DNA of 64,000 nt from a virus, in the IMG/VR virus record IMGVR_UViG_3300032177_000008, positions 1-64,000 of that record. One strand, written 5' to 3'. The notes under the pieces were generated by a model. The model ran no database searches and had not been told where the DNA came from. It worked only from the letters and a program-made list of their open reading frames with translations. Position numbers and translations under genes: made by a program. Positions 1-64,000 of the stretch are shown here, piece after piece (the first letter of the stretch is position 1; the number at the start of each line of letters is the position of its first letter).

Positions 1-160
1 TCAGCGATATAAGCCAAAGCTAGCTTTCAAGTTTCAGCGATATAAGCCAAAGCTAGCTTTCAAGTTTCAGCGATATAAGCCAAAGCTAGCTTTCAAGTTT
101 CAGCGATATAAGCCAAAGCTAGCTTTCAAGTTTCAGCGATATAAGCCAAAGCTAGCTTTC
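1..160. repeat. 33-bp tandem repeat array, nearly five copies
   Basis: Four complete copies and a 28-bp fifth copy of a 33-bp unit run head to tail. Each unit holds the perfect 12-bp palindrome AAAGCTAGCTTT and the string GATATAAG, which resembles the TATAAG core of the promoter motif seen elsewhere in the window. The array ends about 58 bp before the 793-aa gene and its left boundary lies outside the window. There are no spacers, so it is not a CRISPR. It could be an operator or iteron array; the sequence does not decide. Confidence 0.95.
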
Positions 161-173
161 CAGCCTAGAGCGA

Positions 174-182
174 TGATATAAT
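174..182 (+). promoter_or_regulatory. extended -10 promoter for the 793-aa gene
   Basis: TGATATAAT matches an extended -10 element (TGnTATAAT) and lies 36 bp before the ATG at 219, just after the tandem repeats. No TTGACA-like -35 is visible at normal spacing, as expected for extended -10 promoters. The same nine bases occur before the gene at 6463. Confidence 0.5.
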
Positions 183-218
183 CGCTTTCAATGGCATTAG
201 CCTCAAAGGAGCCCACAC

Positions 219-2600
219 ATGGCAGGCCTCGAAAATTTATTTGTAAATAATCCACAATTGCCCCAACTTCAGACCCAAAAAATGAGTGAAGATCCGAGCA
301 ATTGGGCGGAGCAACTCACTACTAAACTAAGAGAGTTGCACCCCGATTTAGCTACCGTTCCCATCACAATTGAATTCAAAAAGCGTGATGATCGAGCTGG
401 AACTGCTGTTGGTGCGCTGCACCTTGTCAGTGAGCAAGCAAACAAATCCGTTCATGTCCCATTTATCATTCATAATTATGAGCTCTCCCCTCTCGATCTC
501 TGGATGGAAAGTGAAAGTCAGGCAGTTCATGCGATCACTCCTGATACTTTCAAAATCGCGTTCTTTACTCAGGCTCCCGCTGAAGGGCTTGATGCTCGCC
601 CCGCAGATGCCGCGGGTAACTACTTCAATGATCCAAGCATGTGGACGTCGACTTACCCTCCCCTCCAGGGTCGCTACAGTTACGCCTCTGCGGGATATCC
701 TCTCCTTGATGCAATCTCTGATACCTTCACCACCGAAGATCTCGAAGCTTTTCGTGAAGTGCTCCGTAAAGAAGCTCACCTTCTGCCACTTTTTAAAAAG
801 CATGGCCATCAAGAAATTCTGACTAAAATCGCAAAACTCCCCGGCAAAGCTAAAGTTAACACTAACCACTTTGCTGCCTCTGCCTTCAATCTTATTCCAG
901 TAGGAGCACTTAGCCTTAAGCGCGAAGGTCCAAATAAATACAGTCTTCTCCAATCCGCAGATATGATGTTCGATCTTTTATCGAGTGAAAATATCAGCTA
1001 CGATGATTGCAAAACGATGCTTGAAAAAATCAGCCCACGAGCTCAAGACGTCATGCATGATGTGGATCTTATGGGCGAGAAAATGTTAGTGGGTCCACGC
1101 CCTCCAGAAGAAGGCGTTTTCCTTTATGATGACCTCAGAGACCAGCCTGAGGCTGCAAATGACTTTGCCTACTACCGTGTCAAGTCAGAGGACGGCGTGC
1201 AAATCGAAGGAATGGTATTTCCTCACGTCGTTAGTTTTGCTGGCAAAAAGAAGCCCTACAAACTTTTTATCAGCGAAAGTCACTCCTCTATGCAAAACCA
1301 GATTGCTGGTGTAAAGGAAGACAGTCTGAAAGTGAAGAGTGTCTTTTTAGAACAGCTGACAGGTCGTGCACGTGTCGGTCAAACCGGCACTTTCATTTTC
1401 ATTGATGACGGAGTCGCACTCGCCACCGAACCTGTGACTATCAAGGCAATCGAAGATTTTGGCCCAATGACTGCATTCACCATGGAAGGTCAAAAGATTA
1501 GGATTAGCCGCGGATATTCCATGGCAGAACAACCCTTAGGTAAAGGGAGCACACCTAATTCAAAAACAAAGTATCTCGATGTGCATGGTATGATCGAGCA
1601 ACGCCCTAATGAATTTGTCATCCCCAGGAATATGGCTTGGATTCCTATGGAGCGATTCACTGATGTGAGCTCGACTCCTATGGATTGGCTTGAGAAAAAA
1701 GCCGCACAGCATCTGACTCTAGATCCTCTGACGATCCGATACACCGGGATTGTCTATGAAACATATTGCCCTGGCGAAGAAAAACTCGCGCTCGATCAGC
1801 GTAAGCTAGAAATGCTCTTAGCAGTCAAAGGTACTCCTGTTGAAAAGATCGCCCAGATCATCAAGAAAGCGAATAGTGTAGGTCGAGTGAAAGTCCACGG
1901 TCTTCGCCCTCTTCGTAAAAAAGCAGATATCATTAAAGAAGCTACCGCCGCTTTGGGGTCACTTGATCAAGTAATCAATAAACTCAAACAGACGGATGTA
2001 TTGAAGCTAGCTGCGGAGATCGACCAGAGTGCAACTGTCGATGCTATTTTAGGACTTAACTTCATCAACCCTGAAAATATCTCTAAGTTCGTAGCCTATT
2101 GCCCAATCTTCGAGAAGGTTACTGACTATCTCGCTGAGATTACTTTGGCATCTCGTCTCGGAATGCGCGACTTCTCAGATGCTGCCCCTGTTCTTGCCAT
2201 TCACAAACTCCAAGAAGTCATCCAAGGACTCAAACGCATGGAGGCTGGCCTCAAGAAGACTGTCACTAAAACAGCCGCTGCGAATGGCCAAGTAAAGAGC
2301 AATGACAACCCTTTTGCTGATGGTATGGCTGATGGAGAAATGGGTGGAAGTCACCTCTATCTCGAGAAGTGGAGAGCTGATCCAAAGTCTATGCTGGCAT
2401 ATATGCAGGGGAAAAGACTGGCCGAACAAAACAAATCGATGAGTCAGATGTCGCTCGGAATGGGTCCAGATGGGAAACCACCGAAGCAACCTAAACAGCC
2501 AGCAACACCTGGAGCAGCGCCTGCTCAGAAAATGGCTAGCGCCAAGAAACCGAAAAAGCTTTTAAGCTTAGCTGCAAGGATCGCAGCAATAGGAAACTAG
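219..2600 (+). CDS. large phage protein of unknown function, probably virion-associated
   Basis: A 793-aa protein with a good ribosome binding site (AAGGAG) before the ATG. I recognise no enzymatic motif. The C-terminal ~130 residues are rich in Gln, Lys and Pro and contain K-x-A triplets (KTA, KMA) like those concentrated in the head proteins at 44-52 kb. It is followed by small genes carrying the GF-x-K-x-A N-terminal peptide, which suggests a structural or packaged-protein context. It ends with TAG, and the next gene is in the same frame only four sense codons further on; a suppressor tRNA for UAG lies 1.1 kb away. A virion role is inference. Confidence 0.85.
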   Translation: MAGLENLFVNNPQLPQLQTQKMSEDPSNWAEQLTTKLRELHPDLATVPITIEFKKRDDRAGTAVGALHLVSEQANKSVHVPFIIHNYELSPLDLWMESESQAVHAITPDTFKIAFFTQAPAEGLDARPADAAGNYFNDPSMWTSTYPPLQGRYSYASAGYPLLDAISDTFTTEDLEAFREVLRKEAHLLPLFKKHGHQEILTKIAKLPGKAKVNTNHFAASAFNLIPVGALSLKREGPNKYSLLQSADMMFDLLSSENISYDDCKTMLEKISPRAQDVMHDVDLMGEKMLVGPRPPEEGVFLYDDLRDQPEAANDFAYYRVKSEDGVQIEGMVFPHVVSFAGKKKPYKLFISESHSSMQNQIAGVKEDSLKVKSVFLEQLTGRARVGQTGTFIFIDDGVALATEPVTIKAIEDFGPMTAFTMEGQKIRISRGYSMAEQPLGKGSTPNSKTKYLDVHGMIEQRPNEFVIPRNMAWIPMERFTDVSSTPMDWLEKKAAQHLTLDPLTIRYTGIVYETYCPGEEKLALDQRKLEMLLAVKGTPVEKIAQIIKKANSVGRVKVHGLRPLRKKADIIKEATAALGSLDQVINKLKQTDVLKLAAEIDQSATVDAILGLNFINPENISKFVAYCPIFEKVTDYLAEITLASRLGMRDFSDAAPVLAIHKLQEVIQGLKRMEAGLKKTVTKTAAANGQVKSNDNPFADGMADGEMGGSHLYLEKWRADPKSMLAYMQGKRLAEQNKSMSQMSLGMGPDGKPPKQPKQPATPGAAPAQKMASAKKPKKLLSLAARIAAIGN

Positions 2601-2612
2601 GAGGTATTAAAT

Positions 2613-2807
2613 ATGGGTTTTAATAAATGGTTCAGCAAGTTTTTAGGTCTCTTTAAAAAAGCCAAAGAAGTGCCAAAGCAGGAGCCGTTGGTTATTACCT
2701 TGGGGGCGATCTCCCTTCCACCAAAAAAGGAACCTGTGGTCGATATCCTAATTAAAAAACCTTCTTTAAATGTCGCATCTAAAAAGAAGCCTGGAAAAAA
2801 GAAATGA
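2613..2807 (+). CDS. small basic protein, unknown
   Basis: A 64-aa Lys-rich protein with an amphipathic N-terminus (MGFNKWFSKFLGLFKKAKE) and a KKKPGKKK tail. It has its own strong ribosome binding site (AGGAGGT), so independent translation is likely. It is in frame with the upstream 793-aa gene across its TAG stop, so UAG suppression would make a fusion. Its stop overlaps the next start (ATGA). Function unknown; nucleic-acid or membrane contact is possible from its composition. Confidence 0.7.
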   Translation: MGFNKWFSKFLGLFKKAKEVPKQEPLVITLGAISLPPKKEPVVDILIKKPSLNVASKKKPGKKK

Positions 2808-3004
2808 GTTTTATCTCAGGCTTTAAAAAAATAGCAGACGCGCCAGGAAGTCCACAAATTGACCCAGTCAAAGCAAAGCAGATGCAAGATAGCGCTAATC
2901 AATCTGGGTGGCAGCCTAAGCAGTGGTGGTCTAATCTAAAAGGTGCCGTAGGGTCGAACTCTAACTCAGTGGGTAGAGCTCCTTCAGTAGGAACAAGTGG
3001 GTGA
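2804..3004 (+). CDS. small protein with N-terminal MSFISGFKKIA tag
   Basis: A 66-aa protein whose first eleven residues match the F-x-x-GF-x-K-x-A tag shared by nine proteins in this window. The remainder is polar, Ser/Asn/Gln-rich and low in complexity. It overlaps the preceding gene by ATGA and is followed after three bases by another tagged gene, so it belongs to a cassette of tagged small proteins. Delivery into the head is inferred from the tag, not shown. Confidence 0.75.
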   Translation: MSFISGFKKIADAPGSPQIDPVKAKQMQDSANQSGWQPKQWWSNLKGAVGSNSNSVGRAPSVGTSG

Positions 3005-3007
3005 TAA

Positions 3008-3268
3008 ATGAGCTTCATTAAAGGGTTCGAAAAGACGGCCAGTCTATCTTCACATACTTCAGATACTAAGATGAAAATTCTTGGTTTGGTTCTAGGAGGG
3101 AGCGCACTTGGAGCTGCTGGTTTAGGCTATTCACTACGGCACAATATATCTAAAGCTAAAAATAAATATGATAAGAAAATGGGAAAAGGTGCCCATAAAA
3201 GATTTAATCCAAACAATGAGAAGCACCTTAAAACTCTTCTCAAAGCGCAAGAAATAAAAACTAAATGA
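3008..3268 (+). CDS. small membrane-type protein with MSFIKGFEKTA tag
   Basis: An 86-aa protein starting with the shared tag. Residues about 21-43 form a Gly/Ala/Leu-rich hydrophobic stretch (LGLVLGGSALGAAGLGYSL), probably one membrane or head-internal helix, followed by a strongly basic C-terminal half. Its TGA overlaps the ATG of the next tagged gene. The design (tag, hydrophobic helix, basic tail) recurs in the tagged genes at 36 and 50 kb. Confidence 0.8.
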   Translation: MSFIKGFEKTASLSSHTSDTKMKILGLVLGGSALGAAGLGYSLRHNISKAKNKYDKKMGKGAHKRFNPNNEKHLKTLLKAQEIKTK

Positions 3269-3665
3269 GTTTTTTAAAAGGATTTGAGAAGGTCGCTATT
3301 TCAAAAGAATTACTAAACCGCGCAGCAAAAAAGCTGGCCGAGCAAATCGTCTTGTAGTTGCTGTCAATGCAGCTGAAGGACTATCTCCAGGCTATCTTGC
3401 TGATAAATATAAATCTCAACAAAAGATGTTTTCTCATAGTGCGAGGTCTAAGGAATTTGTAGAAAAAGGTAAACTTTCGGCAAGGCAAGATCGTGCAGAA
3501 AGAAAACATCGAAGAAAGCATTTCATGTACAATACGGATTCTAACCGTTTCATGCAAGCTAGGCACGGCCCTGGTAAGAAAGAGCATAAGTGGAGAGCAC
3601 TACCCCAACTAAAACCTCAAGGTGTTATGGAAGCTTTAGATGATATTTGGAAGAAACATAAATAG
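3265..3665 (+). CDS. tagged small basic protein interrupted by a -1 frameshift
   Basis: The first reading frame starts MSFLKGFEKVA (the shared tag) and stops at a TAG at 3355-3357 after 30 residues. The -1 frame is open from before 3303 and runs to 3665 with sensible Lys/Arg-rich sequence (NRLVVAVNAAEGLSPGYL and onwards). Joining the frames near TCA-AAA-GAA (3301-3309) gives a protein of about 130 residues. Either a one-base mutation or sequence error broke the gene, or a -1 shift on A-AAA-G is used. Reading through the TAG in frame gives implausible sequence, so suppression is not the explanation. Confidence 0.6.
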
Positions 3666-3694
3666 GTTTTCTTGGTTTATAAAAATAGACCGGG

Positions 3695-3769
3695 TGGAGG
3701 ATGGCGCGGGAGTCGAACCCGCCTGTATTTCCTTTAGAAGGAAAACCTTAGCCGCTCAGGCAGCCATCC
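3695..3769 (-). tRNA. suppressor tRNA, anticodon CUA (reads UAG)
   Basis: Full cloverleaf on the minus strand: acceptor GGATGGC/GCCATCC (7 perfect pairs), D arm CCT-GAGCGGCTA-AGG, anticodon arm TTTCC-TTCTAAA-GGAAA with anticodon CTA, variable loop TACAG, T arm GCGGG-TTCGACT-CCCGC, discriminator T and an encoded CCA end. The loop has U33 and A37 as expected. The anticodon reads the amber codon UAG. The charging amino acid cannot be read from the sequence. It lies 7 bp downstream of a PTH2-like gene on the same strand. Confidence 0.9.
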
Positions 3770-3776
3770 ATATCCC

Positions 3777-4058
3777 TCAGGCTAACGGCAGCTCCTCCGC
3801 CCAACCTTCCTCGCGATAAGCAACCAGCGCAGTTAATTTATTATCCCAATAAGACTCCTTAAAAGAGGAGTCAACCTCCTGTAGCCACCCTTCTAGATCC
3901 TTACATTTTTTAAGTACAATGTGCCCACCCCCTGGCTGATTCCACTCTTGAAGTGCTTCCGGGTGGTCCTTACACCAGTTCGCAACTGCATGGCAGGACT
4001 GCACCGTTCTTTGAGATTTGTCTAGAAAGGCGTCTACTACGATAAAGAGTTTCTTCAT
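3777..4058 (-). CDS. peptidyl-tRNA hydrolase 2-like protein
   Basis: 93 aa, the size of a minimal PTH2-type domain. The start KKLFIVVDAFLDKSQRTVQSCHAVANW resembles the PTH2 pattern of a beta strand, conserved Lys, then Q-x-x-HA helix; a later strand (HIVLKKCKDLEGWL) fits the family's core. PTH2 enzymes release peptides from stalled peptidyl-tRNA in the cytoplasm. Its start overlaps the upstream gene's stop, and the suppressor tRNA follows directly, so all three may share a transcript. The assignment rests on motif resemblance only. Confidence 0.5.
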   Translation of the reverse strand: MKKLFIVVDAFLDKSQRTVQSCHAVANWCKDHPEALQEWNQPGGGHIVLKKCKDLEGWLQEVDSSFKESYWDNKLTALVAYREEGWAEELPLA

Positions 4059-4345
4059 ATGGCACCCTGCTCTAAGTAGGCTACCGTATGCTCTGCTGCA
4101 AGCTTAGCCCCGTACTCTTCAAGTAAGCGGTCCAGCTTTTTCTGATCTCGTTTATTACTCTCTCGGGTCTTATACTCCATCTGCTCCATCGTTCTGCCCC
4201 GCAACAATCCATACGCTAAGTGCAGGTGTCGGAACTCGTAACGTTCCTGGTAGCAACGTGCCTTGTGCTCCCTACGTCCTTGGCGGATCGTTTCTGCCAA
4301 GGATTTAAGACTAGATTTCATGTTCAATAACGTAAGTGATTTCAT
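4055..4345 (-). CDS. hypothetical basic protein, upstream of the PTH2-like gene
   Basis: A 96-aa basic, mostly helical protein with a dense Arg/Tyr/His centre (RYEFRHLHLAYGLLRGRTMEQ). The ATG at 4345 has an AGGAGCT ribosome binding site. It is translationally coupled to the PTH2-like gene (4-bp overlap). The RHLHLAYGLLRG core looks like a conserved phage motif but I cannot attach a function. Confidence 0.65.
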   Translation of the reverse strand: MKSLTLLNMKSSLKSLAETIRQGRREHKARCYQERYEFRHLHLAYGLLRGRTMEQMEYKTRESNKRDQKKLDRLLEEYGAKLAAEHTVAYLEQGAI

Positions 4346-4471
4346 AAATAGCTCCTGTGTTTAAAATTGATTCGATCGAAAACCATTCGGACGAATCCAG
4401 GGCTACGGGGGATGGTAAACCTAATGGAGCAGGAAGGATTTCATACTTCAATCTTACCCTACAAAATAAAA

Positions 4472-4504
4472 AAAGCCAGGATTCAGTGAACCCTGGCTTT
4501 TATA
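4472..4504. terminator. hairpin terminator, probably bidirectional
   Basis: AAAGCCAGG and CCTGGCTTT form a 9-bp stem with a 10-11 nt loop, flanked by an A-run on one side and a T-rich run on the other. It sits just past the 3' end of the leftward gene ending at 4529 and would stop that transcript. Confidence 0.7.
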
Positions 4505-4528
4505 TTTCTTACTTACTTAGGAAAACGA

Positions 4529-5170
4529 TCAGACAGGAGGCTGTCCATGATGATTGTCTTCCCAGCAGATTGGGCACTCAGTCCAGTACAAGAATGCACC
4601 GGCACGAGTGTTCTCAGCATTTGCGCGGTAGGTCACGAGCAAGCTGTGTCCTTCACCGATGATGAGAAGTTCCTCACTTTCGAAAGGAACTACACCAACT
4701 ACCATTGCATCAATCGTAACTCCCGGTACAGCAACATTCGGAAGGCTATAAAACTGAGCTATGGAAGTATTGCTGCTCGCCGTATTCAGGTTCACAATTG
4801 TACCTGGGATGCCGGGACTATTAAGTGAAGGATCAAAAGAGTACTTGAACAAGCACACTTCATCATCAGAACCCAAAGTAGACATCAAACGCCTACGGAT
4901 GTACAAGAGTTTGCCACTGCCTGCTGGGTTAACCAGAAGTTCGGCTGGAACTTCCGACGCAATAGGGGTGATGTACCCGATGTCTTCAAACCCTACATAA
5001 GTATCGCCCTTGAGAAGTGCTTCACAAGGATCGCAGCAATCTTTCTTTTTCTTATCGTGGTGATCGTTTTTACACTTATCACCACCACAATAAAAATTCA
5101 CTACTCCACAGGGAGCTTCCTTCTTGCCGTGTCCATCGTGTCCATCGTGTCCATCATATTCTGGTACCAT
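4529..5170 (-). CDS. His/Asp-Gly-rich protein with a Cys cluster, probably structural
   Basis: 213 aa. The N-terminus has an HDGHDGHG repeat, then CGVVNFYCGG, K-C-K, and DCCDPC, a likely metal-binding segment, followed by a ~150-residue beta-rich domain resembling a virion accessory domain. The next gene on this strand (63 aa) shares the C-V-V-N-x-x-CG signature, a basic stretch and D/G repeats. The repeats and the beta-rich body suggest a surface or fibre-associated virion protein; this is inference. The terminator lies just downstream. Confidence 0.7.
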   Translation of the reverse strand: MVPEYDGHDGHDGHGKKEAPCGVVNFYCGGDKCKNDHHDKKKKDCCDPCEALLKGDTYVGFEDIGYITPIASEVPAELLVNPAGSGKLLYIRRRLMSTLGSDDEVCLFKYSFDPSLNSPGIPGTIVNLNTASSNTSIAQFYSLPNVAVPGVTIDAMVVGVVPFESEELLIIGEGHSLLVTYRANAENTRAGAFLYWTECPICWEDNHHGQPPV

Positions 5171-5226
5171 AAAATCTCCTTAGTTTTAAAAATTGGTTAA
5201 ACTACACTATCGAGTATTGGCTAATA

Positions 5227-5418
5227 TCAGCTGCCGCCGTCTTCACCATCATCGCCATCATCGCCATCATCGCCGTCATCTTCTTTCTTTTTCTTGTCAC
5301 TGCAATCACCGCAAAAAACGTTGATTACGACACAGCTCGGCTTGAGGGATCTAGACTTCTTCCTCTTTTTAGGACCGTCTTTATGATCACCTTCGCCGTC
5401 TTTAAATAATAAACCCAT
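5227..5418 (-). CDS. small Cys- and Asp-Gly-repeat protein
   Basis: 63 aa: a charged N-terminus, CVVINVFCGDC, KKKK, then a run of D-D-G/E-D-G triplets encoded by 9-bp DNA repeats. It looks like a stand-alone version of the N-terminal segment of the 213-aa neighbour, with the same C-V-V-x-N-x-x-CG core. The ATG is preceded by AGGAGATAATG-type spacing. The DG-rich tail might bind Ca2+, which is speculative. Confidence 0.65.
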   Translation of the reverse strand: MGLLFKDGEGDHKDGPKKRKKSRSLKPSCVVINVFCGDCSDKKKKEDDGDDGDDGDDGEDGGS

Positions 5419-5515
5419 ACATTATCTCCTAGGAATAAACACGATATCTATTAGAGTAGCAACTCTTTTTTTTAAGAGCAACAAATAAAAGAAGTATCTA
5501 CTATATACAGTATTT

Positions 5516-6304
5516 TCATGCTTTTACAAAGCTAAAATTCTTAACCGAAATCTGAAGACCTTCCGGCTGGATCTTATAGGAATCGACAGTCAATTTGGAC
5601 CCTTGATAAAACACTTCCCCCCGATCATTGATGGTCCAAAGAGGGTGGTTTATCTTCCCTTTTAGTTGAATCATCATTGTAATAGGAAGGTCTGTAAGAA
5701 ACCATGTGTTATCCGTACGAAAATTCTGGTTGGAATAGGATCCTTCTACGGTTGCTCCTTTTCTTTCATCATCATCAGTAATCTTAACTGACTCAAAACC
5801 ACTCATAGAAGTGAAGGTCACATCCCCAGATGCAGCAGAATTAACACAGTTCACACTACTCGGTGCCCAAATACTATCCTGATTGGTTCTAATATAAGGA
5901 TTAAGAAGGATGTTGGGTGTAGGCCGCTCAGGAGTAAAAACTACCGAGATCAATCCATTCGCTGCGTTAGTTGGATCCTGAATCTCTCCTGTTCGTATTC
6001 CCTCCTCAATGGAAACAAACTTAAAACGCTTACCCTGAGTCAAGTCTCCATCAAGAACAAACCGCTCAAGATCCATGGTCTGTTTAGGCTGGAGTAAAAA
6101 TCTAGACCCAGAGGCAACATCCATCCCGTCAATCATCACATTGCAATAGGCGCGGTAATCGGTCTTATTCTTGATCCGAAGACGATATTCTTCCCCAAAC
6201 TCAAGATAAGCCGTACGAACGTTGTTTTGGTTGGATTCTCGTATGATTTGATTTTGGGAATTGATAACGCTCAGAGTAAAGCCAGGTAGGCAATAAGCAG
6301 ACAT
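5516..6304 (-). CDS. probable virion protein, beta-rich
   Basis: 262 aa with a strong ribosome binding site (AGGAGCT) before the ATG. Residues about 35-90 (YRLRIKNKTDYRAYCNVMIDGMDV, then a proline and LERFVLDGD) resemble a beta-sandwich segment seen in phage structural proteins with the IDG-x-x-V turn; I cannot name the family. It is the first gene of a leftward unit and has its own GGGTATAAAG promoter about 60 bp upstream. Confidence 0.7.
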   Translation of the reverse strand: MSAYCLPGFTLSVINSQNQIIRESNQNNVRTAYLEFGEEYRLRIKNKTDYRAYCNVMIDGMDVASGSRFLLQPKQTMDLERFVLDGDLTQGKRFKFVSIEEGIRTGEIQDPTNAANGLISVVFTPERPTPNILLNPYIRTNQDSIWAPSSVNCVNSAASGDVTFTSMSGFESVKITDDDERKGATVEGSYSNQNFRTDNTWFLTDLPITMMIQLKGKINHPLWTINDRGEVFYQGSKLTVDSYKIQPEGLQISVKNFSFVKA

Positions 6305-6364
6305 AAATAGCTCCTAATTTTATGAGGTGGCGACGGATCCTCGGGTTGAAGTCGCCTGCTTAGT

Positions 6365-6374
6365 CTTTATACCC
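6365..6374 (-). promoter_or_regulatory. phage-type promoter motif GGGTATAAAG
   Basis: A minus-strand copy of the recurring GGTATAAG-type motif, about 60 bp upstream of the 262-aa gene. The leader between them is GC-richer than its flanks. It is the only intergenic leftward example found. Confidence 0.5.
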
Positions 6375-6429
6375 TATTTGGATATCTAAAAAAACCTTTA
6401 TTCGGTTGGCTAAACCCTTAACTGCTTTG

Positions 6430-6438
6430 TGATATAAT
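6430..6438 (+). promoter_or_regulatory. extended -10 promoter TGATATAAT
   Basis: Identical to the extended -10 at 174-182. It lies 24 bp before the ATG of the small membrane protein gene and diverges from the leftward promoter at 6365-6374. Confidence 0.5.
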
Positions 6439-6462
6439 GATCGCTTACACAGGAGATTACCT

Positions 6463-6753
6463 ATGATTGACCCAAGAGATTATGATTCTGTTGCCCAAAA
6501 TGCGCATATGCTGTTTGGAGCTCTAATGGTCTTCCTGCCAACCTATATCTTTGGGCCCGATGCTCTCTGGTACGGAATGGCTCTCTTCTTTGCCTTCGCC
6601 ATGGTCAAAGAGTTCTGGTATGACGAAAAGTATGAAACAGAAGAAGTCCGCGGCTCGAGTATCAAAGATTTTATCTTTTATATGATAGGCGCAATTCTTG
6701 GTCTTTTAGTCTATTTTGGAGTTCCACTAGTAAAAAAATGGATGGAGAATTAA
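6463..6753 (+). CDS. small membrane protein
   Basis: 96 aa with hydrophobic segments at about residues 16-32, 35-50 and 70-88, so two or three membrane spans, joined by a charged loop (WYDEKYETEEVRGSS). A good ribosome binding site (AGGAGATTACCT) precedes the ATG. It is a single-gene unit with its own promoter and a terminator right at its stop. A holin-like role is possible from size and topology but unsupported. Confidence 0.75.
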   Translation: MIDPRDYDSVAQNAHMLFGALMVFLPTYIFGPDALWYGMALFFAFAMVKEFWYDEKYETEEVRGSSIKDFIFYMIGAILGLLVYFGVPLVKKWMEN

Positions 6754-6793
6754 TAAGTCTGGCCACTCTCTTTAGATAGTGACCAGACTTATT
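6752..6793. terminator. strong hairpin terminator between convergent genes
   Basis: AATAAGTCTGGCCACT pairs with AGTGACCAGACTTATT (one internal mismatch), giving a long stem. It lies between the convergent ends of the membrane protein gene and the ORF6N gene and probably serves both strands. Confidence 0.7.
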
Positions 6794-6797
6794 AGAC

Positions 6798-7545
6798 TTA
6801 ATGACCGCGGACTTTTAAAAGTTTCTCTTCAGTAAAGAGCTGATTGAGAACATTCACATGGTAAGTATTCACCTGCCCAAAGATTTCACTATAAGCAATC
6901 CCAATATTATAGTCAGATTCCCTAGACACCTGAACTGCCTTTTTACCCAATGTTTTACATTGGTGAACATTCAAGTTTAGCCCTTTAAGGGAAGCAAAAC
7001 CCGCTACTGAATAATAGTCTGTATTCACCGTTGTGACGTGTGCTTTGAGGTCAGCAACATTAGCTTCAATACTCCGCAGTCTCTTTTCATTCTTCACCAT
7101 CTGACGAGTGATCTCATGAAGAGTTTCTGCGGGAGACAACTCCCTCAGTTCCTGCACCTTGTCAAACACTTCAACCAGGCTAACTGCTTGAGCACAAGCT
7201 TGAGGGGATGTCATGCTTGTTCCGAAATAAGCACATCCTTTTCGAGTGTAGACCCAAGGTAAGTGTCTAGAACTATTAGATATCCGTTTTTCTGATCGCA
7301 GTTGCTCTGTGTCATTTTCAGTCAACTGAAAACGATATTCCTCCTCAATAGTGTTTTGACGCAGATACTCCCCATTTAGGACTATCTTTAGCATTTTGGT
7401 TTACATCTCTGGACTCTACCCCAAGGGCCTCCGCTACATCTCTATCCAACATTACTTTTTGACCACGAATCTCAATTACCCTCTCTGGCTGATTAGCTAC
7501 GGTTGTTTTTAAAACTGAGCTCAACAAAGACATTTGTGTTTGCAT
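6798..7545 (-). pseudogene. ORF6N-domain antirepressor-like gene, frameshifted
   Basis: The first frame (start 7545) encodes PERVIEIRGQKVMLDRDVAEALGVESRDVNQ, a typical ORF6N N-terminal DNA-binding domain, and runs out of frame after SPKWG. The second frame, to 6798, continues with the rest of the domain (EYRFQLT, then YTRKGCAYF) and a long C-terminal region with a coiled-coil-like stretch. The frames join near AAATGGGGAG around 7385-7395, so one base appears gained or lost in the G-run. It is either a broken gene or one using a shift; a sequencing error in the homopolymer cannot be excluded. ORF6N proteins are phage regulators. Confidence 0.65.
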
Positions 7546-7623
7546 TGTATGTTTAACTTTCTATATCTCTCATACCCGGAAACAGACAGTTTGAGTCTGG
7601 GTGACTGCCCTGCTCCAGTTCCC

Positions 7624-7660
7624 TTGACGCGAAGCTCAAGACAGATAATACTCAGAGTAT
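7624..7660 (+). promoter_or_regulatory. sigma70-like promoter with overlapping palindrome
   Basis: TTGACG, a 16-bp spacer and TAATAC form a sigma70-type promoter for the 310-aa gene. The 13-bp palindrome ATACTCAGAGTAT (7648-7660) overlaps the -10 and start region, as an operator would. Only single-site evidence. Confidence 0.4.
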
Positions 7661-7699
7661 GTGCTTGTTCTTGACATCTCTTAATTTTATAGGTCATGA

Positions 7700-8632
7700 A
7701 TGATCCCGCAAAAGCGGTACATCACATGGCTCATGCTCGAAGGAGAAGAAGTGGAGGCGATTGCCAAACACCTCGATTCTCTTTCCCTGCCCTTGTTATC
7801 AAACAGTGCTTATACTGAGATCGCAGAAGCCGCGGCGTTGCTCCCATTATCCCCCGGGCTTAGGCGAAGGCTCATTCAAAAAAGGCCCTGGGATGAAGCA
7901 TCCCGTGCCATGCTTGACCGGCTAGAATTCGCAGATATTTACGACTACCGGTTTAAGCGCCCAGATATCAGCCACTACCTCGAAGCCCAGTGGAAAGAGT
8001 GTAAAGCCCTCCTCGATCAACCCACAATCAGAGTCACCGTGGAAACGACTCTCATTGCAAAAGTCCCCACCGAAGAGCTCGCCCCAATCCTCATGCAACA
8101 ATCCGGGTTTCATGTCACTCAAGAAGGCCTAGATCTTTACTGCCGCTACTTCTTTGACTGCTCTGCAATGCGACGAGATGACTGGCGAGAATATATAAAG
8201 AACTGTTCAAATGATCCTTATGTTTATGTGCGATACCAAACAGCACTTCTAAAACCCAAAGACGAAGTTCTCTATCAAGTCGGTTTACCCACCAAGACCC
8301 AGTTCAGCCAGTTCCTAAGTATGCTCGTGACCACCGCAAGCTATAAGTTCCAGCACTACACTGCACACAACAAACCAGAGAGCGACGCACAAGCAAGACA
8401 ATGGGCCAAACTCGGTATGGATGCCGGCGTACGCGCCGAGAAATTCGCATCAGGAGATGTCACCGACTTTGCCAAAGCCGTCCAAGCAGAGTTCGATCTC
8501 GTCGAGTCAGATATCCCCACCATCCGGCCAGAGATGCTTGCGAACGTGAGACCTGCCCTCGTAGAAGAGGCAGAAGTCTCTCCTGCTCCAGCGCTACCTC
8601 CTAATGAGCAACCAGAGTTTGAAAACTACTAG
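7700..8632 (+). CDS. hypothetical 310-aa protein
   Basis: Soluble, mostly helical protein with an acidic Pro/Ala/Glu-rich C-terminal tail of about 30 residues. No family recognised. It is unusually GC-rich at third positions compared with the minigenes at 11-15 kb. It is a single-gene unit between a sigma70-like promoter and a hairpin, placed between two antirepressor-type genes. The start at 7700 has no strong ribosome binding site, so the exact start is uncertain. Confidence 0.7.
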   Translation: MIPQKRYITWLMLEGEEVEAIAKHLDSLSLPLLSNSAYTEIAEAAALLPLSPGLRRRLIQKRPWDEASRAMLDRLEFADIYDYRFKRPDISHYLEAQWKECKALLDQPTIRVTVETTLIAKVPTEELAPILMQQSGFHVTQEGLDLYCRYFFDCSAMRRDDWREYIKNCSNDPYVYVRYQTALLKPKDEVLYQVGLPTKTQFSQFLSMLVTTASYKFQHYTAHNKPESDAQARQWAKLGMDAGVRAEKFASGDVTDFAKAVQAEFDLVESDIPTIRPEMLANVRPALVEEAEVSPAPALPPNEQPEFENY

Positions 8633-8644
8633 TTAAAAAACTTT

Positions 8645-8672
8645 AGAGTGCGCCAACAATTGGGCGCACTCT
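8645..8672. terminator. GC-rich hairpin terminator
   Basis: AGAGTGCGCC pairs with GGCGCACTCT around an 8-nt loop. On the minus strand the stem is followed by AAAGTTTTTT, so it best terminates the leftward BRO-N gene; it may also stop the rightward transcript. Confidence 0.7.
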
Positions 8673-8683
8673 AGTCATATCTT

Positions 8684-9511
8684 TCATATCGACAATTTAA
8701 TCTGATCAACAGTCGCTGGAGTTTCCGAACTAGCGAGTTTAGTACCTCTAACTCGTTCAAAAACTTCGCGTGCTTCACTCATCATTTTTGCATTTTCTTT
8801 TGCACACTGCTCTGCTTCTTCAGGTGTACTCGCACCACTTTTCTGCAGCTTTTCTTTCAAAAAATGTTCCGAAAGATCCGTGAAACTAAGTTCTGTACCC
8901 ACCATATTATCACGAAGGTTACTACTCTGTTTTACCCCCTTTAGCTCTTTATGACTTTTCACAGTCAGTCCAAAGGTCCCTTGATGATTAATACTCGTTA
9001 TTTTTCCATACCCATCCTTAGTTAGATTCGCTTCTTTAAAGGCATCTGTAAGGGCCAGTCTCGTATGAATCCCCTTGATTCGTTCCTCAATCCAAGGCTT
9101 TTCCCTTCCCTTACGTTCATAATTTTCAACTGCTCTTTGCCGGCCCCGCTTGAGAGCTAAATAGGGATTCGCTTCTTCCTCAGCTCGTTCCCTACCTACT
9201 TTTGCCAGCCACTGCTTAAATGGTTCCACTTTAGGAGATGGAATAGATTGAAGAAGACGGAGAGCTCCCTCAAAGTTGACACAATCCATCATATAGCCTT
9301 TACCATCTGACGCGGTTACTTTCAGTTGTCGACAATTTGTCGAGAACTCAATGTTTTCACGACGTTGTAGTCTATACCAATAGTCTTGTGAGTCTGTTGA
9401 TTCAGTTAAAGCCTCGATAATGTCTACAATCACCCACCACCTCTGCCCATCCTTCATCATATTACGGACTTCTTTATCTTCGAACTTAGCAATTAATTGA
9501 TTTGGTCTCAT
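8684..9511 (-). CDS. BRO-N domain antirepressor-like protein
   Basis: 275 aa. Residues about 5-110 (KFEDKEVRNMMKDGQRWWVI, VDIIEALTES, YWYRLQRRE, LLQSIPSPK) match the BRO-N (Bro/antirepressor) pattern: a beta strand, helix-turn-helix and conserved W. The rest is charged and helical. BRO-N proteins of phages bind DNA or counter repressors. It faces a long regulatory region with ACGTCA motifs upstream of its start, so autoregulation is plausible. Confidence 0.75.
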   Translation of the reverse strand: MRPNQLIAKFEDKEVRNMMKDGQRWWVIVDIIEALTESTDSQDYWYRLQRRENIEFSTNCRQLKVTASDGKGYMMDCVNFEGALRLLQSIPSPKVEPFKQWLAKVGRERAEEEANPYLALKRGRQRAVENYERKGREKPWIEERIKGIHTRLALTDAFKEANLTKDGYGKITSINHQGTFGLTVKSHKELKGVKQSSNLRDNMVGTELSFTDLSEHFLKEKLQKSGASTPEEAEQCAKENAKMMSEAREVFERVRGTKLASSETPATVDQIKLSI

Positions 9512-10129
9512 ACCTAAGATTTCTCCTTACTTAGCTTATGCCCGAATAAGAACACATTTTGCCAGATGGGTTCGGGAGTACTCTCCGAATCCATCAGCTA
9601 AAAGCAAAACAGTTCACTATTTCCTAATCTCATGACACGCCTCCTCGTATTTTCTAAGAAGTGCGTCATTTAGCAGGTGCGTTAAGGGTAGTTGATGCAA
9701 TACATCTCCTTTAACATACTGCCCTATACAAAAATAACGCGATCTTTTATAAAAGTAATTCAAATGACGCAAAGTTGAAGAAATACGTCACACCGTATCA
9801 TCTGATAGTGTAGCTACGTCACTATGCGTCACTCATTTTTAATACGGTTGAAATCATTATGTTTTTATTATAACGCACTATGACGTATCTCAGCTATTTC
9901 CTATATATATGTGTTTATTCTCATATATATATTTATATTATTGTATGGGAATAATCACCTATTCTGAGGAAAAAATTTCCATTAACCACTGGTTGCAATG
10001 GGGTCCTGATAGTCTGATACGTCACAGCGTGTTATTATGTTTTAGACTACTTCTGAAACCAAAGCTTGACTAAAATAAACAGGTTATTTTTGCCTAGCCC
10101 TCAATCATCCCTCATGCAATGGTCTTCAT
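9512..10129. promoter_or_regulatory. 618-bp AT-rich non-coding region with ACGTCA motifs
   Basis: No convincing gene. It carries at least seven T-[AG]-CGTCA-type sites on both strands: around 9662, 9764 (reverse), 9784, 9815, 9825, 9881 (reverse) and 10018, three of them the full TACGTCAC. Between about 9895 and 9945 lies a run of TATATA-rich sequence. Clustered short motifs beside an AT-rich stretch fit either a multi-site operator region between the divergent BRO-N and 146-aa genes or a replication origin with iterons. Confidence 0.6.
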
Positions 10130-10570
10130 ATGGATCTTATTTCTCTTCCCAAACTGTGCACTCTCACCTTTACCAAATCTCCTGATGACAAGGATGACGC
10201 GCCCCCTATCCCTACCCTAACCACTCGGTTTGAAAATTTAGCGGATCCAGGGGATGAACCCCCTCTAGAATTATTTGAAGTCATCACAGGAGCAAAGATT
10301 GAGATTACTCCTACAACAGACAGGATAGGTTACCGCACCATCGTCTTCACAGTTGTCCATGACTGCCCCGAAGACGAATGCCCTCACCTCTGGAGTCGTG
10401 TTCTCTTCGATTACCCTGAGGAAGCGATTAGGGCCCTTGAGCTCAGTCTGAACACGATGAAGTCTTTCCTCTGGGTCTGCAGTACTTCTGAGTATTTCGG
10501 GAAAGCGGTGGTGAGTCAGAAGAGTCACTTGATTGTAACTAAAACAGTTGAGTATCGGTTGATCCACTGA
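10130..10570 (+). CDS. hypothetical protein
   Basis: 146 aa, acidic and beta-rich by eye, with a DCPEDECPH segment. No known family. It stands alone between the ACGTCA region and the TGACGTGCAGGAA repeats. No good ribosome binding site is visible before the ATG, so the start is uncertain. Confidence 0.6.
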   Translation: MDLISLPKLCTLTFTKSPDDKDDAPPIPTLTTRFENLADPGDEPPLELFEVITGAKIEITPTTDRIGYRTIVFTVVHDCPEDECPHLWSRVLFDYPEEAIRALELSLNTMKSFLWVCSTSEYFGKAVVSQKSHLIVTKTVEYRLIH

Positions 10571-10622
10571 CATGTCGCCGCAGAGTCAAATCTTCCGGCT
10601 CCAGCCAGACCCTCCCGGGTAG

Positions 10623-10729
10623 TGACGTGCAGGAATTATAACGCTGTATAGCCAAAAACCCTGCCCGGCAATGACGTGCAGGAAATATATTGCTGTGCAG
10701 CACAGTACTCCGGCAATGACGTGCAGGAA
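10623..10729 (+). promoter_or_regulatory. three TGACGTGCAGGAA repeats
   Basis: Exact copies of TGACGTGCAGGAA at 10623-10635, 10672-10684 and 10717-10729, the latter two preceded by CCGGCAA. Spacings are 49 and 45 bp, roughly four to five helical turns. They stop 13 bp before the GGGTATAAG promoter of the XRE regulator gene, which marks them as likely binding sites for an activator or repressor. They share the TGACGT core with the motifs at 9.6-10.0 kb. Confidence 0.7.
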
Positions 10730-10741
10730 TTCACTTTTTAC

Positions 10742-10750
10742 GGGTATAAG
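10742..10750 (+). promoter_or_regulatory. phage promoter motif GGGTATAAG
   Basis: GGGTATAAGATTTTT, followed by GAGGAGATTTAAT and the ATG at 10774. It is one of nine plus-strand copies of this motif found directly upstream of genes. Confidence 0.65.
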
Positions 10751-10773
10751 ATTTTTGAGGAGATTTAATACAA

Positions 10774-11073
10774 ATGGACATCGCAGCTTTCGGGAAGTTT
10801 TTAAAAGATACACGGGAACATGCACAAATCAGTGTTGAGCAGATGGCAGATCGCTGCCGAAAATCCCCCTCCATGATTTTAGAGTGGGAGCGAGGGAACC
10901 AGCATCTGGTTTGGATTAATTTTCAGGAGATATCTCTTAGTTATGGGATAGGTCCTAAGAAATTACTCACAACTTATCTGGAAGAAGAGATGAGGAGTAT
11001 TTTGAAGAGAGCAATTATTCCCAGTAAGGACTGGACCCTCCACATACAGGTGAAAGATGAAATATCTATCTGA
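10774..11073 (+). CDS. XRE-family helix-turn-helix regulator
   Basis: 99 aa. Residues 1-60 fit an HTH_3/Cro-CI-like fold: FGKFLKDTREHAQISVEQMADRCRKSPSMILEWERGNQ, with the recognition helix SPSMILEWERG. The remaining ~40 residues may dimerise. It is the first gene of the long minigene operon and sits right behind the three TGACGTGCAGGAA repeats, which are natural candidates for its operator. Ribosome binding site GAGGAG. Confidence 0.8.
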   Translation: MDIAAFGKFLKDTREHAQISVEQMADRCRKSPSMILEWERGNQHLVWINFQEISLSYGIGPKKLLTTYLEEEMRSILKRAIIPSKDWTLHIQVKDEISI

Positions 11074-11296
11074 CTCCATAATATTATTTTATGCTCCAGG
11101 ATTTATTTTTCTTTCTTTAATGGCCTTAGGTGGTTGGTGGCAAAAGCGGAGAGAAAATAATTGGTGGAATCACGGGTATTGTTACAAATGCTCTGCTCCT
11201 TGGTACTATTTCGACTCCAGTAGCCAAGGCGATAGGGGATATGTCTGTCGCGCCTGCGGCGTATACTGCTGGATTAGCTACAGGGTGGACAAATGA
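11057..11296 (+). CDS. small membrane protein with zinc ribbon
   Basis: 79 aa: an N-terminal hydrophobic span (residues about 7-26), then two C-x-x-C pairs (CYKCSAPW and CRACGVYC), a rubredoxin/zinc-ribbon-like knuckle pair. It overlaps the regulator gene by 17 bp and the next gene by ATGA, so it is translationally coupled. The role of the membrane-anchored zinc ribbon is unknown. Confidence 0.65.
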   Translation: MKYLSDSIILFYAPGFIFLSLMALGGWWQKRRENNWWNHGYCYKCSAPWYYFDSSSQGDRGYVCRACGVYCWISYRVDK

Positions 11297-11640
11297 AACT
11301 CGTATTCTGTAAAAAATGTCATGACCTATTTAAACTGATGGGTGAAAAGCGCAAGTGTCGTTGTGAGCTCTCGGGGGGCCAGTATCTTAGTGAGGTGCAA
11401 GCAGTGATTTGGGGTAGGAACGCTGTTCCTTTAGGGATTGCTAATCAGAGCTTTGCTGCTGCGCTTAGCCATCTTCCAGGGCTGAGTAAACGTGGTCACA
11501 ACTTTGAAGTCTTTCTTGCTAGGAGTGAATCTTGTTTTGATGCATTTATCATTCAAAAGAAATGTAAAACATTAAAGCATGTAGCAACAGAAAAGTTCGC
11601 AGATGCGTACAGAAAGAAGTGGGATAAAAATGAACTCTAA
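11293..11640 (+). CDS. hypothetical protein with N-terminal zinc knuckle
   Basis: 115 aa. CKKCHDLFKLMGEKRKCRC at the N-terminus offers four to five Cys for one zinc. The body is helical and ends KKWDKNEL. Such short DUF-like proteins are common in phage early operons. Starts on an ATGA overlap. Confidence 0.65.
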   Translation: MKLVFCKKCHDLFKLMGEKRKCRCELSGGQYLSEVQAVIWGRNAVPLGIANQSFAAALSHLPGLSKRGHNFEVFLARSESCFDAFIIQKKCKTLKHVATEKFADAYRKKWDKNEL

Positions 11641-11827
11641 AATAGCGTGGTTAAAAGTCATAGCGGATATATTTCATTTTATCTTACATTTTGGAGGTTT
11701 TATCACTTTTAACTTAGGTTGGGATATTCATAAAGAGGAGCCAGATTCTGTAATAGGAGATTGGTTTATGGCCAGTAGTGTTTTATGGATTACTGTTATT
11801 TGTGCAAAAGCTGCAGGATATTTATAG
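11630..11827 (+). CDS. small membrane protein, two spans
   Basis: 65 aa with hydrophobic segments at about 9-27 and 46-64. The ATG at 11630 overlaps the upstream gene's end by 11 bp; an upstream in-frame ATG at 11603 would overlap more and has no better ribosome binding site. Possible membrane-active early protein; function unknown. Confidence 0.6.
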   Translation: MNSKIAWLKVIADIFHFILHFGGFITFNLGWDIHKEEPDSVIGDWFMASSVLWITVICAKAAGYL

Positions 11828-11837
11828 GAGATCCTAT

Positions 11838-12158
11838 ATGATTATTGACTCAATTAAACTGAAAGCACTCAAGCGCCGCAAGGCCCATTTAGAAGAAAGA
11901 GTAGTTAATTGGAATGGGGCAGACAAAGGCTACACTCGTGCAGAGTTATCTGCAATAAGTACTGTGGTTGCACTTTTTGAAGATGAGCCGGATGAGAAGA
12001 TGATTGGTGGGATGGGTCCATGGGTGAAGCAAGTTTGGATTAGCGGGTTTCACGCAGGTCGAGATCCGACGATTTGTTCTTATTGTAAAAGTTTAAATAA
12101 GGATTGCAGACCTTGCAAGGGAACGGGAAGAGTAAACATAAAAACGGAGGAACTATGA
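11838..12158 (+). CDS. small protein with DnaJ-type zinc knuckles
   Basis: 106 aa. The C-terminus CSYCKSLNKDCRPCKGTGRV has the C-x-x-C and C-x-x-C-x-G-x-G pattern of the DnaJ cysteine-rich domain. The N-terminal part is a helical region (KLKALKRRKAHLEERV). Start chosen at 11838 because GGAGATCCTAT precedes it. No J domain, so it is not DnaJ itself. Confidence 0.7.
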   Translation: MIIDSIKLKALKRRKAHLEERVVNWNGADKGYTRAELSAISTVVALFEDEPDEKMIGGMGPWVKQVWISGFHAGRDPTICSYCKSLNKDCRPCKGTGRVNIKTEEL

Positions 12159-12397
12159 AAATAGAAACGCTTCAGACAGTTTTGTCCTTTTTACAGGGAC
12201 AGGGAATTACAGAAATAGAAAGTTTGAATATTGTAAAGGTTGATCAATGGGATTTTGTTATAGGACCAAATTATTCGATGGAGATACCAGCGACTGGAAA
12301 TAAATTGGGGAAGGCTAATCTTAGAAGAACCATTGATATAAGATTACCAGAGGCAGAGTTAGACAGTAGAGACAAAGGAGATATCTATCTGCGATAG
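12155..12397 (+). CDS. hypothetical protein
   Basis: 80 aa starting on an ATGA overlap with a GGAGGAACT ribosome binding site. The short alpha/beta sequence has no recognisable motif. Confidence 0.6.
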   Translation: MKIETLQTVLSFLQGQGITEIESLNIVKVDQWDFVIGPNYSMEIPATGNKLGKANLRRTIDIRLPEAELDSRDKGDIYLR

Positions 12398-12459
12398 AGA
12401 GTTGGGTAATGAATAGATAAGAAATAAAATAAAACCTTCAATATCAGAGGTAAATCATA

Positions 12460-12675
12460 GTGATTAATCAAGGATACAAAGACAATTTTGAAACTCTAAA
12501 AATAGCAGCTGCGGATAAAAATCTTGCACTGCTCGAGTGCACTGAAAAAGCTACTGGGCTGCCTACGATTGTGTTGTGTGCGGTAGGACGCAGTGCTGAT
12601 GATGGTTATACATTCGTGCCTCTTGCAAGAATGTTTGATGAGAACCCTTATGATATTTTGGAGGCGCCAAAATGA
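12460..12675 (+). CDS. hypothetical protein (DUF6117-like), GTG start
   Basis: 71 aa. NFETLKIAAADKNLALLECTEKATGLPTIVLCAV then FVPLARMFDENPYD reads like a small alpha-beta protein found in phage genomes (similar proteins are labelled DUF6117); that identification is from memory. It starts with GTG at 12460 after a 62-bp gap. Confidence 0.6.
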   Translation: MINQGYKDNFETLKIAAADKNLALLECTEKATGLPTIVLCAVGRSADDGYTFVPLARMFDENPYDILEAPK

Positions 12676-12944
12676 AGCAAATAACGAAATACATTCTTGA
12701 TTATGAAGGACTTATGATGGAGTTAAACCGCGGCAAAGATATGATTCTGAGGCAGCTTGTTTCAGATGGTGTTATTTCAAAAGAAGACAGTATTAAATTC
12801 TCGAAAGAGTATAGCATCATTGTACTTAAACCTTCTATTATAAGTAGTTTGTGGGCAAAGATATTAAAGAAGCCTGATGAGTACAGATATGTAATGTGTA
12901 AAAATCTTTCTGCTGATGATTGGGGAAGTGAAGATGGGAATTGA
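12672..12944 (+). CDS. hypothetical protein
   Basis: 90 aa, start on an ATGA overlap. A helical N-terminus is followed by a hydrophobic strand and a short polar tail. No motif recognised. Confidence 0.55.
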   Translation: MKQITKYILDYEGLMMELNRGKDMILRQLVSDGVISKEDSIKFSKEYSIIVLKPSIISSLWAKILKKPDEYRYVMCKNLSADDWGSEDGN

Positions 12945-13233
12945 AAAGGCTGCTACTGAAAATTATGTAAAGGTTTCAATGCAAAATAATAAGTGGCTAC
13001 CGCCCATTACAGAAGATACAGGCCCTATTGCTGGTCAACAAGATGATACTAGAATGGTTAAATTTAAGGAGATGCCATGTTCAGTCATCATAACTTATAT
13101 AGATATGGGTTGGATTATAATGACAGTCCCTGACGAAACACTAAGAAGTTATAGTTTGACTAATGAGACGATCGCAGAAATACGTGCTTCAGAAGGCATC
13201 GTGCAAGGGTGGATTAAAAGGACTTTATTATGA
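12934..13233 (+). CDS. hypothetical protein
   Basis: 99 aa. Start at 12934 chosen because GAAGTGAAG precedes it; a longer start at 12916 would overlap the previous gene further. Mixed alpha/beta composition with no recognised family. Coupled to the next gene by ATGA. Confidence 0.55.
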   Translation: MGIEKAATENYVKVSMQNNKWLPPITEDTGPIAGQQDDTRMVKFKEMPCSVIITYIDMGWIIMTVPDETLRSYSLTNETIAEIRASEGIVQGWIKRTLL

Positions 13234-13517
13234 AATACGTTTATATAGTCACACGAATGGTTACGGGTAATAGTCCTGGTACAGTAGACATCCCTAATCT
13301 TGGAGTACACTCGAACCAAAAAGCAGCAGAAAAACATTACAACTCAATTATATTAGATCGTGATTCTTTAGGATGCTATATCAAACAACTTGGTAGTGCC
13401 AATTGTCCTGGGGAGAGAAGAAATATTTTGAGAGAGGCCCGTATTGATTATTCTACAGCGAAGTATGATCGAAATAAAATTGAAAATTTGCAGCTAGAGA
13501 GATGGAGTTTGAAATGA
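13230..13517 (+). CDS. hypothetical protein
   Basis: 95 aa. YVYIVTRMVTG and LGVHSNQKAAEKHYNSI suggest a small alpha/beta domain like those that annotate time- or count-type phage ORFans; no firm family. ATGA overlaps at both ends show coupling. Confidence 0.55.
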   Translation: MKYVYIVTRMVTGNSPGTVDIPNLGVHSNQKAAEKHYNSIILDRDSLGCYIKQLGSANCPGERRNILREARIDYSTAKYDRNKIENLQLERWSLK

Positions 13518-13666
13518 AGTGCTGGTGGGTTTTCTTTCATAAGTGGTCCCAGTGGAGCCGTATAGTAACCGTCCCTTGTAGTAATCATTTTGGATATACG
13601 GGAATTATGGATGTACAAACGAGAGATTGCACCAAGTGTCACAGGACTACTTGGAGAAAGGTTTAA
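13514..13666 (+). CDS. 50-aa zinc-knuckle peptide
   Basis: Short gene starting on an ATGA overlap: MKCWWVFFHKW at the N-terminus and RDCTKCHRTTWRK at the C-terminus. The C-x-x-C-H pattern and Trp-rich start resemble small phage proteins that accompany zinc ribbons. Coding status is supported by perfect coupling to both neighbours. Confidence 0.55.
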   Translation: MKCWWVFFHKWSQWSRIVTVPCSNHFGYTGIMDVQTRDCTKCHRTTWRKV

Positions 13667-13669
13667 TAG

Positions 13670-13927
13670 ATGAGTGAACAGAAATATCCTCAAACTTGGA
13701 AACACAAAGAGAATGGAAAAACACATCGAGTATGCCCTTGGTGGGAAATGATGCCCGGCACAGAGATCAATGACAAGGATATAGGAGACCCAATTCCAGG
13801 CACACCTTGGAAATTTGGTATGTTGATCCAGGTGGGTTGGCTTTTAGAGAATGAGCATGGGGTCTGGTTTGGTGTTGGGCCTGATGCGAAGGAGTTCTTT
13901 GAGGTAGTTGAGAAAGAGAAGAAATGA
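13670..13927 (+). CDS. hypothetical protein
   Basis: 85 aa with a notable Trp content (WKHKENGKTH, CPWWEMMPG, PWKFGMLIQVGWLL). No family recognised. Starts four bases after the previous stop; ends on ATGA. Confidence 0.55.
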   Translation: MSEQKYPQTWKHKENGKTHRVCPWWEMMPGTEINDKDIGDPIPGTPWKFGMLIQVGWLLENEHGVWFGVGPDAKEFFEVVEKEKK

Positions 13928-14217
13928 AAGATTTTTATAAATTAATTTATTCTCAAGATTTTGGGGCCGATACAGATACCCCGCATGGTTGGGTTCAATG
14001 GAAGGGCACCCATGCCTGTATAGATCTTCATTGTAAGTGTGGATATCTAGGGCATGTGGACGCGGAGTTTTTCTACTATTACAAATGTCCGAAGTGCTCC
14101 ACTAAATATGCTGTCGGTCAGAATGTGAAACTAATTGAGCTATCGTCAGAGCAAAGTATGGGAGTGGAGTCGAGTGGGGTTGGATTTACTAGTTGTGAAT
14201 TAGAGGAAGATGAATGA
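13924..14217 (+). CDS. zinc-ribbon protein
   Basis: 97 aa. Residues 30-62 contain C-x-C-x(n)-C-x-x-C (CIDLHCKCGYLGH, then YKCPKCSTKYAVG), a zinc ribbon similar to those in small phage proteins. The N-terminus WVQWKGT is Trp-rich. Coupled by ATGA at both ends. Confidence 0.65.
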   Translation: MKDFYKLIYSQDFGADTDTPHGWVQWKGTHACIDLHCKCGYLGHVDAEFFYYYKCPKCSTKYAVGQNVKLIELSSEQSMGVESSGVGFTSCELEEDE

Positions 14218-14435
14218 AAGAAGATATTGAAAATGGCTGGCATGATGTTCATAAAGGATTTTACCAGTGGAAGTGCCCTTATTGCAAAGAACACTCGCCT
14301 ACAGAAGACTGGGTGAGTCGTGATGTAGGGTGTGAGGATTGCGGGTCGCATGATGGACGTATATGTCCAAAATGTCATGTGGAGTTCGACCATGTGTGGG
14401 GAGCAATAGCTATCGCGAAGGAGCAAGAGCAATGA
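14214..14435 (+). CDS. zinc-ribbon protein
   Basis: 73 aa with three Cys pairs: CPYCKEH, CEDCGSHDGRICPKCHVEF. Two zinc sites are likely. Third consecutive small Cys-rich gene in the operon. Role unknown. Confidence 0.65.
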   Translation: MKEDIENGWHDVHKGFYQWKCPYCKEHSPTEDWVSRDVGCEDCGSHDGRICPKCHVEFDHVWGAIAIAKEQEQ

Positions 14436-14551
14436 AGTGTTCTGTTTGTAGTTGTGAAATAGAGTCTGGACAAACTTATTGTTTTCTCGATGGAGCTCCT
14501 ACGTGCACGATCTGTTTTCTGAGGTCAAGATTTAGTAAAGGACACAAGTGA
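14432..14551 (+). CDS. 39-aa zinc-knuckle peptide
   Basis: MKCSVCSCEIESGQTYC and CTICFLR give two C-x-x-C pairs, enough for a treble-clef or LIM-like zinc site. The ATG at 14432 overlaps the previous stop; an upstream ATG at 14363 lies deep in the previous gene and is unlikely. Confidence 0.6.
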   Translation: MKCSVCSCEIESGQTYCFLDGAPTCTICFLRSRFSKGHK

Positions 14552-14745
14552 TGCTACATAGTTTTGTATTGATTCTGATTGGTGCTGGAATGTTAGTTTC
14601 ATTGGTTATGTCTACGGTTGGGTACATGAACCTTCTTTTTAAACTACTTCATGGGAAGAAAATAATATTTGCTACAATATTGTCTTATGTTTTTCTTGTT
14701 TTCCTCATAACTTTAATTCTCTTTGGGGATAAATATTTAAAATGA
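14548..14745 (+). CDS. two-span membrane peptide
   Basis: 65 aa, almost all hydrophobic, with spans at about 4-30 and 42-60 separated by LLHGKK. Coupled by ATGA overlaps. Holin-sized, but its place inside an early-type operon argues against a lysis role. Confidence 0.6.
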   Translation: MMLHSFVLILIGAGMLVSLVMSTVGYMNLLFKLLHGKKIIFATILSYVFLVFLITLILFGDKYLK

Positions 14746-14927
14746 AACCCCCTAAAACATTAGATGAGTTTTTCGAAAGCCGGAGAGAACTTCAGTTCTT
14801 ACTGAGCAACTTGCGGGCAAATATGCAGGTTTACTGTGCGTCCATGGACCAAGAGGATCAAGATGATTTGATGCGGGTTAATTTGATTATGATTAGGCAA
14901 TGTCTTAATTCGTTTGGAGTAGAATAA
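14742..14927 (+). CDS. hypothetical helical protein
   Basis: 61 aa, helical and acidic at its end (MDQEDQDDLMRVNLIMIRQCL). No motif recognised. Coupled to the membrane peptide gene by ATGA. Confidence 0.55.
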   Translation: MKPPKTLDEFFESRRELQFLLSNLRANMQVYCASMDQEDQDDLMRVNLIMIRQCLNSFGVE

Positions 14928-14928
14928 T

Positions 14929-15006
14929 ATGAGCTGGCAAGACGTAGCTGCTTTAACAGTGATGTGTGGGTTTGTTTTAGGATGTGTTTGGATGATGAAC
15001 GAATGA
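14929..15006 (+). CDS. 25-aa membrane peptide
   Basis: MSWQDVAALTVMCGFVLGCVWMMNE: one hydrophobic span of about 17 residues. It starts one base after the previous stop and its TGA overlaps the next ATG, so coding is likely despite its length. Confidence 0.5.
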   Translation: MSWQDVAALTVMCGFVLGCVWMMNE

Positions 15007-15236
15007 TTGAGGACGCTATTATGGAATGGGGACTTCCAATCGATGTTTATACATTTGAGGAGCTTTGTACACGGAGACCACCCGAAGGTAAAACTTGTTA
15101 CGGGAGAGCTGCTGATAGATATGGAATATTATACATTTGGAACGGCAACCTATGGATAGAAATCATAAGTGATTCTATCGAGAAGAAAGTTTCTGACTTA
15201 ATTCGTAGGGTAGAACTTTTAGAGGAAAGACTATGA
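15003..15236 (+). CDS. hypothetical protein with C-terminal coiled coil
   Basis: 77 aa. Start at 15003 (ATGA overlap) chosen over an ATG at 14964 that lies inside the membrane peptide gene in another frame. The C-terminus (EKKVSDLIRRVELLEERL) is a heptad-like coiled coil, so it probably oligomerises. Confidence 0.6.
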   Translation: MIEDAIMEWGLPIDVYTFEELCTRRPPEGKTCYGRAADRYGILYIWNGNLWIEIISDSIEKKVSDLIRRVELLEERL

Positions 15237-15358
15237 ATTGCTACCTCTGCGAAAAACCAATCCCAGAAAAACAAATTGTTATCCTAATTGTCAATGGAGA
15301 ACCTTATGATGTTCATCTCAGGTGTAGGACTAAAGTAGAAAAGTTCGGGTATAAGTAA
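15233..15358 (+). CDS. 41-aa zinc-knuckle peptide
   Basis: MNCYLCEKPIPEKQ, then VHLRCRTK: a C-x-x-C pair plus His and Cys. It starts on an ATGA overlap. Its last codons overlap the phage promoter motif GGGTATAAG at 15347-15355. Confidence 0.55.
   Translation: MNCYLCEKPIPEKQIVILIVNGEPYDVHLRCRTKVEKFGYK
15347..15355 (+). promoter_or_regulatory. phage promoter motif GGGTATAAG
   Basis: Located in the last codons of the preceding minigene and followed by an 11-bp stretch and GGGAGATTTATT before the ATG at 15375. It would start a second transcript for the Rad50-like gene pair. Confidence 0.6.
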
Positions 15359-15374
15359 ATTAGGGAGATTTATT

Positions 15375-15884
15375 ATGAAAAAAAGACCATGTGCGTGGCA
15401 GGGAACTGTCATCAATGCCGTTGTAAAAGAGATTCTACCAAAAGTAATTATTTGGGTAAATGATCCTAGCGTACATCCAAATGAGATTGGCTTGGAGTTA
15501 AGGGAAGCTATTGAAGACGGCTGCGATAATGACGGTTATGATATTTCAAGGAATCTAGAAAAGAACTCTGGGTGGGGTTCTGATTCTGAGTTAGTTGAGA
15601 TTCTAGATGATGTGGCCTGGATACAAAACCAGCAGCATAAAGCGCTTGTCGCGAAGTGGGTTGAAGACGAAAATATCAAGCCACTTTATAAGGTGAAAGA
15701 TAAAGTCCTTCATCGTGGGCGGTTAATAGAAAAGGATTATCAGGCTGTAATTTCTGCAGTGGATACTACCCATGCAAAGTACACTCTTTTCATCGAAGAG
15801 TTGGGGCATGTCATGAAGGGCATGGGGGTGCAGGGAGTTATTGTTAATTTTGAGGATGTGAAACCTCTGGAAGGGAAGTCATGA
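15375..15884 (+). CDS. hypothetical protein preceding the Rad50-like ATPase
   Basis: 169 aa. The C-terminal half (YKVKDKVLHRGRLIEKDYQAVISAVDTTHAKYTLFI) reads as a beta-rich SH3/Tudor-like segment; the N-terminal half is helical. It overlaps the Rad50-like gene by ATGA, so the two are co-translated and may act together. Not a Mre11/SbcD-like phosphoesterase. Confidence 0.65.
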   Translation: MKKRPCAWQGTVINAVVKEILPKVIIWVNDPSVHPNEIGLELREAIEDGCDNDGYDISRNLEKNSGWGSDSELVEILDDVAWIQNQQHKALVAKWVEDENIKPLYKVKDKVLHRGRLIEKDYQAVISAVDTTHAKYTLFIEELGHVMKGMGVQGVIVNFEDVKPLEGKS

Positions 15885-17635
15885 TCACACAATTACAACT
15901 CAGTTATTTTCGTGGAGTGAAAGAGCGTACTCTTGCGTTTAATCCAGGTCAGAATCGCATTGAGGGCCCGAACGAGAGTGGGAAGTCTACAGTGGCAGAG
16001 GCTTTTGCATTTGCGCTTTATGGAGTGGATGTAGGAGGTGGGAAGAACCCTGATCACCTGATTCATCATGGCCAAGATACGACCACAGTTGCTCTTTCAA
16101 CAGACAAGGCTGTTTTTGTTCGCAAGAAGAAAAGAGGCCAAACATCGACTGTAGAGCTTCAGCGTCCTGGGTTTCCAGCGATCAAGATGACTCAGACAGA
16201 GCTTACGGCTTTGCTTGGGATGGATTATGATTTAGCTGCGAGTGCGATCTTTGTGGGTTACTTTATGGGATTGACACCAGAGCGGCGGATTGCGGTGATT
16301 AATGAGGCAGTGAAAATCGATCGGAAGGCATTGCTTACAAGTCATCTTTCTAATGTAGAGATTCCATGGAAGTTGATTAAGCTGGTTAATACTAAGGTGG
16401 ATGCAGAGGCAGTGGCCAGGGAAAGACGAGCTTTGCAGAATCTCTATTCAGCTAATCAAGGAGCAATTCGGGAGTTAGATGCGGTTTTATCGAACTCGGA
16501 CACAAATGTTTCTCCAGAAGAGGCAACCAAGTTAGAAGATTTGCTTATGCAACTTCAGGGGAAGGTGGATTTGTATTCTGCTTATGAAGTACAGGCGCGA
16601 GACTTTCAATATGCACACTCTTTGCATCAAACGGCAGTGACTGCTTATGAGTGGAACCTGGCTCACTTTAAGAAGCTGAATGCTGAGCTAGCAGCATTGG
16701 GGGGTGCACCTAATTATCGAGAGAAGGAATGGGAGGATAAGTTAGCTCATCTGACGAGTGAACTAAACTCAGCGAGAATGCAATACAAGCAGAAGCCTCT
16801 CGCACCTGTACTGAAAGAACACTTGTCTGATCAGAGCTGTCCGCGGTGTGGTCAGATGGTGAGCGATAAGTTGAAAGCCTCTATTTTGGCTGAGCGAGAA
16901 GCGAAGCTGATTGAGTTTAATCAACTTGAACGAGAGATTGAGGATCATAACCAGGCCGTACAAAACACGGTAGAGATGCTTGAGAGCCAAGCAAAGCGTA
17001 TTGCACAAGAATCATCTGATTTAAAATCCGAGCATGCAGTTTGGATGGAAAGAACGATAAGTATTAGAAATCAACTTAAAACCCTCAATCCTATTGCTCC
17101 TAATGTAGCACCGGTAGCACCTTTATCTCCTTGGCCTATTGAGGAAGCGGAGAACAATAAAAAATACTTATTTATTACAAGTGGGAGGATTCAAGCAGCA
17201 AAGATTTTTATCGAGAAGAGCGCGTCCAATCGGGCTAAACTCGGGACTTTGGGCCAATCGTCTGCTGATCTAGCGATTCAAATTCAATCGCTTGCCGCGG
17301 TGGAAGGAGTTCTTAAGGCACTCCCAGAAGTCGAGCTCTTAGAGACAATCGAAAAGATTCAGTTACCAGGAGTGAATGTGAAGATTGAGGAAGGCCAGCT
17401 TCAGATCAGTGTTGGAGACATTCCGTATCATTCACTTTCTTCGGGGAGACGGATGAAGACGGACTTCCTGTGGTCAAGATGTATTCAATCGCTTTTGAAG
17501 ACTCCTCCTGGGTTCTACTTTTGTGATAATGCAGATTTGGTGGATTCATTTAAGGGATTTCTTCCTGAGGGTAGCCAAGTCTTCCTCGCAAGTGTTAAAT
17601 CTAATTTGACGGAGTTACAGGTGGTTTCGTTATAA
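15881..17635 (+). CDS. Rad50/SbcC-like ATPase
   Basis: 584 aa. Residues 1-60 hold the ABC-type Walker A, IEGPNESGKSTVAEAFAFALYG. The middle is coiled coil with a zinc-hook-like CPRC (SDQSCPRCGQMV, around residue 317). Near the C-terminus come a signature-like LSSGRRMKTDF and a Walker B-like GFYFCDNADLVD. The overall layout is head, coiled coil, hook, coiled coil, head, shorter than cellular SbcC. Such ATPases hold DNA ends together, normally with an Mre11/SbcD nuclease; no such gene is in the window. Walker B has Asn after the first Asp instead of Glu, which may lower ATPase activity. Confidence 0.85.
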   Translation: MITQLQLSYFRGVKERTLAFNPGQNRIEGPNESGKSTVAEAFAFALYGVDVGGGKNPDHLIHHGQDTTTVALSTDKAVFVRKKKRGQTSTVELQRPGFPAIKMTQTELTALLGMDYDLAASAIFVGYFMGLTPERRIAVINEAVKIDRKALLTSHLSNVEIPWKLIKLVNTKVDAEAVARERRALQNLYSANQGAIRELDAVLSNSDTNVSPEEATKLEDLLMQLQGKVDLYSAYEVQARDFQYAHSLHQTAVTAYEWNLAHFKKLNAELAALGGAPNYREKEWEDKLAHLTSELNSARMQYKQKPLAPVLKEHLSDQSCPRCGQMVSDKLKASILAEREAKLIEFNQLEREIEDHNQAVQNTVEMLESQAKRIAQESSDLKSEHAVWMERTISIRNQLKTLNPIAPNVAPVAPLSPWPIEEAENNKKYLFITSGRIQAAKIFIEKSASNRAKLGTLGQSSADLAIQIQSLAAVEGVLKALPEVELLETIEKIQLPGVNVKIEEGQLQISVGDIPYHSLSSGRRMKTDFLWSRCIQSLLKTPPGFYFCDNADLVDSFKGFLPEGSQVFLASVKSNLTELQVVSL

Positions 17636-17639
17636 TTTT

Positions 17640-17668
17640 ACTGGGGCTGTGAAAGCAGCTCCAGTTTA
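17640..17668 (+). terminator. hairpin terminator after the Rad50-like gene
   Basis: ACTGGGGCTG pairs with CAGCTCCAGT around TGAAAG, followed by TTATAT. The stem is 9-10 bp with one mismatch. Confidence 0.55.
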
Positions 17669-17686
17669 TATAGGGGATTAGAATAA

Positions 17687-17875
17687 ATGTTTATTCACTT
17701 TCAACTTCAAGCATGGATGGTAATTTTAGCGGTATGGCTAATTGGGTGTTTTATCGCCATAATCACCGATAAAACTACGGGTTATGGTCGCGGACTTCAA
17801 GGACTTGTTTTGTCGGGAATATGGTCTGGAATCATCATGGTTGGGACAATTATTTATTTAGTGGTGAGGGGATGA
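17687..17875 (+). CDS. two-span membrane protein
   Basis: 62 aa with hydrophobic segments at about 4-27 and 40-60 and a short Gly-rich loop (DKTTGYGRG). Ribosome binding site GGGGATTAG before the ATG. Ends on an overlap with the next gene. Confidence 0.6.
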   Translation: MFIHFQLQAWMVILAVWLIGCFIAIITDKTTGYGRGLQGLVLSGIWSGIIMVGTIIYLVVRG

Positions 17876-18156
17876 TGCGACCCAAAATAAAATGGATTAA
17901 AAACGATCCGAAGAAATACAGCTATTTTCAAGAGGGTAGTGTTTTCCTTGTTGCGCTTCAAACTGGAAAGACCGGCGGACTATATGGATGGGACTTCGAT
18001 GTAGTTGAATTTGACTCTGATGAAGATGGCGCATCACTTTGGTACCGTGGAAAAGAGGCAATTTACGATTCCTGGGTTTGGAGTGACTTTGAATATTTCA
18101 TGTTGCTCGAGGGAGAAATGCCTACTAGCTCTCCGAGCGAGGAGGAGGAAAGATGA
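17872..18156 (+). CDS. hypothetical acidic protein
   Basis: 94 aa, start at 17872 (GAGGGG just upstream) rather than 17821. Aromatic- and acid-rich (YGWDFDVVEFDSDEDG, WSDFEYFMLLEGE) with an EEEER tail. Possibly a DNA mimic or inhibitor by composition, which is speculation. Confidence 0.55.
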   Translation: MMRPKIKWIKNDPKKYSYFQEGSVFLVALQTGKTGGLYGWDFDVVEFDSDEDGASLWYRGKEAIYDSWVWSDFEYFMLLEGEMPTSSPSEEEER

Positions 18157-18338
18157 CTCAGCTTGAGAAGTTGGCGTATGAGTATTCAACAGCGGATGAA
18201 AAATACCGATCGTCTTATGATGGATACATCGCAGGATTCAAAGCGGCGAGGGAAGATGCGTATGACATAGTTGTTGAACATACGGGAAAATTTATAGCTG
18301 AGTTAAGATTCGTGGGCGAGGAGGATGCCAATGACTAG
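18153..18338 (+). CDS. small helical protein, paralogue 1 of 3
   Basis: 61 aa: LEKLAYEYS, then YIAGFKAAREDAYDIV. The LEK-x-AYE and AGFK-x-ARE elements recur in the next gene and in part in the third. Coupled by ATGA. Unknown function. Confidence 0.6.
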   Translation: MTQLEKLAYEYSTADEKYRSSYDGYIAGFKAAREDAYDIVVEHTGKFIAELRFVGEEDAND

Positions 18339-18543
18339 ACTTGAAAAATTTGCCTACGAGCACGCAAAGCATAGCCACGCTTTCCCTTATACCTATAATG
18401 GAGTGTTTGACGCCGAACGCGAAGCCTTCATCGCGGGATTTAAGAAGGCTAGGGAACTGGCACTGAGCAAGTTTGGTGATGGTAATGCCTATAGCATATT
18501 AGACGTTTTAAACAATCTGGGCGAGGAGGATGCGGATGACTGA
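18331..18543 (+). CDS. small helical protein, paralogue 2 of 3
   Basis: 70 aa from the ATG at 18331 (GAGGAGGATG upstream). LEKFAYEHA and FIAGFKKARELAL align with the previous protein, with an added ~10-residue insert between them. Both end in LGEEDA-D or VGEEDAND, showing duplication of the whole gene. Confidence 0.6.
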   Translation: MTRLEKFAYEHAKHSHAFPYTYNGVFDAEREAFIAGFKKARELALSKFGDGNAYSILDVLNNLGEEDADD

Positions 18544-18694
18544 ACAAGAAGCAAAAAGTAGGTCTGCGACGGCGCTTCTCAGTGGGTGTACTATCGGTAT
18601 CGGTACATCTTTGGTAGATGTAGTTGCTGCTGCAATTCTCCAAGCCTTTGAAGACGGAAAGAAAGCAAGAGAACTAGAGCTCTATGAAAGGTAA
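18536..18694 (+). CDS. small helical protein, diverged paralogue 3
   Basis: 52 aa starting on an 8-bp overlap with the previous gene. MTEQEAKSRSAT and a C-terminal QAFEDGKKARELELYE resemble the paralogues' FKKARELA end. A middle stretch is hydrophobic and Gly-rich, so it might insert in a membrane. Confidence 0.5.
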   Translation: MTEQEAKSRSATALLSGCTIGIGTSLVDVVAAAILQAFEDGKKARELELYER

Positions 18695-18701
18695 GTGTTA
18701 G

Positions 18702-18977
18702 ATGAAGGTTACTGATTTAATTAAGGCACTAAAAGAAGCCAATGAATTGTTTATAAAGAAACATAAAGAACCTCTTGAGATATTCGATTTGGTGTTTAAT
18801 GAGGATGATTATGATGGAGACATGAAGATAGAGGCTTGCGGTGAAGTGGCCTATGAAGATAATATTTTTGGACAAGGCACAAAACGTGGTAGAGGACCTA
18901 AGTGTCATATCAGAGTCCATTTTATATGTGATAATGATGAAGTGATTGCTCGAAAAGTAACAATTGAAAAGGATTAG
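18702..18977 (+). CDS. hypothetical acidic protein
   Basis: 91 aa, last gene before the structured RNA region. Acidic (FNEDDYDGDMKIEAC) with an RGRGPKC turn and a beta-like C-terminus. The TAG stop ends three bases before the first RNA domain. Confidence 0.6.
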   Translation: MKVTDLIKALKEANELFIKKHKEPLEIFDLVFNEDDYDGDMKIEACGEVAYEDNIFGQGTKRGRGPKCHIRVHFICDNDEVIARKVTIEKD

Positions 18978-18979
18978 TT

Positions 18980-19093
18980 TATCTCGGCGATGTGGAAGGA
19001 CACATAGCGCAAGCAGGTGATCTGGCCCTGAGTAGGTGAAATACCCGAAAGGAATAAGGTGCCTTAGTCGGTACTCAAGCCCGGCCCGAGATA
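18980..19093 (+). ncRNA. structured RNA domain 1, unknown class
   Basis: The 114-nt segment is closed by TATCTCGG/CCGAGATA (8 bp). Inside it are the hairpin ATGTG-GAAGGA-CACAT, the small hairpin CAG-GTGAT-CTG, and GGC plus TGAGTA pairing with TACTCA plus GCC, which encloses a GGT-GAAAT-ACC hairpin and a CCGA..TCGG arm with AAGG/CCTT. This is far more pairing than flanking coding DNA shows. I do not recognise it as tmRNA, RNase P, 6S or a known riboswitch. Strand is inferred from the neighbouring tRNA-like element. Confidence 0.55.
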
Positions 19094-19096
19094 ATG

Positions 19097-19176
19097 GTAG
19101 TGGGTGCCTAGGATGCAAGGGTTAACAGCTCCCAAAGTCCGACGCCTAGTTAATGCAGCGGTTAGCAGCCCACTAC
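19097..19176 (+). ncRNA. structured RNA domain 2, unknown class
   Basis: 80 nt closed by GTAGTGGG/CCCACTAC (8 bp). Internal pairs: CTAGG with CCTAG, the hairpin GGG-TTAACAGCT-CCC and a TGC-GCA mini-hairpin. It starts three bases after domain 1 and ends 11 bp before the tRNA-like element, so all may be one transcript. No open reading frame covers it. Confidence 0.5.
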
Positions 19177-19187
19177 TTATTTAACAT

Positions 19188-19303
19188 CCCAGGGTAGCTC
19201 AGTTGGTAGAGCATTTGCTGATTAGAGAGGTACCGGTACTCTGCAGAAGGTCATGAACTTCTGTTTCAGCGGGAGGTCAGTGGTTCGAATCCACTCCCTG
19301 GGG
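19188..19303 (+). tRNA. tRNA-like element with enlarged anticodon region
   Basis: Perfect acceptor CCCAGGG/CCCTGGG, TA at 8-9, D arm GCTC-AGTTGGTA-GAGC, and T arm AGTGG-TTCGAAT-CCACT are all canonical. Between A26 and the T arm there are about 62 nt instead of about 22. TTTGC can pair with either GCAGA or GCGGG; both are followed by AGGTCA, which suggests an internal duplication or an intron-like insert. Extra pairs TTTGCTGA/TCAGCGGG and CAGAAG/CTTCTG are possible. No CCA is encoded and the anticodon cannot be assigned. Confidence 0.5.
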
Positions 19304-19329
19304 TCAATACCAATAACAAGGAAAAAATA

Positions 19330-19650
19330 ATGATTAGTTTGATTCTGTTTTTAATGGGCAGTGCCCAGGCAAGTACTATGCTCACCTCTTTTAGTGAGTC
19401 GAATGTGGTATACGATCCCGTTTCTCGCACAGTGATCCATCTACCGTACAAATCTTATTGGAGTTGTACATCACAGAGTCCAGTGATTTATTGTTCGCGC
19501 ACAGAGCCTAGGTTCTGTGCAATGGAAGTAAGAACCTATTATTGCTGTGCAGATTGGTATATCCCTCTAGTGGATATTTTCTCTGAGTGGTCCTGTTACT
19601 CAGATGAGTATATGCCTAGATTTCGTAATCCAGTGATAATCGATCAGTAA
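19330..19650 (+). CDS. secreted cysteine-rich protein
   Basis: 106 aa. The N-terminus MISLILFLMGSAQAS is a signal peptide with a likely AQA-S cleavage. The mature part has eight Cys, including SCTSQSPVIYC, FCAMEV and YYCCADW, so disulfides in the periplasm or outside are expected. The gene follows the tRNA-like element by 26 bp. Function unknown; an envelope-acting or superinfection role is possible. Confidence 0.7.
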   Translation: MISLILFLMGSAQASTMLTSFSESNVVYDPVSRTVIHLPYKSYWSCTSQSPVIYCSRTEPRFCAMEVRTYYCCADWYIPLVDIFSEWSCYSDEYMPRFRNPVIIDQ

Positions 19651-19683
19651 ATTTCATATATAATTATATATGAAAAAATAAGT

Positions 19684-20259
19684 CTAAAACTCAGGGAGTG
19701 CTTCTACGGAGGCACTCCCATTTCCTCTTAAGTACCAAAGCACGTTCATGGGGCTGTCGAATAGCACTCCTGCGTTAGAATGCCTAGACAGAATCTCATT
19801 CTTAGTCCACTTCGATCGGTGGATTTCATAGTCGTTCCCGCCCCAGGCTCCCTGTTCTAAATTAGAATAGGAGAAGAACAGGTGCTTACAGTGCGCTACC
19901 ATCCAATCAAGTGCCCCCAGGGCTTGAGGCTTCTCTAGGTGTTCCAAGACTTCTACAATAAACCCGAGGTCATAATATTGGGTATCCTTCTTTAAAAGGG
20001 CGCAAGCTTCGCCGATCTCCACAGAATTGTAATGATCCCAGAATGGATTACGATATTTTAGAAAACCCTCAATCCCGCGGATCTTGAGCTTCCAGTCTTT
20101 TTGCTCAATACGCTGCCGGTAAAGATCTGTATGAAAGCGGGTGAGCGCCCCCCACTGGCCATAGCCAATCCCCACATCAAGCACAGTCGTGAGTTCAGGC
20201 TCGATCTCATAGAGCTTCTTTAGAACAGGTGGGATGTATTCATAGCAAGAAAATGGCAT
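19684..20259 (-). CDS. SAM-dependent methyltransferase
   Basis: 191 aa, class I Rossmann-type. Motif I is VLDVGIGYGQWG (residues about 27-38), an acidic partner IEGFLKYRNPFW follows, and FIVEVLEHLEKPQAL is the motif IV/post-motif region seen in small-molecule and sugar or lipid methyltransferases. It lacks the DPPY/NPPY of adenine-DNA enzymes, so DNA is an unlikely target. The C-terminus HRSKWTKNEI fits Methyltransf_11/23-type proteins. It is an isolated leftward gene. A substrate linked to the glycosyltransferases at 52 kb is possible. Confidence 0.75.
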   Translation of the reverse strand: MPFSCYEYIPPVLKKLYEIEPELTTVLDVGIGYGQWGALTRFHTDLYRQRIEQKDWKLKIRGIEGFLKYRNPFWDHYNSVEIGEACALLKKDTQYYDLGFIVEVLEHLEKPQALGALDWMVAHCKHLFFSYSNLEQGAWGGNDYEIHRSKWTKNEILSRHSNAGVLFDSPMNVLWYLRGNGSASVEALPEF

Positions 20260-20313
20260 AAAAGTATCTTACCCTACTAGCGTAATTTTTGCCTAGCTGG
20301 TAATCTAAAGACT

Positions 20314-20547
20314 ATGAAAACCGAAGAAGAAAAATTCTTGACCGGTCAAATAAAATGCTCAGGGGTGAACTGTACTGCGAAAGGATACTTTCGATATGGA
20401 GTTTGTCGCAAATGTCGTCCAGCGTGCACTCAGTGTCATAACAAGATGGCTTCGCCTCCTTGGAAAACCATCTGTAAAATCTGTAAGCGAGCCGCCAAAA
20501 GAGCAGGTACTTATGGTGTCGACGACCCCGACACCATCAACGGTTAA
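20314..20547 (+). CDS. zinc-finger protein
   Basis: 77 aa with CSGVNC, CRKCRPACTQCHNKM and CKICKRAAKRAG, enough Cys for two or three zinc sites, and a basic stretch typical of nucleic-acid binding. It overlaps the endolysin start by 35 bp in another frame. Confidence 0.6.
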   Translation: MKTEEEKFLTGQIKCSGVNCTAKGYFRYGVCRKCRPACTQCHNKMASPPWKTICKICKRAAKRAGTYGVDDPDTING

Positions 20548-21046
20548 ACGTTTTAGTATTCCAACTCCAATGGATGAAGAACAAAAGCTAAGCCTTCTCT
20601 ACCCTCCATTCGCGGAAGAGGTTAGAGGTTTTCTAGAAGCAGCTCGTAAACAATATTTAACGGTGGGTATTTTTTGTGGCCTTCGCACATTTGAAGAACA
20701 AGATCGTCTATTTGCTCAAGGAAGAACTGCCCCTGGTGGTATTGTTACTAAAGCTCGTGCTGGTCATAGCTATCATAATTATGGTCTCGCTGTGGATATA
20801 TGTTTCGATAGTCACCCTACCGAGTCCGGGTGGCAGTGGTCATGGGATCCTCGATTTTCTTGGAACCGTCTTGCTCTTTTAGGTCAGAGTAGGGGATTAG
20901 AGTCAGCCTACTTTTGGGCACAGTTTCCAGAAAGTCCACATTTTCAGAAGACTTATGGATTTTCAACGCAGAAGTATTTAAGTCTTTATGTAGTAGGCGG
21001 TCTCCCAGCGGTTTGGAAGGAGGTCGACAATATTCGGAAAAATTAA
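20513..21046 (+). CDS. endolysin, M15-family L-Ala-D-Glu/D-Ala-D-Ala-type peptidase
   Basis: 177 aa from the ATG at 20513. The VanY/M15 catalytic pattern is visible: FCGLRTFEEQDRLFAQGR (substrate and zinc arm), HSYHNYGLAVDI with H88 and D95 as metal ligands, and the terminal His in SPHFQK. This fits the T5-endolysin-like M15_4 group that cuts peptidoglycan peptides. An upstream ATG (20396) would add unlike sequence overlapping the zinc-finger gene and was not chosen; 20570 is another possible start. No holin was identified next to it. Confidence 0.85.
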   Translation: MVSTTPTPSTVKRFSIPTPMDEEQKLSLLYPPFAEEVRGFLEAARKQYLTVGIFCGLRTFEEQDRLFAQGRTAPGGIVTKARAGHSYHNYGLAVDICFDSHPTESGWQWSWDPRFSWNRLALLGQSRGLESAYFWAQFPESPHFQKTYGFSTQKYLSLYVVGGLPAVWKEVDNIRKN

Positions 21047-21051
21047 AAAAC

Positions 21052-21276
21052 ATGAAAATAAAACGACCAGTATTATTATTGCGACCTGTATTTACCTACT
21101 TAAACCCTTGTGGTCCATGTCCGTCGACTCGGGGGAGTGACCCAGAATCAGAAGACATTCTTTCTTGGCCGGATGGCTCAGAGGGGAAAAACGACTTTAG
21201 TTGTGCTTGGCGTAAAAAAGGATTTTGCGTAGGTTGGGCGAAGAAACTAGGAACTTGTGAAAGGAAATATGACTGA
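21052..21276 (+). CDS. hypothetical Cys-containing protein
   Basis: 74 aa with NPCGPCPSTRG and later paired Cys (CAWRKKGFCVGW, LGTCER). Residues CGPCP and the high Trp/Gly content suggest a metal- or disulfide-stabilised small fold. It starts five bases after the endolysin stop. The upstream in-frame ATG at 20914 lies inside the endolysin gene. Confidence 0.6.
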   Translation: MKIKRPVLLLRPVFTYLNPCGPCPSTRGSDPESEDILSWPDGSEGKNDFSCAWRKKGFCVGWAKKLGTCERKYD

Positions 21277-21445
21277 GAATAGCTGTCTTAAGTGTGGGGG
21301 AGATGGGTATTACAAATGCATGGTCTTGCTGAGGACTCAGCCATGCCTAGAATGCAAAAAGGAGACACATGATGCAGAACGACTTGTTCGAGGGGCCGGT
21401 GGGGGCGAGGATCCAAAACTTACGCCACCAGAAGACATTTTTTGA
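21269..21445 (+). CDS. zinc-knuckle peptide (DnaJ-type repeats)
   Basis: 58 aa: CLKCGGDGYYKC and CLECKKETH look like a minimal DnaJ central-domain zinc site. The start overlaps the previous gene by 8 bp. Its last ~25 codons overlap the next gene in another frame, so the exact end or start of one of them could differ. Confidence 0.5.
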   Translation: MTENSCLKCGGDGYYKCMVLLRTQPCLECKKETHDAERLVRGAGGGEDPKLTPPEDIF

Positions 21446-21704
21446 AAAAGAACTCAGACGAATCAAGGCAGAACTCAACGATACAATTCGTGAGGGGACG
21501 AGCGTTGCGATTAATGAGAGCCGCACCCTTTTCCTTTGCCAGCTCCCAAGCGGAAGACACTATATCTACCAGGCCGATATTCAAGGATCTAAACACGTTA
21601 ATCCATTATTTGAATTTCTAGCTGTTGATCTAAATCAGTTAGAAGAAGCGGTTCGAGTTCTTAAGGAGACACACTATGAAAAACCCCACGGAGCTTTCCC
21701 CTGA
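21369..21704 (+). CDS. hypothetical protein
   Basis: 111 aa; AAAGGAGACAC precedes the double ATG. Helical N-terminus (RIQNLRHQKTFFEKELRRIKAEL), then a beta-rich half. No family recognised. Overlaps its neighbours at both ends. Confidence 0.6.
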   Translation: MMQNDLFEGPVGARIQNLRHQKTFFEKELRRIKAELNDTIREGTSVAINESRTLFLCQLPSGRHYIYQADIQGSKHVNPLFEFLAVDLNQLEEAVRVLKETHYEKPHGAFP

Positions 21705-21945
21705 GCAAGAACCTATTCTTGCGGTGATTGCAGCCAACCTTAAAAAGCATTTCCCTTCAGACGGGAACCCCATCAAACAAATCATGGATATTCAGGATGC
21801 GAGTACGCATCTCCTGGCCCAGCAGATCGCAGTTTGTACTGCATTGGGTAAAAATCGGGAAGATTATCTTAAAAATAGGTTAGAGCTATTAGTGGTACTT
21901 GTAAGAAAATATGAAGATTTGATTAATAAAAGGAAAGAGCAATGA
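21676..21945 (+). CDS. hypothetical helical protein
   Basis: 89 aa, all-helical by eye. It overlaps the previous gene by 29 bp and the YhaM-like gene by ATGA, which ties it to that gene in translation. Confidence 0.6.
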   Translation: MKNPTELSPEQEPILAVIAANLKKHFPSDGNPIKQIMDIQDASTHLLAQQIAVCTALGKNREDYLKNRLELLVVLVRKYEDLINKRKEQ

Positions 21946-22931
21946 AACAGCTTGTTAAGGATTTGAAAGAAGGAGATGTCGTTGAGAGTGATTTTAGAAT
22001 CATGGATCTTCAAGTTGCCGTGACGAAGCACGGCAAGAACTACCACCGATTTAAGGTGGCTGACAAATCTGGAGAACTCCCCGCTGTCTTTTGGGATGCC
22101 GATGCGAGAGACTACTCTTACAAGGCAGGACAAATATGCCTTGTGGCTGGGGATGTCAGCAACTACCAGGGTAAGAGCCAACTGACGGTGAGATGGGTCG
22201 CAGAGCGTAAGTCTAAGGAAGATAGTGACTTTGATAAATGCACGACTTACGACGTCGAAAAGATGTGGGACCAGATTGTTGGATACATTGGACAGATTAA
22301 GAATAAGTTTGTCCGAGAAGTAGCAGAAGACTTGTTTCTCAATCGCGGTTATCAGAATGCTTTCATGTCTGTCCCCGCGGCGACAGGAATGCACCATGCC
22401 TTCAAAGGAGGTCTGCTCGAGCACACGCTTCAGATGTGTGAGTGTGCGGAGGCCCTGTTGGAGTTGGAGTTCTTTCACCCTCTTAATCGGGATCTTTGCT
22501 TATTCGGCATCCTTTTCCACGATTACGGAAAGTTGTTTGAATATAGCAGTGACCCCGGCTTTCCAAAAACACTCCAAGGGATCTTGGTACCTCATATCCC
22601 CATGGTAGCAGCTCTGATCCATGGGTCTTGTGCGGAGCGGGAGGTGCCTGAAATTGTCCGTGACCATCTCATGCATGTGGTTCTAGCTCACCATGGTAGG
22701 ATGGAGTGGGGATCCCCTGTGACGATGGCTTGCCCAGAAGCGGCTTTCGTTCACTATGTAGATAACCTTCATGGGACAGTTTTTGGGTATCTTCAGAAGA
22801 TTCAAGCGAACCCTGGAAAGGATATTGTCGATCATTGGAATAATGGAAAAATTTACTTGGCTGGAAAATCATTCAGTGCAATCTTAAAAGAAGTGGAGGC
22901 TAATGCGTTACACGAAGGCGGGGGATTCTGA
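21942..22931 (+). CDS. YhaM-like 3'-5' exoribonuclease (OB + HD)
   Basis: 329 aa. Residues about 5-95 form an OB nucleic-acid-binding domain (VKDLKEGDVVESDFRI, FKVADKSGELPAVFWD, LVAGDVSNYQGKSQLTV). Residues about 140-310 form an HD phosphohydrolase: HHAFKGGLLEHTLQMC, then FHDYGK, later AHHGRMEWG and FVHYVDNL. This domain order is that of YhaM/CBF1, manganese-dependent RNases that trim RNA 3' ends (family knowledge). RNA turnover or host mRNA processing is a plausible job. Confidence 0.85.
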   Translation: MKQLVKDLKEGDVVESDFRIMDLQVAVTKHGKNYHRFKVADKSGELPAVFWDADARDYSYKAGQICLVAGDVSNYQGKSQLTVRWVAERKSKEDSDFDKCTTYDVEKMWDQIVGYIGQIKNKFVREVAEDLFLNRGYQNAFMSVPAATGMHHAFKGGLLEHTLQMCECAEALLELEFFHPLNRDLCLFGILFHDYGKLFEYSSDPGFPKTLQGILVPHIPMVAALIHGSCAEREVPEIVRDHLMHVVLAHHGRMEWGSPVTMACPEAAFVHYVDNLHGTVFGYLQKIQANPGKDIVDHWNNGKIYLAGKSFSAILKEVEANALHEGGGF

Positions 22932-23107
22932 AAATAGACCGGGACTGGTGGTATTTTACTTTGATTATTATCGCGCTAAGCTTTTGTGCTTGGAACGCGA
23001 TCACAAGCGTTTCTGAGAGTGGGGGAGAGAATGGCACAAGAACTAGTGATGAATTATCTCGCATTAAAAAAACTACAGGGAAAGAAACTTTTGTGGGTGG
23101 GCACTGA
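22928..23107 (+). CDS. small membrane protein, CTG start
   Basis: 59 aa beginning with CTG that overlaps the YhaM-like stop (CTGA) after a GGCGGGGG ribosome binding site. The sequence KIDRDWWYFTLIIIALSFCAWNAI is a clear single membrane span near the N-terminus, then a polar tail. No ATG/GTG/TTG start keeps the span complete. The last 77 bp overlap the next gene. A non-canonical start is inference from coupling and sequence quality. Confidence 0.45.
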   Translation: MKIDRDWWYFTLIIIALSFCAWNAITSVSESGGENGTRTSDELSRIKKTTGKETFVGGH

Positions 23108-23399
23108 TGAAGAGACGGAACAGTTGCTTGTACTTTTTGAAGGGATGACTGTAATCGTAATGCCTGATGAGTTGGTTATTGTGAGTGATGGGGCCGAGTT
23201 TTGTAAAAAATATCTAGAAGCGCAGCAAACAAAAACTGAAATGCTTGTATCTTTGACTGAATTAATGAAGGAAAAACCAAATGACGGACCAAAAGCCCCC
23301 CAACAAAGTCTTAAAACTGGCGGACCGCTCCCTGTCAACCCCGCTTCCCAACAAGCTAATCATCCGAGAGTTGGAGATCTTATTGAAGCTAGCCAATAA
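23031..23399 (+). CDS. hypothetical protein
   Basis: 122 aa from the ATG at 23031, which has GGGGGAGAG before it (the longer start at 22986 lacks one). Alpha/beta N-terminal half (LLWVGTDEETEQLLVLFEGMTVIVM) and a Pro/Gln-rich tail. No family recognised. Confidence 0.55.
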   Translation: MAQELVMNYLALKKLQGKKLLWVGTDEETEQLLVLFEGMTVIVMPDELVIVSDGAEFCKKYLEAQQTKTEMLVSLTELMKEKPNDGPKAPQQSLKTGGPLPVNPASQQANHPRVGDLIEASQ

Positions 23400-23589
23400 G
23401 GGGACTATTCAATCGCTGGTAGCTTCGTACATCCATGAAGAAGACGGGCCTGCGAGTATTTCAATCCTCTGTGCGAGTGACCCAACCGAGCATCTTGTTT
23501 TTGTTGGGATACTTGAGGCGGAGAAGCAATCTTTGTTACAAGCTATTGGGCGAGCTGCTTGCTCACATGGAGATGAGGATCCTGTATGA
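23281..23589 (+). CDS. hypothetical protein
   Basis: 102 aa. It overlaps the previous gene by 119 bp in another frame, long even for a phage; the GGA ribosome binding site before the ATG supports this one. It could begin later, for example at an internal start after the overlap. LVASYIHEEDGPASISILCASDPTEHLVFVGILEAEK reads as one folded alpha/beta unit. Confidence 0.5.
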   Translation: MTDQKPPNKVLKLADRSLSTPLPNKLIIRELEILLKLANKGTIQSLVASYIHEEDGPASISILCASDPTEHLVFVGILEAEKQSLLQAIGRAACSHGDEDPV

Positions 23590-23807
23590 GTTTAGACAAG
23601 ACTAAAGCAGCGATTAAGAGCTTTCTGGGGCGGGATGTGGGAATAGAGAAAACCCGTTTTGGAAAGTTTATCTGTAAATTTGTAGACTATGATAACCCAC
23701 ATCCTGCTAACTTAGTAGGTGAGACAGAAGAGCTTGCATACCAAAACCTCCTGACATACCTTCAGGAGCGAGCGGGTAAAGGAACTATTTCGCCGCCTCA
23801 ATCTTAG
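23586..23807 (+). CDS. hypothetical protein
   Basis: 73 aa starting on an ATGA overlap. KTRFGKFICKFVDYDNPHPANLVGETEELAYQNLLTYL suggests a small alpha/beta domain. Nothing more can be said. Confidence 0.55.
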   Translation: MSLDKTKAAIKSFLGRDVGIEKTRFGKFICKFVDYDNPHPANLVGETEELAYQNLLTYLQERAGKGTISPPQS

Positions 23808-23817
23808 GAGATTTATT

Positions 23818-24402
23818 ATGACTACTGACACTGTGGAGCTAACACTTAAGCTCCCACCAAAAACCGTACGAAAATTGAGAATGCTTGCCATGGGCACTGG
23901 GAAAACGGTTCAGGAGCTTGAGTCGGAGCTATCAACCGTTTTTGATGAGATGCTATCAGAGAACTTGCATGCTCTTCTTCATGATTTGGATGGGGTTGCT
24001 GCTCCTACACCACCCGTTATGGTGGTGAGTAGAGTTATCGCTCCATCTTCACCTCCTTTACAAGAAGAGGAGATTAATGAAGACGAAAACTCTCACATGC
24101 TATCCGGTGATGCTGATGAGGGGGATGTTAAATCAACTGCTGAAAGGATGGAGGAAGGGTCTTTTTCTGGGGAACCTCCCGTACCTGGAATTAATCCATT
24201 CGAGCTCCCGAGTAATATTCCGAATGCGGAAGGAAACATTGAAGCATTTATCGATGCAGCGATGTCGTCTAGTAAACCCTCGCCGCAATCAAATGGGCGT
24301 TACACTTCTTCTAAAAAGTCATTTGACCCAAGACACCCCAGAGTAAAAATCAGTGAACACACAGGAGATGAAGATGGGGAGATGTCCCAACTTTTCATTT
24401 AA
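23818..24402 (+). CDS. ribbon-helix-helix-like protein with disordered tail
   Basis: 194 aa. Residues 5-50 (VELTLKLPPKTVRKLRMLAMGTGKTVQELESELSTVFDEML) fit a CopG/RHH fold: one strand, two helices. The rest is Pro/Ser/Glu-rich and probably disordered. RHH proteins usually bind DNA as dimers. Ribosome binding site AGGAGATTTATT. Confidence 0.6.
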   Translation: MTTDTVELTLKLPPKTVRKLRMLAMGTGKTVQELESELSTVFDEMLSENLHALLHDLDGVAAPTPPVMVVSRVIAPSSPPLQEEEINEDENSHMLSGDADEGDVKSTAERMEEGSFSGEPPVPGINPFELPSNIPNAEGNIEAFIDAAMSSSKPSPQSNGRYTSSKKSFDPRHPRVKISEHTGDEDGEMSQLFI

Positions 24403-24404
24403 TC

Positions 24405-24632
24405 ATGGCTGATTTGGAAAAAGAACGGCAACGCCTGGAGCACGCGGTGCAGGAACTTTTTGGAGCAACTGATGAGGAAGCTAAACAAAAAGATGTGCAA
24501 CACGCAATCCAAGCAACCGCTAGGATTATTCAGAAGTTTAGATTTGATAAACGAGAACGAGAGGAAGCCCGAGTCCGCACCAAGATTTTAAAGCAGGTAG
24601 GTATCGCGGTCATTGAGCCTAAAAAAATATGA
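24405..24632 (+). CDS. small helical coiled-coil protein
   Basis: 75 aa, highly charged and helical (EKERQRLEHAVQELFG, KFRFDKREREEARVRTKILKQ). Starts three bases after the RHH-like gene's stop and may pair with it. Unknown function. Confidence 0.55.
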   Translation: MADLEKERQRLEHAVQELFGATDEEAKQKDVQHAIQATARIIQKFRFDKREREEARVRTKILKQVGIAVIEPKKI

Positions 24633-24970
24633 AGTGTGCACGTTGCCAAGGAGAGCTTGAGCCAATCGTTCGGATGCGAGAACCTATGTTTTTGTTTTGC
24701 CGTCCTTGTAAACTTCCCTATCACGAGAAGGGTGGCTTGGCGGTGGATACAAGATCATTAAGTACGAGTTTCAATCCACTCAAAATTGCGAGGGGAGTGG
24801 TGGGGAAAACGAATCCAGAGGTATCTTCTGTTGCTCGAAGTGCACTTGAGGTACTACTTATTCAGGGTCTTCAAGAAGCTTATTTCTCTGGGTTAAAGGA
24901 TGGAGTGCTTCTCGCGTACTCGCAAGATGTCGGTAATAGTGAGCCACTTAAAAAACCAATGGGAGAATAA
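24629..24970 (+). CDS. zinc-ribbon protein
   Basis: 113 aa: MKCARCQGELEP and LFCRPCKLPYHEKGG at the N-terminus form a typical zinc ribbon with C-x-x-C pairs. The helical C-terminal half (LEVLLIQGLQEAYFSGLKDGVLLAY) may oligomerise. Starts on an ATGA overlap. Confidence 0.65.
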   Translation: MKCARCQGELEPIVRMREPMFLFCRPCKLPYHEKGGLAVDTRSLSTSFNPLKIARGVVGKTNPEVSSVARSALEVLLIQGLQEAYFSGLKDGVLLAYSQDVGNSEPLKKPMGE

Positions 24971-24971
24971 T

Positions 24972-25148
24972 ATGGAAAAACTAGGTGTACAAAAGCAAGA
25001 TTTATTAGAAGGACTTCGTAAGGAATATCAATATCTTAAAGAAAAAGAAGCCACTCTTGTGAAGACGGGAGCTCCTACTGATACTCGGCTTCTATGTCAA
25101 CTTGAGACAATTAAAGCCAGGATAGATGAATTGGAGACGCAGACATGA
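24972..25148 (+). CDS. small coiled-coil protein
   Basis: 58 aa, helical with heptads (QKQDLLEGLRKEYQYLKEKEATL, LLCQLETIKARIDELE). The ATG at 24972 follows GGGAGAATAAT. Unknown role. Confidence 0.55.
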   Translation: MEKLGVQKQDLLEGLRKEYQYLKEKEATLVKTGAPTDTRLLCQLETIKARIDELETQT

Positions 25149-25384
25149 AGGTGACTATTACGTCAGCTTTGAATGGGTACATTCTCGCCTCGGACGACAC
25201 GAGCACAGAACCTGAAGTATTTGCAGAGAGTTCTATTTGCGGGGATGAGAACGATGAACTCAAGACTGTAAGACAACTTCTTTATGGGGTGATGGAACTT
25301 CTTGGGAAGTCGCCGAGCAGAAAAAGAGTCCATCTTCGCATCGACATGTATGATGGAGAAGGCAGTTTTATGGAAGAGGTCTAA
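25145..25384 (+). CDS. hypothetical acidic protein
   Basis: 79 aa beginning on an ATGA overlap. VTITSALNGYILASDD, then KTVRQLLYGVMELLG and KRVHLRIDMYDGEG suggest an alpha/beta fold. No known family. Confidence 0.6.
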   Translation: MKVTITSALNGYILASDDTSTEPEVFAESSICGDENDELKTVRQLLYGVMELLGKSPSRKRVHLRIDMYDGEGSFMEEV

Positions 25385-25398
25385 ACGCATTTATTTCA

Positions 25399-25406
25399 GG
25401 TATAAG
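25399..25406 (+). promoter_or_regulatory. phage promoter motif GGTATAAG
   Basis: GGTATAAGATTTTTAAGGAGATCTATT leads directly to the ATG at 25426. The stretch after the motif nearly matches that at 10743 and 27874, so leader as well as promoter is conserved. Confidence 0.65.
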
Positions 25407-25425
25407 ATTTTTAAGGAGATCTATT

Positions 25426-26547
25426 ATGATTATTGGACTGACTGACAAGCCTGTGATTCGCCGTGATGGGAAGATTAGGGCAGGTATTAAAAATGACAAA
25501 GATTACCCAGTAAATACACCTTACTTCGTACTTCATGACGCAGCACAACTGATTCCAGTTTTAGGGGAAAAGCCCACCGAGATTTACTTCACCGTTTACT
25601 TCGATGATATTAACGCAGTCGCGCCTACTGATCTGCGCTGGTATACGAAGAGTGAGCTCGTATGCATGGGGAATGCCGAGACCGCGGCTTATTTCGGGAT
25701 GGGGGATCTTGCGGGCCTAAGACAGAAGAACGCGGAGCTCCGGACTAGGAACCCAGATGGAGCTTATACCTCAGTCACTATTCCTAGGAGTCGTGAAAGG
25801 ATTTGTGCGTATAAGACTTGTAACGACTATATCGCAGGGAAGTGCAGTGAGCACCTTCTCCTAGATATGGTGATTCCTCATCACTCGATGTGTTCCTTGT
25901 TTACCCTGGAGTCCACTTCTATTTATGCTCTGATGAACATCATTAGTGCTTTTCAGAAGACACAAACAGGCCGCGGAGGAAAGATTAGTGGTGAGATCTT
26001 CCGTCTTTATAAAGACAAGATGGAACTCTCGTTTGAAGGGAAGGATGGCAAGAAGAGCAAATCTGAAAAGGATGTGATCTTCATGTCTCATGTTCCTTTT
26101 GATAAGTACGCTGGGATGTATAAAGACAAGTGTAGTGTAGAGGATTGGCAAGCTCTGATGGCACTTCGTTCGAGTGGAACTCGAGTTCATATGCCTCATT
26201 TGGCTGGTCCAGATGAGGCACTTGCTTTGGCTGGTGGGGTTTCTCATGCTGCATCATTGCCTGCACCTGATGTTAACGATGATGAAGAAATCAAAAAGAT
26301 TGCAAATCATGTTGCAGTGATGCCTCTTTTTGATGAGATCGCTCAATTGCTAGGAAAGGAAAATACTGAGTCTGCCCGGGTTGCTACAGCCAGGAATAGC
26401 CCTGGAGTAGACCGATTAATGAGCTATCTCAAAGTAAAAATCACGGAGCTCAAGAAGAAGAAAGCTACCGTTGAGGAGACTGCACCACAAATGGTGGCGC
26501 CTGCGGCTCATACGCAGACCCAACCCTCTGTAGGCGGATTACTATAA
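25426..26547 (+). CDS. Gp3-like recombination directionality factor-type protein
   Basis: 373 aa. The layout IIGLTDKPVIRRDGKIRAGIK, PTEIYFTVYFDDINAVAPTDLRWYTKSELVCMGN, then a Cys-containing region (CAYKTCNDYIAGKCSEH, HHSMCSLFTLEST) and SIYALMNIISAFQ resembles the Gp3/RDF family of phage proteins. In phiBT1 such a protein sets the direction of serine-integrase recombination, but relatives in virulent phages lack an integrase and probably have another DNA-related role. No integrase is in this window. Own promoter and terminator: a single-gene unit, probably highly expressed. Confidence 0.55.
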   Translation: MIIGLTDKPVIRRDGKIRAGIKNDKDYPVNTPYFVLHDAAQLIPVLGEKPTEIYFTVYFDDINAVAPTDLRWYTKSELVCMGNAETAAYFGMGDLAGLRQKNAELRTRNPDGAYTSVTIPRSRERICAYKTCNDYIAGKCSEHLLLDMVIPHHSMCSLFTLESTSIYALMNIISAFQKTQTGRGGKISGEIFRLYKDKMELSFEGKDGKKSKSEKDVIFMSHVPFDKYAGMYKDKCSVEDWQALMALRSSGTRVHMPHLAGPDEALALAGGVSHAASLPAPDVNDDEEIKKIANHVAVMPLFDEIAQLLGKENTESARVATARNSPGVDRLMSYLKVKITELKKKKATVEETAPQMVAPAAHTQTQPSVGGLL

Positions 26548-26553
26548 TTAGGA

Positions 26554-26583
26554 TGAGGGGGCTAAATGCCCTCTCATTTTTTT
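26554..26583 (+). terminator. rho-independent terminator
   Basis: TGAGGGGGC pairs with GCCCTCTCA around TAAAT, followed by seven T. It is a textbook terminator closing the RDF-like unit. Confidence 0.85.
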
Positions 26584-26605
26584 AGAAGCTAAATAGGAGC
26601 AAAAG

Positions 26606-27484
26606 ATGAAACTAATTTATGGCATTAGCGGCGAAAAAGGACATGGCAAGGATACTCTCGCAAAATATGTTCTTGCTGCAGATAATAAATTTACGATCCT
26701 TCATTTTGCAGACGACCTAAAAAGTATGGTTGGAGCGATTTGGGGACTACTAGACTATCAGTTATATGATGAAGTGGGTAAAGAAGAGATCTTTATCCAC
26801 CCAATTAATATGGATCACTCTCTGACTGTGATGAATGAATACACATGTTTAGATATCCAACCTAAAGGGAAGATCGCCAACTCTCCTAGACAACTTCTGC
26901 AGTACTTTGGAACTGATTATGTCCGTTCGGTAGATGATAACTATTGGATTAATAGGGTAATAAGCCAGATCGAGAGAATTGGAGATAAGATACTTATCCC
27001 AGACACTCGCTATCCCAATGAGTGTGCTGCACTTAGGAAGATAGGAGCAACCATCATTAAAGTGCAAAGAGTGGATTTACCCAAGAGCGCGAATTCCGAG
27101 CACTCTTCTGAGACCTCAGTTGCCGCCATTGAGCCGGATGTGCTTTACACGTTTCAAACAAGTGACTCCGATCTAGAACGGATGGAAGGTATCGCTGAGG
27201 GTTTGGCTCAAGGGGAGCTTTCTGATATTCACGATCCTCGTGCTTATATGGATATGATCTTGGATGGTTTCAATCAGAGTTTTTCGGACTGGTGTGATTT
27301 CCACCGTTGGGGGGCCAATATCGGGGTAGAGTATAACTCCCAAACAGGTAAAAAGAAGTTCGTTATTTTGGATATGGGGCCAGAAGCCTCAGGAAAACCC
27401 ACTCAGGGGGATCCTAGAATAGCTGCCGCGGGGCATATCGTAAAAGAGGCACTTCGTGTCGCAGAACAAGCTGAAAACAACTAA
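26606..27484 (+). CDS. deoxynucleoside monophosphate kinase
   Basis: 292 aa. P-loop GISGEKGHGKDTLAKYVL (residues 6-23), substrate-binding-like FADDLKSMV, an LLQYFGTDYVRS segment and DTRYPNECAALR resemble T4 gp1-type dNMP kinases and their phage relatives. These phosphorylate dNMPs from host DNA breakdown to dNDPs for replication. A C-terminal ~90-residue extension after DLERMEGIA is unusual. Ribosome binding site AGGAGCAAAAG. Confidence 0.75.
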   Translation: MKLIYGISGEKGHGKDTLAKYVLAADNKFTILHFADDLKSMVGAIWGLLDYQLYDEVGKEEIFIHPINMDHSLTVMNEYTCLDIQPKGKIANSPRQLLQYFGTDYVRSVDDNYWINRVISQIERIGDKILIPDTRYPNECAALRKIGATIIKVQRVDLPKSANSEHSSETSVAAIEPDVLYTFQTSDSDLERMEGIAEGLAQGELSDIHDPRAYMDMILDGFNQSFSDWCDFHRWGANIGVEYNSQTGKKKFVILDMGPEASGKPTQGDPRIAAAGHIVKEALRVAEQAENN

Positions 27485-27668
27485 AGAAGAGATTCGTAGA
27501 AGCCTGAGAGATAAGGCTAAAATGCAGCTCACTTTCGCCGTCATCCAGATTTTGGGTGACGGCGATTTGGTGATCCTTTCTGCTTTAGGTATTGACGGTA
27601 GGCAAGAAATACTCGATATTTTCATCGAGCAGTGTAAACAACTAAAAAAGGAGATGTCAGATGAATGA
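27456..27668 (+). CDS. hypothetical helical protein, GTG start
   Basis: 70 aa starting with GTG inside the end of the kinase gene (29-bp overlap). Basic N-terminal helix and LVILSALGIDGRQEILDIFIEQCKQL. No motif recognised. Confidence 0.5.
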   Translation: MSQNKLKTTKEEIRRSLRDKAKMQLTFAVIQILGDGDLVILSALGIDGRQEILDIFIEQCKQLKKEMSDE

Positions 27669-27858
27669 AGAAGGCCGTGAACGGACTGATGAGCAAGAAG
27701 CTGAAGAGATTATGAATGCATCGGATGAGTCTATTTCTGACCTGACAGAAGGCACGGAAATCGATTTGGGTGAGGATGAAGGCGACATGGATTTAGAGGC
27801 TATGGAGGAAGAAGCTGCTGATGATGATCGGATGGAAGAGTATGACTCTAATGGTTAA
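27661..27858 (+). CDS. very acidic small protein
   Basis: 65 aa with more than a third Asp/Glu (DLTEGTEIDLGEDEGDMDLEAMEEEAADDD is split by few other residues). Coupled to the previous gene by an 8-bp overlap. Such acidic proteins may mimic DNA or act as chaperones; only composition supports this. Confidence 0.55.
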   Translation: MNEEGRERTDEQEAEEIMNASDESISDLTEGTEIDLGEDEGDMDLEAMEEEAADDDRMEEYDSNG

Positions 27859-27873
27859 AACAGGCTTTAAGGC

Positions 27874-27881
27874 GGTATAAG
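27874..27881 (+). promoter_or_regulatory. phage promoter motif GGTATAAG
   Basis: GGTATAAGATTTTTGAAGGAGATTCATT precedes the ATG at 27902. Same motif and leader design as at 10743 and 25399. Confidence 0.65.
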
Positions 27882-27901
27882 ATTTTTGAAGGAGATTCAT
27901 T

Positions 27902-29224
27902 ATGATCACTGCACCGCCTATTGGTTTTAATCAGATTGGTTTTCGTTACGCACCTTATAGCGCGTCTAAGCTTTTGGTAGCCCGTTGTCCTGCTCGGTTT
28001 CAAGGAAAGTATATCCTCAAGGATAAGGTCATCTCAGACTCGATTGCAGCAGCTCGTGGCTCTGCAATCCATTTAGTTCTTCAAAGAATGACTGAGGCGT
28101 GGGCGAGAAGAGAGGATCTTTCGTCCACGCTGATTAATCATTGGGTGGAAGAAGCCGTGGGCAAGTTTCCAGCTTCTTATGAGCAGATCAAGCTTGTAAA
28201 AGACTCGGCGCTCGCTTATGCATCGAACCCTCCTAAGATTATAGGATCTGACCCTAAGTGTGAACTTGAGCTTGCAGTAGCTCTTTGTGAAGAGGATAGC
28301 TTCTTAGATGATGTGACTCCAGCAACCCGATATATTGCTGTACCCTATAGTATTGAAGGGTATGCCCAGAACCCTGCCGCTTATTTCACATCTAAGATTG
28401 ACTTGCTTTGGGTAGATGAGGATTTGAAGACTGTAACGGTCTTGGATCATAAAAGCACTCCAAACGCTTCTCATAATTCAGATCATGACTTCCAGTTAGG
28501 GTGTTATGCATGGATGGCATCTCTGTTTTATCCTGGGTATGCCATTCGCACTGTCCTGCATTATGCACATCCTGGATTAAACTTTTATAGTCCCCCTGTG
28601 CTTTGGAATACAGAAGACCTTCGAGATGTTGAAGAAGAGGTACGGATGCGGGTTAGGGCAATCGAGTCTTTTGAAGAGTACCCGGCACTTCCTGGTTCTC
28701 ACTGCACTTACTGTCATATGGTACAGCAATGCCCTGAGTATTTGGCAGTAGACCAACAAGATAGTCGCGGAGACATCAATTTGAGTGTGCATAACACCCA
28801 GGATTTGATTCGTATTGCGCGACAATTGACGGTGACAGGTAAACTCTATGACCAACTGAATAAATGTCTTAAGGAAGGAATTGAAAGTCATGCGCCTACT
28901 GCTGGGATCGCGGTTGAGGGGATGTGGTACGGATTTAAAGCGGGTGAGCAAAAGGTGGATTGGATTGCCACAGATCGAAAAATTCGTGACGAAGTGGAAA
29001 GAGCAAAACTCAATCCAGAAGCCTCTGGAAATCAGCAACTCCTCAAGATGGGCGATCTCGCGGGAATGCTTGAACAGTATGGCGTATCTCCAGAAGCGTT
29101 CAAGCAGTGGCGTGCCGACAAACTCAAGGCACTTTGGAAAATGGATAAACCAGAACTTTTAAATGTACTCAAAGACTTTGTCGTTTATGACAGAGATACT
29201 CGCTTTGGTGGGTATAAAATCTAA
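27902..29224 (+). CDS. RecB/Cas4-like PD-(D/E)XK nuclease
   Basis: 440 aa. YSASKLLVARCPARFQGKYIL (with a Cys), RGSAIHLVLQRM (the GxxxH element), SKIDLLWVDEDLKTVTVLDHKST (catalytic D and D-x-K), QLGCYAWMASLF (the Q-x-x-x-Y element) and CTYCHMVQQC near residue 265 form the RecB-family nuclease core with a Cas4/AddB-type cysteine set that could hold an iron-sulfur cluster. Phage members process DNA ends during recombination or replication. A ~170-residue helical C-terminal domain follows. Own promoter. Confidence 0.85.
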   Translation: MITAPPIGFNQIGFRYAPYSASKLLVARCPARFQGKYILKDKVISDSIAAARGSAIHLVLQRMTEAWARREDLSSTLINHWVEEAVGKFPASYEQIKLVKDSALAYASNPPKIIGSDPKCELELAVALCEEDSFLDDVTPATRYIAVPYSIEGYAQNPAAYFTSKIDLLWVDEDLKTVTVLDHKSTPNASHNSDHDFQLGCYAWMASLFYPGYAIRTVLHYAHPGLNFYSPPVLWNTEDLRDVEEEVRMRVRAIESFEEYPALPGSHCTYCHMVQQCPEYLAVDQQDSRGDINLSVHNTQDLIRIARQLTVTGKLYDQLNKCLKEGIESHAPTAGIAVEGMWYGFKAGEQKVDWIATDRKIRDEVERAKLNPEASGNQQLLKMGDLAGMLEQYGVSPEAFKQWRADKLKALWKMDKPELLNVLKDFVVYDRDTRFGGYKI

Positions 29225-29244
29225 AGAAAAAGGGGGGAATAAAA

Positions 29245-29304
29245 ATGGCTAAGAAGACGACTAAAACCAAAACTAAGAAGACTGATAAAAAAGCAAAGGT
29301 ATGA
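29245..29304 (+). CDS. 19-aa Lys/Thr-rich peptide
   Basis: MAKKTTKTKTKKTDKKAKV with a GGGGGGAATAAAA ribosome binding region. Too short to judge by homology; a terminator follows 6 bp later, so it is the last gene of the nuclease unit. Confidence 0.4.
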   Translation: MAKKTTKTKTKKTDKKAKV

Positions 29305-29310
29305 CCTTTT

Positions 29311-29347
29311 GGAGAAGGTAGGCTTAGTGCCCACCTTCTCCTTTTTT
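29311..29347 (+). terminator. rho-independent terminator
   Basis: GGAGAAGGT pairs with ACCTTCTCC, with GGC/GCC further in, then a T-run. Clear terminator for the unit that starts at 27874. Confidence 0.85.
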
Positions 29348-29365
29348 AAGACAGAAGGTCTATAA

Positions 29366-29497
29366 ATGAAACCGATTAATCTTGCAGTGGGGATCATCTG
29401 TTGCATGATGGGGACCACTGCTCTTATGAATGGCAACATGTTCTATGGAGGGCTATTACTTTTACTGGCATATCTGAATTTGCATTATTACTTTTAA
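29366..29497 (+). CDS. 43-aa membrane peptide
   Basis: MKPINLAVGIICCMMGTTALM and GGLLLLLAYLNLHYYF give two short hydrophobic spans. GAAGGTCTATAA before the ATG is a possible ribosome binding site. Ends convergently with the 89-aa minus-strand gene (4-bp overlap). Confidence 0.5.
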   Translation: MKPINLAVGIICCMMGTTALMNGNMFYGGLLLLLAYLNLHYYF

Positions 29498-29763
29498 TAA
29501 AAAGCCATCTCGAGCTCACAGTTTGGAACCAAAGCCATCCCGAGTTGTGTATAACAAACACAGTATAGATCCTCATCGATATCATAAAAAGGATGGTCTT
29601 TTGAGAGATACTCAATTCTTATAAATTTAACGAGCGAGCCAGCTGGAAGTAATCTTTCCTTTCCATTAGCCAACCTTACAACAATAGATGATTTCACACG
29701 TTGATTGGCTATGGGTCCGCATCCTTCCATTTTTTGATTGTAACACGGCCTGAACGATGGCAA
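29494..29763 (-). CDS. hypothetical protein
   Basis: 89 aa, the only leftward gene between 20.3 and 35 kb. VKSSIVVRLANGKERLLPAGSLVKFI and DEDLYCVCYTQLG suggest a small beta barrel. It may begin later, for example at the internal Met (MEGCGP). Its isolated orientation leaves some doubt. Confidence 0.5.
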   Translation of the reverse strand: MPSFRPCYNQKMEGCGPIANQRVKSSIVVRLANGKERLLPAGSLVKFIRIEYLSKDHPFYDIDEDLYCVCYTQLGMALVPNCELEMAFY

Positions 29764-29787
29764 AACTAACTGTGGAGATCCACTATT

Positions 29788-30189
29788 ATGCCTCTCTATG
29801 AATTTGTTTGTTTAGACTGCGACCAAGTCACCAATGCCATCTGTGGCTCAGATATCAGACCTCAAAAAATTAAATGTGAATTTTGTCCTGATAGTGACGC
29901 AGAGTATCGTATCGCAGCGCCCAGTATGTTCAAAGTCACTTTTGATAAAAATGGGCGTAAAGGTGTGAAAGTAGATCTTGGCAATGGGAAACAAATCCAT
30001 CGCTCTGCTACCCGTGAAAGATGGGAGCACAATGCTGGCAACATGACCGCGGAGCAGTACAAGAAGAATGGCTCTGAGGTAAATGAAAGTGTTTACACTA
30101 AAAGATACGCCGAAGTAAAAAAAGAAGAAAAGGCTGTAGTCGATCGTGAACGTAAAAAGCTTCTGGCAAATATTCCAGAAGCTAAATGA
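29788..30189 (+). CDS. FmdB-like zinc-ribbon protein
   Basis: 133 aa. MPLYEFVCLDCDQVTNAICGSDIRPQKIKCEFC matches the FmdB/CxxC_CxxC_SSSS regulatory zinc ribbon (MPxYEYxCxxCG, then CPxC). The C-terminal half is basic and helical. FmdB-type ribbons are common small bacterial and phage proteins of uncertain role. Confidence 0.8.
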   Translation: MPLYEFVCLDCDQVTNAICGSDIRPQKIKCEFCPDSDAEYRIAAPSMFKVTFDKNGRKGVKVDLGNGKQIHRSATRERWEHNAGNMTAEQYKKNGSEVNESVYTKRYAEVKKEEKAVVDRERKKLLANIPEAK

Positions 30190-30198
30190 GGAGATTTT

Positions 30199-30714
30199 AT
30201 GTTGATTCGCTCTGTTGATAGAACGGGTGAGCCTGTTCTTTTTACGCCTCGGGATGCACTTCCGTTTGCTCTACAAAAAGGAATGAAGCTTAAAAATACA
30301 CTGGATCGTATTTATTGGGTGATGATTGATGGTTTGACTGTGGATAGCTTTTCTTCGCTGAATACCCCAGCAGATGCGACTAAAAAGAAAGACAAAGGAG
30401 GTTGGCAAGCCAGCGCAACAGGAAAAGTCGATATCGGTTACACAGATGCTAAAACAGATAAGTTCTATGATGCCAAATCCTATAAATTTAAAATTGAATA
30501 CCGCTCTAGTAAAGATGGTTTAGGTCTTCCAGACATCAAAGTAACATCTTTTGAGTTCCAGCCTCTTTCAAACAACCCCGCGGACAAAATGAGGTTCGAA
30601 GATCTTACATTAAAGAAAGAAGTTCATGCGGCTAAAAAAATGGAAGCGCCTATTCCAGAAAAGAAGTTGATGCCAGCGGCTACAAGCGCTTCAGCGGAGA
30701 ATGTAAAAAATTAA
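30199..30714 (+). CDS. hypothetical protein
   Basis: 171 aa with a good AGGAGATTTT ribosome binding site. Beta-rich core (DRIYWVMIDGLTVDSF, KSYKFKIEYRSSKDGLGLPDIKVTSFEF) and a Lys/Ala-rich tail. No family recognised. Confidence 0.65.
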   Translation: MLIRSVDRTGEPVLFTPRDALPFALQKGMKLKNTLDRIYWVMIDGLTVDSFSSLNTPADATKKKDKGGWQASATGKVDIGYTDAKTDKFYDAKSYKFKIEYRSSKDGLGLPDIKVTSFEFQPLSNNPADKMRFEDLTLKKEVHAAKKMEAPIPEKKLMPAATSASAENVKN

Positions 30715-30743
30715 AGCAAGAAAGCAAAATATTAAATAATGCT

Positions 30744-30751
30744 GGTATAAG
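30744..30751 (+). promoter_or_regulatory. phage promoter motif GGTATAAG
   Basis: GGTATAAGTTCTACGGAGGG precedes the GTG start at 30771. It has the same position relative to the ribosome binding site as the other copies. Confidence 0.6.
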
Positions 30752-30770
30752 TTCTACGGAGGGTATTTCC

Positions 30771-30992
30771 GTGGAATTTGAACCGCCTGTATTCGAATCA
30801 CACTTGGACTGGGGAAGCTGTAATCCAATTTGTCCGGACTGCTGTTTATTTATTCGCTCCGTTCCGTTATCGGAAGATGAGACCTATTTCTTTTGCCGCG
30901 GCTGCGGCATGCATTATTCTCTCGATAATTCTCTTATCAAACAACACCAACATCAACCATTTATAGAAAATCAAGGACATCCTTATGATTGA
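30771..30992 (+). CDS. zinc-ribbon protein, GTG start
   Basis: 73 aa. CNPICPDCCLF and FFCRGCGMHY give a four- to five-Cys zinc ribbon. GTG at 30771 follows ACGGAGGG. It overlaps the following gene by 8 bp. Confidence 0.65.
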   Translation: MEFEPPVFESHLDWGSCNPICPDCCLFIRSVPLSEDETYFFCRGCGMHYSLDNSLIKQHQHQPFIENQGHPYD

Positions 30993-32268
30993 GGCTTCAA
31001 GTACATTTTCACAGCACGAAAGCAGGCCGATTAATTATTCACAAACTCTTTGGAATGTAAACCATGACAGCATGAAAAGTCCTGTGGATCGGTTTATTCA
31101 AGAATCGAGCATCTATATTGATTCGATCAGTGATGCCGGACAAGGCCCGCTTGAGGGTGCGCCTATTCCTAAAGGAATGGTGAGATTCGCCGAGTGGTTT
31201 GTAAATCTAATGGGGGTAGATGCTACTAAGTACTCTTCCGTAAATGACGTCGCAAAACGGGTGCTATGCTATCTCGATTATAGTGAGCCTTATTTCTTAT
31301 TTGTAGATACTTCAGTCCAACTCGTACCTAATCAATTAAAATATACTTATCGATTTAAGAATAGTGGTGGAATTCTACCCCCAGAAAAAATCGAATGTTT
31401 TAAGGTAATGAACGGGTGGGACTTTAAGCCTTATAAATTAGCGATGGATTTTATTAACCACCCAGTAACTCAACAGGTTTTAAAAGGAGAATATGTCAAG
31501 CACACCAAGCGCGGAGACGCTGTTACTTTAGAGGATATCCATTCAAGAATAGGAGAATTGATCTGGGGATCTCCTGGGTTTCTTTATTCATGGATTGATG
31601 ACTGGCTGTATGCATTCTATGAAGATATGCCCTTAAATACTGCATCAGATGAAGAACAGATGTCGATAGATTCTTATCGGCAGAAGGATTATGTGTTTTG
31701 GGTTACTGCTGTATTAGGATGTCTCGTGTGGTTTAAAAGCCCTCACGCGATTCCTTATCTTACAGAATACCATCCGGTTTATAGTGCAATTCTTGGGTGG
31801 GATGTACAAGGGAATAAGCCCTATATTGTAGAAGGTTCAGGAGGAGAAGCGATTATTTATGGGTGGGACGTCTATAATCACCATCATATCACGGTGGAGA
31901 CAAACGCACCGCCAGGCTCGTGTGATTGCTGTCAATTACCGCTACACTGTACGAAACTAGTTAATGCAACAGCAGTGAAACATCCCACATGTTCTTGTGG
32001 TCAACCCGTAGAACTCGATGACACTGAGTTTCAGGGGCACAGTTGGGGCGGAGCTTGTGGTATTTATCGTAGAGAGCACCCAACAGTTCCGGCGTTCGCC
32101 TGTCAGCGATGTCTGGGACTTCTTTTGAAGGGAAGGAATAAAGAATGGGCCTGCGAACAGAGTCAGACTTGTCCTAATGTTGCTTGTAGCCATCATGCGG
32201 GTCGAGCACATTATTTAAGAGAGCTGACTAAGAGGCGTACGCTCATGTTGACTCAGCAGCGCAGTTAA
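30985..32268 (+). CDS. large hypothetical protein with C-terminal zinc clusters
   Basis: 427 aa. The N-terminal ~300 residues are alpha/beta with many aromatic residues (WIDDWLYAFYEDM, YVFWVTAVLGCLVWF) and no recognised motif. The C-terminal ~120 residues hold at least twelve Cys (SCDCCQLPLHC, CSCGQPV, CQRCLG, ACEQSQTCPNVAC), likely several zinc sites. The stop lies just before the large inverted repeat in front of ssb. Confidence 0.65.
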   Translation: MIEASSTFSQHESRPINYSQTLWNVNHDSMKSPVDRFIQESSIYIDSISDAGQGPLEGAPIPKGMVRFAEWFVNLMGVDATKYSSVNDVAKRVLCYLDYSEPYFLFVDTSVQLVPNQLKYTYRFKNSGGILPPEKIECFKVMNGWDFKPYKLAMDFINHPVTQQVLKGEYVKHTKRGDAVTLEDIHSRIGELIWGSPGFLYSWIDDWLYAFYEDMPLNTASDEEQMSIDSYRQKDYVFWVTAVLGCLVWFKSPHAIPYLTEYHPVYSAILGWDVQGNKPYIVEGSGGEAIIYGWDVYNHHHITVETNAPPGSCDCCQLPLHCTKLVNATAVKHPTCSCGQPVELDDTEFQGHSWGGACGIYRREHPTVPAFACQRCLGLLLKGRNKEWACEQSQTCPNVACSHHAGRAHYLRELTKRRTLMLTQQRS

Positions 32269-32275
32269 AGGTAAG

Positions 32276-32348
32276 ATCTCCCGGAAAGCTTCTTTATCCA
32301 TAATTATGATTAGCCATAATTATGGATAAAGTAAGCTTTTCGGGAGAT
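32276..32348 (+). promoter_or_regulatory. long inverted repeat burying the ssb ribosome binding site
   Basis: A 33-nt left arm (32276-32308) and 34-nt right arm (32315-32348) are complementary around the loop ATTAGC, with one G-U pair and one bulged base. The right arm ends CGGGAGAT, which is the only ribosome binding site for the gene at 32358. In RNA the hairpin would hide that site, suggesting translational control of SSB, or it may act as a processing or termination signal. No T-run follows it. Confidence 0.8.
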
Positions 32349-32357
32349 TCATTTATT

Positions 32358-32669
32358 ATGCCACGCGATTTCAATCACGTCATTCTCACAGGGCAAGTCT
32401 GCTCAAAACCTACCTTGGTCAGTCTCTCAAACAACAAACGAATTTGTTTTTTTAATATCGTAAATATCGAACGTTTCCGAACCGGAGATGGTCGATCGGG
32501 CTCACATGAGAATGTGATTACAATTGAAGTGTTTGGAATGAAAGCGGAACAAACAGAACGAGAAGTGATCGAGGGGATGCGTTACGCCGTAACAGGATAC
32601 CTTCGAGTTGATGAGTTCCACGGGGTCGAAAAAACACGCGTACGCGCTTATAATATTCAAGCGGAGTAA
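32358..32669 (+). CDS. ssb: single-stranded DNA-binding protein (OB fold)
   Basis: 103 aa. FNHVILTGQVCSKPTLVSLSNNKRICFFNIVN and VITIEVFGMKAEQTEREVIEGMRYAVTGYLRVDEF match the bacterial SSB OB fold, with the fold's typical order of strands. It lacks the long acidic C-terminal tail of host SSB, so partner docking may differ. The ATG at 32358 is chosen because GGGAGA precedes it; the upstream ATG at 32322 lies inside the hairpin. Confidence 0.8.
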   Translation: MPRDFNHVILTGQVCSKPTLVSLSNNKRICFFNIVNIERFRTGDGRSGSHENVITIEVFGMKAEQTEREVIEGMRYAVTGYLRVDEFHGVEKTRVRAYNIQAE

Positions 32670-32673
32670 AACC

Positions 32674-33141
32674 ATGTCTAACGACGAAAGCTCTTTTAAA
32701 AAAGAGTTTAGAAAAGCACTAGAAGAAGAATATAAAAGTAACTTACTTATTTGGACTCATACGGATTCTTTTCGAAGTGGCCTTCCAGATATTGGCGCAC
32801 ATATGGGGGGGTGGTATTTCCCGATCGAAGCAAAATTCATTTCTGAGCTACCCAAGCGAGAAACCACTCCTGTTTTAAAACATGAGCTCAGCGCTTCTCA
32901 GGCATCTTTCTTAGAGAAGGTTAAAATAACTGGTGGGCACCCGATTATTTTAATTGGCTTGAGTGATATTGCTTTGGCCATACCTTTCAGCAAGTGGCCA
33001 CGGCTCGGAGATAAACCTTGTAACAATATTGGTTTGAGCGCTCTCTTCTCATTACATAGAAATGATAATTATACATACCCAAAAATACGAGGAAAGTGGC
33101 AAGTAAATAGGTTTTTTGAAAAAATACTTCAACACTATTAA
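32674..33141 (+). CDS. VRR-NUC/PD-(D/E)XK-type nuclease
   Basis: 155 aa from the ATG at 32674. FRSGLPDIGAH (catalytic D), then FPIEAKFI (E-x-K) are the core of a PD-(D/E)XK fold as in VRR-NUC and Holliday-junction-type nucleases. Placed directly behind ssb, so a role in replication or recombination intermediates is likely. Confidence 0.7.
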   Translation: MSNDESSFKKEFRKALEEEYKSNLLIWTHTDSFRSGLPDIGAHMGGWYFPIEAKFISELPKRETTPVLKHELSASQASFLEKVKITGGHPIILIGLSDIALAIPFSKWPRLGDKPCNNIGLSALFSLHRNDNYTYPKIRGKWQVNRFFEKILQHY

Positions 33142-33150
33142 AAGGTAAAT

Positions 33151-33657
33151 ATGTCTAAATTTTTCTTCGACCCAGAACAAAAAAAAGAAACTACTTTAAA
33201 ACCACCGTTTGAAGTAGAGCCTGGATCCTTCTTTGATGTCCTCCAAAAAGCAGGAGTCGTGAAGTCTGCTGATGGAGATGAAAAAATAGGAGTTGAGTCT
33301 GAAGGCCAGATGACTCGGCTAGAAACTCCTTATCTCATTATTGAGTTTGGGACTTATAAAGAGGATTACTCTATTCATGTGGAGCCTTGTCATATTAAAA
33401 AGAACTTGGCTTCAACTTATCAAGTGGAAGAAGCTGTTTCACGAATGATGAAACTACTCGCTGTAGCTATTCCACAAACTCTTCAAGTAGATATTTACCT
33501 GCCGCGGGAGGACTGGAAAAGGAAAGTCATTTCGATGGTACTCCGCAAAGCAGCTGCAGTCTGGAATTTCGACCAAAAATCAATTGAAGAAAAAGTCTTA
33601 CCAGAAATGTTCAAACAAGTGCAGGAGGTCATTCTCAATGGAAAAGCCGTATCTTAA
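33151..33657 (+). CDS. hypothetical protein
   Basis: 168 aa. Beta-rich N-terminal region and helical C-terminal region with KRKVISMVLRKAAAVW and VLPEMFKQVQEV. Lies in the ssb-nuclease operon. No family recognised. Confidence 0.6.
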   Translation: MSKFFFDPEQKKETTLKPPFEVEPGSFFDVLQKAGVVKSADGDEKIGVESEGQMTRLETPYLIIEFGTYKEDYSIHVEPCHIKKNLASTYQVEEAVSRMMKLLAVAIPQTLQVDIYLPREDWKRKVISMVLRKAAAVWNFDQKSIEEKVLPEMFKQVQEVILNGKAVS

Positions 33658-33967
33658 AGTGGAAATACCTAACGGAGAAATATGGCATATCCCATGTCAT
33701 GTAATCGCAAAGGATCGTGCAAAGTATTATGCAAAGAAAGAAGCGGACAGTCTTAAAGACTCGTGTGACTATGATACGGTTTGTAAAGAAATCTTTGATG
33801 ACCAATACGCTTACACTCTAAAAAGTGACACGGAATTACTTGACTGGGCTAACAATAATATGGATTGGGCAGACGTTCAACACCATGCAGAAAAACAACC
33901 ACCCAAACCAGCAAAACCAGATTATGGGCATATGTGGATCGGTTCTGAGAAAGATATCTGCCGGTGA
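33638..33967 (+). CDS. hypothetical protein
   Basis: 109 aa from the ATG at 33638 (GCAGGAGG upstream). VEIPNGEIWHIPCHVIAKDRAKYYA is beta-rich, then helices and a Pro/Lys tail. Overlaps the previous gene by 20 bp and the next by ATGA. Confidence 0.6.
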   Translation: MEKPYLKVEIPNGEIWHIPCHVIAKDRAKYYAKKEADSLKDSCDYDTVCKEIFDDQYAYTLKSDTELLDWANNNMDWADVQHHAEKQPPKPAKPDYGHMWIGSEKDICR

Positions 33968-34761
33968 AACTTCGTGCTTTAGGAGCAGGCTCACCCCTTT
34001 GCAGGCACCCGCTTGTTCCTACCAGCTTCTTGCTCCAGAGCATTGATTCGAGTGTTGTCTTTGGCTGTGCCCCTGGGATTCCAGCCAAACTCGACTCTAT
34101 TGGAATTAAGCTCGAGCAAGTAGATATTTGGGCCCCCCTCAATGCTCGTCCTGAGCAGGTGGGGGGCCTTTATGAAGTAGGCCTTTTATCTTTAGGTGGA
34201 GCGATTCCTAAACCATATCTAGCGGCACCAGAACGGTTGATACAGCGTCTGGTCCCGCTCTTCCCATTCTCTCTTCAAGCCGCTTTCCAAATCACTGCAA
34301 CGCGATGCATCCATATTAATGAAGAATACGTGGAAGAACAGATCGAATTTATCCCTGGGTATTTAGGGCATGAAGAAAGTTACGGCCTTTTTTTAAGTCA
34401 CGCGGAGATCCTGATTTCAGGAGAAACCGAGCTCAATGACGAATGGCTTCACCGTTATGGATCAGGAGCGAATATCATTCTTCATAGTTGTAGGGTAGAC
34501 CAAGCGGCTGTTCCTGGGATGAAGTTTTCTCCTGATATCGTCGAACTCTCCGCTCTTCCCGTCTATTTGCAAAAGAAGATATGGCTTTGCGGGTACCCTA
34601 ATGATTATCAGTCTCTAGTAGATCCACTCCCCATGCTTTTTTTACCTCAAGGCCAATGGATCTATGACTCAGATCGAAAGGCAAAGCACCTAGAGAAAGA
34701 ACGTTTCATTCGAGAAAACACAAAACGTCAAATGGGTAATGTTCAAACTACACCTCAATAA
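33964..34761 (+). CDS. metallo-beta-lactamase-fold-like protein lacking the metal motif
   Basis: 265 aa. LRALGAGSPLCRHPLVPTSFLLQS resembles the MBL-fold first strand-turn-strand, and LDSIGIKLEQVDIWAPLNARPEQVGGLYE occupies the place where active enzymes have the H-x-H-x-D-H signature followed by I-G-G-L; here no His is present. Later GHEESYGLFLSHAEILISGET matches the fold's second half. If the fold is right, this member cannot bind zinc in the usual way and may be a non-catalytic binder. Confidence 0.5.
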   Translation: MKLRALGAGSPLCRHPLVPTSFLLQSIDSSVVFGCAPGIPAKLDSIGIKLEQVDIWAPLNARPEQVGGLYEVGLLSLGGAIPKPYLAAPERLIQRLVPLFPFSLQAAFQITATRCIHINEEYVEEQIEFIPGYLGHEESYGLFLSHAEILISGETELNDEWLHRYGSGANIILHSCRVDQAAVPGMKFSPDIVELSALPVYLQKKIWLCGYPNDYQSLVDPLPMLFLPQGQWIYDSDRKAKHLEKERFIRENTKRQMGNVQTTPQ

Positions 34762-34775
34762 TGTATCATTGAGAT

Positions 34776-35054
34776 GTGCTCTCACTCGTATTCATCTCTT
34801 TTCTTAGTTGCGCAGAGGTTGATCGTCGAATGGATCCATTTGATTTGGAGATGGTTTTCACTCACTGTCACATGGATGCTATGAGGGGTTGCCCACCCGA
34901 TAATTGGGATTGCTTAGATGCTATGGGGAGGTTTTGTTTAAGATACCAAAGCCTCTATGAACTAAGACTTCTTGATAGACATCTTCAGTGTCTATTTTCG
35001 TTCGATGAGAAGCCAACAGCTAGCCGTAGAAAGTCTAAGAAGTTGCGGAGATAA
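34776..35054 (+). CDS. small lipoprotein, GTG start
   Basis: 92 aa starting GTG. LSLVFISFLSCAE is a short signal with a lipobox-like LSC. The mature part has about six more Cys (CHMDAMRGCPPDNWDCLDAMGRFC), so disulfides in the envelope are likely. It lies just before the convergent virion operon. Confidence 0.55.
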   Translation: MLSLVFISFLSCAEVDRRMDPFDLEMVFTHCHMDAMRGCPPDNWDCLDAMGRFCLRYQSLYELRLLDRHLQCLFSFDEKPTASRRKSKKLRR

Positions 35055-35061
35055 GTTTATT

Positions 35062-35502
35062 TTACTCTCGATCTTTATATCTATCTAGTGCCCCATGAAG
35101 TGCCATCGTACCTATACCAGCTAGTGCAGTATGCCGGTTGGTTTTTTCTTCTTCAAGACGTTTTGGCATCAAATCCATTTCGCGTTTATGCGCCAACTCT
35201 TGCTCTTTTATTGCCTTGTTTAGGTGTCTTTTAGCTAGTTCTGGGTTACCTCTTAAAATATCGCTTTTGATTTCTTTTAGAGCGCTCGCATGAGAAATAG
35301 CAGGCCACATTCCTAATGTTGGAATCCCGGTTAACCAAGGGTGACGTACACCAACACGGCTAGCCGTTTGTTCTTTAATGCTCTTCTCGGCTTGGTCTCT
35401 ATCCTTTCCCTTATGTAAGTAAAATCCAATATCATTTTCGACATCAGTTAGTTTTATTTTAGCTACTTTACAAAAGCCAGCAATGAATGGGTTTTTCATC
35501 AC
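35062..35502 (-). CDS. tagged protein with N-terminal NPFIAGFCKVA
   Basis: 146 aa. Residues 4-14 (NPFIAGFCKVA) match the shared tag. The rest is basic and helical (RHLNKAIKEQELAHKREMDLMPKRLEEEKTN). Last gene of the virion operon, directly behind the probable tail tube gene, with which its start abuts. A packaged or head-internal role is inferred from the tag. Confidence 0.75.
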   Translation of the reverse strand: MMKNPFIAGFCKVAKIKLTDVENDIGFYLHKGKDRDQAEKSIKEQTASRVGVRHPWLTGIPTLGMWPAISHASALKEIKSDILRGNPELAKRHLNKAIKEQELAHKREMDLMPKRLEEEKTNRHTALAGIGTMALHGALDRYKDRE

Positions 35503-36234
35503 TTATCCAGTATTAATCAACTTGATTGGCACTGCCCGATCATACTGAGCAGAAGCTCCTTCCATAATCAACACTGACCCCGAGCTCACTGAAAACTGAT
35601 GGCCCTGGATATAAACATTCTCAAGATAGAACGCACCCACCGAGTTGAAATTAGCATCCTTAAAATAGAACGCCATACCCGTAGGTTGATTGAATAAATC
35701 GGAGGCCAGATTCACAAAGAAGTAATCATCACCAGGGCTCGATCGAACTTGATGAAAGCTGTTTCCACCGCGAGTCAAAAGACGAGCTAGTGGGCTCTGG
35801 GCAGAGCTCCCATCAGGCAACGTAACTTGTGCAGTAGCTGGCTCTGTTCCAATAGGCGTACCGCTTAAAGAGCCATCATCCGTGTAATAAGCATAAAGAA
35901 CGCGCAATAAGCTTGGACCGTAATAAAACACACGGCCCAAAGTGATAGAGCCAATCACACGACCTGGGATAAAGTAAGATCGACTCGAGCCCACTTCGAA
36001 AATCTTCTGAAGCTGCTTGCTCTGACTAAGGCCTGCGTTTTCAATCAAGCCAATAGGGTAAACACTCCCAACACTGGATGCCTCAACTTGAGAGTAAGGA
36101 CTCGTGCCACTAATTTCAGGAGGACCCGAAGCGATTAAGCTCGTTTCAGCGGAAACGAACTGTCCGCCTTGCAGCTCCTGCTGAACATGGAACTGACTGA
36201 AATCCCACGTAGTAAAATCAGTTGTTGCCGCCAT
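35503..36234 (-). CDS. probable tail tube protein
   Basis: 243 aa, downstream of the sheath gene in transcription order, the usual place of the tube gene in myoviruses. SRSYFIPGRVIGSITLGRVFYYGPSLLRVLYAYY is beta-rich with Gly turns, consistent with a tube-type beta barrel. The ribosome binding site (AGGAGGATA) is strong, as expected for a major virion protein. The call rests on position and composition. Confidence 0.5.
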   Translation of the reverse strand: MAATTDFTTWDFSQFHVQQELQGGQFVSAETSLIASGPPEISGTSPYSQVEASSVGSVYPIGLIENAGLSQSKQLQKIFEVGSSRSYFIPGRVIGSITLGRVFYYGPSLLRVLYAYYTDDGSLSGTPIGTEPATAQVTLPDGSSAQSPLARLLTRGGNSFHQVRSSPGDDYFFVNLASDLFNQPTGMAFYFKDANFNSVGAFYLENVYIQGHQFSVSSGSVLIMEGASAQYDRAVPIKLINTG

Positions 36235-36252
36235 TTCTCTATCCTCCTAAAC

Positions 36253-36591
36253 TTAGTTACTAATCTCAGCTATAAGCTTTGAGCGTTTCTTCTTGGATTC
36301 CTGCTTCTTCTCCCGCTCGCCTTCATTCGTCTCGGCTTCAGCGTCTTCACGCTCCATCCGTTCATTATGGTATTTGTCATCTACGTGAGAGGTTTTTTCC
36401 TGGTAGTTAGGAGCAGATAGAGGACTACTCAGAGATTGTCTCAACCCCTTGCCTTGAGCTAGATTACCACCTACATTTAGTGCTGTGACACCTGCTATCG
36501 CTTTACCAGGATTTTTGAGCGCCCATCCTCCTACACGACCCAAAGCATTGGCAACCCCGCTAGTTTTTTTAAATCCATTTATGAATGACAT
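36253..36591 (-). CDS. tagged small protein with MSFINGFKKTS start
   Basis: 112 aa from the ATG at 36591 (GGAGATGCAT upstream); a start at 36624 would bury the tag. MSFINGFKKTS fits the tag with Ser in place of the last Ala. A Gly/Ala-rich hydrophobic stretch (ALKNPGKAIAGVTALNVGG) follows, then a highly charged Glu/Lys tail. It sits between sheath and tube genes. Confidence 0.75.
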   Translation of the reverse strand: MSFINGFKKTSGVANALGRVGGWALKNPGKAIAGVTALNVGGNLAQGKGLRQSLSSPLSAPNYQEKTSHVDDKYHNERMEREDAEAETNEGEREKKQESKKKRSKLIAEISN

Positions 36592-36601
36592 ATGCATCTC
36601 C

Positions 36602-38563
36602 TTAGACAACAATGGTGATATCAAGGTTGTTGAGAGGGATTGGAATATTCAAATTCCAAGTCTCAATAATAGTATCGATATTGACGGGATCTTGAGCAAT
36701 AGAAGTTAAGGTACCGCTCTTGATGACTGCGCCGATTTTTGGTCGCAGGGTCTTTTTAGCCAGGAAGTCGATGTTACCTGCGGCTGCGGTCTTAAGATCG
36801 TCGAAAGTTGTGTCGACAATGTTGTATTGACCAATAAAGCCCTGATGATTAGTGCGGATAAACTTCGCAATAAAGTCCACATTTTTCGTAACAGAGTATT
36901 CTTGAAACTTGATCGCAGATCGATCCGTCGTCAACTGGTGGCGAATGAAGATCGGTGTCTGATCCAAAACTTCTTGGACGAAAATCATCACCCCACCATC
37001 AGCAATCAAATTTAATTGATCGGTAGAGAAGTACTTCACGCTATGGAGTACACCTACATAAACGGCAACAGATAGATTCGTGAGCCCCTGCTGAGTTGGA
37101 AGACCCGTAGTCAGCGCACCCACTGCACAATTCAAGAAGTATCCAGGAAGAAGTCGGATCACATTCCCAGACGGAATCTTGACAATGTCTGGCCAAGTAA
37201 GAACCATTCTACGGTCCCCAATTGAGTGCGCGTAAGCTGCAATAACGGCAGCCTGCTCAGTAAGCGAGAGATTCCTATCCACATCAAAAGTAATCCCACT
37301 GACAGGCCCCCCAGGAATGATACTTCCATTCGGAGGTCCGACCAAAGTGACCTGCGTCTGAGAATCCACAGAAGCAATCTTATACCGTCCTGCCTGTGCA
37401 GAAGGAGCGGAGATATTGATAAATTGAGTAGGTACCACCCCCGAAGTAATGAATGCCGCCGTAGCACTTGTGAAAACGAGTCCACTTGCGTTAACAGCAC
37501 CATCTGAGAAGGGGCCTTCTACAACAGAAGTCAGCACAATCTGGCGATTGATAATCCCTACCCGCTCGAGTTTTTGTTCTGGAGTCGAGTAAAAATCAAT
37601 ATGAGCCTTAAGCGCAGTGTGAACAGAAGTATTTTGAGTCATCACTGAGATCGCATAAATCTCAACATGAGCCAAAACATTGAATGCATTGATATAAGCA
37701 ATCAACTCATCCCCAGTACCTGAACCCGTATCTAGATAGGCCTTGCCTAAAGTCAGAAGATTGACCGGGGTTGGTGAGTTGGAAAGGGCCAAGAAAATTC
37801 CAAATACAGCCACATTCTCCGGAATAATCTGATCAACTCCGTAATCAGCCTGAAGCTGAGCAAGAGCCACATACTCCTTCATAACAGTAGAATCTTCAAT
37901 TCGAAGTGCTCGGTAACTCAAAAGCACCGTGCCGCCAATAATAGGTACTGCTCCATAAGGTAAAACCGTAGTAGTTAAGCTAGGAGGCAATGTAACTTGT
38001 GTCTCAGTGACAAGCACCCCAAGAGTTGAACGAAAGATCTCAAGATCAGAGCCATCAGCACCTAGATCTCGACGAGTAGTATAATTTAAACCGCTCCCCG
38101 CAGCCGTAAACGTCTCATTCGTTTGGAGAGTGTTTGCATTCACCACAGAACGAACTGTGTAGGAACCCGCTTGTGGTCCAGTAACTACAATCACATCTCC
38201 TGCGACTACATTTGCAAAGACATTCAACGTTGCATCAGTAAATTGATTCAGATCAGAAGCACTCACCGCACCCGTCGAGTTAGGTCCGAGAAGACGTACA
38301 ATCGCGTTCTGAATAAAAATACGAACAGGGTAAGTGGTTAGATCATCTGGATTGAAAGGCCGAGTATCGATGGTCGTACCCGCCATCTGGTCTGGGTATG
38401 TATAATTAGCCGCAGTACCCGTATAATTTTGATTCGTGTCACCTTTGGTTTTTACTTGATAAGCGGGCCCAACAACCACATTCGTGAGAGCAAAAGCAGC
38501 TAATGCGGGAACCGCATTTAAAAATTGCTCGATGACTGTTACGCCGGGTTGTCTATAAGCCAT
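36602..38563 (-). CDS. contractile tail sheath protein
   Basis: 653 aa. MAYRQPGVTVIEQFLNAVPALAAFALTNVVVGPAYQV is the classic sheath N-terminus (PGV-x-V-x-E), and the C-terminus (FIRHQLTTD, DFIAKFIRTNHQGFIGQYNI) is the subtilisin-like core found in T4 gp18-type sheaths. Inserted domains (about residues 90-500) make it long. It proves that the phage is a myovirus. Strong ribosome binding site (GGGAGGATT). Confidence 0.92.
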   Translation of the reverse strand: MAYRQPGVTVIEQFLNAVPALAAFALTNVVVGPAYQVKTKGDTNQNYTGTAANYTYPDQMAGTTIDTRPFNPDDLTTYPVRIFIQNAIVRLLGPNSTGAVSASDLNQFTDATLNVFANVVAGDVIVVTGPQAGSYTVRSVVNANTLQTNETFTAAGSGLNYTTRRDLGADGSDLEIFRSTLGVLVTETQVTLPPSLTTTVLPYGAVPIIGGTVLLSYRALRIEDSTVMKEYVALAQLQADYGVDQIIPENVAVFGIFLALSNSPTPVNLLTLGKAYLDTGSGTGDELIAYINAFNVLAHVEIYAISVMTQNTSVHTALKAHIDFYSTPEQKLERVGIINRQIVLTSVVEGPFSDGAVNASGLVFTSATAAFITSGVVPTQFINISAPSAQAGRYKIASVDSQTQVTLVGPPNGSIIPGGPVSGITFDVDRNLSLTEQAAVIAAYAHSIGDRRMVLTWPDIVKIPSGNVIRLLPGYFLNCAVGALTTGLPTQQGLTNLSVAVYVGVLHSVKYFSTDQLNLIADGGVMIFVQEVLDQTPIFIRHQLTTDRSAIKFQEYSVTKNVDFIAKFIRTNHQGFIGQYNIVDTTFDDLKTAAAGNIDFLAKKTLRPKIGAVIKSGTLTSIAQDPVNIDTIIETWNLNIPIPLNNLDITIVV

Positions 38564-38577
38564 AATCTAATCCTCCC

Positions 38578-39192
38578 TTAGGGGTCTACGTTCAATAATA
38601 ACAAGTATTCTCTTAGCTTTACAGGATCCGTTTTAGTTAAAGTCCAATTCCGTGTGATTTGTACCTGTACCATAACCGGGACCGCAGTAAGCTCTGGGCG
38701 AGATTCGTTGCCACGAATAATGGCCCGTTGACCCGCCGAAACGCTCTTGACGGAAAGGAAACCGAAAGTCTGAATCACTTCACGAAATTGCTTGATTGAA
38801 TCAAAGCAGATTTGCGCTATTCGATCAGCTTCTAAATCTTCTCTAGAAAAAGAAGTAACCATAATAGGAGCTGAGTTGATATCTGTGAAGCGCCTATTGA
38901 AACGGCTTAAGTTCGCGGAACCGACAAAATTGCCAATACCGCGTCCTTCCCAATCCACGCGACCCCTCGCTACAACAATCTTGGGGCGCGTATCCATTGT
39001 TTTTAAATTATCCGTTCTCTGGCCCTCGATCTTAATATCCGTTTCGTTATCATTATCCGAATAGTGAAGATTTTTGGGAGGAAAGGTAGAAAACAAAATC
39101 TGCAAAAACTGCAGAAGATTGTATTCCATAAATCTAAAAACATCAGGAAATCTTTTGTTCGGATCGATATAATCACGTTGACCGGATGACAT
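38578..39192 (-). CDS. probable neck or tail-terminator protein
   Basis: 204 aa from the ATG at 39192 (GGAGCTGACG upstream; the longer start at 39297 reaches into the previous gene). RDYIDPNKRFPDVFRFMEYNLLQFLQILF then beta-rich RPKIVVARGRVDWEGRGIGN. Position between neck-type genes and the sheath gene matches tail terminator or head-completion proteins in other myoviruses. Position-based inference. Confidence 0.55.
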   Translation of the reverse strand: MSSGQRDYIDPNKRFPDVFRFMEYNLLQFLQILFSTFPPKNLHYSDNDNETDIKIEGQRTDNLKTMDTRPKIVVARGRVDWEGRGIGNFVGSANLSRFNRRFTDINSAPIMVTSFSREDLEADRIAQICFDSIKQFREVIQTFGFLSVKSVSAGQRAIIRGNESRPELTAVPVMVQVQITRNWTLTKTDPVKLREYLLLLNVDP

Positions 39193-39448
39193 CGTCAGCT
39201 CCTGCATTGATTGGCTGATTGAAGTAGTCTTCTTCCGACTCAAAAGATTGATAGCCCAGAGCTTTTTCTGGGTCCATCTTTTTTTCCAGTATATCATCGC
39301 CTTCTGGGGTATCCAAGGATAACTCAGGCTCTTCTACTGGAACTTCTTTAGATTTCGCATCTTCGATAGCAGCTTGCTTAATCTCTTCTTTTTGTTTGGC
39401 CCTCTTCAAAAAGTCAAAAGCATCTGGGATTCGCTGGATACTAATCAT
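39173..39448 (-). CDS. small acidic protein
   Basis: 91 aa, helical and acidic (KRAKQKEEIKQAAIEDAKSKEVPVEEPELSLD). Starts on an ATGA overlap with the CTG-start gene and overlaps the next gene by 20 bp. Possible assembly chaperone by composition; unknown. Confidence 0.6.
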   Translation of the reverse strand: MISIQRIPDAFDFLKRAKQKEEIKQAAIEDAKSKEVPVEEPELSLDTPEGDDILEKKMDPEKALGYQSFESEEDYFNQPINAGADDVIRST

Positions 39449-39714
39449 CGATGCACCGAGGTGCGGGAGACCAGTCCTTTACGTTGCGTGCTTCCGAATC
39501 CTCCACCTATAGCCCTCCCAAAAGGCTCAATCGCAGGCTGACCAGTCAAACCGTTCATGCCGGGGACTGGATTGCCGGGACGCGTCGAAGGGGTCACTCT
39601 CGTAGGTTTAGATACAGGTTTTGTACCACCATAAGGGCCCGTAAGCTTCGTCGGGCTCTTTATACCCGGAAGTTTGATGCCCGCGATTTTTGACCATCCT
39701 TGAGTGAAACTCAG
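39445..39714 (-). CDS. tagged protein with CTG start (LSFTQGWSKIAG)
   Basis: 89 aa, open in one frame from the upstream stop to a TGA that overlaps the next start. The first codon that yields the family tag is CTG (39712-39714), preceded by AGAGGAAATT as a ribosome binding site; SFTQGWSKIA then matches F-x-x-G-x-x-K-x-A. The body is Gly/Pro/Thr-rich and ends SVHR. No ATG exists before residue 52. The tag match and tight packing in the operon support the unusual start. Confidence 0.65.
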   Translation of the reverse strand: MSFTQGWSKIAGIKLPGIKSPTKLTGPYGGTKPVSKPTRVTPSTRPGNPVPGMNGLTGQPAIEPFGRAIGGGFGSTQRKGLVSRTSVHR

Positions 39715-39738
39715 AATTTCCTCTATTCTTTTATAATA

Positions 39739-40656
39739 TTAAAATTCTCTTCTTTGACGCGCAACCTCAAACTCTTCAATGACTTTAAGCGCCGTATTCA
39801 GATCATACGGGATTTTATACTCAATGTCCTCTGGGTTGATCTCTTTGCATCGAATATACTGAATTAAGGGGATCCTGCGTTTTTCCGTCTCCGAAATTCT
39901 CTCTACACGCCATAGCTTTTGAGTGCGCAATTCACGAAGTACATCACCCGGTCTCAGTTGTGGCCAATTTGAAAGCATTGCGTTAATTTCATTGGGCTGG
40001 GTAGCTCCCCAATCCTGAAGCTGAACTACATTAGTGGAAGGACTGTAGTCGACATAAGCAGTGAGCTGAGGATAAAAACCGCCCTCCCAGTTCGTGCCGT
40101 AACAGTGGGGACAGTTCGAAACAAGACGCTTCTTAATGACAGGGTCGAAACAATTCTGACAGGGTACGCCCGTACTCTTCCGTTTATGAACATAAGTCGG
40201 CTCGCCTGTCGTATCCTCGAGGAGCCAATTCACTTCATCTACAATATAGATCCCCACTACATCGAGCTCGCCATCCATTGTAAAAACAGGACTCAGAAAC
40301 TCTTCTTGAGTACTGATCTGCCGTGTACGAATTTGGTAGTACTGGTTTTTATAGAAATCCCAAAATGTCGCAGTGTAATCCACATATTGGTAAAAATCTA
40401 AAGCACTGATAGGGCCTGCAAGCTGACTCAAATTAATCGTATCGGTGAGTGGCTTAGGCGGCAACCACGGAGTTCCATCAATATTAATGTTATTGATTTT
40501 AGGATTCTGGTTCTGGGCCTCACCGCGGTCGATATAAAATTCAAAGTCAGAAAGGTCCGCCTGATTAGGCAATAACTCCCAAGAAATAAGCATCTTCTCA
40601 GGGAAGCGAGAAAGAGGCTGAGCGGTGAATTTTTTAAAGTGGATGGGAGAAGTCAT
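39739..40656 (-). CDS. virion neck/connector-type protein with zinc motif
   Basis: 305 aa. Beta-rich N-terminal part (ISWELLPNQADLSDFEFYIDRG), then CQNCFDPVIKKRLVSNCPHCYGTNWEGG, a four-Cys zinc knuckle around residue 165, and a C-terminal region with PGDVLRELRTQKLWRVERISE typical of head-tail joining proteins. Located between head and sheath genes. Its start overlaps the HNH gene's stop. Confidence 0.6.
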   Translation of the reverse strand: MTSPIHFKKFTAQPLSRFPEKMLISWELLPNQADLSDFEFYIDRGEAQNQNPKINNINIDGTPWLPPKPLTDTINLSQLAGPISALDFYQYVDYTATFWDFYKNQYYQIRTRQISTQEEFLSPVFTMDGELDVVGIYIVDEVNWLLEDTTGEPTYVHKRKSTGVPCQNCFDPVIKKRLVSNCPHCYGTNWEGGFYPQLTAYVDYSPSTNVVQLQDWGATQPNEINAMLSNWPQLRPGDVLRELRTQKLWRVERISETEKRRIPLIQYIRCKEINPEDIEYKIPYDLNTALKVIEEFEVARQRREF

Positions 40657-41381
40657 ATGTGCCTTTGATACTCAGCGACTTGGACACACATCGTGATAAA
40701 ATTTTTAGCAGCCATAACTTCTTTTGCTTTTTGGCAATTAAAACAAGATGATACAGTATTTTCTAAAGAATAGTAGGGTTCGTTATTTATTCGATCAGCG
40801 GAGTTTAATAAAATTACTTCTCCAGTCCTTGTGTTTTTTCTAGTTGAAAAACCCCCACAATAAAGACATCCCTTTAATATTATTGCTACGTAGTCTTTTT
40901 TAGTTAGATAACTTTCATAGCCTCGTCTTTGGGCGCCACTAATATGTTGTCGGTAAGAACGGTTTTTTATCGCCTCACTATTTGGCAAAATAGTGTATTT
41001 GCGCCTTAAATCTTCTTTTTTACACCCACAACTCTTTGTTCGCCCACTGGTTACGTGTGCTACTCGTAACTCAACTTTTTTGCTACAAATACACTCAAAT
41101 AGCCAAGTAGCAGAGTGATAGCTGTCCATTCTAATAAATTTAATTGCTTTTAAGTAAGCAAACTTTTTATCAGTATAATCTTTACCTTGGGCTTTACATT
41201 GTCTGCCGCAGGATTTTTTCTTCCCATTTAACAGATCACATTCATATGCTTCTACTACAATCATACACTTGCATTGGCAATACCAGCGCTTTGTAAAACC
41301 ATCAACAAGATACAAAGATGTTAGTTTGCCATATACGGCCCCCGGGGTAACTTTATCTTTTTTTATGACGCTACCAGTCAT
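40653..41381 (-). CDS. HNH homing endonuclease
   Basis: 242 aa from the ATG at 41381, which overlaps the upstream gene's TAG region. Zinc-rich N-terminal part (CQCKC, FECICSKKVEL, TSGRTKSCGC repeats) typical of phage HNH proteins with DNA-binding zinc modules; the nuclease part is GCLYCGG, then SADRINNEPYYSLENTVSSCFNCQKAKEVM. It interrupts the neck gene cluster as a free-standing mobile gene. Longer starts at 41426 would overlap more. Codon choice is visibly more AT-rich than in its neighbours, a sign of recent arrival. Confidence 0.85.
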   Translation of the reverse strand: MTGSVIKKDKVTPGAVYGKLTSLYLVDGFTKRWYCQCKCMIVVEAYECDLLNGKKKSCGRQCKAQGKDYTDKKFAYLKAIKFIRMDSYHSATWLFECICSKKVELRVAHVTSGRTKSCGCKKEDLRRKYTILPNSEAIKNRSYRQHISGAQRRGYESYLTKKDYVAIILKGCLYCGGFSTRKNTRTGEVILLNSADRINNEPYYSLENTVSSCFNCQKAKEVMAAKNFITMCVQVAEYQRHI

Positions 41382-41844
41382 AACCAATAGCTTCGTATTC
41401 CGAGTGAAATCCTCCATTATAAGCACCTTCTACGTTCTGTTGTATTTTAAAATTAAGTTTTTTAGCCTCGTAATCACTAGCTAAATTCTGAATCCAGGAT
41501 TGATAATAACTTGTCTTGTTTGATCGGACAATTGACGTCCCACCGCTGTTGTACGTAAGTTCATTTCTGCTTTGATAGAGTCCTGCCATCTTTAAGCAAA
41601 TAACCGTAGCCCCATGAATTAATAAATAAAGGCTAGGAAAAGTTCCATACCCTACTGGGTTTAGCAACGGGGTTGTCGTATTCCAATCACTAATCGTCAA
41701 CATGAGCGCAAGATCTAAGCGCTTGTCATCAATCTCTTTTCGACGGAGCAACCGGTTCAGTTGCTCGTTATCCATCAAAAATAAGCGAAGGTACTCTAAT
41801 GCTTTTTCTTTTCGGGAAGCCTCAAGGGGCGTTAGAACTGCCAT
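41371..41844 (-). CDS. probable head-tail connector protein
   Basis: 157 aa. Helical N-terminal half (ALEYLRLFLMDNEQLNRLLRRKEI) then GYGTFPSLYLLIHGATVICLKMAG, and a C-terminal tail YNGGFHSEYEAIGYDW. Helical bundle proteins of this size between capsid and tail genes are usually connector (gp6/gp15-like) proteins; position-based. Its 3' end overlaps the HNH gene. Confidence 0.5.
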   Translation of the reverse strand: MAVLTPLEASRKEKALEYLRLFLMDNEQLNRLLRRKEIDDKRLDLALMLTISDWNTTTPLLNPVGYGTFPSLYLLIHGATVICLKMAGLYQSRNELTYNSGGTSIVRSNKTSYYQSWIQNLASDYEAKKLNFKIQQNVEGAYNGGFHSEYEAIGYDW

Positions 41845-41880
41845 GCGTCTATCATAGCACGATCAAAAATGAATGAAAAT

Positions 41881-41980
41881 GCGTGACCAGCTTTGAACCA
41901 GTGGTAACGGGATTTGAACCCATGTCCCCGGCTAAACCGGTATCCTAGGCCGCTAGACGATACAACTTGGCCAGTCACGC
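41881..41980 (-). tRNA. tRNA-like element with shortened anticodon arm
   Basis: The minus strand 41900-41967 reads: acceptor AGTTGTA/TACCACT (one mismatch), TC, D arm GTCTAGCGGCCTAGGAT, then CCGG-TTTAG-CCGG where the anticodon arm should be, and T arm ATGGG-TTCAAAT-CCCGT. It is about four bases shorter than normal, so the anticodon cannot be set; with a CCG/CGG stem the loop GTTTAGC would offer UUA. The element is flanked by GCGTGAC/GTCACGC inverted repeats at both ends. Degenerate tRNA or structural RNA are both possible. Confidence 0.45.
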
Positions 41981-42011
41981 ATCCTTTGCCGAAGGGTTCA
42001 AAATCCTTCGG

Positions 42012-42539
42012 TTACTTTTTTATAAGAGCTCCAACACCTACAGAGCGGGGGGCTTTAACCGTGAACTTCTCTGAGTCATCCACTGAACGAGGGCGATCCC
42101 CAGGAATTGGAGAAAGCCCATCATACTGGTGGTTCTCAGTCTCAGTCCCAAGAGAAATCTTGGTGCGGGGCTGATATTCTTGGGTAAGAGGCGGGGAATG
42201 TGCTCCTTTAGAAAGAGACGCTTCCCGGGCGGCCTCAGGATCAAAATCTACTTCATCGTCTTCAGTAATATCTTCTGGGAGCTGAGTCTGTGCAATCTCA
42301 GAAATTCGAGTGCCCGCGGTCACAATAGCTTCGCCGGGTCCACTGATCGGAGTTCCATCCTCAGCATTCGTGATGCGAATAAAACCTTGGGCTGCCCAAC
42401 TCTCGAGCACCTCATCAATCACAGGCAAATCTAAAACAAGTGGGCGATTAGGGGCAATCACGTGGTTATGATAATCCAAAAAATGGCCCAGGGGTGGTCT
42501 GATAATAGGGGTAATATTGACGATGCGAATTTTAGGCAT
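42012..42539 (-). CDS. virion-operon protein of unknown function
   Basis: 175 aa. PKIRIVNITPIIRPPLGHFLDYHNHVIAPNRPLVLDLPVIDEVLESWAAQGFI is a folded alpha/beta N-terminal half; the rest is acidic and probably disordered. Lies downstream of the capsid gene in the leftward operon. Ribosome binding site AAGGAGACTCATT. Confidence 0.65.
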   Translation of the reverse strand: MPKIRIVNITPIIRPPLGHFLDYHNHVIAPNRPLVLDLPVIDEVLESWAAQGFIRITNAEDGTPISGPGEAIVTAGTRISEIAQTQLPEDITEDDEVDFDPEAAREASLSKGAHSPPLTQEYQPRTKISLGTETENHQYDGLSPIPGDRPRSVDDSEKFTVKAPRSVGVGALIKK

Positions 42540-42591
42540 AATGAGTCTCCTTGTTCTGCAAAATACTCATTGTGAGAGCATTAGGCAAGTC

Positions 42592-42783
42592 TTACCTATA
42601 AATATTAAAAGCTTTTTTGGGGGTTTTTAAAGTTTTAAGATACTTGGCCCTTGCTTCTCGTTCATGCTGCATATGAAGAACACTCGGATTAATGGCGCGG
42701 AGTACGGGTCGTGGAGTTTCTTTGGTTGGAGCATGGGAACATGCCACCAAAAATAATAAAACGAAACAAATGAGTTTAACCAT
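42592..42783 (-). CDS. small lipoprotein
   Basis: 63 aa from the ATG at 42783: MVKLICFVLLFLVACSHAP is a signal peptide with the lipobox LVAC. A basic mature part follows. No obvious ribosome binding site. It is out of keeping with the virion genes around it and may act in lysis or at the envelope. Confidence 0.6.
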   Translation of the reverse strand: MVKLICFVLLFLVACSHAPTKETPRPVLRAINPSVLHMQHEREARAKYLKTLKTPKKAFNIYR

Positions 42784-42834
42784 AGTTGTATTTAAATACG
42801 AGTTGGGGTGACTAGGCAAGAGTTACATAATTCC

Positions 42835-42843
42835 GGGTATAAG
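42835..42843 (+). promoter_or_regulatory. phage promoter motif GGGTATAAG
   Basis: GGGTATAAGTTTTATGAGGAGAAC leads to the ATG at 42866. It drives a single rightward gene inserted in the leftward virion block. Confidence 0.65.
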
Positions 42844-42865
42844 TTTTATGAGGAGAACCGCTAAC

Positions 42866-43159
42866 ATGAAAGAAAAATCTAAAAAGAAATCAAAACCACT
42901 TCAATGGAAATGTGTAGGTGATATTGCAGTAGATTCTGGAACTATTTTATTTTGTGATCCATGTCATATAGAAGACGAAATCCCAGAAGAAGCTTTTAAA
43001 AGTTTCGAAGGAATAAACGATGCTACACAATCTGAGGTGGGGCTTATTATTAGGACTGGGTTTGGAGATGGAGTCTACCCAGTATTCGTACAAAGAGAAA
43101 AAGGTAGAGGTATTATTAGAGTACTAATTGAGCTTGGCCCTCCATCTAGTGGTGATTAG
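42866..43159 (+). CDS. hypothetical protein with CDPCH motif
   Basis: 97 aa from the ATG at 42866 (AGGAGAACCGCTAAC). The core VGDIAVDSGTILFCDPCHIEDEIP followed by GFGDGVYPVFVQREKGRGIIRVLIE resembles small phage proteins with a D-S-G-x(n)-CDP signature (DUF4241-like by eye). It is the only rightward gene in 35-52 kb and has its own promoter and terminator, so it is an independent expressed unit. Confidence 0.65.
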   Translation: MKEKSKKKSKPLQWKCVGDIAVDSGTILFCDPCHIEDEIPEEAFKSFEGINDATQSEVGLIIRTGFGDGVYPVFVQREKGRGIIRVLIELGPPSSGD

Positions 43160-43173
43160 GGTAGTGTAAAATA

Positions 43174-43208
43174 AAAATCCCAGCTCTCATCGAGAGCTGG
43201 GATTTTTT
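43174..43208. terminator. strong bidirectional terminator
   Basis: AAAATCCCAGCTCTC pairs with GAGAGCTGGGATTTT around ATC, with T-runs on both strands. It separates the rightward 97-aa gene from the capsid gene's 3' end and can stop both. Confidence 0.9.
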
Positions 43209-43228
43209 TAAATACCTAACTGACTAGG

Positions 43229-44155
43229 TCAAAATGACCCGCCACCTGGAATGATTTGAGGTACTGCGAGTGTAATCTTCGCAACAGAACGAAGATTTGC
43301 AATTCCCATGCCCACATATTCCCAACTTTTCCAGAATACTTTATCTGCTTCCTTCTTGATCCAGAACTTCACATCATTCAGGATAAAGAAGTTACCTAAG
43401 AACTGTGGATCCGTATAAGCAAAGATCTGTCCTGGAGGAAGCAGATCAGTCTTATTCGTGACCACAACTTTACGGCGCATGATGGTCTCATACTTATAAC
43501 CATTGACCGTCATTTCCGTCGCAAGCGGAGAGCCCACGTCAGTAGCTGGTTGGATATGCCAATCATCGAAGTCGACGTTGGTCATGAGGATGACCATCGA
43601 CTGGAGTTTATCCACATCGATCATCTTCACCAGTTTGTTGAGGTTCGTACGAGTCACAGTTGTGTCAGCAGAAACGATCTGCTTTCCACTTGCAGTGACA
43701 GCGCCATTGGATACAGCGATCCAAGTGCTGTCTTCCACGAACATGATATCCTTGATCGAATTTTCTTCGATCACTTTCGTGATCGGATATTCGTATGCAA
43801 GGAGCTCGGCTTCATTCTTCACAAAGAGATCGCTCTCAATCTTGAAGAATGGAACTGCATAACGCTTCCCTTGCAGGTAGCGCTCGCGACCCGCTGAGCG
43901 GAAGTTAACCGCGGCAGCAGTCGATGGATGTTCGAAATCCACGACTTTGATCAACGTGTCCTGGCGGGTCGAACGTTGCAAATCCGCACGAGTGACAGAC
44001 TCAGGCGGAAGGATTTTCCTGGCGAACGAGTGTTCACGAAGGAATGAGCGGACATAGGCCTGGCCTGCCTGTGCCGTCTTAGTTTGTCCATCCTGCGTAT
44101 CCATACGCGTGATGAACATATTATTAAATGATACAGCTTCTTCACCCATCGACAT
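43229..44155 (-). CDS. major capsid protein (HK97 fold)
   Basis: 308 aa. An N-terminal ~35 residues with KTA at 26-28, then FARKILPPESVTRADLQRS, a central spine-helix-type segment and a C-terminal NFFILNDVKFWIKKEADKVFWKSWEYVGMGIANLRSVAKI, the P-domain end typical of HK97-type major capsid proteins in large phages. Position after scaffold, protease and decoration genes agrees. The KTA site may mark protease trimming of the N-terminus. Strong ribosome binding site (AAGGAGGAGAC). Confidence 0.8.
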   Translation of the reverse strand: MSMGEEAVSFNNMFITRMDTQDGQTKTAQAGQAYVRSFLREHSFARKILPPESVTRADLQRSTRQDTLIKVVDFEHPSTAAAVNFRSAGRERYLQGKRYAVPFFKIESDLFVKNEAELLAYEYPITKVIEENSIKDIMFVEDSTWIAVSNGAVTASGKQIVSADTTVTRTNLNKLVKMIDVDKLQSMVILMTNVDFDDWHIQPATDVGSPLATEMTVNGYKYETIMRRKVVVTNKTDLLPPGQIFAYTDPQFLGNFFILNDVKFWIKKEADKVFWKSWEYVGMGIANLRSVAKITLAVPQIIPGGGSF

Positions 44156-44185
44156 TTGAAGTCTCCTCCTTCTTAGGTTGACTTT

Positions 44186-44251
44186 TGTACTATAACCGAA
44201 TTAACGATCACGTACGATTGTACTCTAACCGAATTAACGATCGAGTACGAT
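44186..44251. repeat. tandem 33-bp duplication around the decoration gene's stop
   Basis: Two adjacent 33-bp copies (44186-44218 and 44219-44251) differ at about three bases. The right copy holds the last codons and stop of the 153-aa gene; the left copy is the leftover repeat just upstream of the capsid gene's leader. A simple slippage duplication is the likely origin. Confidence 0.85.
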
Positions 44252-44695
44252 GATTTCCATAACGCCATTAGAGTCTGGTGCAGTAAATACACGAGCTAGA
44301 ACAGGATCCGCACCCGCAGCTAGTTGTGGTACGCGAATAAGACCTTTGATCGTCAAATTCGAACCAACAGGATAAACACCTGCCACATATTTGTTGGTAC
44401 GGTAGATAAATCCACCGTTGGTGATCAAAGTCAGATTACCGGTAGCCATCGAATCGTATTGAGTATTACCTACCCAAATAGGATAAGTGCTTGCAACAGC
44501 AGCCACACCGGGCTCAACCATCTGTCCAGTAGCTCCCTTAACCATCCAATCACCTGGCTCTACAGGTAGAACTAAAGTTGGATCGAATTTCACATCTACA
44601 AGATTGATGTGCTCTAATCCTTTGATAATATCCATTTGATTATCGGGTGTACTCAGGTCAACCGTAATCGGTGCAATGAATTCTGGCGTAACCAT
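44234..44695 (-). CDS. probable capsid decoration or stabilising protein
   Basis: 153 aa, beta-rich (DVKFDPTLVLPVEPGDWMVKGATGQMVEPG, YRTNKYVAGVYPVGSNLTIKGLI). It lies immediately upstream of the capsid gene, where many phages encode the lambda gpD-type decoration protein. It contains no K-x-A sites, unlike the scaffold-like genes before it, as expected of a mature surface protein. Function by position. Confidence 0.55.
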   Translation of the reverse strand: MVTPEFIAPITVDLSTPDNQMDIIKGLEHINLVDVKFDPTLVLPVEPGDWMVKGATGQMVEPGVAAVASTYPIWVGNTQYDSMATGNLTLITNGGFIYRTNKYVAGVYPVGSNLTIKGLIRVPQLAAGADPVLARVFTAPDSNGVMEIIVLDR

Positions 44696-44707
44696 ATAAA
44701 CTCTCCT

Positions 44708-45067
44708 TTACTCGTTGTCCAGTTCGCCGGTTAAAACAAACCGTTCGAATGGGTTCTTTCCATTAGCTGGGGATGACCCAGCCAACTCACCAATTTTACG
44801 CGTTCCCACATACCCTCTTTCGAGGGCTTTCTCGACGACATCGAGATCTTCTTGCATGAGGCTTGCAACCTTTTGCACGAACTCTTCATGGGTTTTGTAA
44901 GGTTCATGTAGCCCGAGTTCCACTTCACGGAAGGCGACTTTGTGAGCTCTTTTTTCTTGCATAGTTTCCTGTGCAAGTTTTTCGAGTCTTAGTCGTTCAG
45001 AGTGCTCCTTACGAAGCATTTCCCCTGCCGCTTTGATCATCTCGGGGGTAATTTTTTGTTCAGACAT
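44708..45067 (-). CDS. scaffold-region helical protein
   Basis: 119 aa from the ATG at 45067. Charged and helical (HSERLRLEKLAQETMQEKRAHKVAFREVEL) with KLA and KVA triplets. Located between scaffold-like genes and the decoration gene. Part of the head assembly block by position. Confidence 0.6.
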   Translation of the reverse strand: MSEQKITPEMIKAAGEMLRKEHSERLRLEKLAQETMQEKRAHKVAFREVELGLHEPYKTHEEFVQKVASLMQEDLDVVEKALERGYVGTRKIGELAGSSPANGKNPFERFVLTGELDNE

Positions 45068-45069
45068 AT

Positions 45070-45561
45070 TCACCACCCCAGATTTCTTGTGACGGGTATT
45101 CGACCCAATAATTGATCCATGGTAGGTTTCTTCTTTGGATATTTTGGCCGAGAGTTCTTATCCTCGGTTTTTGTCAATCCACCACTAATTGCGACTAGAA
45201 TAGGAAGATTCTCAAGTGTCTTTTTTGCAGATGTTTTTGAAAGAACTTCCTCAATCTGTTCATTAGTGTAACCTTCCGCTTTAGCTTTTTCTTCAAAGGA
45301 GGCTACCTTCATCATAGCATCCAAACAAGAAGCAGTCTGAAGACGGTTATAGGCCAAAGCTACCTTTTCGATCTCAACAGTTGCTGACGGTCCCTGTGCA
45401 TCTGGAATCAGAACTTCTTCCGAAGCCTGGCTCAGAAGCGCTACCAAATTCTCCACATTGGAGACACTGGCAGTCTTCTCATGAGGTGCGGCGGCAGACG
45501 AACTCATGATGAGTTCATCTGCTCGCCTAAGTAAATCTCTGAGAGGTTTAACCGCACTCAC
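45070..45561 (-). CDS. head-region helical protein with K-x-A sites
   Basis: 163 aa with KTA, KVA and KVA triplets (EKTASVSNVEN, EKVALAYNR, MKVASFEEK). Helical first two thirds, basic tail RPKYPKKKPTMDQLLGRIP. Likely an internal scaffold or core protein processed during head maturation; inference from position and motif density. Confidence 0.6.
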   Translation of the reverse strand: MSAVKPLRDLLRRADELIMSSSAAAPHEKTASVSNVENLVALLSQASEEVLIPDAQGPSATVEIEKVALAYNRLQTASCLDAMMKVASFEEKAKAEGYTNEQIEEVLSKTSAKKTLENLPILVAISGGLTKTEDKNSRPKYPKKKPTMDQLLGRIPVTRNLGW

Positions 45562-45566
45562 TTCCG

Positions 45567-46418
45567 TTACCCCTTACTCGCTCGACCTGCAGCAAAGCCA
45601 GCACCGGCACCCGCAGCGCCGCCGTACAAGCCCTGATATTTACCCAAGTGCTCCTTAACCTTGGCAGTGTGTGGGTGAGCCTTTAATTTCTCAAGAAGGC
45701 TTAAACCCTTCTTAGCACCTGCATTGGCAAGTTTCTCGAGACCTTCTTCGACTACATCAATCACTTCTTGAGGACCCCGCATAGCCTCAACCATCTCACC
45801 TAAAGTAGCTTCAGAAGCTTTTTTCTTCATGAGGTGGTGAGCGCCATAACCCGCAGCACCTAGTCCAGCGGCAATCAAAGCTGCTTTGCCTTTATGCTTT
45901 TTAAGCACTTCATGACCAAATTCAGTCATCTTCATACCCGCTCTTCTCCCCTTAGTATGAACTCCACGGGCAGATGCTTTAATTTTAGATGCCATACTCC
46001 CGCCACTTCTTACAGGGGGAGCATTAGTTGTGTCCACAGCGAGTTTTTCAAAAAAATCACTGTAACCCGAAAACATAGCGACTGAAGCAGCTTGAGCTAC
46101 TTTGTGCATTTCTGCACTGTCTTCGATCTCAGCCAAACCGAGATCAGAGACAAGTTGTTCCACTGCATTGCCAACTTCTTCTACTGCTTCTTCATGTTGC
46201 TGAAGGGATTCAGCAGCAATCTTATCTAGGCCATCTACTTCAGCAAGTTGTCGTTCAGCAGCAAGCCAACCATAAGCATAAAGAGCATCCACCAGTTCAC
46301 TTTCAGCGATCTGCGCTTCTGCCAGCTTTTCCACTTCATCTGGAAATTTAGTATCGAGAAGTTGTTGCTTCTCTTCCGCACTCATTTGTTCAATTTCTTT
46401 TAAGATATCACTCAACAT
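45567..46418 (-). CDS. probable internal head/core protein
   Basis: 283 aa from the ATG at 46418 (GAGGAGAAAATCTT upstream). An acidic helical N-terminal third, then a basic middle (KIKASARGVHTKGRRAGMKMTE) and Gly/Ala-rich hydrophobic stretches near residues 180-200 and at the C-terminus. Five K-[ILV]-A triplets (for example KLAEAQ, KIAAES, FEKLAVD) suggest multiple protease sites, as in scaffold or core proteins destroyed in maturation. Confidence 0.6.
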   Translation of the reverse strand: MLSDILKEIEQMSAEEKQQLLDTKFPDEVEKLAEAQIAESELVDALYAYGWLAAERQLAEVDGLDKIAAESLQQHEEAVEEVGNAVEQLVSDLGLAEIEDSAEMHKVAQAASVAMFSGYSDFFEKLAVDTTNAPPVRSGGSMASKIKASARGVHTKGRRAGMKMTEFGHEVLKKHKGKAALIAAGLGAAGYGAHHLMKKKASEATLGEMVEAMRGPQEVIDVVEEGLEKLANAGAKKGLSLLEKLKAHPHTAKVKEHLGKYQGLYGGAAGAGAGFAAGRASKG

Positions 46419-46447
46419 AAGATTTTCTCCTCTTATTGTAGGCAAAA

Positions 46448-47077
46448 TTACATTGCTTGTTCGCCGACAATACCTTCATCGGCCATACGTTTTAGAATTT
46501 TTTGCTTCACCGCGAGGGAGTAAGGAGATGTGTTCTTCGTGGTCGCGTGAATCTTTTCTCCGCTCGATCCGCTGTGATTCATAGGAAGAGCAGCTTCTGC
46601 GGGCTTACCGACAACATTAGTTAACCCACCTGATGGATTAATATGTTTTAAAGGGACTTCATCATTTCCTGGGGCATTGGCATCAAACGCAATCTTTTCA
46701 ACATAGGGAGCAAGTTGAGCATTGAAGTAGTGACCAACCATTTCACCAAAAGCAGTACGCTCTTCGTCACTTTCAGTGCCCGTTTCATCTTCAGTGGAGG
46801 CTGCTACTTTAGTAGTGCCTTCGTTTTCATCGGTAGCAGAGGGAACATCCCCCATAATCTGTTCATAGATTTCAGCCAAGCTGCCTTTTGCCATAGATCC
46901 TCCCCGGTTCACATTTTCAGAGGCAGTTTTCACCGAAGCGGTGGTACCTAACCCCAAATTTTCCAACACCTGATCCACTTCTTGAGTGGAAGAAGTTGCT
47001 GATGCCTGCTTGGTTTGCTCAGTAGTCTTTGCTTCACCTAGCCCGCACTCAGCTAACAAGTCACTTAACGTAGCCAT
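46448..47077 (-). CDS. scaffold-like protein
   Basis: 209 aa, acidic and low in complexity with Ser/Thr/Glu-rich stretches. It carries KQA, KTA, KVA and KIA triplets. Directly downstream of the prohead protease, the usual scaffold gene place. No defined domain. Confidence 0.6.
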   Translation of the reverse strand: MATLSDLLAECGLGEAKTTEQTKQASATSSTQEVDQVLENLGLGTTASVKTASENVNRGGSMAKGSLAEIYEQIMGDVPSATDENEGTTKVAASTEDETGTESDEERTAFGEMVGHYFNAQLAPYVEKIAFDANAPGNDEVPLKHINPSGGLTNVVGKPAEAALPMNHSGSSGEKIHATTKNTSPYSLAVKQKILKRMADEGIVGEQAM

Positions 47078-47078
47078 A

Positions 47079-49034
47079 CTATCCTCCTAATTTTTCTGTG
47101 ATACGTGTTGCAGCATCAAGAATTGCAAGATCCCAGAAGAGGGGTTTTTGCTCCTCTGGAATACTGCTTAGAAACTCAATATCTTGGATTGATGCATGTT
47201 TAAAGAGGCGTTTTCCACTCTCAATCGCCTTAGACACATGCTGACTGATTGGCCGACCCATGAGATGTTCAGCGAGTACTCCACCTGAAATCACGTCTGG
47301 ATGGCTAGCCATCAAATTAGTTACAACACCTGGACGCCGTCCTCGCGATTCGCTTGTGTCTTTTTTTATTTTAGCCACTTGTGAAGCCGCATAGATCGCA
47401 GGAATGCCAAAAAAGACTTTTTTGGCGAGTTCCGAATCATATTTTTTAACAGCGCCGGTTTTTATAACCGTGACAGGCCGCGATTGCATTCTAACAATGT
47501 TGCTCTGCCAGTCGTTATTGTAAAGCCCACGGGAACGATCGTCAACACTATATAATCCAGTAGTTGTAGTTCCTGTTAAAGAGTTCAATGCTGCAAGACC
47601 CGTTGCACCTAAAGCAAGGGTGATCAGAGGATGATTCGCCATTATTTTTCCAGCGCCCTGCGCCATAGGTCCAGCATGGTGACCAAAGAGAGCATAAAGA
47701 GCGGCGAGTACTCCTGCCACGTACCCTGGATGAATTGATGGAGGTCTACGGGCGACACTACTAGACATAAGATCTTGAATTGTTTCTGCCTTTTTTATGA
47801 TTTCCGGATCACCGTCATCTAATTTTTTAGCTAAAATAAGAATTCTTTTTATGAGGATAGGGCGAGCAAAGCTCCGTTCGCCAGCAAAAGGTCCGAGCAC
47901 TTCCGCGACAGGATCGCTTACTAAATCAGGTGATAACTCCATTGAGCTCAAAGTTTCTTGGGTCATCTCTGAACCTAATAAGCCTGAAACTTCTTCTTTC
48001 TTAGGCTCAATCCCCATCGCTATCATTGTTGAAAGAAGATGAGCGATAGAAGGAGCGAGCTCTCGCAAACGAGCAATCACTTCTGGTGGAAGCGTAGGGG
48101 AGGTCTCTTGAAGAAGAGCTTTGCTAGGGGGAATCACCCGCTCCAAATGGTCGACAGTCTTGGGCTGAAGAGTAGTCTCGATTCGTTTTGTTATTTCGGC
48201 ACTTTTGCTCACTGCGATTTTTTTTGCAGCTCCAAATTTCTCGCTGGCAATTACTTGTCGTTCTTCTGCTACCTTACTGAGGTAACTTAGATCTGCAATT
48301 TTGCCTGGAGGAAGTTCAGCAAGCTCTGCACTCCCAATGGAACGATAAGGATTCGCCGCCCCAGCTACTTTAGTCCACATATAAGCAGTTTTATCTGCGG
48401 GAATAAGAACTCTACTGATATCAAAAAATCTAGGAATTGTGTTATCGGCACCCACCAATTGGCTGCTCACTGGATCCATCTGATTCATCATATACTTTAA
48501 ATGCTCACAATACTCTGCCCGAGTTTTAGCCTTATTGGCACAGATAGAACAGACATCAAAAGGGACTTTTGCACCCATAGAAAATGTGAGATTGTCTCCG
48601 CGATCAATCGACGTAACTGCATCTGGGTCTAGATTAATATCAATTCCTATAACGAGCTCAACTCGTTTTGATTTGTCATTCCAGACCGCATGAAGAATTT
48701 TTCCTTTTGCTAGTGCTGGGTCAGAGTTCATGTGGTGATTAAAATAGTGGGCATTAGTTAAAAAAGTTTTATATCCGTGGGTATCGCCCTCGTGAGAAAG
48801 AGGTCCTTCTCTGAATCGATCTCCATTAACGTTCTGTCCCCAGAACTCATATGCACCTAACGCGGTCAAAAGGACCTGCACTAAATCCTTTATAGGCTTA
48901 GCTTTTTCGATGTATTCTGCTACTTTTGGATGGTAACTGCCGCCATGCTTACGCAAGTAATTCCGGTCTTCCCGTACAAAGAAGAGTTCGCGCTTGTCGT
49001 CAGTATTTCCGGGGAAGACAATTCGTTTGTCCAA
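47079..49034 (-). CDS. prohead protease with long C-terminal extension
   Basis: 651 aa. Residues about 55-190 look like a prohead serine protease: GAYEFWGQNVNGDRF, then FLTNAHYFNHHMNSDPALAKGKILHAVW (catalytic His region) and DRGDNLTFSMGAKVPFDVCSICANKAKTRAEYCEH (catalytic Ser in FSMG, and an unusual four-Cys/His zinc-like insert). The remaining ~400 residues hold coiled-coil and hydrophobic segments and K-x-A triplets, so it may be fused to a scaffold-like or membrane-anchor part and process itself. Stop TAG next to the next gene's start. Confidence 0.75.
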   Translation of the reverse strand: MDKRIVFPGNTDDKRELFFVREDRNYLRKHGGSYHPKVAEYIEKAKPIKDLVQVLLTALGAYEFWGQNVNGDRFREGPLSHEGDTHGYKTFLTNAHYFNHHMNSDPALAKGKILHAVWNDKSKRVELVIGIDINLDPDAVTSIDRGDNLTFSMGAKVPFDVCSICANKAKTRAEYCEHLKYMMNQMDPVSSQLVGADNTIPRFFDISRVLIPADKTAYMWTKVAGAANPYRSIGSAELAELPPGKIADLSYLSKVAEERQVIASEKFGAAKKIAVSKSAEITKRIETTLQPKTVDHLERVIPPSKALLQETSPTLPPEVIARLRELAPSIAHLLSTMIAMGIEPKKEEVSGLLGSEMTQETLSSMELSPDLVSDPVAEVLGPFAGERSFARPILIKRILILAKKLDDGDPEIIKKAETIQDLMSSSVARRPPSIHPGYVAGVLAALYALFGHHAGPMAQGAGKIMANHPLITLALGATGLAALNSLTGTTTTGLYSVDDRSRGLYNNDWQSNIVRMQSRPVTVIKTGAVKKYDSELAKKVFFGIPAIYAASQVAKIKKDTSESRGRRPGVVTNLMASHPDVISGGVLAEHLMGRPISQHVSKAIESGKRLFKHASIQDIEFLSSIPEEQKPLFWDLAILDAATRITEKLGG

Positions 49035-49037
49035 CGG

Positions 49038-50552
49038 CTAAGTCCCTTTCTTGTGGGACATGGACATCATTGCTTTATTAAACCTCTCTAAACCTTCGTT
49101 ATCTGTTTTAGCGCTTTTTTTTGAATGCCCACCCTCATGATCCGCCGACATGTGCATTGAAAATAAAGACATGGGCTCTTTGAGGCCAGCAATAAATCCG
49201 CCACCTGTTTGTTTATGAATAGATTGAACAATCTGCTGAGTGGAGGCCAACATGTTGGCAGTATTCGGGGCGAGTTGTCCTTGGCTATTAACCACATTTT
49301 CCACAAAAGTTCTCGCGATGATGGGCTTCACAGCAAGTGCCGGAGCAAAACTGCGAAGTGAATCAAAAGCCTCTGAGGCGATTTCTGGGTTTTCTCTAAC
49401 AACATCACTCGTACGTTTAAGACTTGAAAATACATGGTCAGCCTGTTGGCGCATCTGAGCATTTTCACGCTGTTGCATCAGAGAACGAATTGCTTGGACG
49501 CCTACACCTATTGCAAGAGGAATGGTCATTGCCTTTGCATAATCCACCATTTTATTTGCACTAGGCTTCAGAAAGTTACCAACTGTCTGAAGAAGCCCCG
49601 CTTCTTTGCACATCATATGAGTCTCAGCAAGCATCCGCCCTAAGCACTCCTCGCTAACCGATTCTTGTGGTTTCGCCGTCATGGAGGCTGCTCCTTCTTT
49701 TTTTAGACCCATTTCAGATAAAGTTTTTTCAAAGGCTGTTTGGATCCGCGGGTCAACAGATTTGTAATGCGACAGCGTAGCTTCCCAGTCTTTTTTCAGC
49801 GGTTCCATAGAGGCAGCTGTTGCTCTTAAAATTTGATCTTCTGGTTGACCTTGCGCTCGCCATTTTTCTGCTCTTGCTTGTAGCGCAGCTGCGCGTGCTG
49901 TGGGATGGAACGACTCGATTCTGTTCCGGATGTCTTGGTGATCAATATCTATTGGTTTATTAGCCCCAGAACCAAAAAGATCTATCTGAGAAGGAGTCTC
50001 AGAGGATTTCATAGCCCGCTCTGTCAGAACAGGTAGAACTACGCGCATTGCTTGGTCTAAGCCTACCATAGCTTGCGCTTTTGCAGCTGCTCCAGGGAGC
50101 TGTGGTCTAGGTGTACGACTCGTATGATATTCGATTGCAGATAGTCGATGAACATCATCTAGATCAAATCCAGCAGAAAGTCTGGGGGTAATGACTTTAG
50201 AGGCAAGTCCAGGATTAGAGGCAATGGTTGGGGAAATTAGCATTAACTCTGAAAAACGTTGACCAAAGTTTATTGGATTTTTTTTAAACTCGCTTGTTTG
50301 TCCTAGTTGATTATAGCTTTTCATAAGGCCTGATAAGTGAGCCTCATGTTGTTTTTTAGCAGCAAAGTAACCAATTGTTCCACCCACTGCAGTGGAGGCG
50401 AGAATAGGAACTAATGACGGGAGAGTTGCTTTTAAAAAATTCTTTATCCCTTCAGCTGAGGCTGCTTTCTCAAGATAATCCATATCCTCGTTTAAGAAAC
50501 GAATTGTTTCTTCTGTGAAAACAAAGCTATCTTTAAGAAAGTCAGCCCTCAC
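49038..50552 (-). CDS. large internal head protein (hypothetical)
   Basis: 504 aa. A hydrophobic Gly-rich segment near residues 45-68 (LPSLVPILASTAVGGTIGYFAAKK) and another near 345-360 (AMTIPLAIGVGVQAI), joined by helical charged stretches, with KAASAEG and K-E-A/K-x-A sites. Placed upstream of the prohead protease. No enzymatic motif. Possibly an ejection or core protein. Confidence 0.6.
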   Translation of the reverse strand: MRADFLKDSFVFTEETIRFLNEDMDYLEKAASAEGIKNFLKATLPSLVPILASTAVGGTIGYFAAKKQHEAHLSGLMKSYNQLGQTSEFKKNPINFGQRFSELMLISPTIASNPGLASKVITPRLSAGFDLDDVHRLSAIEYHTSRTPRPQLPGAAAKAQAMVGLDQAMRVVLPVLTERAMKSSETPSQIDLFGSGANKPIDIDHQDIRNRIESFHPTARAAALQARAEKWRAQGQPEDQILRATAASMEPLKKDWEATLSHYKSVDPRIQTAFEKTLSEMGLKKEGAASMTAKPQESVSEECLGRMLAETHMMCKEAGLLQTVGNFLKPSANKMVDYAKAMTIPLAIGVGVQAIRSLMQQRENAQMRQQADHVFSSLKRTSDVVRENPEIASEAFDSLRSFAPALAVKPIIARTFVENVVNSQGQLAPNTANMLASTQQIVQSIHKQTGGGFIAGLKEPMSLFSMHMSADHEGGHSKKSAKTDNEGLERFNKAMMSMSHKKGT

Positions 50553-50809
50553 GAAAGACCCCTGCTCGCATCTCGGAGACGGCCTGATAAATCATTTGCT
50601 GTCATGCCGGCACTCCCTACATTGAGAGCTGCATTCAGAGGGCCACCACTTGCTCTCACGATGCCTTTTCCGGCGCCCAATGCAGCTTTCCCACCCATTC
50701 GGGCTGCCCCACCTAAAAGGCCCATTCCAGCTCTACCCGCCATGCCTGCAAGGGCTCCTAAGAAAGCAACTTTCTCTAATCCAGCAATAAATGATTTATT
50801 AGAGCTCAC
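50549..50809 (-). CDS. tagged small hydrophobic protein (SFIAGLEKVA)
   Basis: 86 aa. Residues 6-15 (SFIAGLEKVA) are the shared tag with Leu for Phe. The rest is very rich in Gly/Ala/Met (GALAGMAGRAGMGLLGGAARMGGKAALGAGKG), like a membrane-inserting or packaged glycine-zipper peptide. ATGA overlap with the next gene. Confidence 0.75.
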   Translation of the reverse strand: MSSNKSFIAGLEKVAFLGALAGMAGRAGMGLLGGAARMGGKAALGAGKGIVRASGGPLNAALNVGSAGMTANDLSGRLRDASRGLS

Positions 50810-51668
50810 GGATTTTCTCCTTAATCACAGGAAGGCTACTATCCACAATCTCATACCGGTGGTTGAGATTACTTGCATAATCTTTTTTGTCAAAGATCGT
50901 CTTGATCGTTATATAAAGAGCATGCTCCCCGTTCACAATTCTGGCTGGGGTCTTGTTCGAAATGTACTGCTCTGGCGCCTTGAGGTCAGCTTCTTTCATG
51001 AGGCCCTGACGTTTCAAAACGTGGGATAGCTTTTTGATAAGAGACCTTCCCTGGTCCACATCACCACACCCAGCTAGGAATTCTGCGATCTTTTCCATAG
51101 CTTGTGGGCGATCTTCAAGAGCTTCCTCCATAATCAGAGCGCGAGCTGTCTTTACAAATTGCAATTCTAGATTTTCGAGCTCCGTTGTATTTACAATAAT
51201 TAATCGTTCGATTTCTTCCTTAGCCATCGAAAGTTTTTCAAAACGATTTTGAAGCTGCTTTTTTACTTCTTTTCTTGCGTAAGCAGATTTTTCGATTTCT
51301 TCAGGTATAAAACCGAGTTCCTTGAGAGGATCAAAAGAAGCGAGCTTTGTGGAACGGGGAGCACTTAAATAATCTAGATCAATATCTTCAACTTGGGCTA
51401 CTTTAGTGTGGGTAATTTGTAAATCTTTTAAGATGCTTTTCATATCTGCTAATGGGAAATCATAAGAAGCCGTTTTATCCATCGCATAGAGGCTGGACCA
51501 GACTTTCTTATTTGCTTCAGCAACTACATACTCAATCTGATGAGGATTAAGTCCTTCCTGACTAGCGACCTTCTTAAGAGTTGTGTTAAGAGCTGTTTGG
51601 TTCTTTCCCAAATACTCGTCAGCCGCGATTTTTGCGAAGCTGTTCAAAACTTCTTTATCTCGATACAT
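50799..51668 (-). CDS. head protein with eight K-x-A motifs
   Basis: 289 aa, helical and charged. It opens MYRDKEVLNSFAKIA, a relaxed form of the tag, and contains eight K-[IVTLS]-A triplets (KIAADEY, KVASQEG, KTASYDF, KVAQVED, KLASFDP, KSAYARK, KTARALI, KIAEFLA), many followed by Ser or an acidic residue. This density is the highest in the window. A protein core chopped by the prohead protease is the favoured, unproven view. Confidence 0.65.
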   Translation of the reverse strand: MYRDKEVLNSFAKIAADEYLGKNQTALNTTLKKVASQEGLNPHQIEYVVAEANKKVWSSLYAMDKTASYDFPLADMKSILKDLQITHTKVAQVEDIDLDYLSAPRSTKLASFDPLKELGFIPEEIEKSAYARKEVKKQLQNRFEKLSMAKEEIERLIIVNTTELENLELQFVKTARALIMEEALEDRPQAMEKIAEFLAGCGDVDQGRSLIKKLSHVLKRQGLMKEADLKAPEQYISNKTPARIVNGEHALYITIKTIFDKKDYASNLNHRYEIVDSSLPVIKEKIREL

Positions 51669-51678
51669 ATGGGGTCTC

Positions 51679-52002
51679 CTATTTGTCGCGCTTCTTGCCA
51701 GGCGTAGTCCGTAAGTGCAGCTGCTCTGTCAGGTTGCGCAACTTCTTAGTCTGATATCGCTTGAGGGCTTTTCCAGCAAGAGCACCCGTAGAGGCTCCAC
51801 TTGCAGCACCAAGGGCTGTTCCAATAAGAGCAGCTCTCGATCTACCCCCTTTAGATCCTCTGATCGCGCCAGCAAGGCCACCTAGCGCCCCACCTGCGAC
51901 AGCACCTACAGCAGGATCCTTTTCATGAGCTATATCGTAGTACTCTTCAGGAGTCATCGTTACCAAGGTTGTCGCCACTTTATTCAATCCTGTTAGAAAC
52001 AT
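51679..52002 (-). CDS. tagged small protein (MFLTGLNKVA)
   Basis: 107 aa. MFLTGLNKVATTL fits the tag. A glycine-zipper-like hydrophobic region (GAVAGGALGGLAGAIRGSKGGRSRAALIGTALGAASGASTGALAG) fills residues 32-80, ending in a basic tail. First gene of the leftward virion operon; such Gly-zipper peptides may insert in membranes during DNA entry. Confidence 0.75.
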   Translation of the reverse strand: MFLTGLNKVATTLVTMTPEEYYDIAHEKDPAVGAVAGGALGGLAGAIRGSKGGRSRAALIGTALGAASGASTGALAGKALKRYQTKKLRNLTEQLHLRTTPGKKRDK

Positions 52003-52081
52003 AAGGCTATTTTAGCTCATACAGAATGTCTGGACAATGTTTCAATTTAGTTGTTTGAATGTTCTTGGAGACTCATTGATT

Positions 52082-52501
52082 ATGAAACGTCCCCCTCAGC
52101 AGGTATTTCTTCCATCAAGTTTGCTTGAAAACCCGAATCAACAGCCACTCTTGCAGCTGAGACCTTCTTTCCGCGGAGTGAAGGAAATACCACCAGAATT
52201 AGGTACAGGAGATGTTGCAACTCTCATCTTTGTAAGCTTACTTGATTGCTTCAAACGAGCAGAAAAAGTATGTGAGGGGCTGCTAGGGGACCTGATTTGG
52301 GGGTTTGAGCAGTGCGGCATAGAGCCACGAGCTACTGCTGCAGGACTGACTCGACTCAGGGTGTTAGGATATATCCGCTACACAGATGAGACAGGCTCTA
52401 ACCTCTCCGAAATTAATTTTGATCCCACCAAACTCATCTGGATTCGGTACACCTCCAAATTTTTGAACCTCATTGCTTCCGAAGATCGGCTCATTGTATG
52501 A
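52082..52501 (+). CDS. hypothetical helical protein
   Basis: 139 aa from the ATG at 52082 (GGAGACTCATTGATT). The middle reads like a winged-helix: VATLIFVSLLDCFKRAEKVCEGLLGDLIWGFEQCGIEPRATAAGLTRLRVLGYIRYTDE. It opens a rightward unit with the glycosyltransferases and overlaps the first one by ATGA. DNA-binding is a guess. Confidence 0.6.
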   Translation: MKRPPQQVFLPSSLLENPNQQPLLQLRPSFRGVKEIPPELGTGDVATLIFVSLLDCFKRAEKVCEGLLGDLIWGFEQCGIEPRATAAGLTRLRVLGYIRYTDETGSNLSEINFDPTKLIWIRYTSKFLNLIASEDRLIV

Positions 52502-54486
52502 CTAAAATACTTTACTACTTATCGGGGGCTATTCTCGGTGGGGCAGAAACTCAACTCCTAACTCTTTGCAAACACCTACCCAAAGATCGATACCGACTTA
52601 TTGTTGTCACTAATCACTACCAAGTCACTGATGATTTTTGGGTAGAGCTCGGCAAGTATGCTGATATCGTCTGTTGTAAAAATGTTGGAGAGCTTGCCGA
52701 CGCCATTCACAACTACCGCCCTGATGTGATCCAACATTTTCATAATCCATGGATGTCTCCTGCCATGAGCTTGGCGAAGTATAAAGGGGCTGCAATCGAA
52801 ATTGTTCATGGACGAAAGCATTTTCAAAATGATGTGACCACTACGTCTAAAGAGCATACGACTCACATAGTAGCAGTGAGTGAAGACGCAAAAGAATTCT
52901 TTTTAACGAGTCTTCCAGCTTGGCGTGACCGTGTTTCAGTGATTTCAAACGGAATCGAGACTGAAAGATTTATACCCACCCAAAAGTTAGATCCTAGAGG
53001 GTCACTGACTATTCTCCATGTAGGTAGACTTTGTGAAGGGGACAAACAGTATATTGCAATGATTGACGCCTGTAAGGAATTAAATATGCTATGGTCACTT
53101 TGGATCGTGGGAGCAGGTGTCGGTTTTGACGCGATCTATAATTACGCAGCAGCCCATGCTCCAGGACGAGTTTGTTTCTTCGGACATGCCGAAGATCCAG
53201 AAAAATTTTATCAGGATGCGCATATCTATATCAGTAGATCCACGAGTGAAGGTTTTGGCCTAAGTATCGCGGAAGCTGCCGCGTCTGGTCTCCCAATTAA
53301 TATGTGGGATTGCGGCGGAATTTCGCACAAATTTACACACGATGAAAATGCACTCATTTCAAATAGCACAAAAGATTTTGTGCGAAATCTCCAGGATTTA
53401 GCCTCAGACCCTAAGATCCAAACTAGATTAGGACGGGCTGCACGACAACTGGCCATTCAAGAATTCAGCTCGGTTGCTATGACTGAAAAATACGACCAGC
53501 TCTATCAAAAGTTAATTCTCGACAAAGCGCCAACTATTCAGGCAAAAGTTCACAAAAAATATTTTAATATCATAGGGATCAGTAACCCTAATTACACAGG
53601 CGTCTCCACCGCAGTTAAAAACTGGGTTGGAGAAGATCGATGGATACCTGTGCCCCCTATTGTGAATGATTCTGATCTAAACCAAGCATTTCAGAAAATA
53701 GTTTATCGGTCACCTAGCGTTCTTATTATTGGAGGAGACAGTGGGTATCTTCCTTTAGTCGAAAAGATAAGAAGTTTTTACCCTGCTACCAAGATCGTCT
53801 TTACTTGGCATAGTACTTATACCTTCAACAGTATCGCCCCTCAGGATGGACACTTGCTTGCTAAATGGATCAAATTTCTAAAAAGAGGAAAAATTGATCG
53901 GATAGGTTTTGTCAGGCCCAACCAACATCTTGTGTTAAAAGACCCGCGGGCAGTCTATTTCCCTAATCGTGTTCCACAGCCTACGATGACGAGCAATATG
54001 AAAAGAAGCTCTTCTCCTCATATTGGAATTTTTGGAACAAACTATTCTTGGAAAAATCAACAGAGCATGATCCTAGGGGCATCTCTTCTGAATGACGCTA
54101 AAATTCATGTGAACACTCTACAGGATAGCGTCTTAATCCATTCGCTGGAAATTCCAGTAATCGAAGAAGGATTCAAGTCTCAAGGGGAATTCCAAGGCCT
54201 ACTTTCATCGATGACTTGTAATGTACAAGGCTCCATCACGGAAAGCTTTGGACTAAACTTCTGCGAATCCTATAGGTTAGGGGTGCCATGCGCCACTACA
54301 CCCGGGGTCCGCGTTCTACCCCATGAAACACATACTCTGATTGAGGATCCCGATGATCTTGCTTGTATTCGGGATACGATTCAGAGACTAATCCGTGACC
54401 CTAGGATTGAAGATATCCAGAGACAGCTTAACCAACTTGATGAAGAAAATGAACAGATTATACAGAGTGTATTGGAGGGACTATGA
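52498..54486 (+). CDS. two-domain glycosyltransferase (GT4-type)
   Basis: 662 aa. First module (about 1-345): SGAILGGAETQLLTLCKHLP, IVHGRKHFQND, ILHVGRLCEGDKQYIAMIDACKEL and ISRSTSEGFGLSIAEAAASGLPIN with E-x(7)-E, the GT4 donor-binding signature. Second module (about 350-662): FTWHSTYTF, GIFGTNYSWKNQQSM, and SITESFGLNFCESYRLGVPCATTPG, a second GT-B half set. A double glycosyltransferase may build a disaccharide on a virion or host surface target. Overlaps both neighbours by 4 bp. Confidence 0.85.
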   Translation: MTKILYYLSGAILGGAETQLLTLCKHLPKDRYRLIVVTNHYQVTDDFWVELGKYADIVCCKNVGELADAIHNYRPDVIQHFHNPWMSPAMSLAKYKGAAIEIVHGRKHFQNDVTTTSKEHTTHIVAVSEDAKEFFLTSLPAWRDRVSVISNGIETERFIPTQKLDPRGSLTILHVGRLCEGDKQYIAMIDACKELNMLWSLWIVGAGVGFDAIYNYAAAHAPGRVCFFGHAEDPEKFYQDAHIYISRSTSEGFGLSIAEAAASGLPINMWDCGGISHKFTHDENALISNSTKDFVRNLQDLASDPKIQTRLGRAARQLAIQEFSSVAMTEKYDQLYQKLILDKAPTIQAKVHKKYFNIIGISNPNYTGVSTAVKNWVGEDRWIPVPPIVNDSDLNQAFQKIVYRSPSVLIIGGDSGYLPLVEKIRSFYPATKIVFTWHSTYTFNSIAPQDGHLLAKWIKFLKRGKIDRIGFVRPNQHLVLKDPRAVYFPNRVPQPTMTSNMKRSSSPHIGIFGTNYSWKNQQSMILGASLLNDAKIHVNTLQDSVLIHSLEIPVIEEGFKSQGEFQGLLSSMTCNVQGSITESFGLNFCESYRLGVPCATTPGVRVLPHETHTLIEDPDDLACIRDTIQRLIRDPRIEDIQRQLNQLDEENEQIIQSVLEGL

Positions 54487-55448
54487 AGATCCTCCATCTC
54501 AGTAATACGCCCCTCTCAAATGCCCCAGATAATCTAGTGCGCTGCCTTAATCATTTCGGTCATGAAGCTACTCTTCTTTTAAATAGGAAAGCGAACATCA
54601 ACAAAACACATGTGGGGGGCACACTTTGGCGTGAGCTCCCCTATGGGAAATTAGAGAGTTTAATCACATCAACTGATGTGATTCATTTTCATAATTATGC
54701 TTGGAATCTCGAGCTCTTTCAAACACATCCAGAGTTACTTGAGATCGCTCGGACCAAATCTGCCCTGATTCAGTACCATAGCCCCAGACACTCGACCGAA
54801 AACTTTGAGAACAGCATTGCTGATAAAACCATCAAACATGCAGTTATAGCCCAATACCACACTAGGTTTTATCCAGAATGCGAATTCGTTGTCCCTAATG
54901 TCATTCCTACGTTCGAATCTAAATACCAACCTTTACAGGCTAAGTGGGAAGACGCTTTTCCTACCGTTTCTTACTCTCCTAGTAACATCAACCTCAAAGA
55001 TTGGGATAATAAGGGATATGATATTGTGGATCCTATCCTACGCCGTCTCGAGCGCGAAGGACGGATCAATCGGGACGTAATCATCAATGTCCCTTATGAA
55101 GAATGCCTCCTAAAAAAGCGCTGGGCTTGGATTGGTATTGACGAAGTGTCTACAGGTTCATACCATTTAAGTACCTTAGAGTACTTAGCGATGGGTTGCT
55201 TGACGATTGTTCATCTCGATGAGCCGACTCGAAAGGCAATGGAACGAATTGTAGGATTTGGGGGCATGGCCGCCTTACCTATCATCGACACTACCCCTGA
55301 AGAGTTATACTCAACTCTCAAGTGGGTTCTCGATCAATCTCCAGATTTTATCAGAGGTTACGGGGAGCGTTCTCGTTCTTGGATGGAGACCTATTGGAGT
55401 CCAGCTAAGCATGTAAAACAATTTGAGGAAATATACAATTCTCTATGA
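54483..55448 (+). CDS. glycosyltransferase, GT-B fold
   Basis: 321 aa. MKILHLSNTPLSNAPDNLVRCLNHFGHEATLLLNRK, HFHNYAWNLELF and ALIQYHSP are N-domain elements of GT-B transferases; the C-domain has YHLSTLEYLAMGCLTIVHLDEPTR. The usual E-x(7)-E is reduced, so donor choice may differ. ATGA overlaps with both sides show one operon. Confidence 0.75.
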   Translation: MKILHLSNTPLSNAPDNLVRCLNHFGHEATLLLNRKANINKTHVGGTLWRELPYGKLESLITSTDVIHFHNYAWNLELFQTHPELLEIARTKSALIQYHSPRHSTENFENSIADKTIKHAVIAQYHTRFYPECEFVVPNVIPTFESKYQPLQAKWEDAFPTVSYSPSNINLKDWDNKGYDIVDPILRRLEREGRINRDVIINVPYEECLLKKRWAWIGIDEVSTGSYHLSTLEYLAMGCLTIVHLDEPTRKAMERIVGFGGMAALPIIDTTPEELYSTLKWVLDQSPDFIRGYGERSRSWMETYWSPAKHVKQFEEIYNSL

Positions 55449-55885
55449 CAATTCCAGAACCTTATCTCTTACAGACCTACGGCTCTCATTCGATTTTAAT
55501 CGCTATACTTAATGCTCGAATTTTTTATCAGAAGCCAATTAAGGATTGTCAAGAAGGTGACGAGCAATTTAAACGACTTTCTAAAGAGGGCGGTTGTGAG
55601 AAAGGAGAATGTTTTTTTAAAGGGTTTCTATTTAAATCATGCGAGATTCATGCCGAAAGTATTGGGCTTGATAAAAATGAAATACTAGAGTCCCTTGCTA
55701 GTGGTTTCTGTATCATGCTCACACTTTCTAAAGGGCATTCCTTTCTTGTAGTCAGCCATAAAGATGAAATCTTTGAAACGGTCAACTCGAAAATTTACAG
55801 TGATTGTACAATCGAGTGGCACCCCTGGGAAAGCCTGTCTAACTGCAAAATGGCTTACGAATTAACCCCTATTGAAAAACTGTGA
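55445..55885 (+). CDS. hypothetical protein, inactive papain/C39-like fold possible
   Basis: 146 aa. YLLQTYGSHSILIAILNARIF, ESLASGFCIMLTLSKGHSFLVVSHKDEIFETVNSK and IEWHPWESL recall the order of a bacteriocin-peptidase-like fold (Q-x-x-x-x-C, later H then N/D), but the nucleophile position holds Ser-His, not Cys. Fold assignment is weak. Between glycosyltransferase and methyltransferase-like genes. Confidence 0.55.
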   Translation: MTIPEPYLLQTYGSHSILIAILNARIFYQKPIKDCQEGDEQFKRLSKEGGCEKGECFFKGFLFKSCEIHAESIGLDKNEILESLASGFCIMLTLSKGHSFLVVSHKDEIFETVNSKIYSDCTIEWHPWESLSNCKMAYELTPIEKL

Positions 55886-55897
55886 TAAACTATTTCC

Positions 55898-56422
55898 ATG
55901 ATCGAAGCGATCGTTAAAGCAACTCAGCTAGTCCCACTTACCGCTCCGGCTACGGCGTTCGACGCTCCTATTAAACGACGTGATGTTTTAATTGTGGGTG
56001 GCACTCACCTCATCCCTCTTTCCTCTCTTGTCCCTAAATATGCCGTTCGAGTCAGTATTCTTATCCCTTCTCAGATCCCGGAGCTTGACCGTGAAATAGA
56101 AATGCGGCGTGCTGTCCAGCTTGAGGAAACTACGAGAGGATTTTGCCAAGGTGCTGGGTTCGCCCATGACTTGAGTGGGATCGACACAGATAGTGTCGAT
56201 GTTCTGATTCTAGCCTCCGTCTATCCAGCAGTAAGAGATGACTTCCTTTCACATGCGTGGCGTATTGTCAGAGAATTTGGAAGAGTCGTTGTATTCACTG
56301 CATCAGAAATCCCACTCACCCATCTTGCTACCTTCGGTGTGGCTGCTCCTACCTATTATCCAGTTGAAGGTTTTTACGCTGGAACTATGAGGAAAATCGC
56401 AGCAATTCGAGCGCGAAATTAG
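55898..56422 (+). CDS. methyltransferase-like Rossmann protein, shortened
   Basis: 174 aa. VDVLILASVYPAVRDDFLSHAWRIVREFGRVVVFTAS resembles strands 4-5 of a class I SAM methyltransferase, but the glycine-rich motif I is replaced by DVLIVGGTHLIPLSSLVP. Either a diverged methyltransferase or another Rossmann protein. Last gene of the glycosylation unit; stop TAG. Confidence 0.5.
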   Translation: MIEAIVKATQLVPLTAPATAFDAPIKRRDVLIVGGTHLIPLSSLVPKYAVRVSILIPSQIPELDREIEMRRAVQLEETTRGFCQGAGFAHDLSGIDTDSVDVLILASVYPAVRDDFLSHAWRIVREFGRVVVFTASEIPLTHLATFGVAAPTYYPVEGFYAGTMRKIAAIRARN

Positions 56423-56427
56423 ATTTT

Positions 56428-56466
56428 TCTACAAAGTAAAAATTAGACCTTACTACAAAGTAAAAA
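56428..56466 (+). repeat. short direct repeat CTACAAAGTAAAAAT
   Basis: Two copies of CTACAAAGTAAAAAT, 23 bp apart, just upstream of the polymerase promoter motif. May be regulator half-sites. Confidence 0.6.
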
Positions 56467-56479
56467 TGTGGTTTTTGCT

Positions 56480-56487
56480 GGTATAAG
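56480..56487 (+). promoter_or_regulatory. phage promoter motif GGTATAAG
   Basis: GGTATAAGTTTCATGGGAGG leads to the polymerase ATG at 56507. Confidence 0.65.
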
Positions 56488-56506
56488 TTTCATGGGAGGT
56501 TTACCC

Positions 56507-57769
56507 ATGAACTATAAATATACAAGCAATCCATCCGAAGTAGAGGAAATTGCAAAACAACTGCGACTGGAAAAATCTATTGCAGTGGATACAGAAACTA
56601 CCGGCCTACATCCACACGACAACCAAGTGATTCTTCTTTCTTTGAGTAGTCGAAAGAACACTTATCTGATTGATACCCGAGACAAGCGCTGTCTTTTAGC
56701 CTGCAAAGATTTGCTTGCAGATGAAGCAATTGCGAAGTTAGGCTTTAATCTTCTCTTCGATTACAGCATGATCAAGGGGACTGCTGGGATCGATTTAGAA
56801 GGCTGTTGGGATTTATTCTTAGGAGAGATCGCTCTCACAAATGGTATCCAATTTGATGGTCGCAGTTTGGCAGCAGTGACCAAGAAATACATCAAAAAGG
56901 AAAGAGATAAAACTCTCCAAAAGAGCTTCATTGGGCATGTGGGAGAATTCACAACTGAACAACTTGCTTACGCTGCTGAAGATACCGCTGATCTCTTTCT
57001 AATCGGTGACGAGATGAAAAAGAAGATTATACAAGAAAATCTTCTAGCCACTTGGAGAACGGAAAACAACGCGATTCCTGCTTATGGGGATATGTATGTC
57101 TATGGTCAAAAACTTGACACAAGCGCCTGGACTGATCTCATGCATACCCAGCAAGGAAAGTTGCTTGAGGCTAAAAAGGAGCTGGATACCTTCTTTGAGC
57201 CCGTCTATGGACAAGACCTCTTCGGCGGAACGGCAGTAAACTATGGTTCTCATTCACAAGTTCTTTATGGACTTCAGTGGATGGGGGTTGAAATTGATGG
57301 CGCAGAGATTGAAAGCACAGGTAAGGAGGTGCAAAAGAAGATCATGCATCTTCCAGTCATTATGGCACTCAATAAATACCGTGCCGCGGAGACTGCTATT
57401 AGCCGATATGGTCAAAAGTGGTTAGATGCGATCAATAAGAAAACGGGCAGAATCCATCTTCAGAATAATCAATGGGGAACTGAAACTGGACGAGGATCAG
57501 GAAAGGGAGGGCTCAATGATAGAAATATCCCGCGGGATAAACGCTATCGGCAGTGCTTCACAACTGACTCAGACCGGTTGATTTCCACAGTGGATTATAG
57601 CGGGGCAGAGCTGCGTATTTTAGCAGAGCTCTCCGGAGATGAACTCATGATCAAAGGCTTCAACTCAGGAGTGGACTTCCATTGTTTTGTTGCAGCCATG
57701 CTCTTTAATCGGGAGAAAGTAGAGAAGAAAGATCCGATTAGGCAACCTACGAAGACAATCAACTTCGGT
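56507..57769 (+). CDS. DNA polymerase, family A, exon 1 (3'-5' exonuclease and N-terminal polymerase part)
   Basis: 421 codons; with exon 2 the protein has 626 aa. Exonuclease: SIAVDTETTGLHPHDNQVILLSL (D28, E30), GFNLLFDYSM (exo II) and YAAEDTADLF (exo III). Polymerase motif A is STVDYSGAELR (Asp 363). Exon 1 ends within motif B, RQPTKTINFG. No 5' nuclease domain, so the layout is like T7 gp5 rather than Pol I. ATG at 56507 follows GGGAGG; the in-frame ATG at 56468 lies in the promoter. Replicative polymerase of the phage in all likelihood. Confidence 0.9.
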
Positions 57770-57996
57770 TAGCGAGAAGCCGAGCCGAAATAAAACTCAC
57801 TCAATTCAGGGAAACCCGAATTACGTCTATGTAAAGGGCAATCCTGAGCGAATCCGGTGGGAACACTGGAAGCGTGCAACGACTCACAGCGCAGACAGAA
57901 CGCCTGCGGACTGGGTACACGAAAGTGTAAATACGGTGAGGTAGCAAGATTTGCTACAAGGTATAGTCTGGACCAAAAGTAATTTTGGAAAATCCG
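57770..57996 (+). other. group I intron in the DNA polymerase gene
   Basis: 227 bp splitting motif B. P1 forms between exon TTCGGT (57764-57769) and intron GCCGAA (57784-57789), with the required U-G pair at the splice site; the intron's last base is G57996. Conserved core strings are visible: GGGCAATCCTGAGC (Q region, ~57837), GCAACGACTCACAGC (R region, ~57876) and AAGGTATAGTCTGG (S region, ~57958), plus a P5-like AATTCAGGGAAACCCGAATT. Removing it joins NFG to LAYGMG without frame change. It has no internal endonuclease. Confidence 0.9.
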
Positions 57997-58614
57997 TTAG
58001 CTTATGGAATGGGACCCACACGACTTTATGTATCGTTAATGGGTGAAGGATACAAAACAACAATAGAGGAATGCAAGGATCTTTTCGAGCGTTATAAACG
58101 TACTTTCGGTACTGCAGTCGATTGGCTGGAAAGTCAGAAGGCAACTGCACGAAATAAACTCATGATGGTAAACACTTCCGGCAGAAAACGCTGGTGGATC
58201 AAACCAGAATACGGGAGATCAAAAGCAACTGTTCTTGCAGCAATTAGAAAAAAGAACAAAGGAAAGGATCTAACTGAAGACCAAGAAAGTGAAGCTTATA
58301 AAGAAGCTGAGGATAAATGTAAATCAGCCTGGTCTGGAATTGAGCGAGCTGGAGCTAATTTCTTGGTTCAAAGCGAGAACGTAGAATGGACCAAGCAGGC
58401 TATGTACGAAATCAGAAAGGAGTGCAAGAAAAGAAGCTATGACGCACGCATGTACAAAGAAGTCTATGATGAGATCGTTTTAGATGCCCCTAAAACATGC
58501 GCAGAGGAAGTCCACGAGCTTCAGAAGAAAATCATGATCGAGTGTGGCCAGCGCCGAATGAATAAAGTGCCAGTAGAGGTAGAAGGACATTTAGATCCAT
58601 GCTGGACTAAATAA
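57997..58614 (+). CDS. DNA polymerase, family A, exon 2
   Basis: 206 codons including the stop. It continues motif B as LAYGMGPTRL and carries motif C as VYDEIVLD (residues 577-584), where Tyr replaces the usual His before the catalytic Asp-Glu. An intervening KKNKGKDLTEDQESEAYKEAEDKCKSAW is a phage-specific charged insert. An apparent ATG start at 57985 lies in the intron's 3' end and would not make a functional protein. Confidence 0.88.
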   Translation, partial: LAYGMGPTRLYVSLMGEGYKTTIEECKDLFERYKRTFGTAVDWLESQKATARNKLMMVNTSGRKRWWIKPEYGRSKATVLAAIRKKNKGKDLTEDQESEAYKEAEDKCKSAWSGIERAGANFLVQSENVEWTKQAMYEIRKECKKRSYDARMYKEVYDEIVLDAPKTCAEEVHELQKKIMIECGQRRMNKVPVEVEGHLDPCWTK

Positions 58615-58629
58615 TAAAGGAGATGCGCT

Positions 58630-58806
58630 ATGAATTTAGAAGATTTGGATGCGCTAATAGATGAAGAAATTAGCGAAGCTTCTGCAAGAGGAAAGGAATT
58701 TATTAAGCTCATCAAAGAAAGAACTCTTAAAGCACACCTATCTAAAAAATTTATTAAAGAAGCAATAGAAGAGTTTTTTGAAGGAAGTATAAAAACACTG
58801 CACTAG
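58630..58806 (+). CDS. small helical protein
   Basis: 58 aa (NLEDLDALIDEEISEASARGKEFIKLIKERTLKAHLSKKFIKEAIEEFF), all helix, with AAAGGAGATGCGCT before the ATG. Cotranscribed with the polymerase; possibly a polymerase accessory, which is a guess. Confidence 0.6.
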   Translation: MNLEDLDALIDEEISEASARGKEFIKLIKERTLKAHLSKKFIKEAIEEFFEGSIKTLH

Positions 58807-58823
58807 GAATAAGGAACAAAACA

Positions 58824-59126
58824 ATGCAAATAGCCCTAACCAATAAAACACCCAAAGTAGTCACCCGTCTTTCTGTCACCATTGAGCAACTTCAGGAGAT
58901 TATCAAGACTCTCTTGATTGCTAAAGGAAACGCGCTCCCTGGTCAAGAGATTGACCTCGAGATCGCGCCTGGTTATGTTCTTACATTCGATCCTCAGATT
59001 CCTATCTTTAGTGAACAAGCGGACCGGTCTCGAACCCCAATCATTATCATGGGGAGTAAAGCTGAGGAAGAGCTTGAGAGAGATCCTTTTGAAAGAATCA
59101 CAGAAGGCAGACAAGTCATTCAGTAG
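58824..59126 (+). CDS. hypothetical protein
   Basis: 100 aa. TRLSVTIEQLQEIIKTLLIAKG, then ALPGQEIDLEIAPGYVLTFDPQIPIF: helix then beta. No family recognised. Ribosome binding site AGGAATAAGG; terminator follows. Confidence 0.6.
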   Translation: MQIALTNKTPKVVTRLSVTIEQLQEIIKTLLIAKGNALPGQEIDLEIAPGYVLTFDPQIPIFSEQADRSRTPIIIMGSKAEEELERDPFERITEGRQVIQ

Positions 59127-59135
59127 CTGATTATT

Positions 59136-59175
59136 AACCAGGGTTGAGTCCATGCTCGACCCTGGTTATTTTATT
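59136..59175 (+). terminator. rho-independent terminator
   Basis: AACCAGGGTTGAG pairs with CTCGACCCTGGTT around TCCATG, followed by ATTTTATTT. Closes the polymerase transcript. Confidence 0.85.
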
Positions 59176-59191
59176 TGATATGATTTTACTT

Positions 59192-59455
59192 ATGAAAAAG
59201 TCATGGGAGTTGGGGTTTTTGAAAGTGGCTGGGTTAGGGGACTTTTTTAGAGGTGCCCGCGGTGCAGTTCAAAAGTCGGTAAGCGGCTCAGGAATTCGTG
59301 CAGCTGACCTTGCAATAAAAAGAACGTATCCAACTAGCTGGGTACCAAAGGTGGATGCTGTAAATACTAACCGCAATTTTAATGTAAGTGGTTGGTTACC
59401 TGGCAGCCCAATTCCTGAAAAACTACGATACAAAGGACCTAAAAACAAGGCCTGA
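59192..59455 (+). CDS. tagged small protein (KKSWELGFLKVAG)
   Basis: 87 aa from the ATG at 59192; 59180 is an alternative. WELGFLKVAGLGDFFRGARG contains the GF-x-K-x-A core of the shared tag. The body has basic and Gly/Ser stretches. It is the only tagged gene in the rightward right-hand region, and far from the head genes, so the tag does not depend on operon position. Confidence 0.6.
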   Translation: MKKSWELGFLKVAGLGDFFRGARGAVQKSVSGSGIRAADLAIKRTYPTSWVPKVDAVNTNRNFNVSGWLPGSPIPEKLRYKGPKNKA

Positions 59456-59482
59456 CGCACCTGGCAAAAACAGCCCTTTTCC

Positions 59483-59491
59483 GGGTATAAG
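59483..59491 (+). promoter_or_regulatory. phage promoter motif GGGTATAAG
   Basis: GGGTATAAGTTAATTAGTAGAGG, followed by a TGCCCAG..CTGGGCA hairpin (about 59519-59549) and a CCTTT-AAAT-AAAGG mini-hairpin that overlaps the ribosome binding site of the gene at 59587. Confidence 0.6.
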
Positions 59492-59586
59492 TTAATTAGT
59501 AGAGGATTTGCTATCTATTGCCCAGTCATCACTTAACCGATGGCTGGGCATTTGTATTTAAACCACCTTTAAATAAAGGAGAAAAT

Positions 59587-59985
59587 ATGCTTGCAAGAAA
59601 ACTAAAGACTCAGTCCGTAGATCGAGACTTTGAATTGGCTCAGGCTGTTGGAAGAGAAATGCATCGGATCATGGAACCCTATACTAAAGATACAAACACA
59701 TGGTTCCTCGTTGATGCGTCTGCGCAAGCTCTCAGAGACAGTGTCCTAGATAATCATGAAGACCATATTCGAGCAGAAGACCTTAGAGACTTATCGCAAG
59801 CAACTATTCGTAGAATTGCGATTATGCAGCTTCAGCTTGCTGTAGATAAAAAGCAAGTTGAGGAGAATATCAGAAAGATATTTAAAACTGCAAAATGGTA
59901 TCAAAAATGTCAATGCTGGGTAGAGTTAATTATCTATAGAATGTTTATGAGCCGGGTTCGTAATATTGTACAAAAACTAAAATAA
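59587..59985 (+). CDS. hypothetical helical protein
   Basis: 132 aa from the ATG at 59587 (AAGGAGAAAAT). Entirely helical: ELAQAVGREMHRIMEP, EDLRDLSQATIRRIAIMQLQLAV and a basic C-terminus with two Cys (YQKCQCWVEL). No family recognised; a longer start at 59518 runs through the leader hairpin. Confidence 0.6.
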   Translation: MLARKLKTQSVDRDFELAQAVGREMHRIMEPYTKDTNTWFLVDASAQALRDSVLDNHEDHIRAEDLRDLSQATIRRIAIMQLQLAVDKKQVEENIRKIFKTAKWYQKCQCWVELIIYRMFMSRVRNIVQKLK

Positions 59986-59995
59986 GGAGGTCCAA

Positions 59996-60301
59996 ATGAT
60001 GCCCAATCCAGCAACAAAACTAAGTAAAGATGATCATAAGCGATTACGAGAGTTTGTGAAGGTGCTGAGCGAGTTGAGTAAAAACTTCGTTGAGTTTGAT
60101 AAGAGGTACCCTGATGTACTTCCGCTACTCAAAGATCTAGCGGTTCTGCCCAATAAGCAAAACAGTTCCCTTCTAGAAATCTCGGAGTTCCACCTGATAT
60201 CAAAAAGTCTTCATCTGATTAGTACTCGTTTTGCGAGAGATCTGATGATGAAGTTAAATAACAAAGATGCAGAAGTTGTTCAAGTCCCCTGTATTAAATA
60301 A
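59996..60301 (+). CDS. hypothetical helical protein
   Basis: 101 aa with AGGAGGTCCAA before the ATG. Charged helices (KDDHKRLREFVKVLSELSKNFVEFDKRYPDVLP). A perfect inverted repeat follows its stop immediately. Confidence 0.6.
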   Translation: MMPNPATKLSKDDHKRLREFVKVLSELSKNFVEFDKRYPDVLPLLKDLAVLPNKQNSSLLEISEFHLISKSLHLISTRFARDLMMKLNNKDAEVVQVPCIK

Positions 60302-60302
60302 T

Positions 60303-60344
60303 AGGAAATAATTTATATAAAATAATTTATATAAATTATTTCCT
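60303..60344. repeat. perfect 19-bp inverted repeat
   Basis: AGGAAATAATTTATATAAA and its exact complement flank ATAA. It starts one base after the upstream TAA and ends 20 bp before the ATG at 60364. AT-rich hairpin without T-run. It may be an operator, RNA-processing site or weak terminator. Confidence 0.9.
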
Positions 60345-60363
60345 AATTAAAAAGGAGAATCCC

Positions 60364-60963
60364 ATGTCACTCTTGATACGACGTAAGTCCGTCCTGTCTG
60401 GATTAGTTTGGATGCTCGTTGCAGTAGTTCTTGCAGTCGCCTTAGATTATGGTCTGCTTCGCGCAGTCTACAACCCAGAAGTTGTTCTTGAAGGTTTAGT
60501 ACAAACATTTAAAACAATCTGGAAGTTTATACCTGGTAGTGAGCTCTTTCGATTAACACATAGCCCAACTGCAGTTCTTTTGTTCACGGTGATTTTCTGG
60601 GCAACGGTTACAACAAAAAACTTTCTGCCAAGAGCTTATGTGTTTTTAGGGCGAGTGCGGAAGTGTTTTAAAAAGGCAGTTTCGATTACCTTTGTTTCAG
60701 GTATAGCATCAGTAGCCTTAGCGGTCCTGCTATACCAGGAAATTAAAAATGGTGGGTCGGAACTTGAAATCCTTTTTGATCTTTCTGTGCTGCAGATATC
60801 CGTCTACACATTTATTCGTTGTATGCGGAAATTCACTATCCCGGCTATCAAAACATCCTACGACAAAATGAATATTCATCTCGATGAGATGGAGCAAGTT
60901 CGTCAAGGTAATATCAATCCTATCAAAACAAAAGGAGAACGGTCATGTCACGTTGTGCAATAG
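60364..60963 (+). CDS. integral membrane protein
   Basis: 199 aa with hydrophobic segments at about 12-33, 69-82, 103-124 and a weaker one near 140-155, so three to four spans. The C-terminus is basic and polar. It overlaps the lipoprotein gene by 19 bp in another frame, an arrangement also seen with spanin pairs, but this protein does not look like an i-spanin. Confidence 0.7.
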   Translation: MSLLIRRKSVLSGLVWMLVAVVLAVALDYGLLRAVYNPEVVLEGLVQTFKTIWKFIPGSELFRLTHSPTAVLLFTVIFWATVTTKNFLPRAYVFLGRVRKCFKKAVSITFVSGIASVALAVLLYQEIKNGGSELEILFDLSVLQISVYTFIRCMRKFTIPAIKTSYDKMNIHLDEMEQVRQGNINPIKTKGERSCHVVQ

Positions 60964-61145
60964 TCTTATTGTCCTTGTCTATGTGTGCTTGTTCCCTAGC
61001 CCCTATTCGAAACTCGCCACTCTATGCTGAAGCGGGTGCCATCATTATCGCAGTGGAAGCCATCGACATTGTCGCTGGCTGTCCGTTGCAGCTGACTCAG
61101 AAGTTTGGAGACAAACTCCCTGAAGAAGCTAAATGTGATAAATAA
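60945..61145 (+). CDS. small lipoprotein
   Basis: 66 aa. MSRCAIVLLSLSMCACSLAPI is a signal peptide with a lipobox-like MCAC. The mature part includes a hydrophobic stretch (AGAIIIAVEAIDIVAG) and CPLQL. Starts inside the membrane protein gene. Possibly an outer-membrane partner of that protein. Confidence 0.6.
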   Translation: MSRCAIVLLSLSMCACSLAPIRNSPLYAEAGAIIIAVEAIDIVAGCPLQLTQKFGDKLPEEAKCDK

Positions 61146-61154
61146 TTATCAACC

Positions 61155-61189
61155 GAAGGAACTGCACGGCGCTGTCATGCAGTTTCTTC
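61155..61189 (+). terminator. hairpin in the leader between small genes
   Basis: GAAGGAACTGCA pairs with TGCAGTTTCTTC (one mismatch) and a GGCGC.. loop, followed by ATTTATT. Terminator or leader hairpin. Confidence 0.5.
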
Positions 61190-61226
61190 ATTTATTAACA
61201 ACATCAATATAAAAAAGGAGTCCTAT

Positions 61227-61793
61227 ATGTTACCAGTATTACTTGGAATGGCTTATGTGGCTACTGCTGTTGGGTCTGCGACTTATGCTGCTTTGTGGGG
61301 AATTGAGAAAGCTGTTACACCTCCGACTCCGTTCCAAACTCGTCGTAAGGAATTGCATAAGAGTCTTGAAACAGAGTTCGCTAAAATCGATGCATTCTGT
61401 AAGGAGTACGCTGAAGAGACTGCTAAAAAGATGATGGTGAGTGATGATCCAAATATCTTGATCACTCATGAGGGTAATCATTGGCGTGCTACTTCTGCCC
61501 CTCTACATAAGAAGATGGTTTTGGAGGCATTGAATAGTCATTTAGAAACCCTTGTGGGGATTCATAAGGCGGAATCTCTTACTTTTGAGGAACAGCGTGC
61601 ACTAGTTGAGGATGTATTCGAGTGCAGAATAAAAGTAATTATGACGAATACTATAGAAAATGAGCTGGATCGTATAAAAAGGCGAGCAGAAATTGGGATA
61701 TTGAGAATAACTTATAACAAAGAGCTTGGTGCTATTAATAAGGAGGAGGAAGAAGCCTCTAAGACTAATAGCCTAAAACTCGTTAAGTGTTGA
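61227..61793 (+). CDS. hypothetical protein with N-terminal membrane span
   Basis: 188 aa. LPVLLGMAYVATAVGSATYAALWGI is one hydrophobic span; the rest is soluble and helical (RRKELHKSLETEFAKIDAFCKEYAEETAKKM). AAAGGAGTCCTAT precedes the ATG. A monotopic protein facing the cytoplasm is likely. Confidence 0.65.
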   Translation: MLPVLLGMAYVATAVGSATYAALWGIEKAVTPPTPFQTRRKELHKSLETEFAKIDAFCKEYAEETAKKMMVSDDPNILITHEGNHWRATSAPLHKKMVLEALNSHLETLVGIHKAESLTFEEQRALVEDVFECRIKVIMTNTIENELDRIKRRAEIGILRITYNKELGAINKEEEEASKTNSLKLVKC

Positions 61794-61816
61794 TTGCATA
61801 AGTTAGCGCACCAGTG

Positions 61817-61860
61817 AATAAACCCGCGGGCACATGCTGTGTGTACGTGGGTTTATTTTT
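61817..61860 (+). terminator. hairpin terminator
   Basis: AATAAACCC/GGGTTTATT with an inner CGGGCACA/TGTGTACG, followed by TTTT. Separates the small genes at 61.2 and 61.9 kb. Confidence 0.7.
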
Positions 61861-61896
61861 ATCTAACAGTTATTCTATAAATAAAAGGAGATTGTC

Positions 61897-62250
61897 ATGA
61901 ACATTATAAAAAATAATTTAGAATGTCCTTGCTGTAAAAAAATTCTCGCGCTTATACAAGAAGAACGTGGCCAAGCAAATACACTTATGGAGATGACCTC
62001 TGCAAAAAAGACTAGAGTTAAGTACAAAGATGCTTTTGAAGTAGAAAAGGTAAGAATAAGAGAATTGATTTTGAGTCCTAAGTACTTAAAAATACGCGCT
62101 GAATATAGAGAGGTTTTTAATGATGATGACCGCCAAATCCGTAGGCGTAACATTGAAAGAAAAGTACAAACTGAATTAAAACCAAAATTTATGGATGATG
62201 GAATGAGAGATTTTATGAGGTTGTACTTGTTTCATACGAATTACACTTAA
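61897..62250 (+). CDS. zinc-knuckle protein, paralogue A
   Basis: 117 aa. NIIKNNLECPCCKKILALIQEERGQ opens with C-P-C-C; the rest is highly charged helix (KVRIRELILSPKYLKIRAEYREV). It aligns along its length with the next gene's product. Confidence 0.65.
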   Translation: MNIIKNNLECPCCKKILALIQEERGQANTLMEMTSAKKTRVKYKDAFEVEKVRIRELILSPKYLKIRAEYREVFNDDDRQIRRRNIERKVQTELKPKFMDDGMRDFMRLYLFHTNYT

Positions 62251-62270
62251 CCTAACGAAAGGAGATCGCC

Positions 62271-62630
62271 ATGTACGTCATAAAAAACAACCTATCCTGT
62301 CCATGTTGCCAAAAGACTCTTTCCCTTGTTCAAAAGGAAAGAGGTCAAGAAGATGTGCTTCTTGAGGGAGATTTTGCAAAAGAAGTCAAAGCTAAGTGGG
62401 ACATAGATTTCGAGTTCACTAAAGATGTGGTTAAGACTATGCTTTCTGATCCGCGATATGAAGATCTCCGTATCGAATACAAAAAAGCAATTGCAAATGA
62501 AAGCGAAGAAGCTAAGTGGCGGCGTGGTGGGATTGAAGAGATCGTTGAGATCGATGTTGAGGCTAGAATAGATAGTCGATTCATGACTAATAAGATGACA
62601 TTCTTTATCAGAGAATGCTTGCTGGCTTAA
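62271..62630 (+). CDS. zinc-knuckle protein, paralogue B
   Basis: 119 aa. YVIKNNLSCPCCQKTLSLVQKERGQ matches paralogue A at most of the first 25 positions, and SDPRYEDLRIEYKKA matches its SPKYLKIRAEYREV. A tandem duplication. Ribosome binding site AAAGGAGATCGCC. Confidence 0.65.
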   Translation: MYVIKNNLSCPCCQKTLSLVQKERGQEDVLLEGDFAKEVKAKWDIDFEFTKDVVKTMLSDPRYEDLRIEYKKAIANESEEAKWRRGGIEEIVEIDVEARIDSRFMTNKMTFFIRECLLA

Positions 62631-62643
62631 CCAAATTGTTAAT

Positions 62644-62675
62644 GGTGCACACGACATTCTCGTGTGCGCCGTTTT
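62644..62675 (+). terminator. hairpin terminator
   Basis: GGTGCACACGA pairs with TCGTGTGCGCC around CATTC, then GTTTTATTT. Clear intrinsic terminator shape. Confidence 0.75.
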
Positions 62676-62712
62676 ATTTACAATAATATTATTAATATAA
62701 AAAGGAGCAAAA

Positions 62713-63669
62713 ATGCGTTTCAACCAAGAGCTCCATCCGGAGTACGTTTTAAATAAACGCGGAGATAAATTCATCCGCGGTCTTTATCAAGAGATGATGG
62801 ACAATGTTGTTTTTGACCAAGTAAACCCAGAAGAAGTCTATACAAAAAACATTGGGGAACTTGTCAAAGACGATTCTTTCATTCAGCACATCGTTTCATG
62901 CAAAATGTTCAAGCAGTACGGTTCTAAAGTCTATTGCATCCAAAAAGACTTCGGCCAAGATCTTTCAAACATTGACCGAGAAATCCCGATCGATCATTTA
63001 TCCGAACAGTTCATGGGCTACTTCTATCTCCCGCCAGGTACCATTGATGATGATGACGGAGATGTAGAAGGAGCTTATGTCTATATTGGGAAAATGAAGA
63101 ACTACCCCCTCAAGGTGCGTGGAGTGGATAATCCAGAGATGAAGATATTAGCCGTTAGTATGCATAATCGAAGGATGACTACTCAGTCCTTTGGGTATGT
63201 GTTGGGCCATTACTTCACCGAACTTACTGAGGATAAAGTAGGTGCAATGGGGGGTAATAATGGATTCAAAGGTGTTGACTACAGGTACATTGAAGGAAAG
63301 GTTACTGAGATTGGGATCGAGCCTGAAGCGCATAAAAAAAGAAATGCGGTTTACAGACTCTTTGTCAATGCAGTGCTTTACCTTCATTCTCAAGATGCTT
63401 TCATCGATCACTTAAGACCAACGGCTGATCTGTCTCAAACTAAAAAGAAACAAATCGAAGCACAGAAAGGAAAGGTGAATGAGTGTACTGTCCCTGTCAC
63501 TTTGATTAATTGGAACTACGGACAAGAGCGAACTTACAGTGTTGGCCTCACTCAGGTGAAGTCTCATCTGAGGTGGCAACGCTGTGGAGAAAACTTTACT
63601 CAGATCAAACTAATATGGGTGAAAACTCATGAAAGACACTACAAGAATGTAGAAGCTCACGCCCAATAG
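62713..63669 (+). CDS. hypothetical protein with conserved RWQRCG...IWVKTHERH end
   Basis: 318 aa. No enzyme motif in the first two thirds, which is alpha/beta and acidic in patches. The C-terminus VKSHLRWQRCGENFTQIKLIWVKTHERHYKN resembles a signature (H-x-R-x-Q-x-x-G, then K-x-I-W-x-x-P/T-H-x-R) that I associate with phage and plasmid proteins including relatives of the anti-CRISPR AcrVA2; that link is from memory and unverified. AAAGGAGCAAAA precedes the ATG. Confidence 0.6.
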   Translation: MRFNQELHPEYVLNKRGDKFIRGLYQEMMDNVVFDQVNPEEVYTKNIGELVKDDSFIQHIVSCKMFKQYGSKVYCIQKDFGQDLSNIDREIPIDHLSEQFMGYFYLPPGTIDDDDGDVEGAYVYIGKMKNYPLKVRGVDNPEMKILAVSMHNRRMTTQSFGYVLGHYFTELTEDKVGAMGGNNGFKGVDYRYIEGKVTEIGIEPEAHKKRNAVYRLFVNAVLYLHSQDAFIDHLRPTADLSQTKKKQIEAQKGKVNECTVPVTLINWNYGQERTYSVGLTQVKSHLRWQRCGENFTQIKLIWVKTHERHYKNVEAHAQ

Positions 63670-63681
63670 CTTGATTAAACA

Positions 63682-63689
63682 GGTATAAG
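63682..63689 (+). promoter_or_regulatory. phage promoter motif GGTATAAG with long structured leader
   Basis: GGTATAAGATAAATG starts a 135-bp leader. Hairpin 1 pairs GGCAACGAT with ATCGTTGTC and shows ACCTCCT (63722-63728), the anti-Shine-Dalgarno sequence, in its loop. Hairpin 2 (63751-63792) is a perfect 17-bp stem. Confidence 0.55.
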
Positions 63690-63750
63690 ATAAATGTAGG
63701 CAACGATGGCGTTTCATAATTACCTCCTGTTATCGTTGTCTGCCCTAGGT

Positions 63751-63792
63751 GAGAAGAGCACGAATGTAGACATACACATTCGTGCTCTTCTC
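63751..63792. terminator. perfect 17-bp hairpin
   Basis: GAGAAGAGCACGAATGT pairs perfectly with ACATTCGTGCTCTTCTC around an 8-nt loop; ATTACT follows, so the T-run is weak. Either an attenuator before the last gene or a stabilising leader hairpin. Confidence 0.65.
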
Positions 63793-63824
63793 ATTACTAT
63801 AATAATGAACCAAAAGGAGTCAGT

Positions 63825-64000
63825 ATGATCTTTGTTCAGTATGCAATTATAGGTATGATTTATAAAGTAATCTGTGAACTCTCGTGGAATGGTTTAGATA
63901 GGTTTTTTAAAAAAGCCAGCGTTGAGATAGAGATGGCGCATAAAAACCTATCCAGAGAAGATGCAGAAAAAGTAATCGATAAAGAAAGACCAAAAGATCC
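63825..64000 (+). CDS. partial hypothetical protein (runs off the window)
   Basis: At least 58 codons. An N-terminal hydrophobic segment (FVQYAIIGMIYKVICEL) is followed by basic and acidic helices (RFFKKASVEIEMAHKNLSREDAEKVIDKERPKD). AAAGGAGTCAGT precedes the ATG. The 3' end is outside the window. Confidence 0.65.
   Translation, partial: MIFVQYAIIGMIYKVICELSWNGLDRFFKKASVEIEMAHKNLSREDAEKVIDKERPKD

Follow-up and report, generated by a model that had tools for sequence, protein, structure and literature searches.

The sequence analyzed here, which we call the window, comprises positions 1-64,000 of the 69,398-base IMG/VR record IMGVR_UViG_3300032177_000008, from an uncultured phage. Three closed RNA domains, all on the + strand and termed units 1, 2 and 3, occupy a 325-base stretch between two + strand ORFs, an upstream one of 91 amino acids (18702-18977) and a downstream one of 106 amino acids (19330-19650), neither of which was assigned to a family by our family search. 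The stretch had been described as gene-free, and no + strand ORF of at least 60 amino acids was found between 18977 and 19330. The three end stems reported in the initial annotation are likewise present and exact, those of units 1 and 2 being slightly longer than claimed. The GC content of the locus is 51%, compared with 43% across the window. The downstream ORF is possibly part of the same transcript, and a terminator-like hairpin (GGGAGTGCTTCTACGGAGGCACTCCC followed by a T-rich tail; 19694-19719, + strand) is a weak candidate for the end of the transcription unit, the terminator search having found one where 2.4 were expected in shuffled sequences. No promoter-like site lies nearer to the locus than 18399. 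A CTACCCTACTAGCGTAA-like element occurs in non-coding DNA both at 20270-20285 of the window (TACCCTACTAGCGTAA) and at about position 5320 of a relative, L002, and is a possible promoter or operator.

Unit 3 (19188-19303, + strand, 116 nt) is a tRNA-like RNA with an enlarged anticodon arm. It matches Rfam family RF00005 with 46.4 bits (gathering score 29), at an E value of 9.8e-7 for the whole window and 1.5e-8 locally. Its 5' portion (19188-19212) consists of the acceptor strand CCCAGGG, T8 and a D arm, GCTC-AGTTGGTA-GAGC, and its 3' portion (19279-19303) of a T arm, AGTGG-TTCGAAT-CCACT, the acceptor strand CCCTGGG and a discriminator G; CCA is not encoded. The acceptor strands form 7 pairs (19188-19194 with 19296-19302). 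With acceptor, D and T arms, T8, GG in the D loop and a TTCRANY T loop all in place, it is near certain that unit 3 has a tRNA body. The tRNA-like element that had been placed beside the three domains is thus the third domain itself. The domains had all been proposed to belong to no known RNA class, a proposal that an Rfam match was to count against; the RF00005 match takes away unit 3, one third of the claim, whereas units 1 and 2, with no Rfam match and no similar DNA, retain that description.

In place of a 17-nt anticodon arm, unit 3 carries an arm of 60 nt (19214-19273), in which 8 continuous pairs (TTTGCTGA/TCAGCGGG) surround the hairpins AGAG-9-CTCT and GCAGAAG-8-CTTCTGT. Folding energy z scores are -1.96 for unit 3 and -1.81 for the 60-nt arm alone. 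A uridine at position 33 is nearly universal in decoding tRNAs. In unit 3, position 33 is G in every single-intron register that would restore a 7-nt loop on a 5-bp anticodon stem. Because removal of any single stretch leaves G33, decoding is unlikely whether or not the RNA is spliced, and with no U33 in any register and an arm of 60 nt, unit 3 very probably does not decode. We also considered a divergent tmRNA and rejected it: the two acceptor strands pair with each other, which makes unit 3 a closed RNA, and an ARAGORN scan of the window calls no tmRNA.

Units 1 and 2 are candidate structured non-coding RNAs defined by their closing stems. Unit 1 (18979-19094, + strand, 116 nt) is closed by 9 perfect end pairs (TTATCTCGG/CCGAGATAA), and unit 2 (19096-19177, + strand, 82 nt) by 10 (GGTAGTGGGT/GCCCACTACT), counting G-U ends around a perfect core of 8 pairs (GTAGTGGG/CCCACTAC, 19097-19176). 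Within unit 1, ATGTG-GAAGGA-CACAT forms an inner hairpin, and apart from it and the closing stem no helix is well supported in the ensemble; suboptimal structures of both interiors disagree, including on the multi-branch pairing. The folding energies fall within the range of shuffled sequences (z of -0.47 for the whole region, -1.0 for unit 1 and -1.35 for unit 2). Two domains, each closed by at least 8 bp and together tiling at least 85% of the spacer 18978-19187, occurred in none of 20,000 order-1 Markov shuffles. The limits of this spacer are set independently, by the stop of the upstream ORF and the start of the tRNA body, but we set the tiling criterion with the stems already in view and 0.87 tandem closed pairs are expected by chance somewhere in the 64 kb, so that the evidence is good rather than conclusive.

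We searched region 18700-19700 with Rfam and found no family for units 1 and 2 even at E<=10; blastn against 50,697 phage and 72,556 plasmid records likewise gave no match to them, and exact core patterns from all three units are absent from IMG/VR and GTDB. No counterpart of units 1 and 2 was found in 28 related records. The syntenic gaps of relatives were searched as well, and the sole tandem-stem candidate (G028, 84359-84870) looks coding by eye. Resemblances to hammerhead and twister ribozymes, judged by eye, were rejected for both units, as required core bases or their order are missing and the Rfam models have no match. On balance, units 1 and 2 are probably real RNA structures.

Across the whole window, the Rfam scan lists two tRNA matches, one group I intron and nothing else. 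The intron (RF00028, 53.2 bits; 57760-57989) splits a DNA polymerase gene (56468-58614). A second tRNA-like RNA of this phage lies at 41899-41967 on the - strand, within 41845-42011; its anticodon arm has shrunk to CCGG-TTTAG-CCGG, with no anticodon, and it is enclosed by a further 9-bp stem (ATGCGTGAC/GTCACGCAT). tRNAs with a CUA anticodon, of the amber suppressor type, are present in the window (3695-3769, - strand) and in the contigs L002 (1638-1712), L015 (1220-1292) and L160 (G028). TAG ends 11 of the 50 window ORFs of at least 150 amino acids, which argues that it is a normal stop and that the CUA tRNA does not serve a general reassignment of the code. Two adjacent late ORFs on the - strand, 49038-50552 (504 amino acids) and 47079-49034 (651 amino acids), share a frame with TAG codons between them, and amber readthrough by the CUA tRNA could possibly yield a protein of 1163 amino acids. 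At positions 1-218, tandem copies of AAAGCTAGCTTT with 33-nt spacing lie upstream of an orphan ORF of 793 amino acids (219-2600), which has no Pfam or PHROG family match.

Early-region proteins used as queries identified few relatives of the phage. The major head protein (43229-44155, - strand) identified 39 relative contigs, with 57-87% identity, and since the longest relatives measure 175-182 kb, the 69,398-base record is probably a fragment. In two relatives, G001 and G028, tRNA clusters are flanked on one side by a homologue of the SbcC-like gene (15881-17635) and on the other by one of the HD-nuclease gene (21942-22931); this is the interval that holds units 1-3 in the window, and in G028 it includes a tmRNA as well. 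About 0.6 kb upstream of its homologue of window gene 23818-24402, another relative, G030, encodes a tRNA-like RNA of 104 nt whose anticodon arm is enlarged; here a U33 register exists, so splicing is possible. In G033, a tRNA-like RNA of about 140 nt, also with an enlarged anticodon arm, lies directly behind a tmRNA and scores 25.8 bits, below the Rfam cut-off. The arms of these two RNAs show no sequence likeness to that of unit 3, which suggests a position and a design that recur within the lineage with a variable arm. G033 also encodes a homologue of the ORF upstream of unit 1 (46% identical), directly behind which lies another ORF and not units 1 and 2.

Several further RNA features were observed among the relatives and other viral contigs. 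tmRNA genes occur within phage tRNA clusters in G028, G031, G033, L014 and L015. Beside their tRNA clusters, G001 and G028 have a candidate non-coding RNA in common (GAGC..CTGAGCTCAGGGGG..TCGTCTAAC), and G031 (L157, 3253-3347) provides another candidate, a domain of 95 nt that immediately follows tRNA-Phe and is closed by GAACGTGGC/GCCACGTTC. In L002 (3081-3160), a cloverleaf-like 5' leader with an 8-bp stem (CGATGGCT/AGCCATCG) and three hairpins stands just before an ATG; it has no Rfam match and is riboswitch-like.

A gapped D-arm/T-arm pattern retrieved 27 viral contigs, about 20 of which contain tRNA bodies with an enlarged anticodon arm. Nine of these phage contigs (L006, L011, L013, L014, L020, L025, L027, L029 and L031) carry what we term Family A, tRNA-like RNAs that have ordinary tRNAs as neighbors and, in the position of the anticodon arm, a core GGTRAAGGACC. 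Covariation in the replacement arm is strong across the nine contigs, with 6 of the 7 pairs of its main helix changing on both sides; Rfam detects only a tRNA. Like unit 3, Family A combines complete acceptor, D and T arms with a structured replacement of the anticodon arm, and its members are located in tRNA arrays. Their arm differs from that of unit 3 in sequence and shape and shows no homology to it, as cross-matches score the tRNA body only.

The same D-arm/T-arm pattern identified eight Bacteroidota loci in GTDB (L044, L049, L056, L058, L060, L062, L063 and L066), at which tRNA-like RNAs lie within arrays of the hairpin motif GGTCAAN{4,9}TTACT[TC]C (26 copies, with 0 expected from shuffles). 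A neighboring gene of ~746 (~750) codons is mostly found within 450 nt of the array, and in all four loci tested (L044, L056, L058, L066) its product matches NF041916 (MXAN_6230/SCO0854 RING), below the curated cut-off. These loci look like an undescribed Y-RNA-like system. Among viruses, L015 (3760-4224 and 1351-3471) combines an NF041916-like gene with five GTTACTTCT repeats, one of them inside a tRNA-like arm, and in L012 (2477-3330 and 3379-4983) two tRNA-like RNAs and an array of CAGCAAC hairpins accompany a DUF2828/DUF7788 gene. In total, six viral records bearing tRNA-like RNAs encode a Ro-like protein, within 1.5 kb in three of the six; one match is weak (E 3.5e-4).

The initial annotation compared the locus to GOLLD, a large phage RNA found near tRNAs. 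The general idea of phage non-coding RNAs near tRNAs holds up, but GOLLD differs in size, motifs and structure, and the region matched no Rfam family, GOLLD included, other than tRNA. RNAD and RNAC of phage T4 are a closer parallel. The T4 tRNA cluster ends with rnaD (119 nt) and rnaC (139 nt, with a T arm); both RNAs are expressed late, with function unknown (PMC9697503), and are stable phage RNAs without an assigned role (PMC9697503, PMC3014915). RNAC (species 1 RNA) is similar to unit 3 in having a tRNA-cluster neighborhood, a T arm (GTTCGAATCC) and an enlarged, non-standard remainder. However, sequence likeness between the two is limited to the T arm, RNAC has mismatched acceptor pairing and different arms, and it ends a large tRNA cluster whereas unit 3 stands alone. 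The blastn matches listed for the region are confined to the tRNA parts of unit 3 and include no T-even record. RNAD (species 2 RNA) is similar to unit 1 in size and in adjoining a tRNA-like RNA, and CCCTGAGTA occurs in both at nearly the same position, but the conserved GAAACCGGGTCGCTACCGGTAAGTCGTCGG and ACGGCGCAC of RNAD are absent from unit 1. A covariance model built from 11 T-even RNADs and run with filters off gave no match at 18979-19094; we rejected homology and judge the likeness to be due to chance. Unit 3 resembles an already known kind of RNA, the unexplained stable RNAs of phages such as those of the T4 tRNA cluster.

Bacterial Y RNAs (YrlA and others) are also tRNA mimics, in which one domain is tRNA-like and another binds protein. 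In YrlA the RNA ends exit through the anticodon side, whereas those of unit 3 exit through the acceptor. Bacterial Y RNAs work with Ro60 proteins, and profiles PF05731, PF11443 and NF041916 found no Ro-like gene in the 69,398-base record, itself probably a fragment. According to work cited in PMC12282133, Y RNAs occur in bacteria and phages, and cases in phages have been reported or proposed (PMC12282133, PMC7824862).

Several explanations of the locus compete. Richer tRNA clusters with tmRNA occupy the same neighborhood in relatives, and the locus could be the decay product of such a cluster, with unit 3 a pseudogene bearing an insertion and units 1 and 2 non-functional; the ordinary folding energies and the failure to find homologues of units 1 and 2 would fit. 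However, a decaying locus should show mismatches, whereas unit 3 retains every one of its 7 acceptor pairs together with an intact D stem and T arm, its 60-nt arm folds cleanly into an extended stem bearing two hairpins, and units 1 and 2 are closed by perfect stems; we regard decay as unlikely. ARAGORN calls unit 3 a tRNA only in intron mode, as tRNA-Leu(CAG) with a 22-nt intron, and other tRNA bodies in IMG/VR carry inserts that could be introns, which would make unit 3 an ordinary tRNA gene whose short intron is removed before use. This solution disregards the 8-bp arm helix and leaves the problem of G33 in every register. The extra ~43 nt also fall well below the size of a group I or II intron (usually >200 nt), and no intron match was obtained in 18700-19700 at E<=10 whereas the real group I intron at 57760 was detected, so that splicing appears very improbable.

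A cis-acting role would make units 1 and 2 the 3' UTR of the upstream ORF or the 5' leader of the downstream one, with the tRNA body an RNase P cleavage site parting two messages. The tight packing of units and ORFs on one strand favors such an arrangement, and punctuation of transcripts by tRNAs is established in other systems, but Rfam shows no ligand-class motif and the G033 homologue of the upstream ORF does without units 1 and 2; we consider it rather improbable. It is very doubtful that unit 3, perhaps together with its two companions, is a true Y RNA that mimics a tRNA and links a Ro60/TROVE-type protein of the host or the phage to a ribonuclease; the OB-HD nuclease of the phage (21942-22931) would be a candidate partner. 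Elsewhere Ro-like genes do adjoin tRNA bodies with replaced anticodon arms, and Y RNAs often occur as sets of tRNA-like and non-tRNA-like members. A possible Rsr protein near abundant non-coding RNAs has been described in a Listeria phage (PMC12282133). Yet the record has no detectable Ro-like gene, and neither GGTCAA..TTACTTC nor CAGCAAC, the motifs seen in the Ro-linked sets, is present in the arm of unit 3. For these reasons the wider class suggests a mechanism that is not established for this locus.

The explanation we favor, to which we give about even chances, is that the locus encodes a tRNA mimic that is stable, does not decode and binds a protein through its replaced arm, together with two companion RNAs. 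The RNA cluster itself is real and probably functional; its transcription, processing, stability, protein binding and part in infection we infer from the sequence. It would be a small group of co-oriented non-coding RNAs, sited in the neighborhood that houses tRNAs and tmRNA in related phages. The body of unit 3 would be recognized and trimmed by the tRNA-processing machinery of the host (RNase P, 3' processing and CCA addition) to give a stable RNA, whose 60-nt arm would be the functional payload, most likely a protein-binding platform as in Y RNAs, and units 1 and 2 would be structured RNAs freed from the same transcript. A more specific version, which we think improbable, is that units 1-3 form an RNA set on a tRNA scaffold, a new class with two orphan members in which the body serves only for processing and stability. 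The arm and units 1 and 2 might then recruit an RNA-handling protein, either a Ro-like ring or the OB-HD exoribonuclease of the phage, and such recruitment would redirect host RNA turnover or counter a tRNA-cutting defense.

This locus and the viral loci retrieved alongside it suggest that phages repeatedly use a design in which a tRNA mimic that does not decode carries an exchangeable anticodon arm, and that this is no oddity of T4. The Ro-like genes beside some tRNA-like RNAs offer a concrete hypothesis for what such RNAs bind, and the occurrence of such genes next to hairpin arrays and tRNA-like RNAs, a side finding, may outweigh the locus itself in importance.
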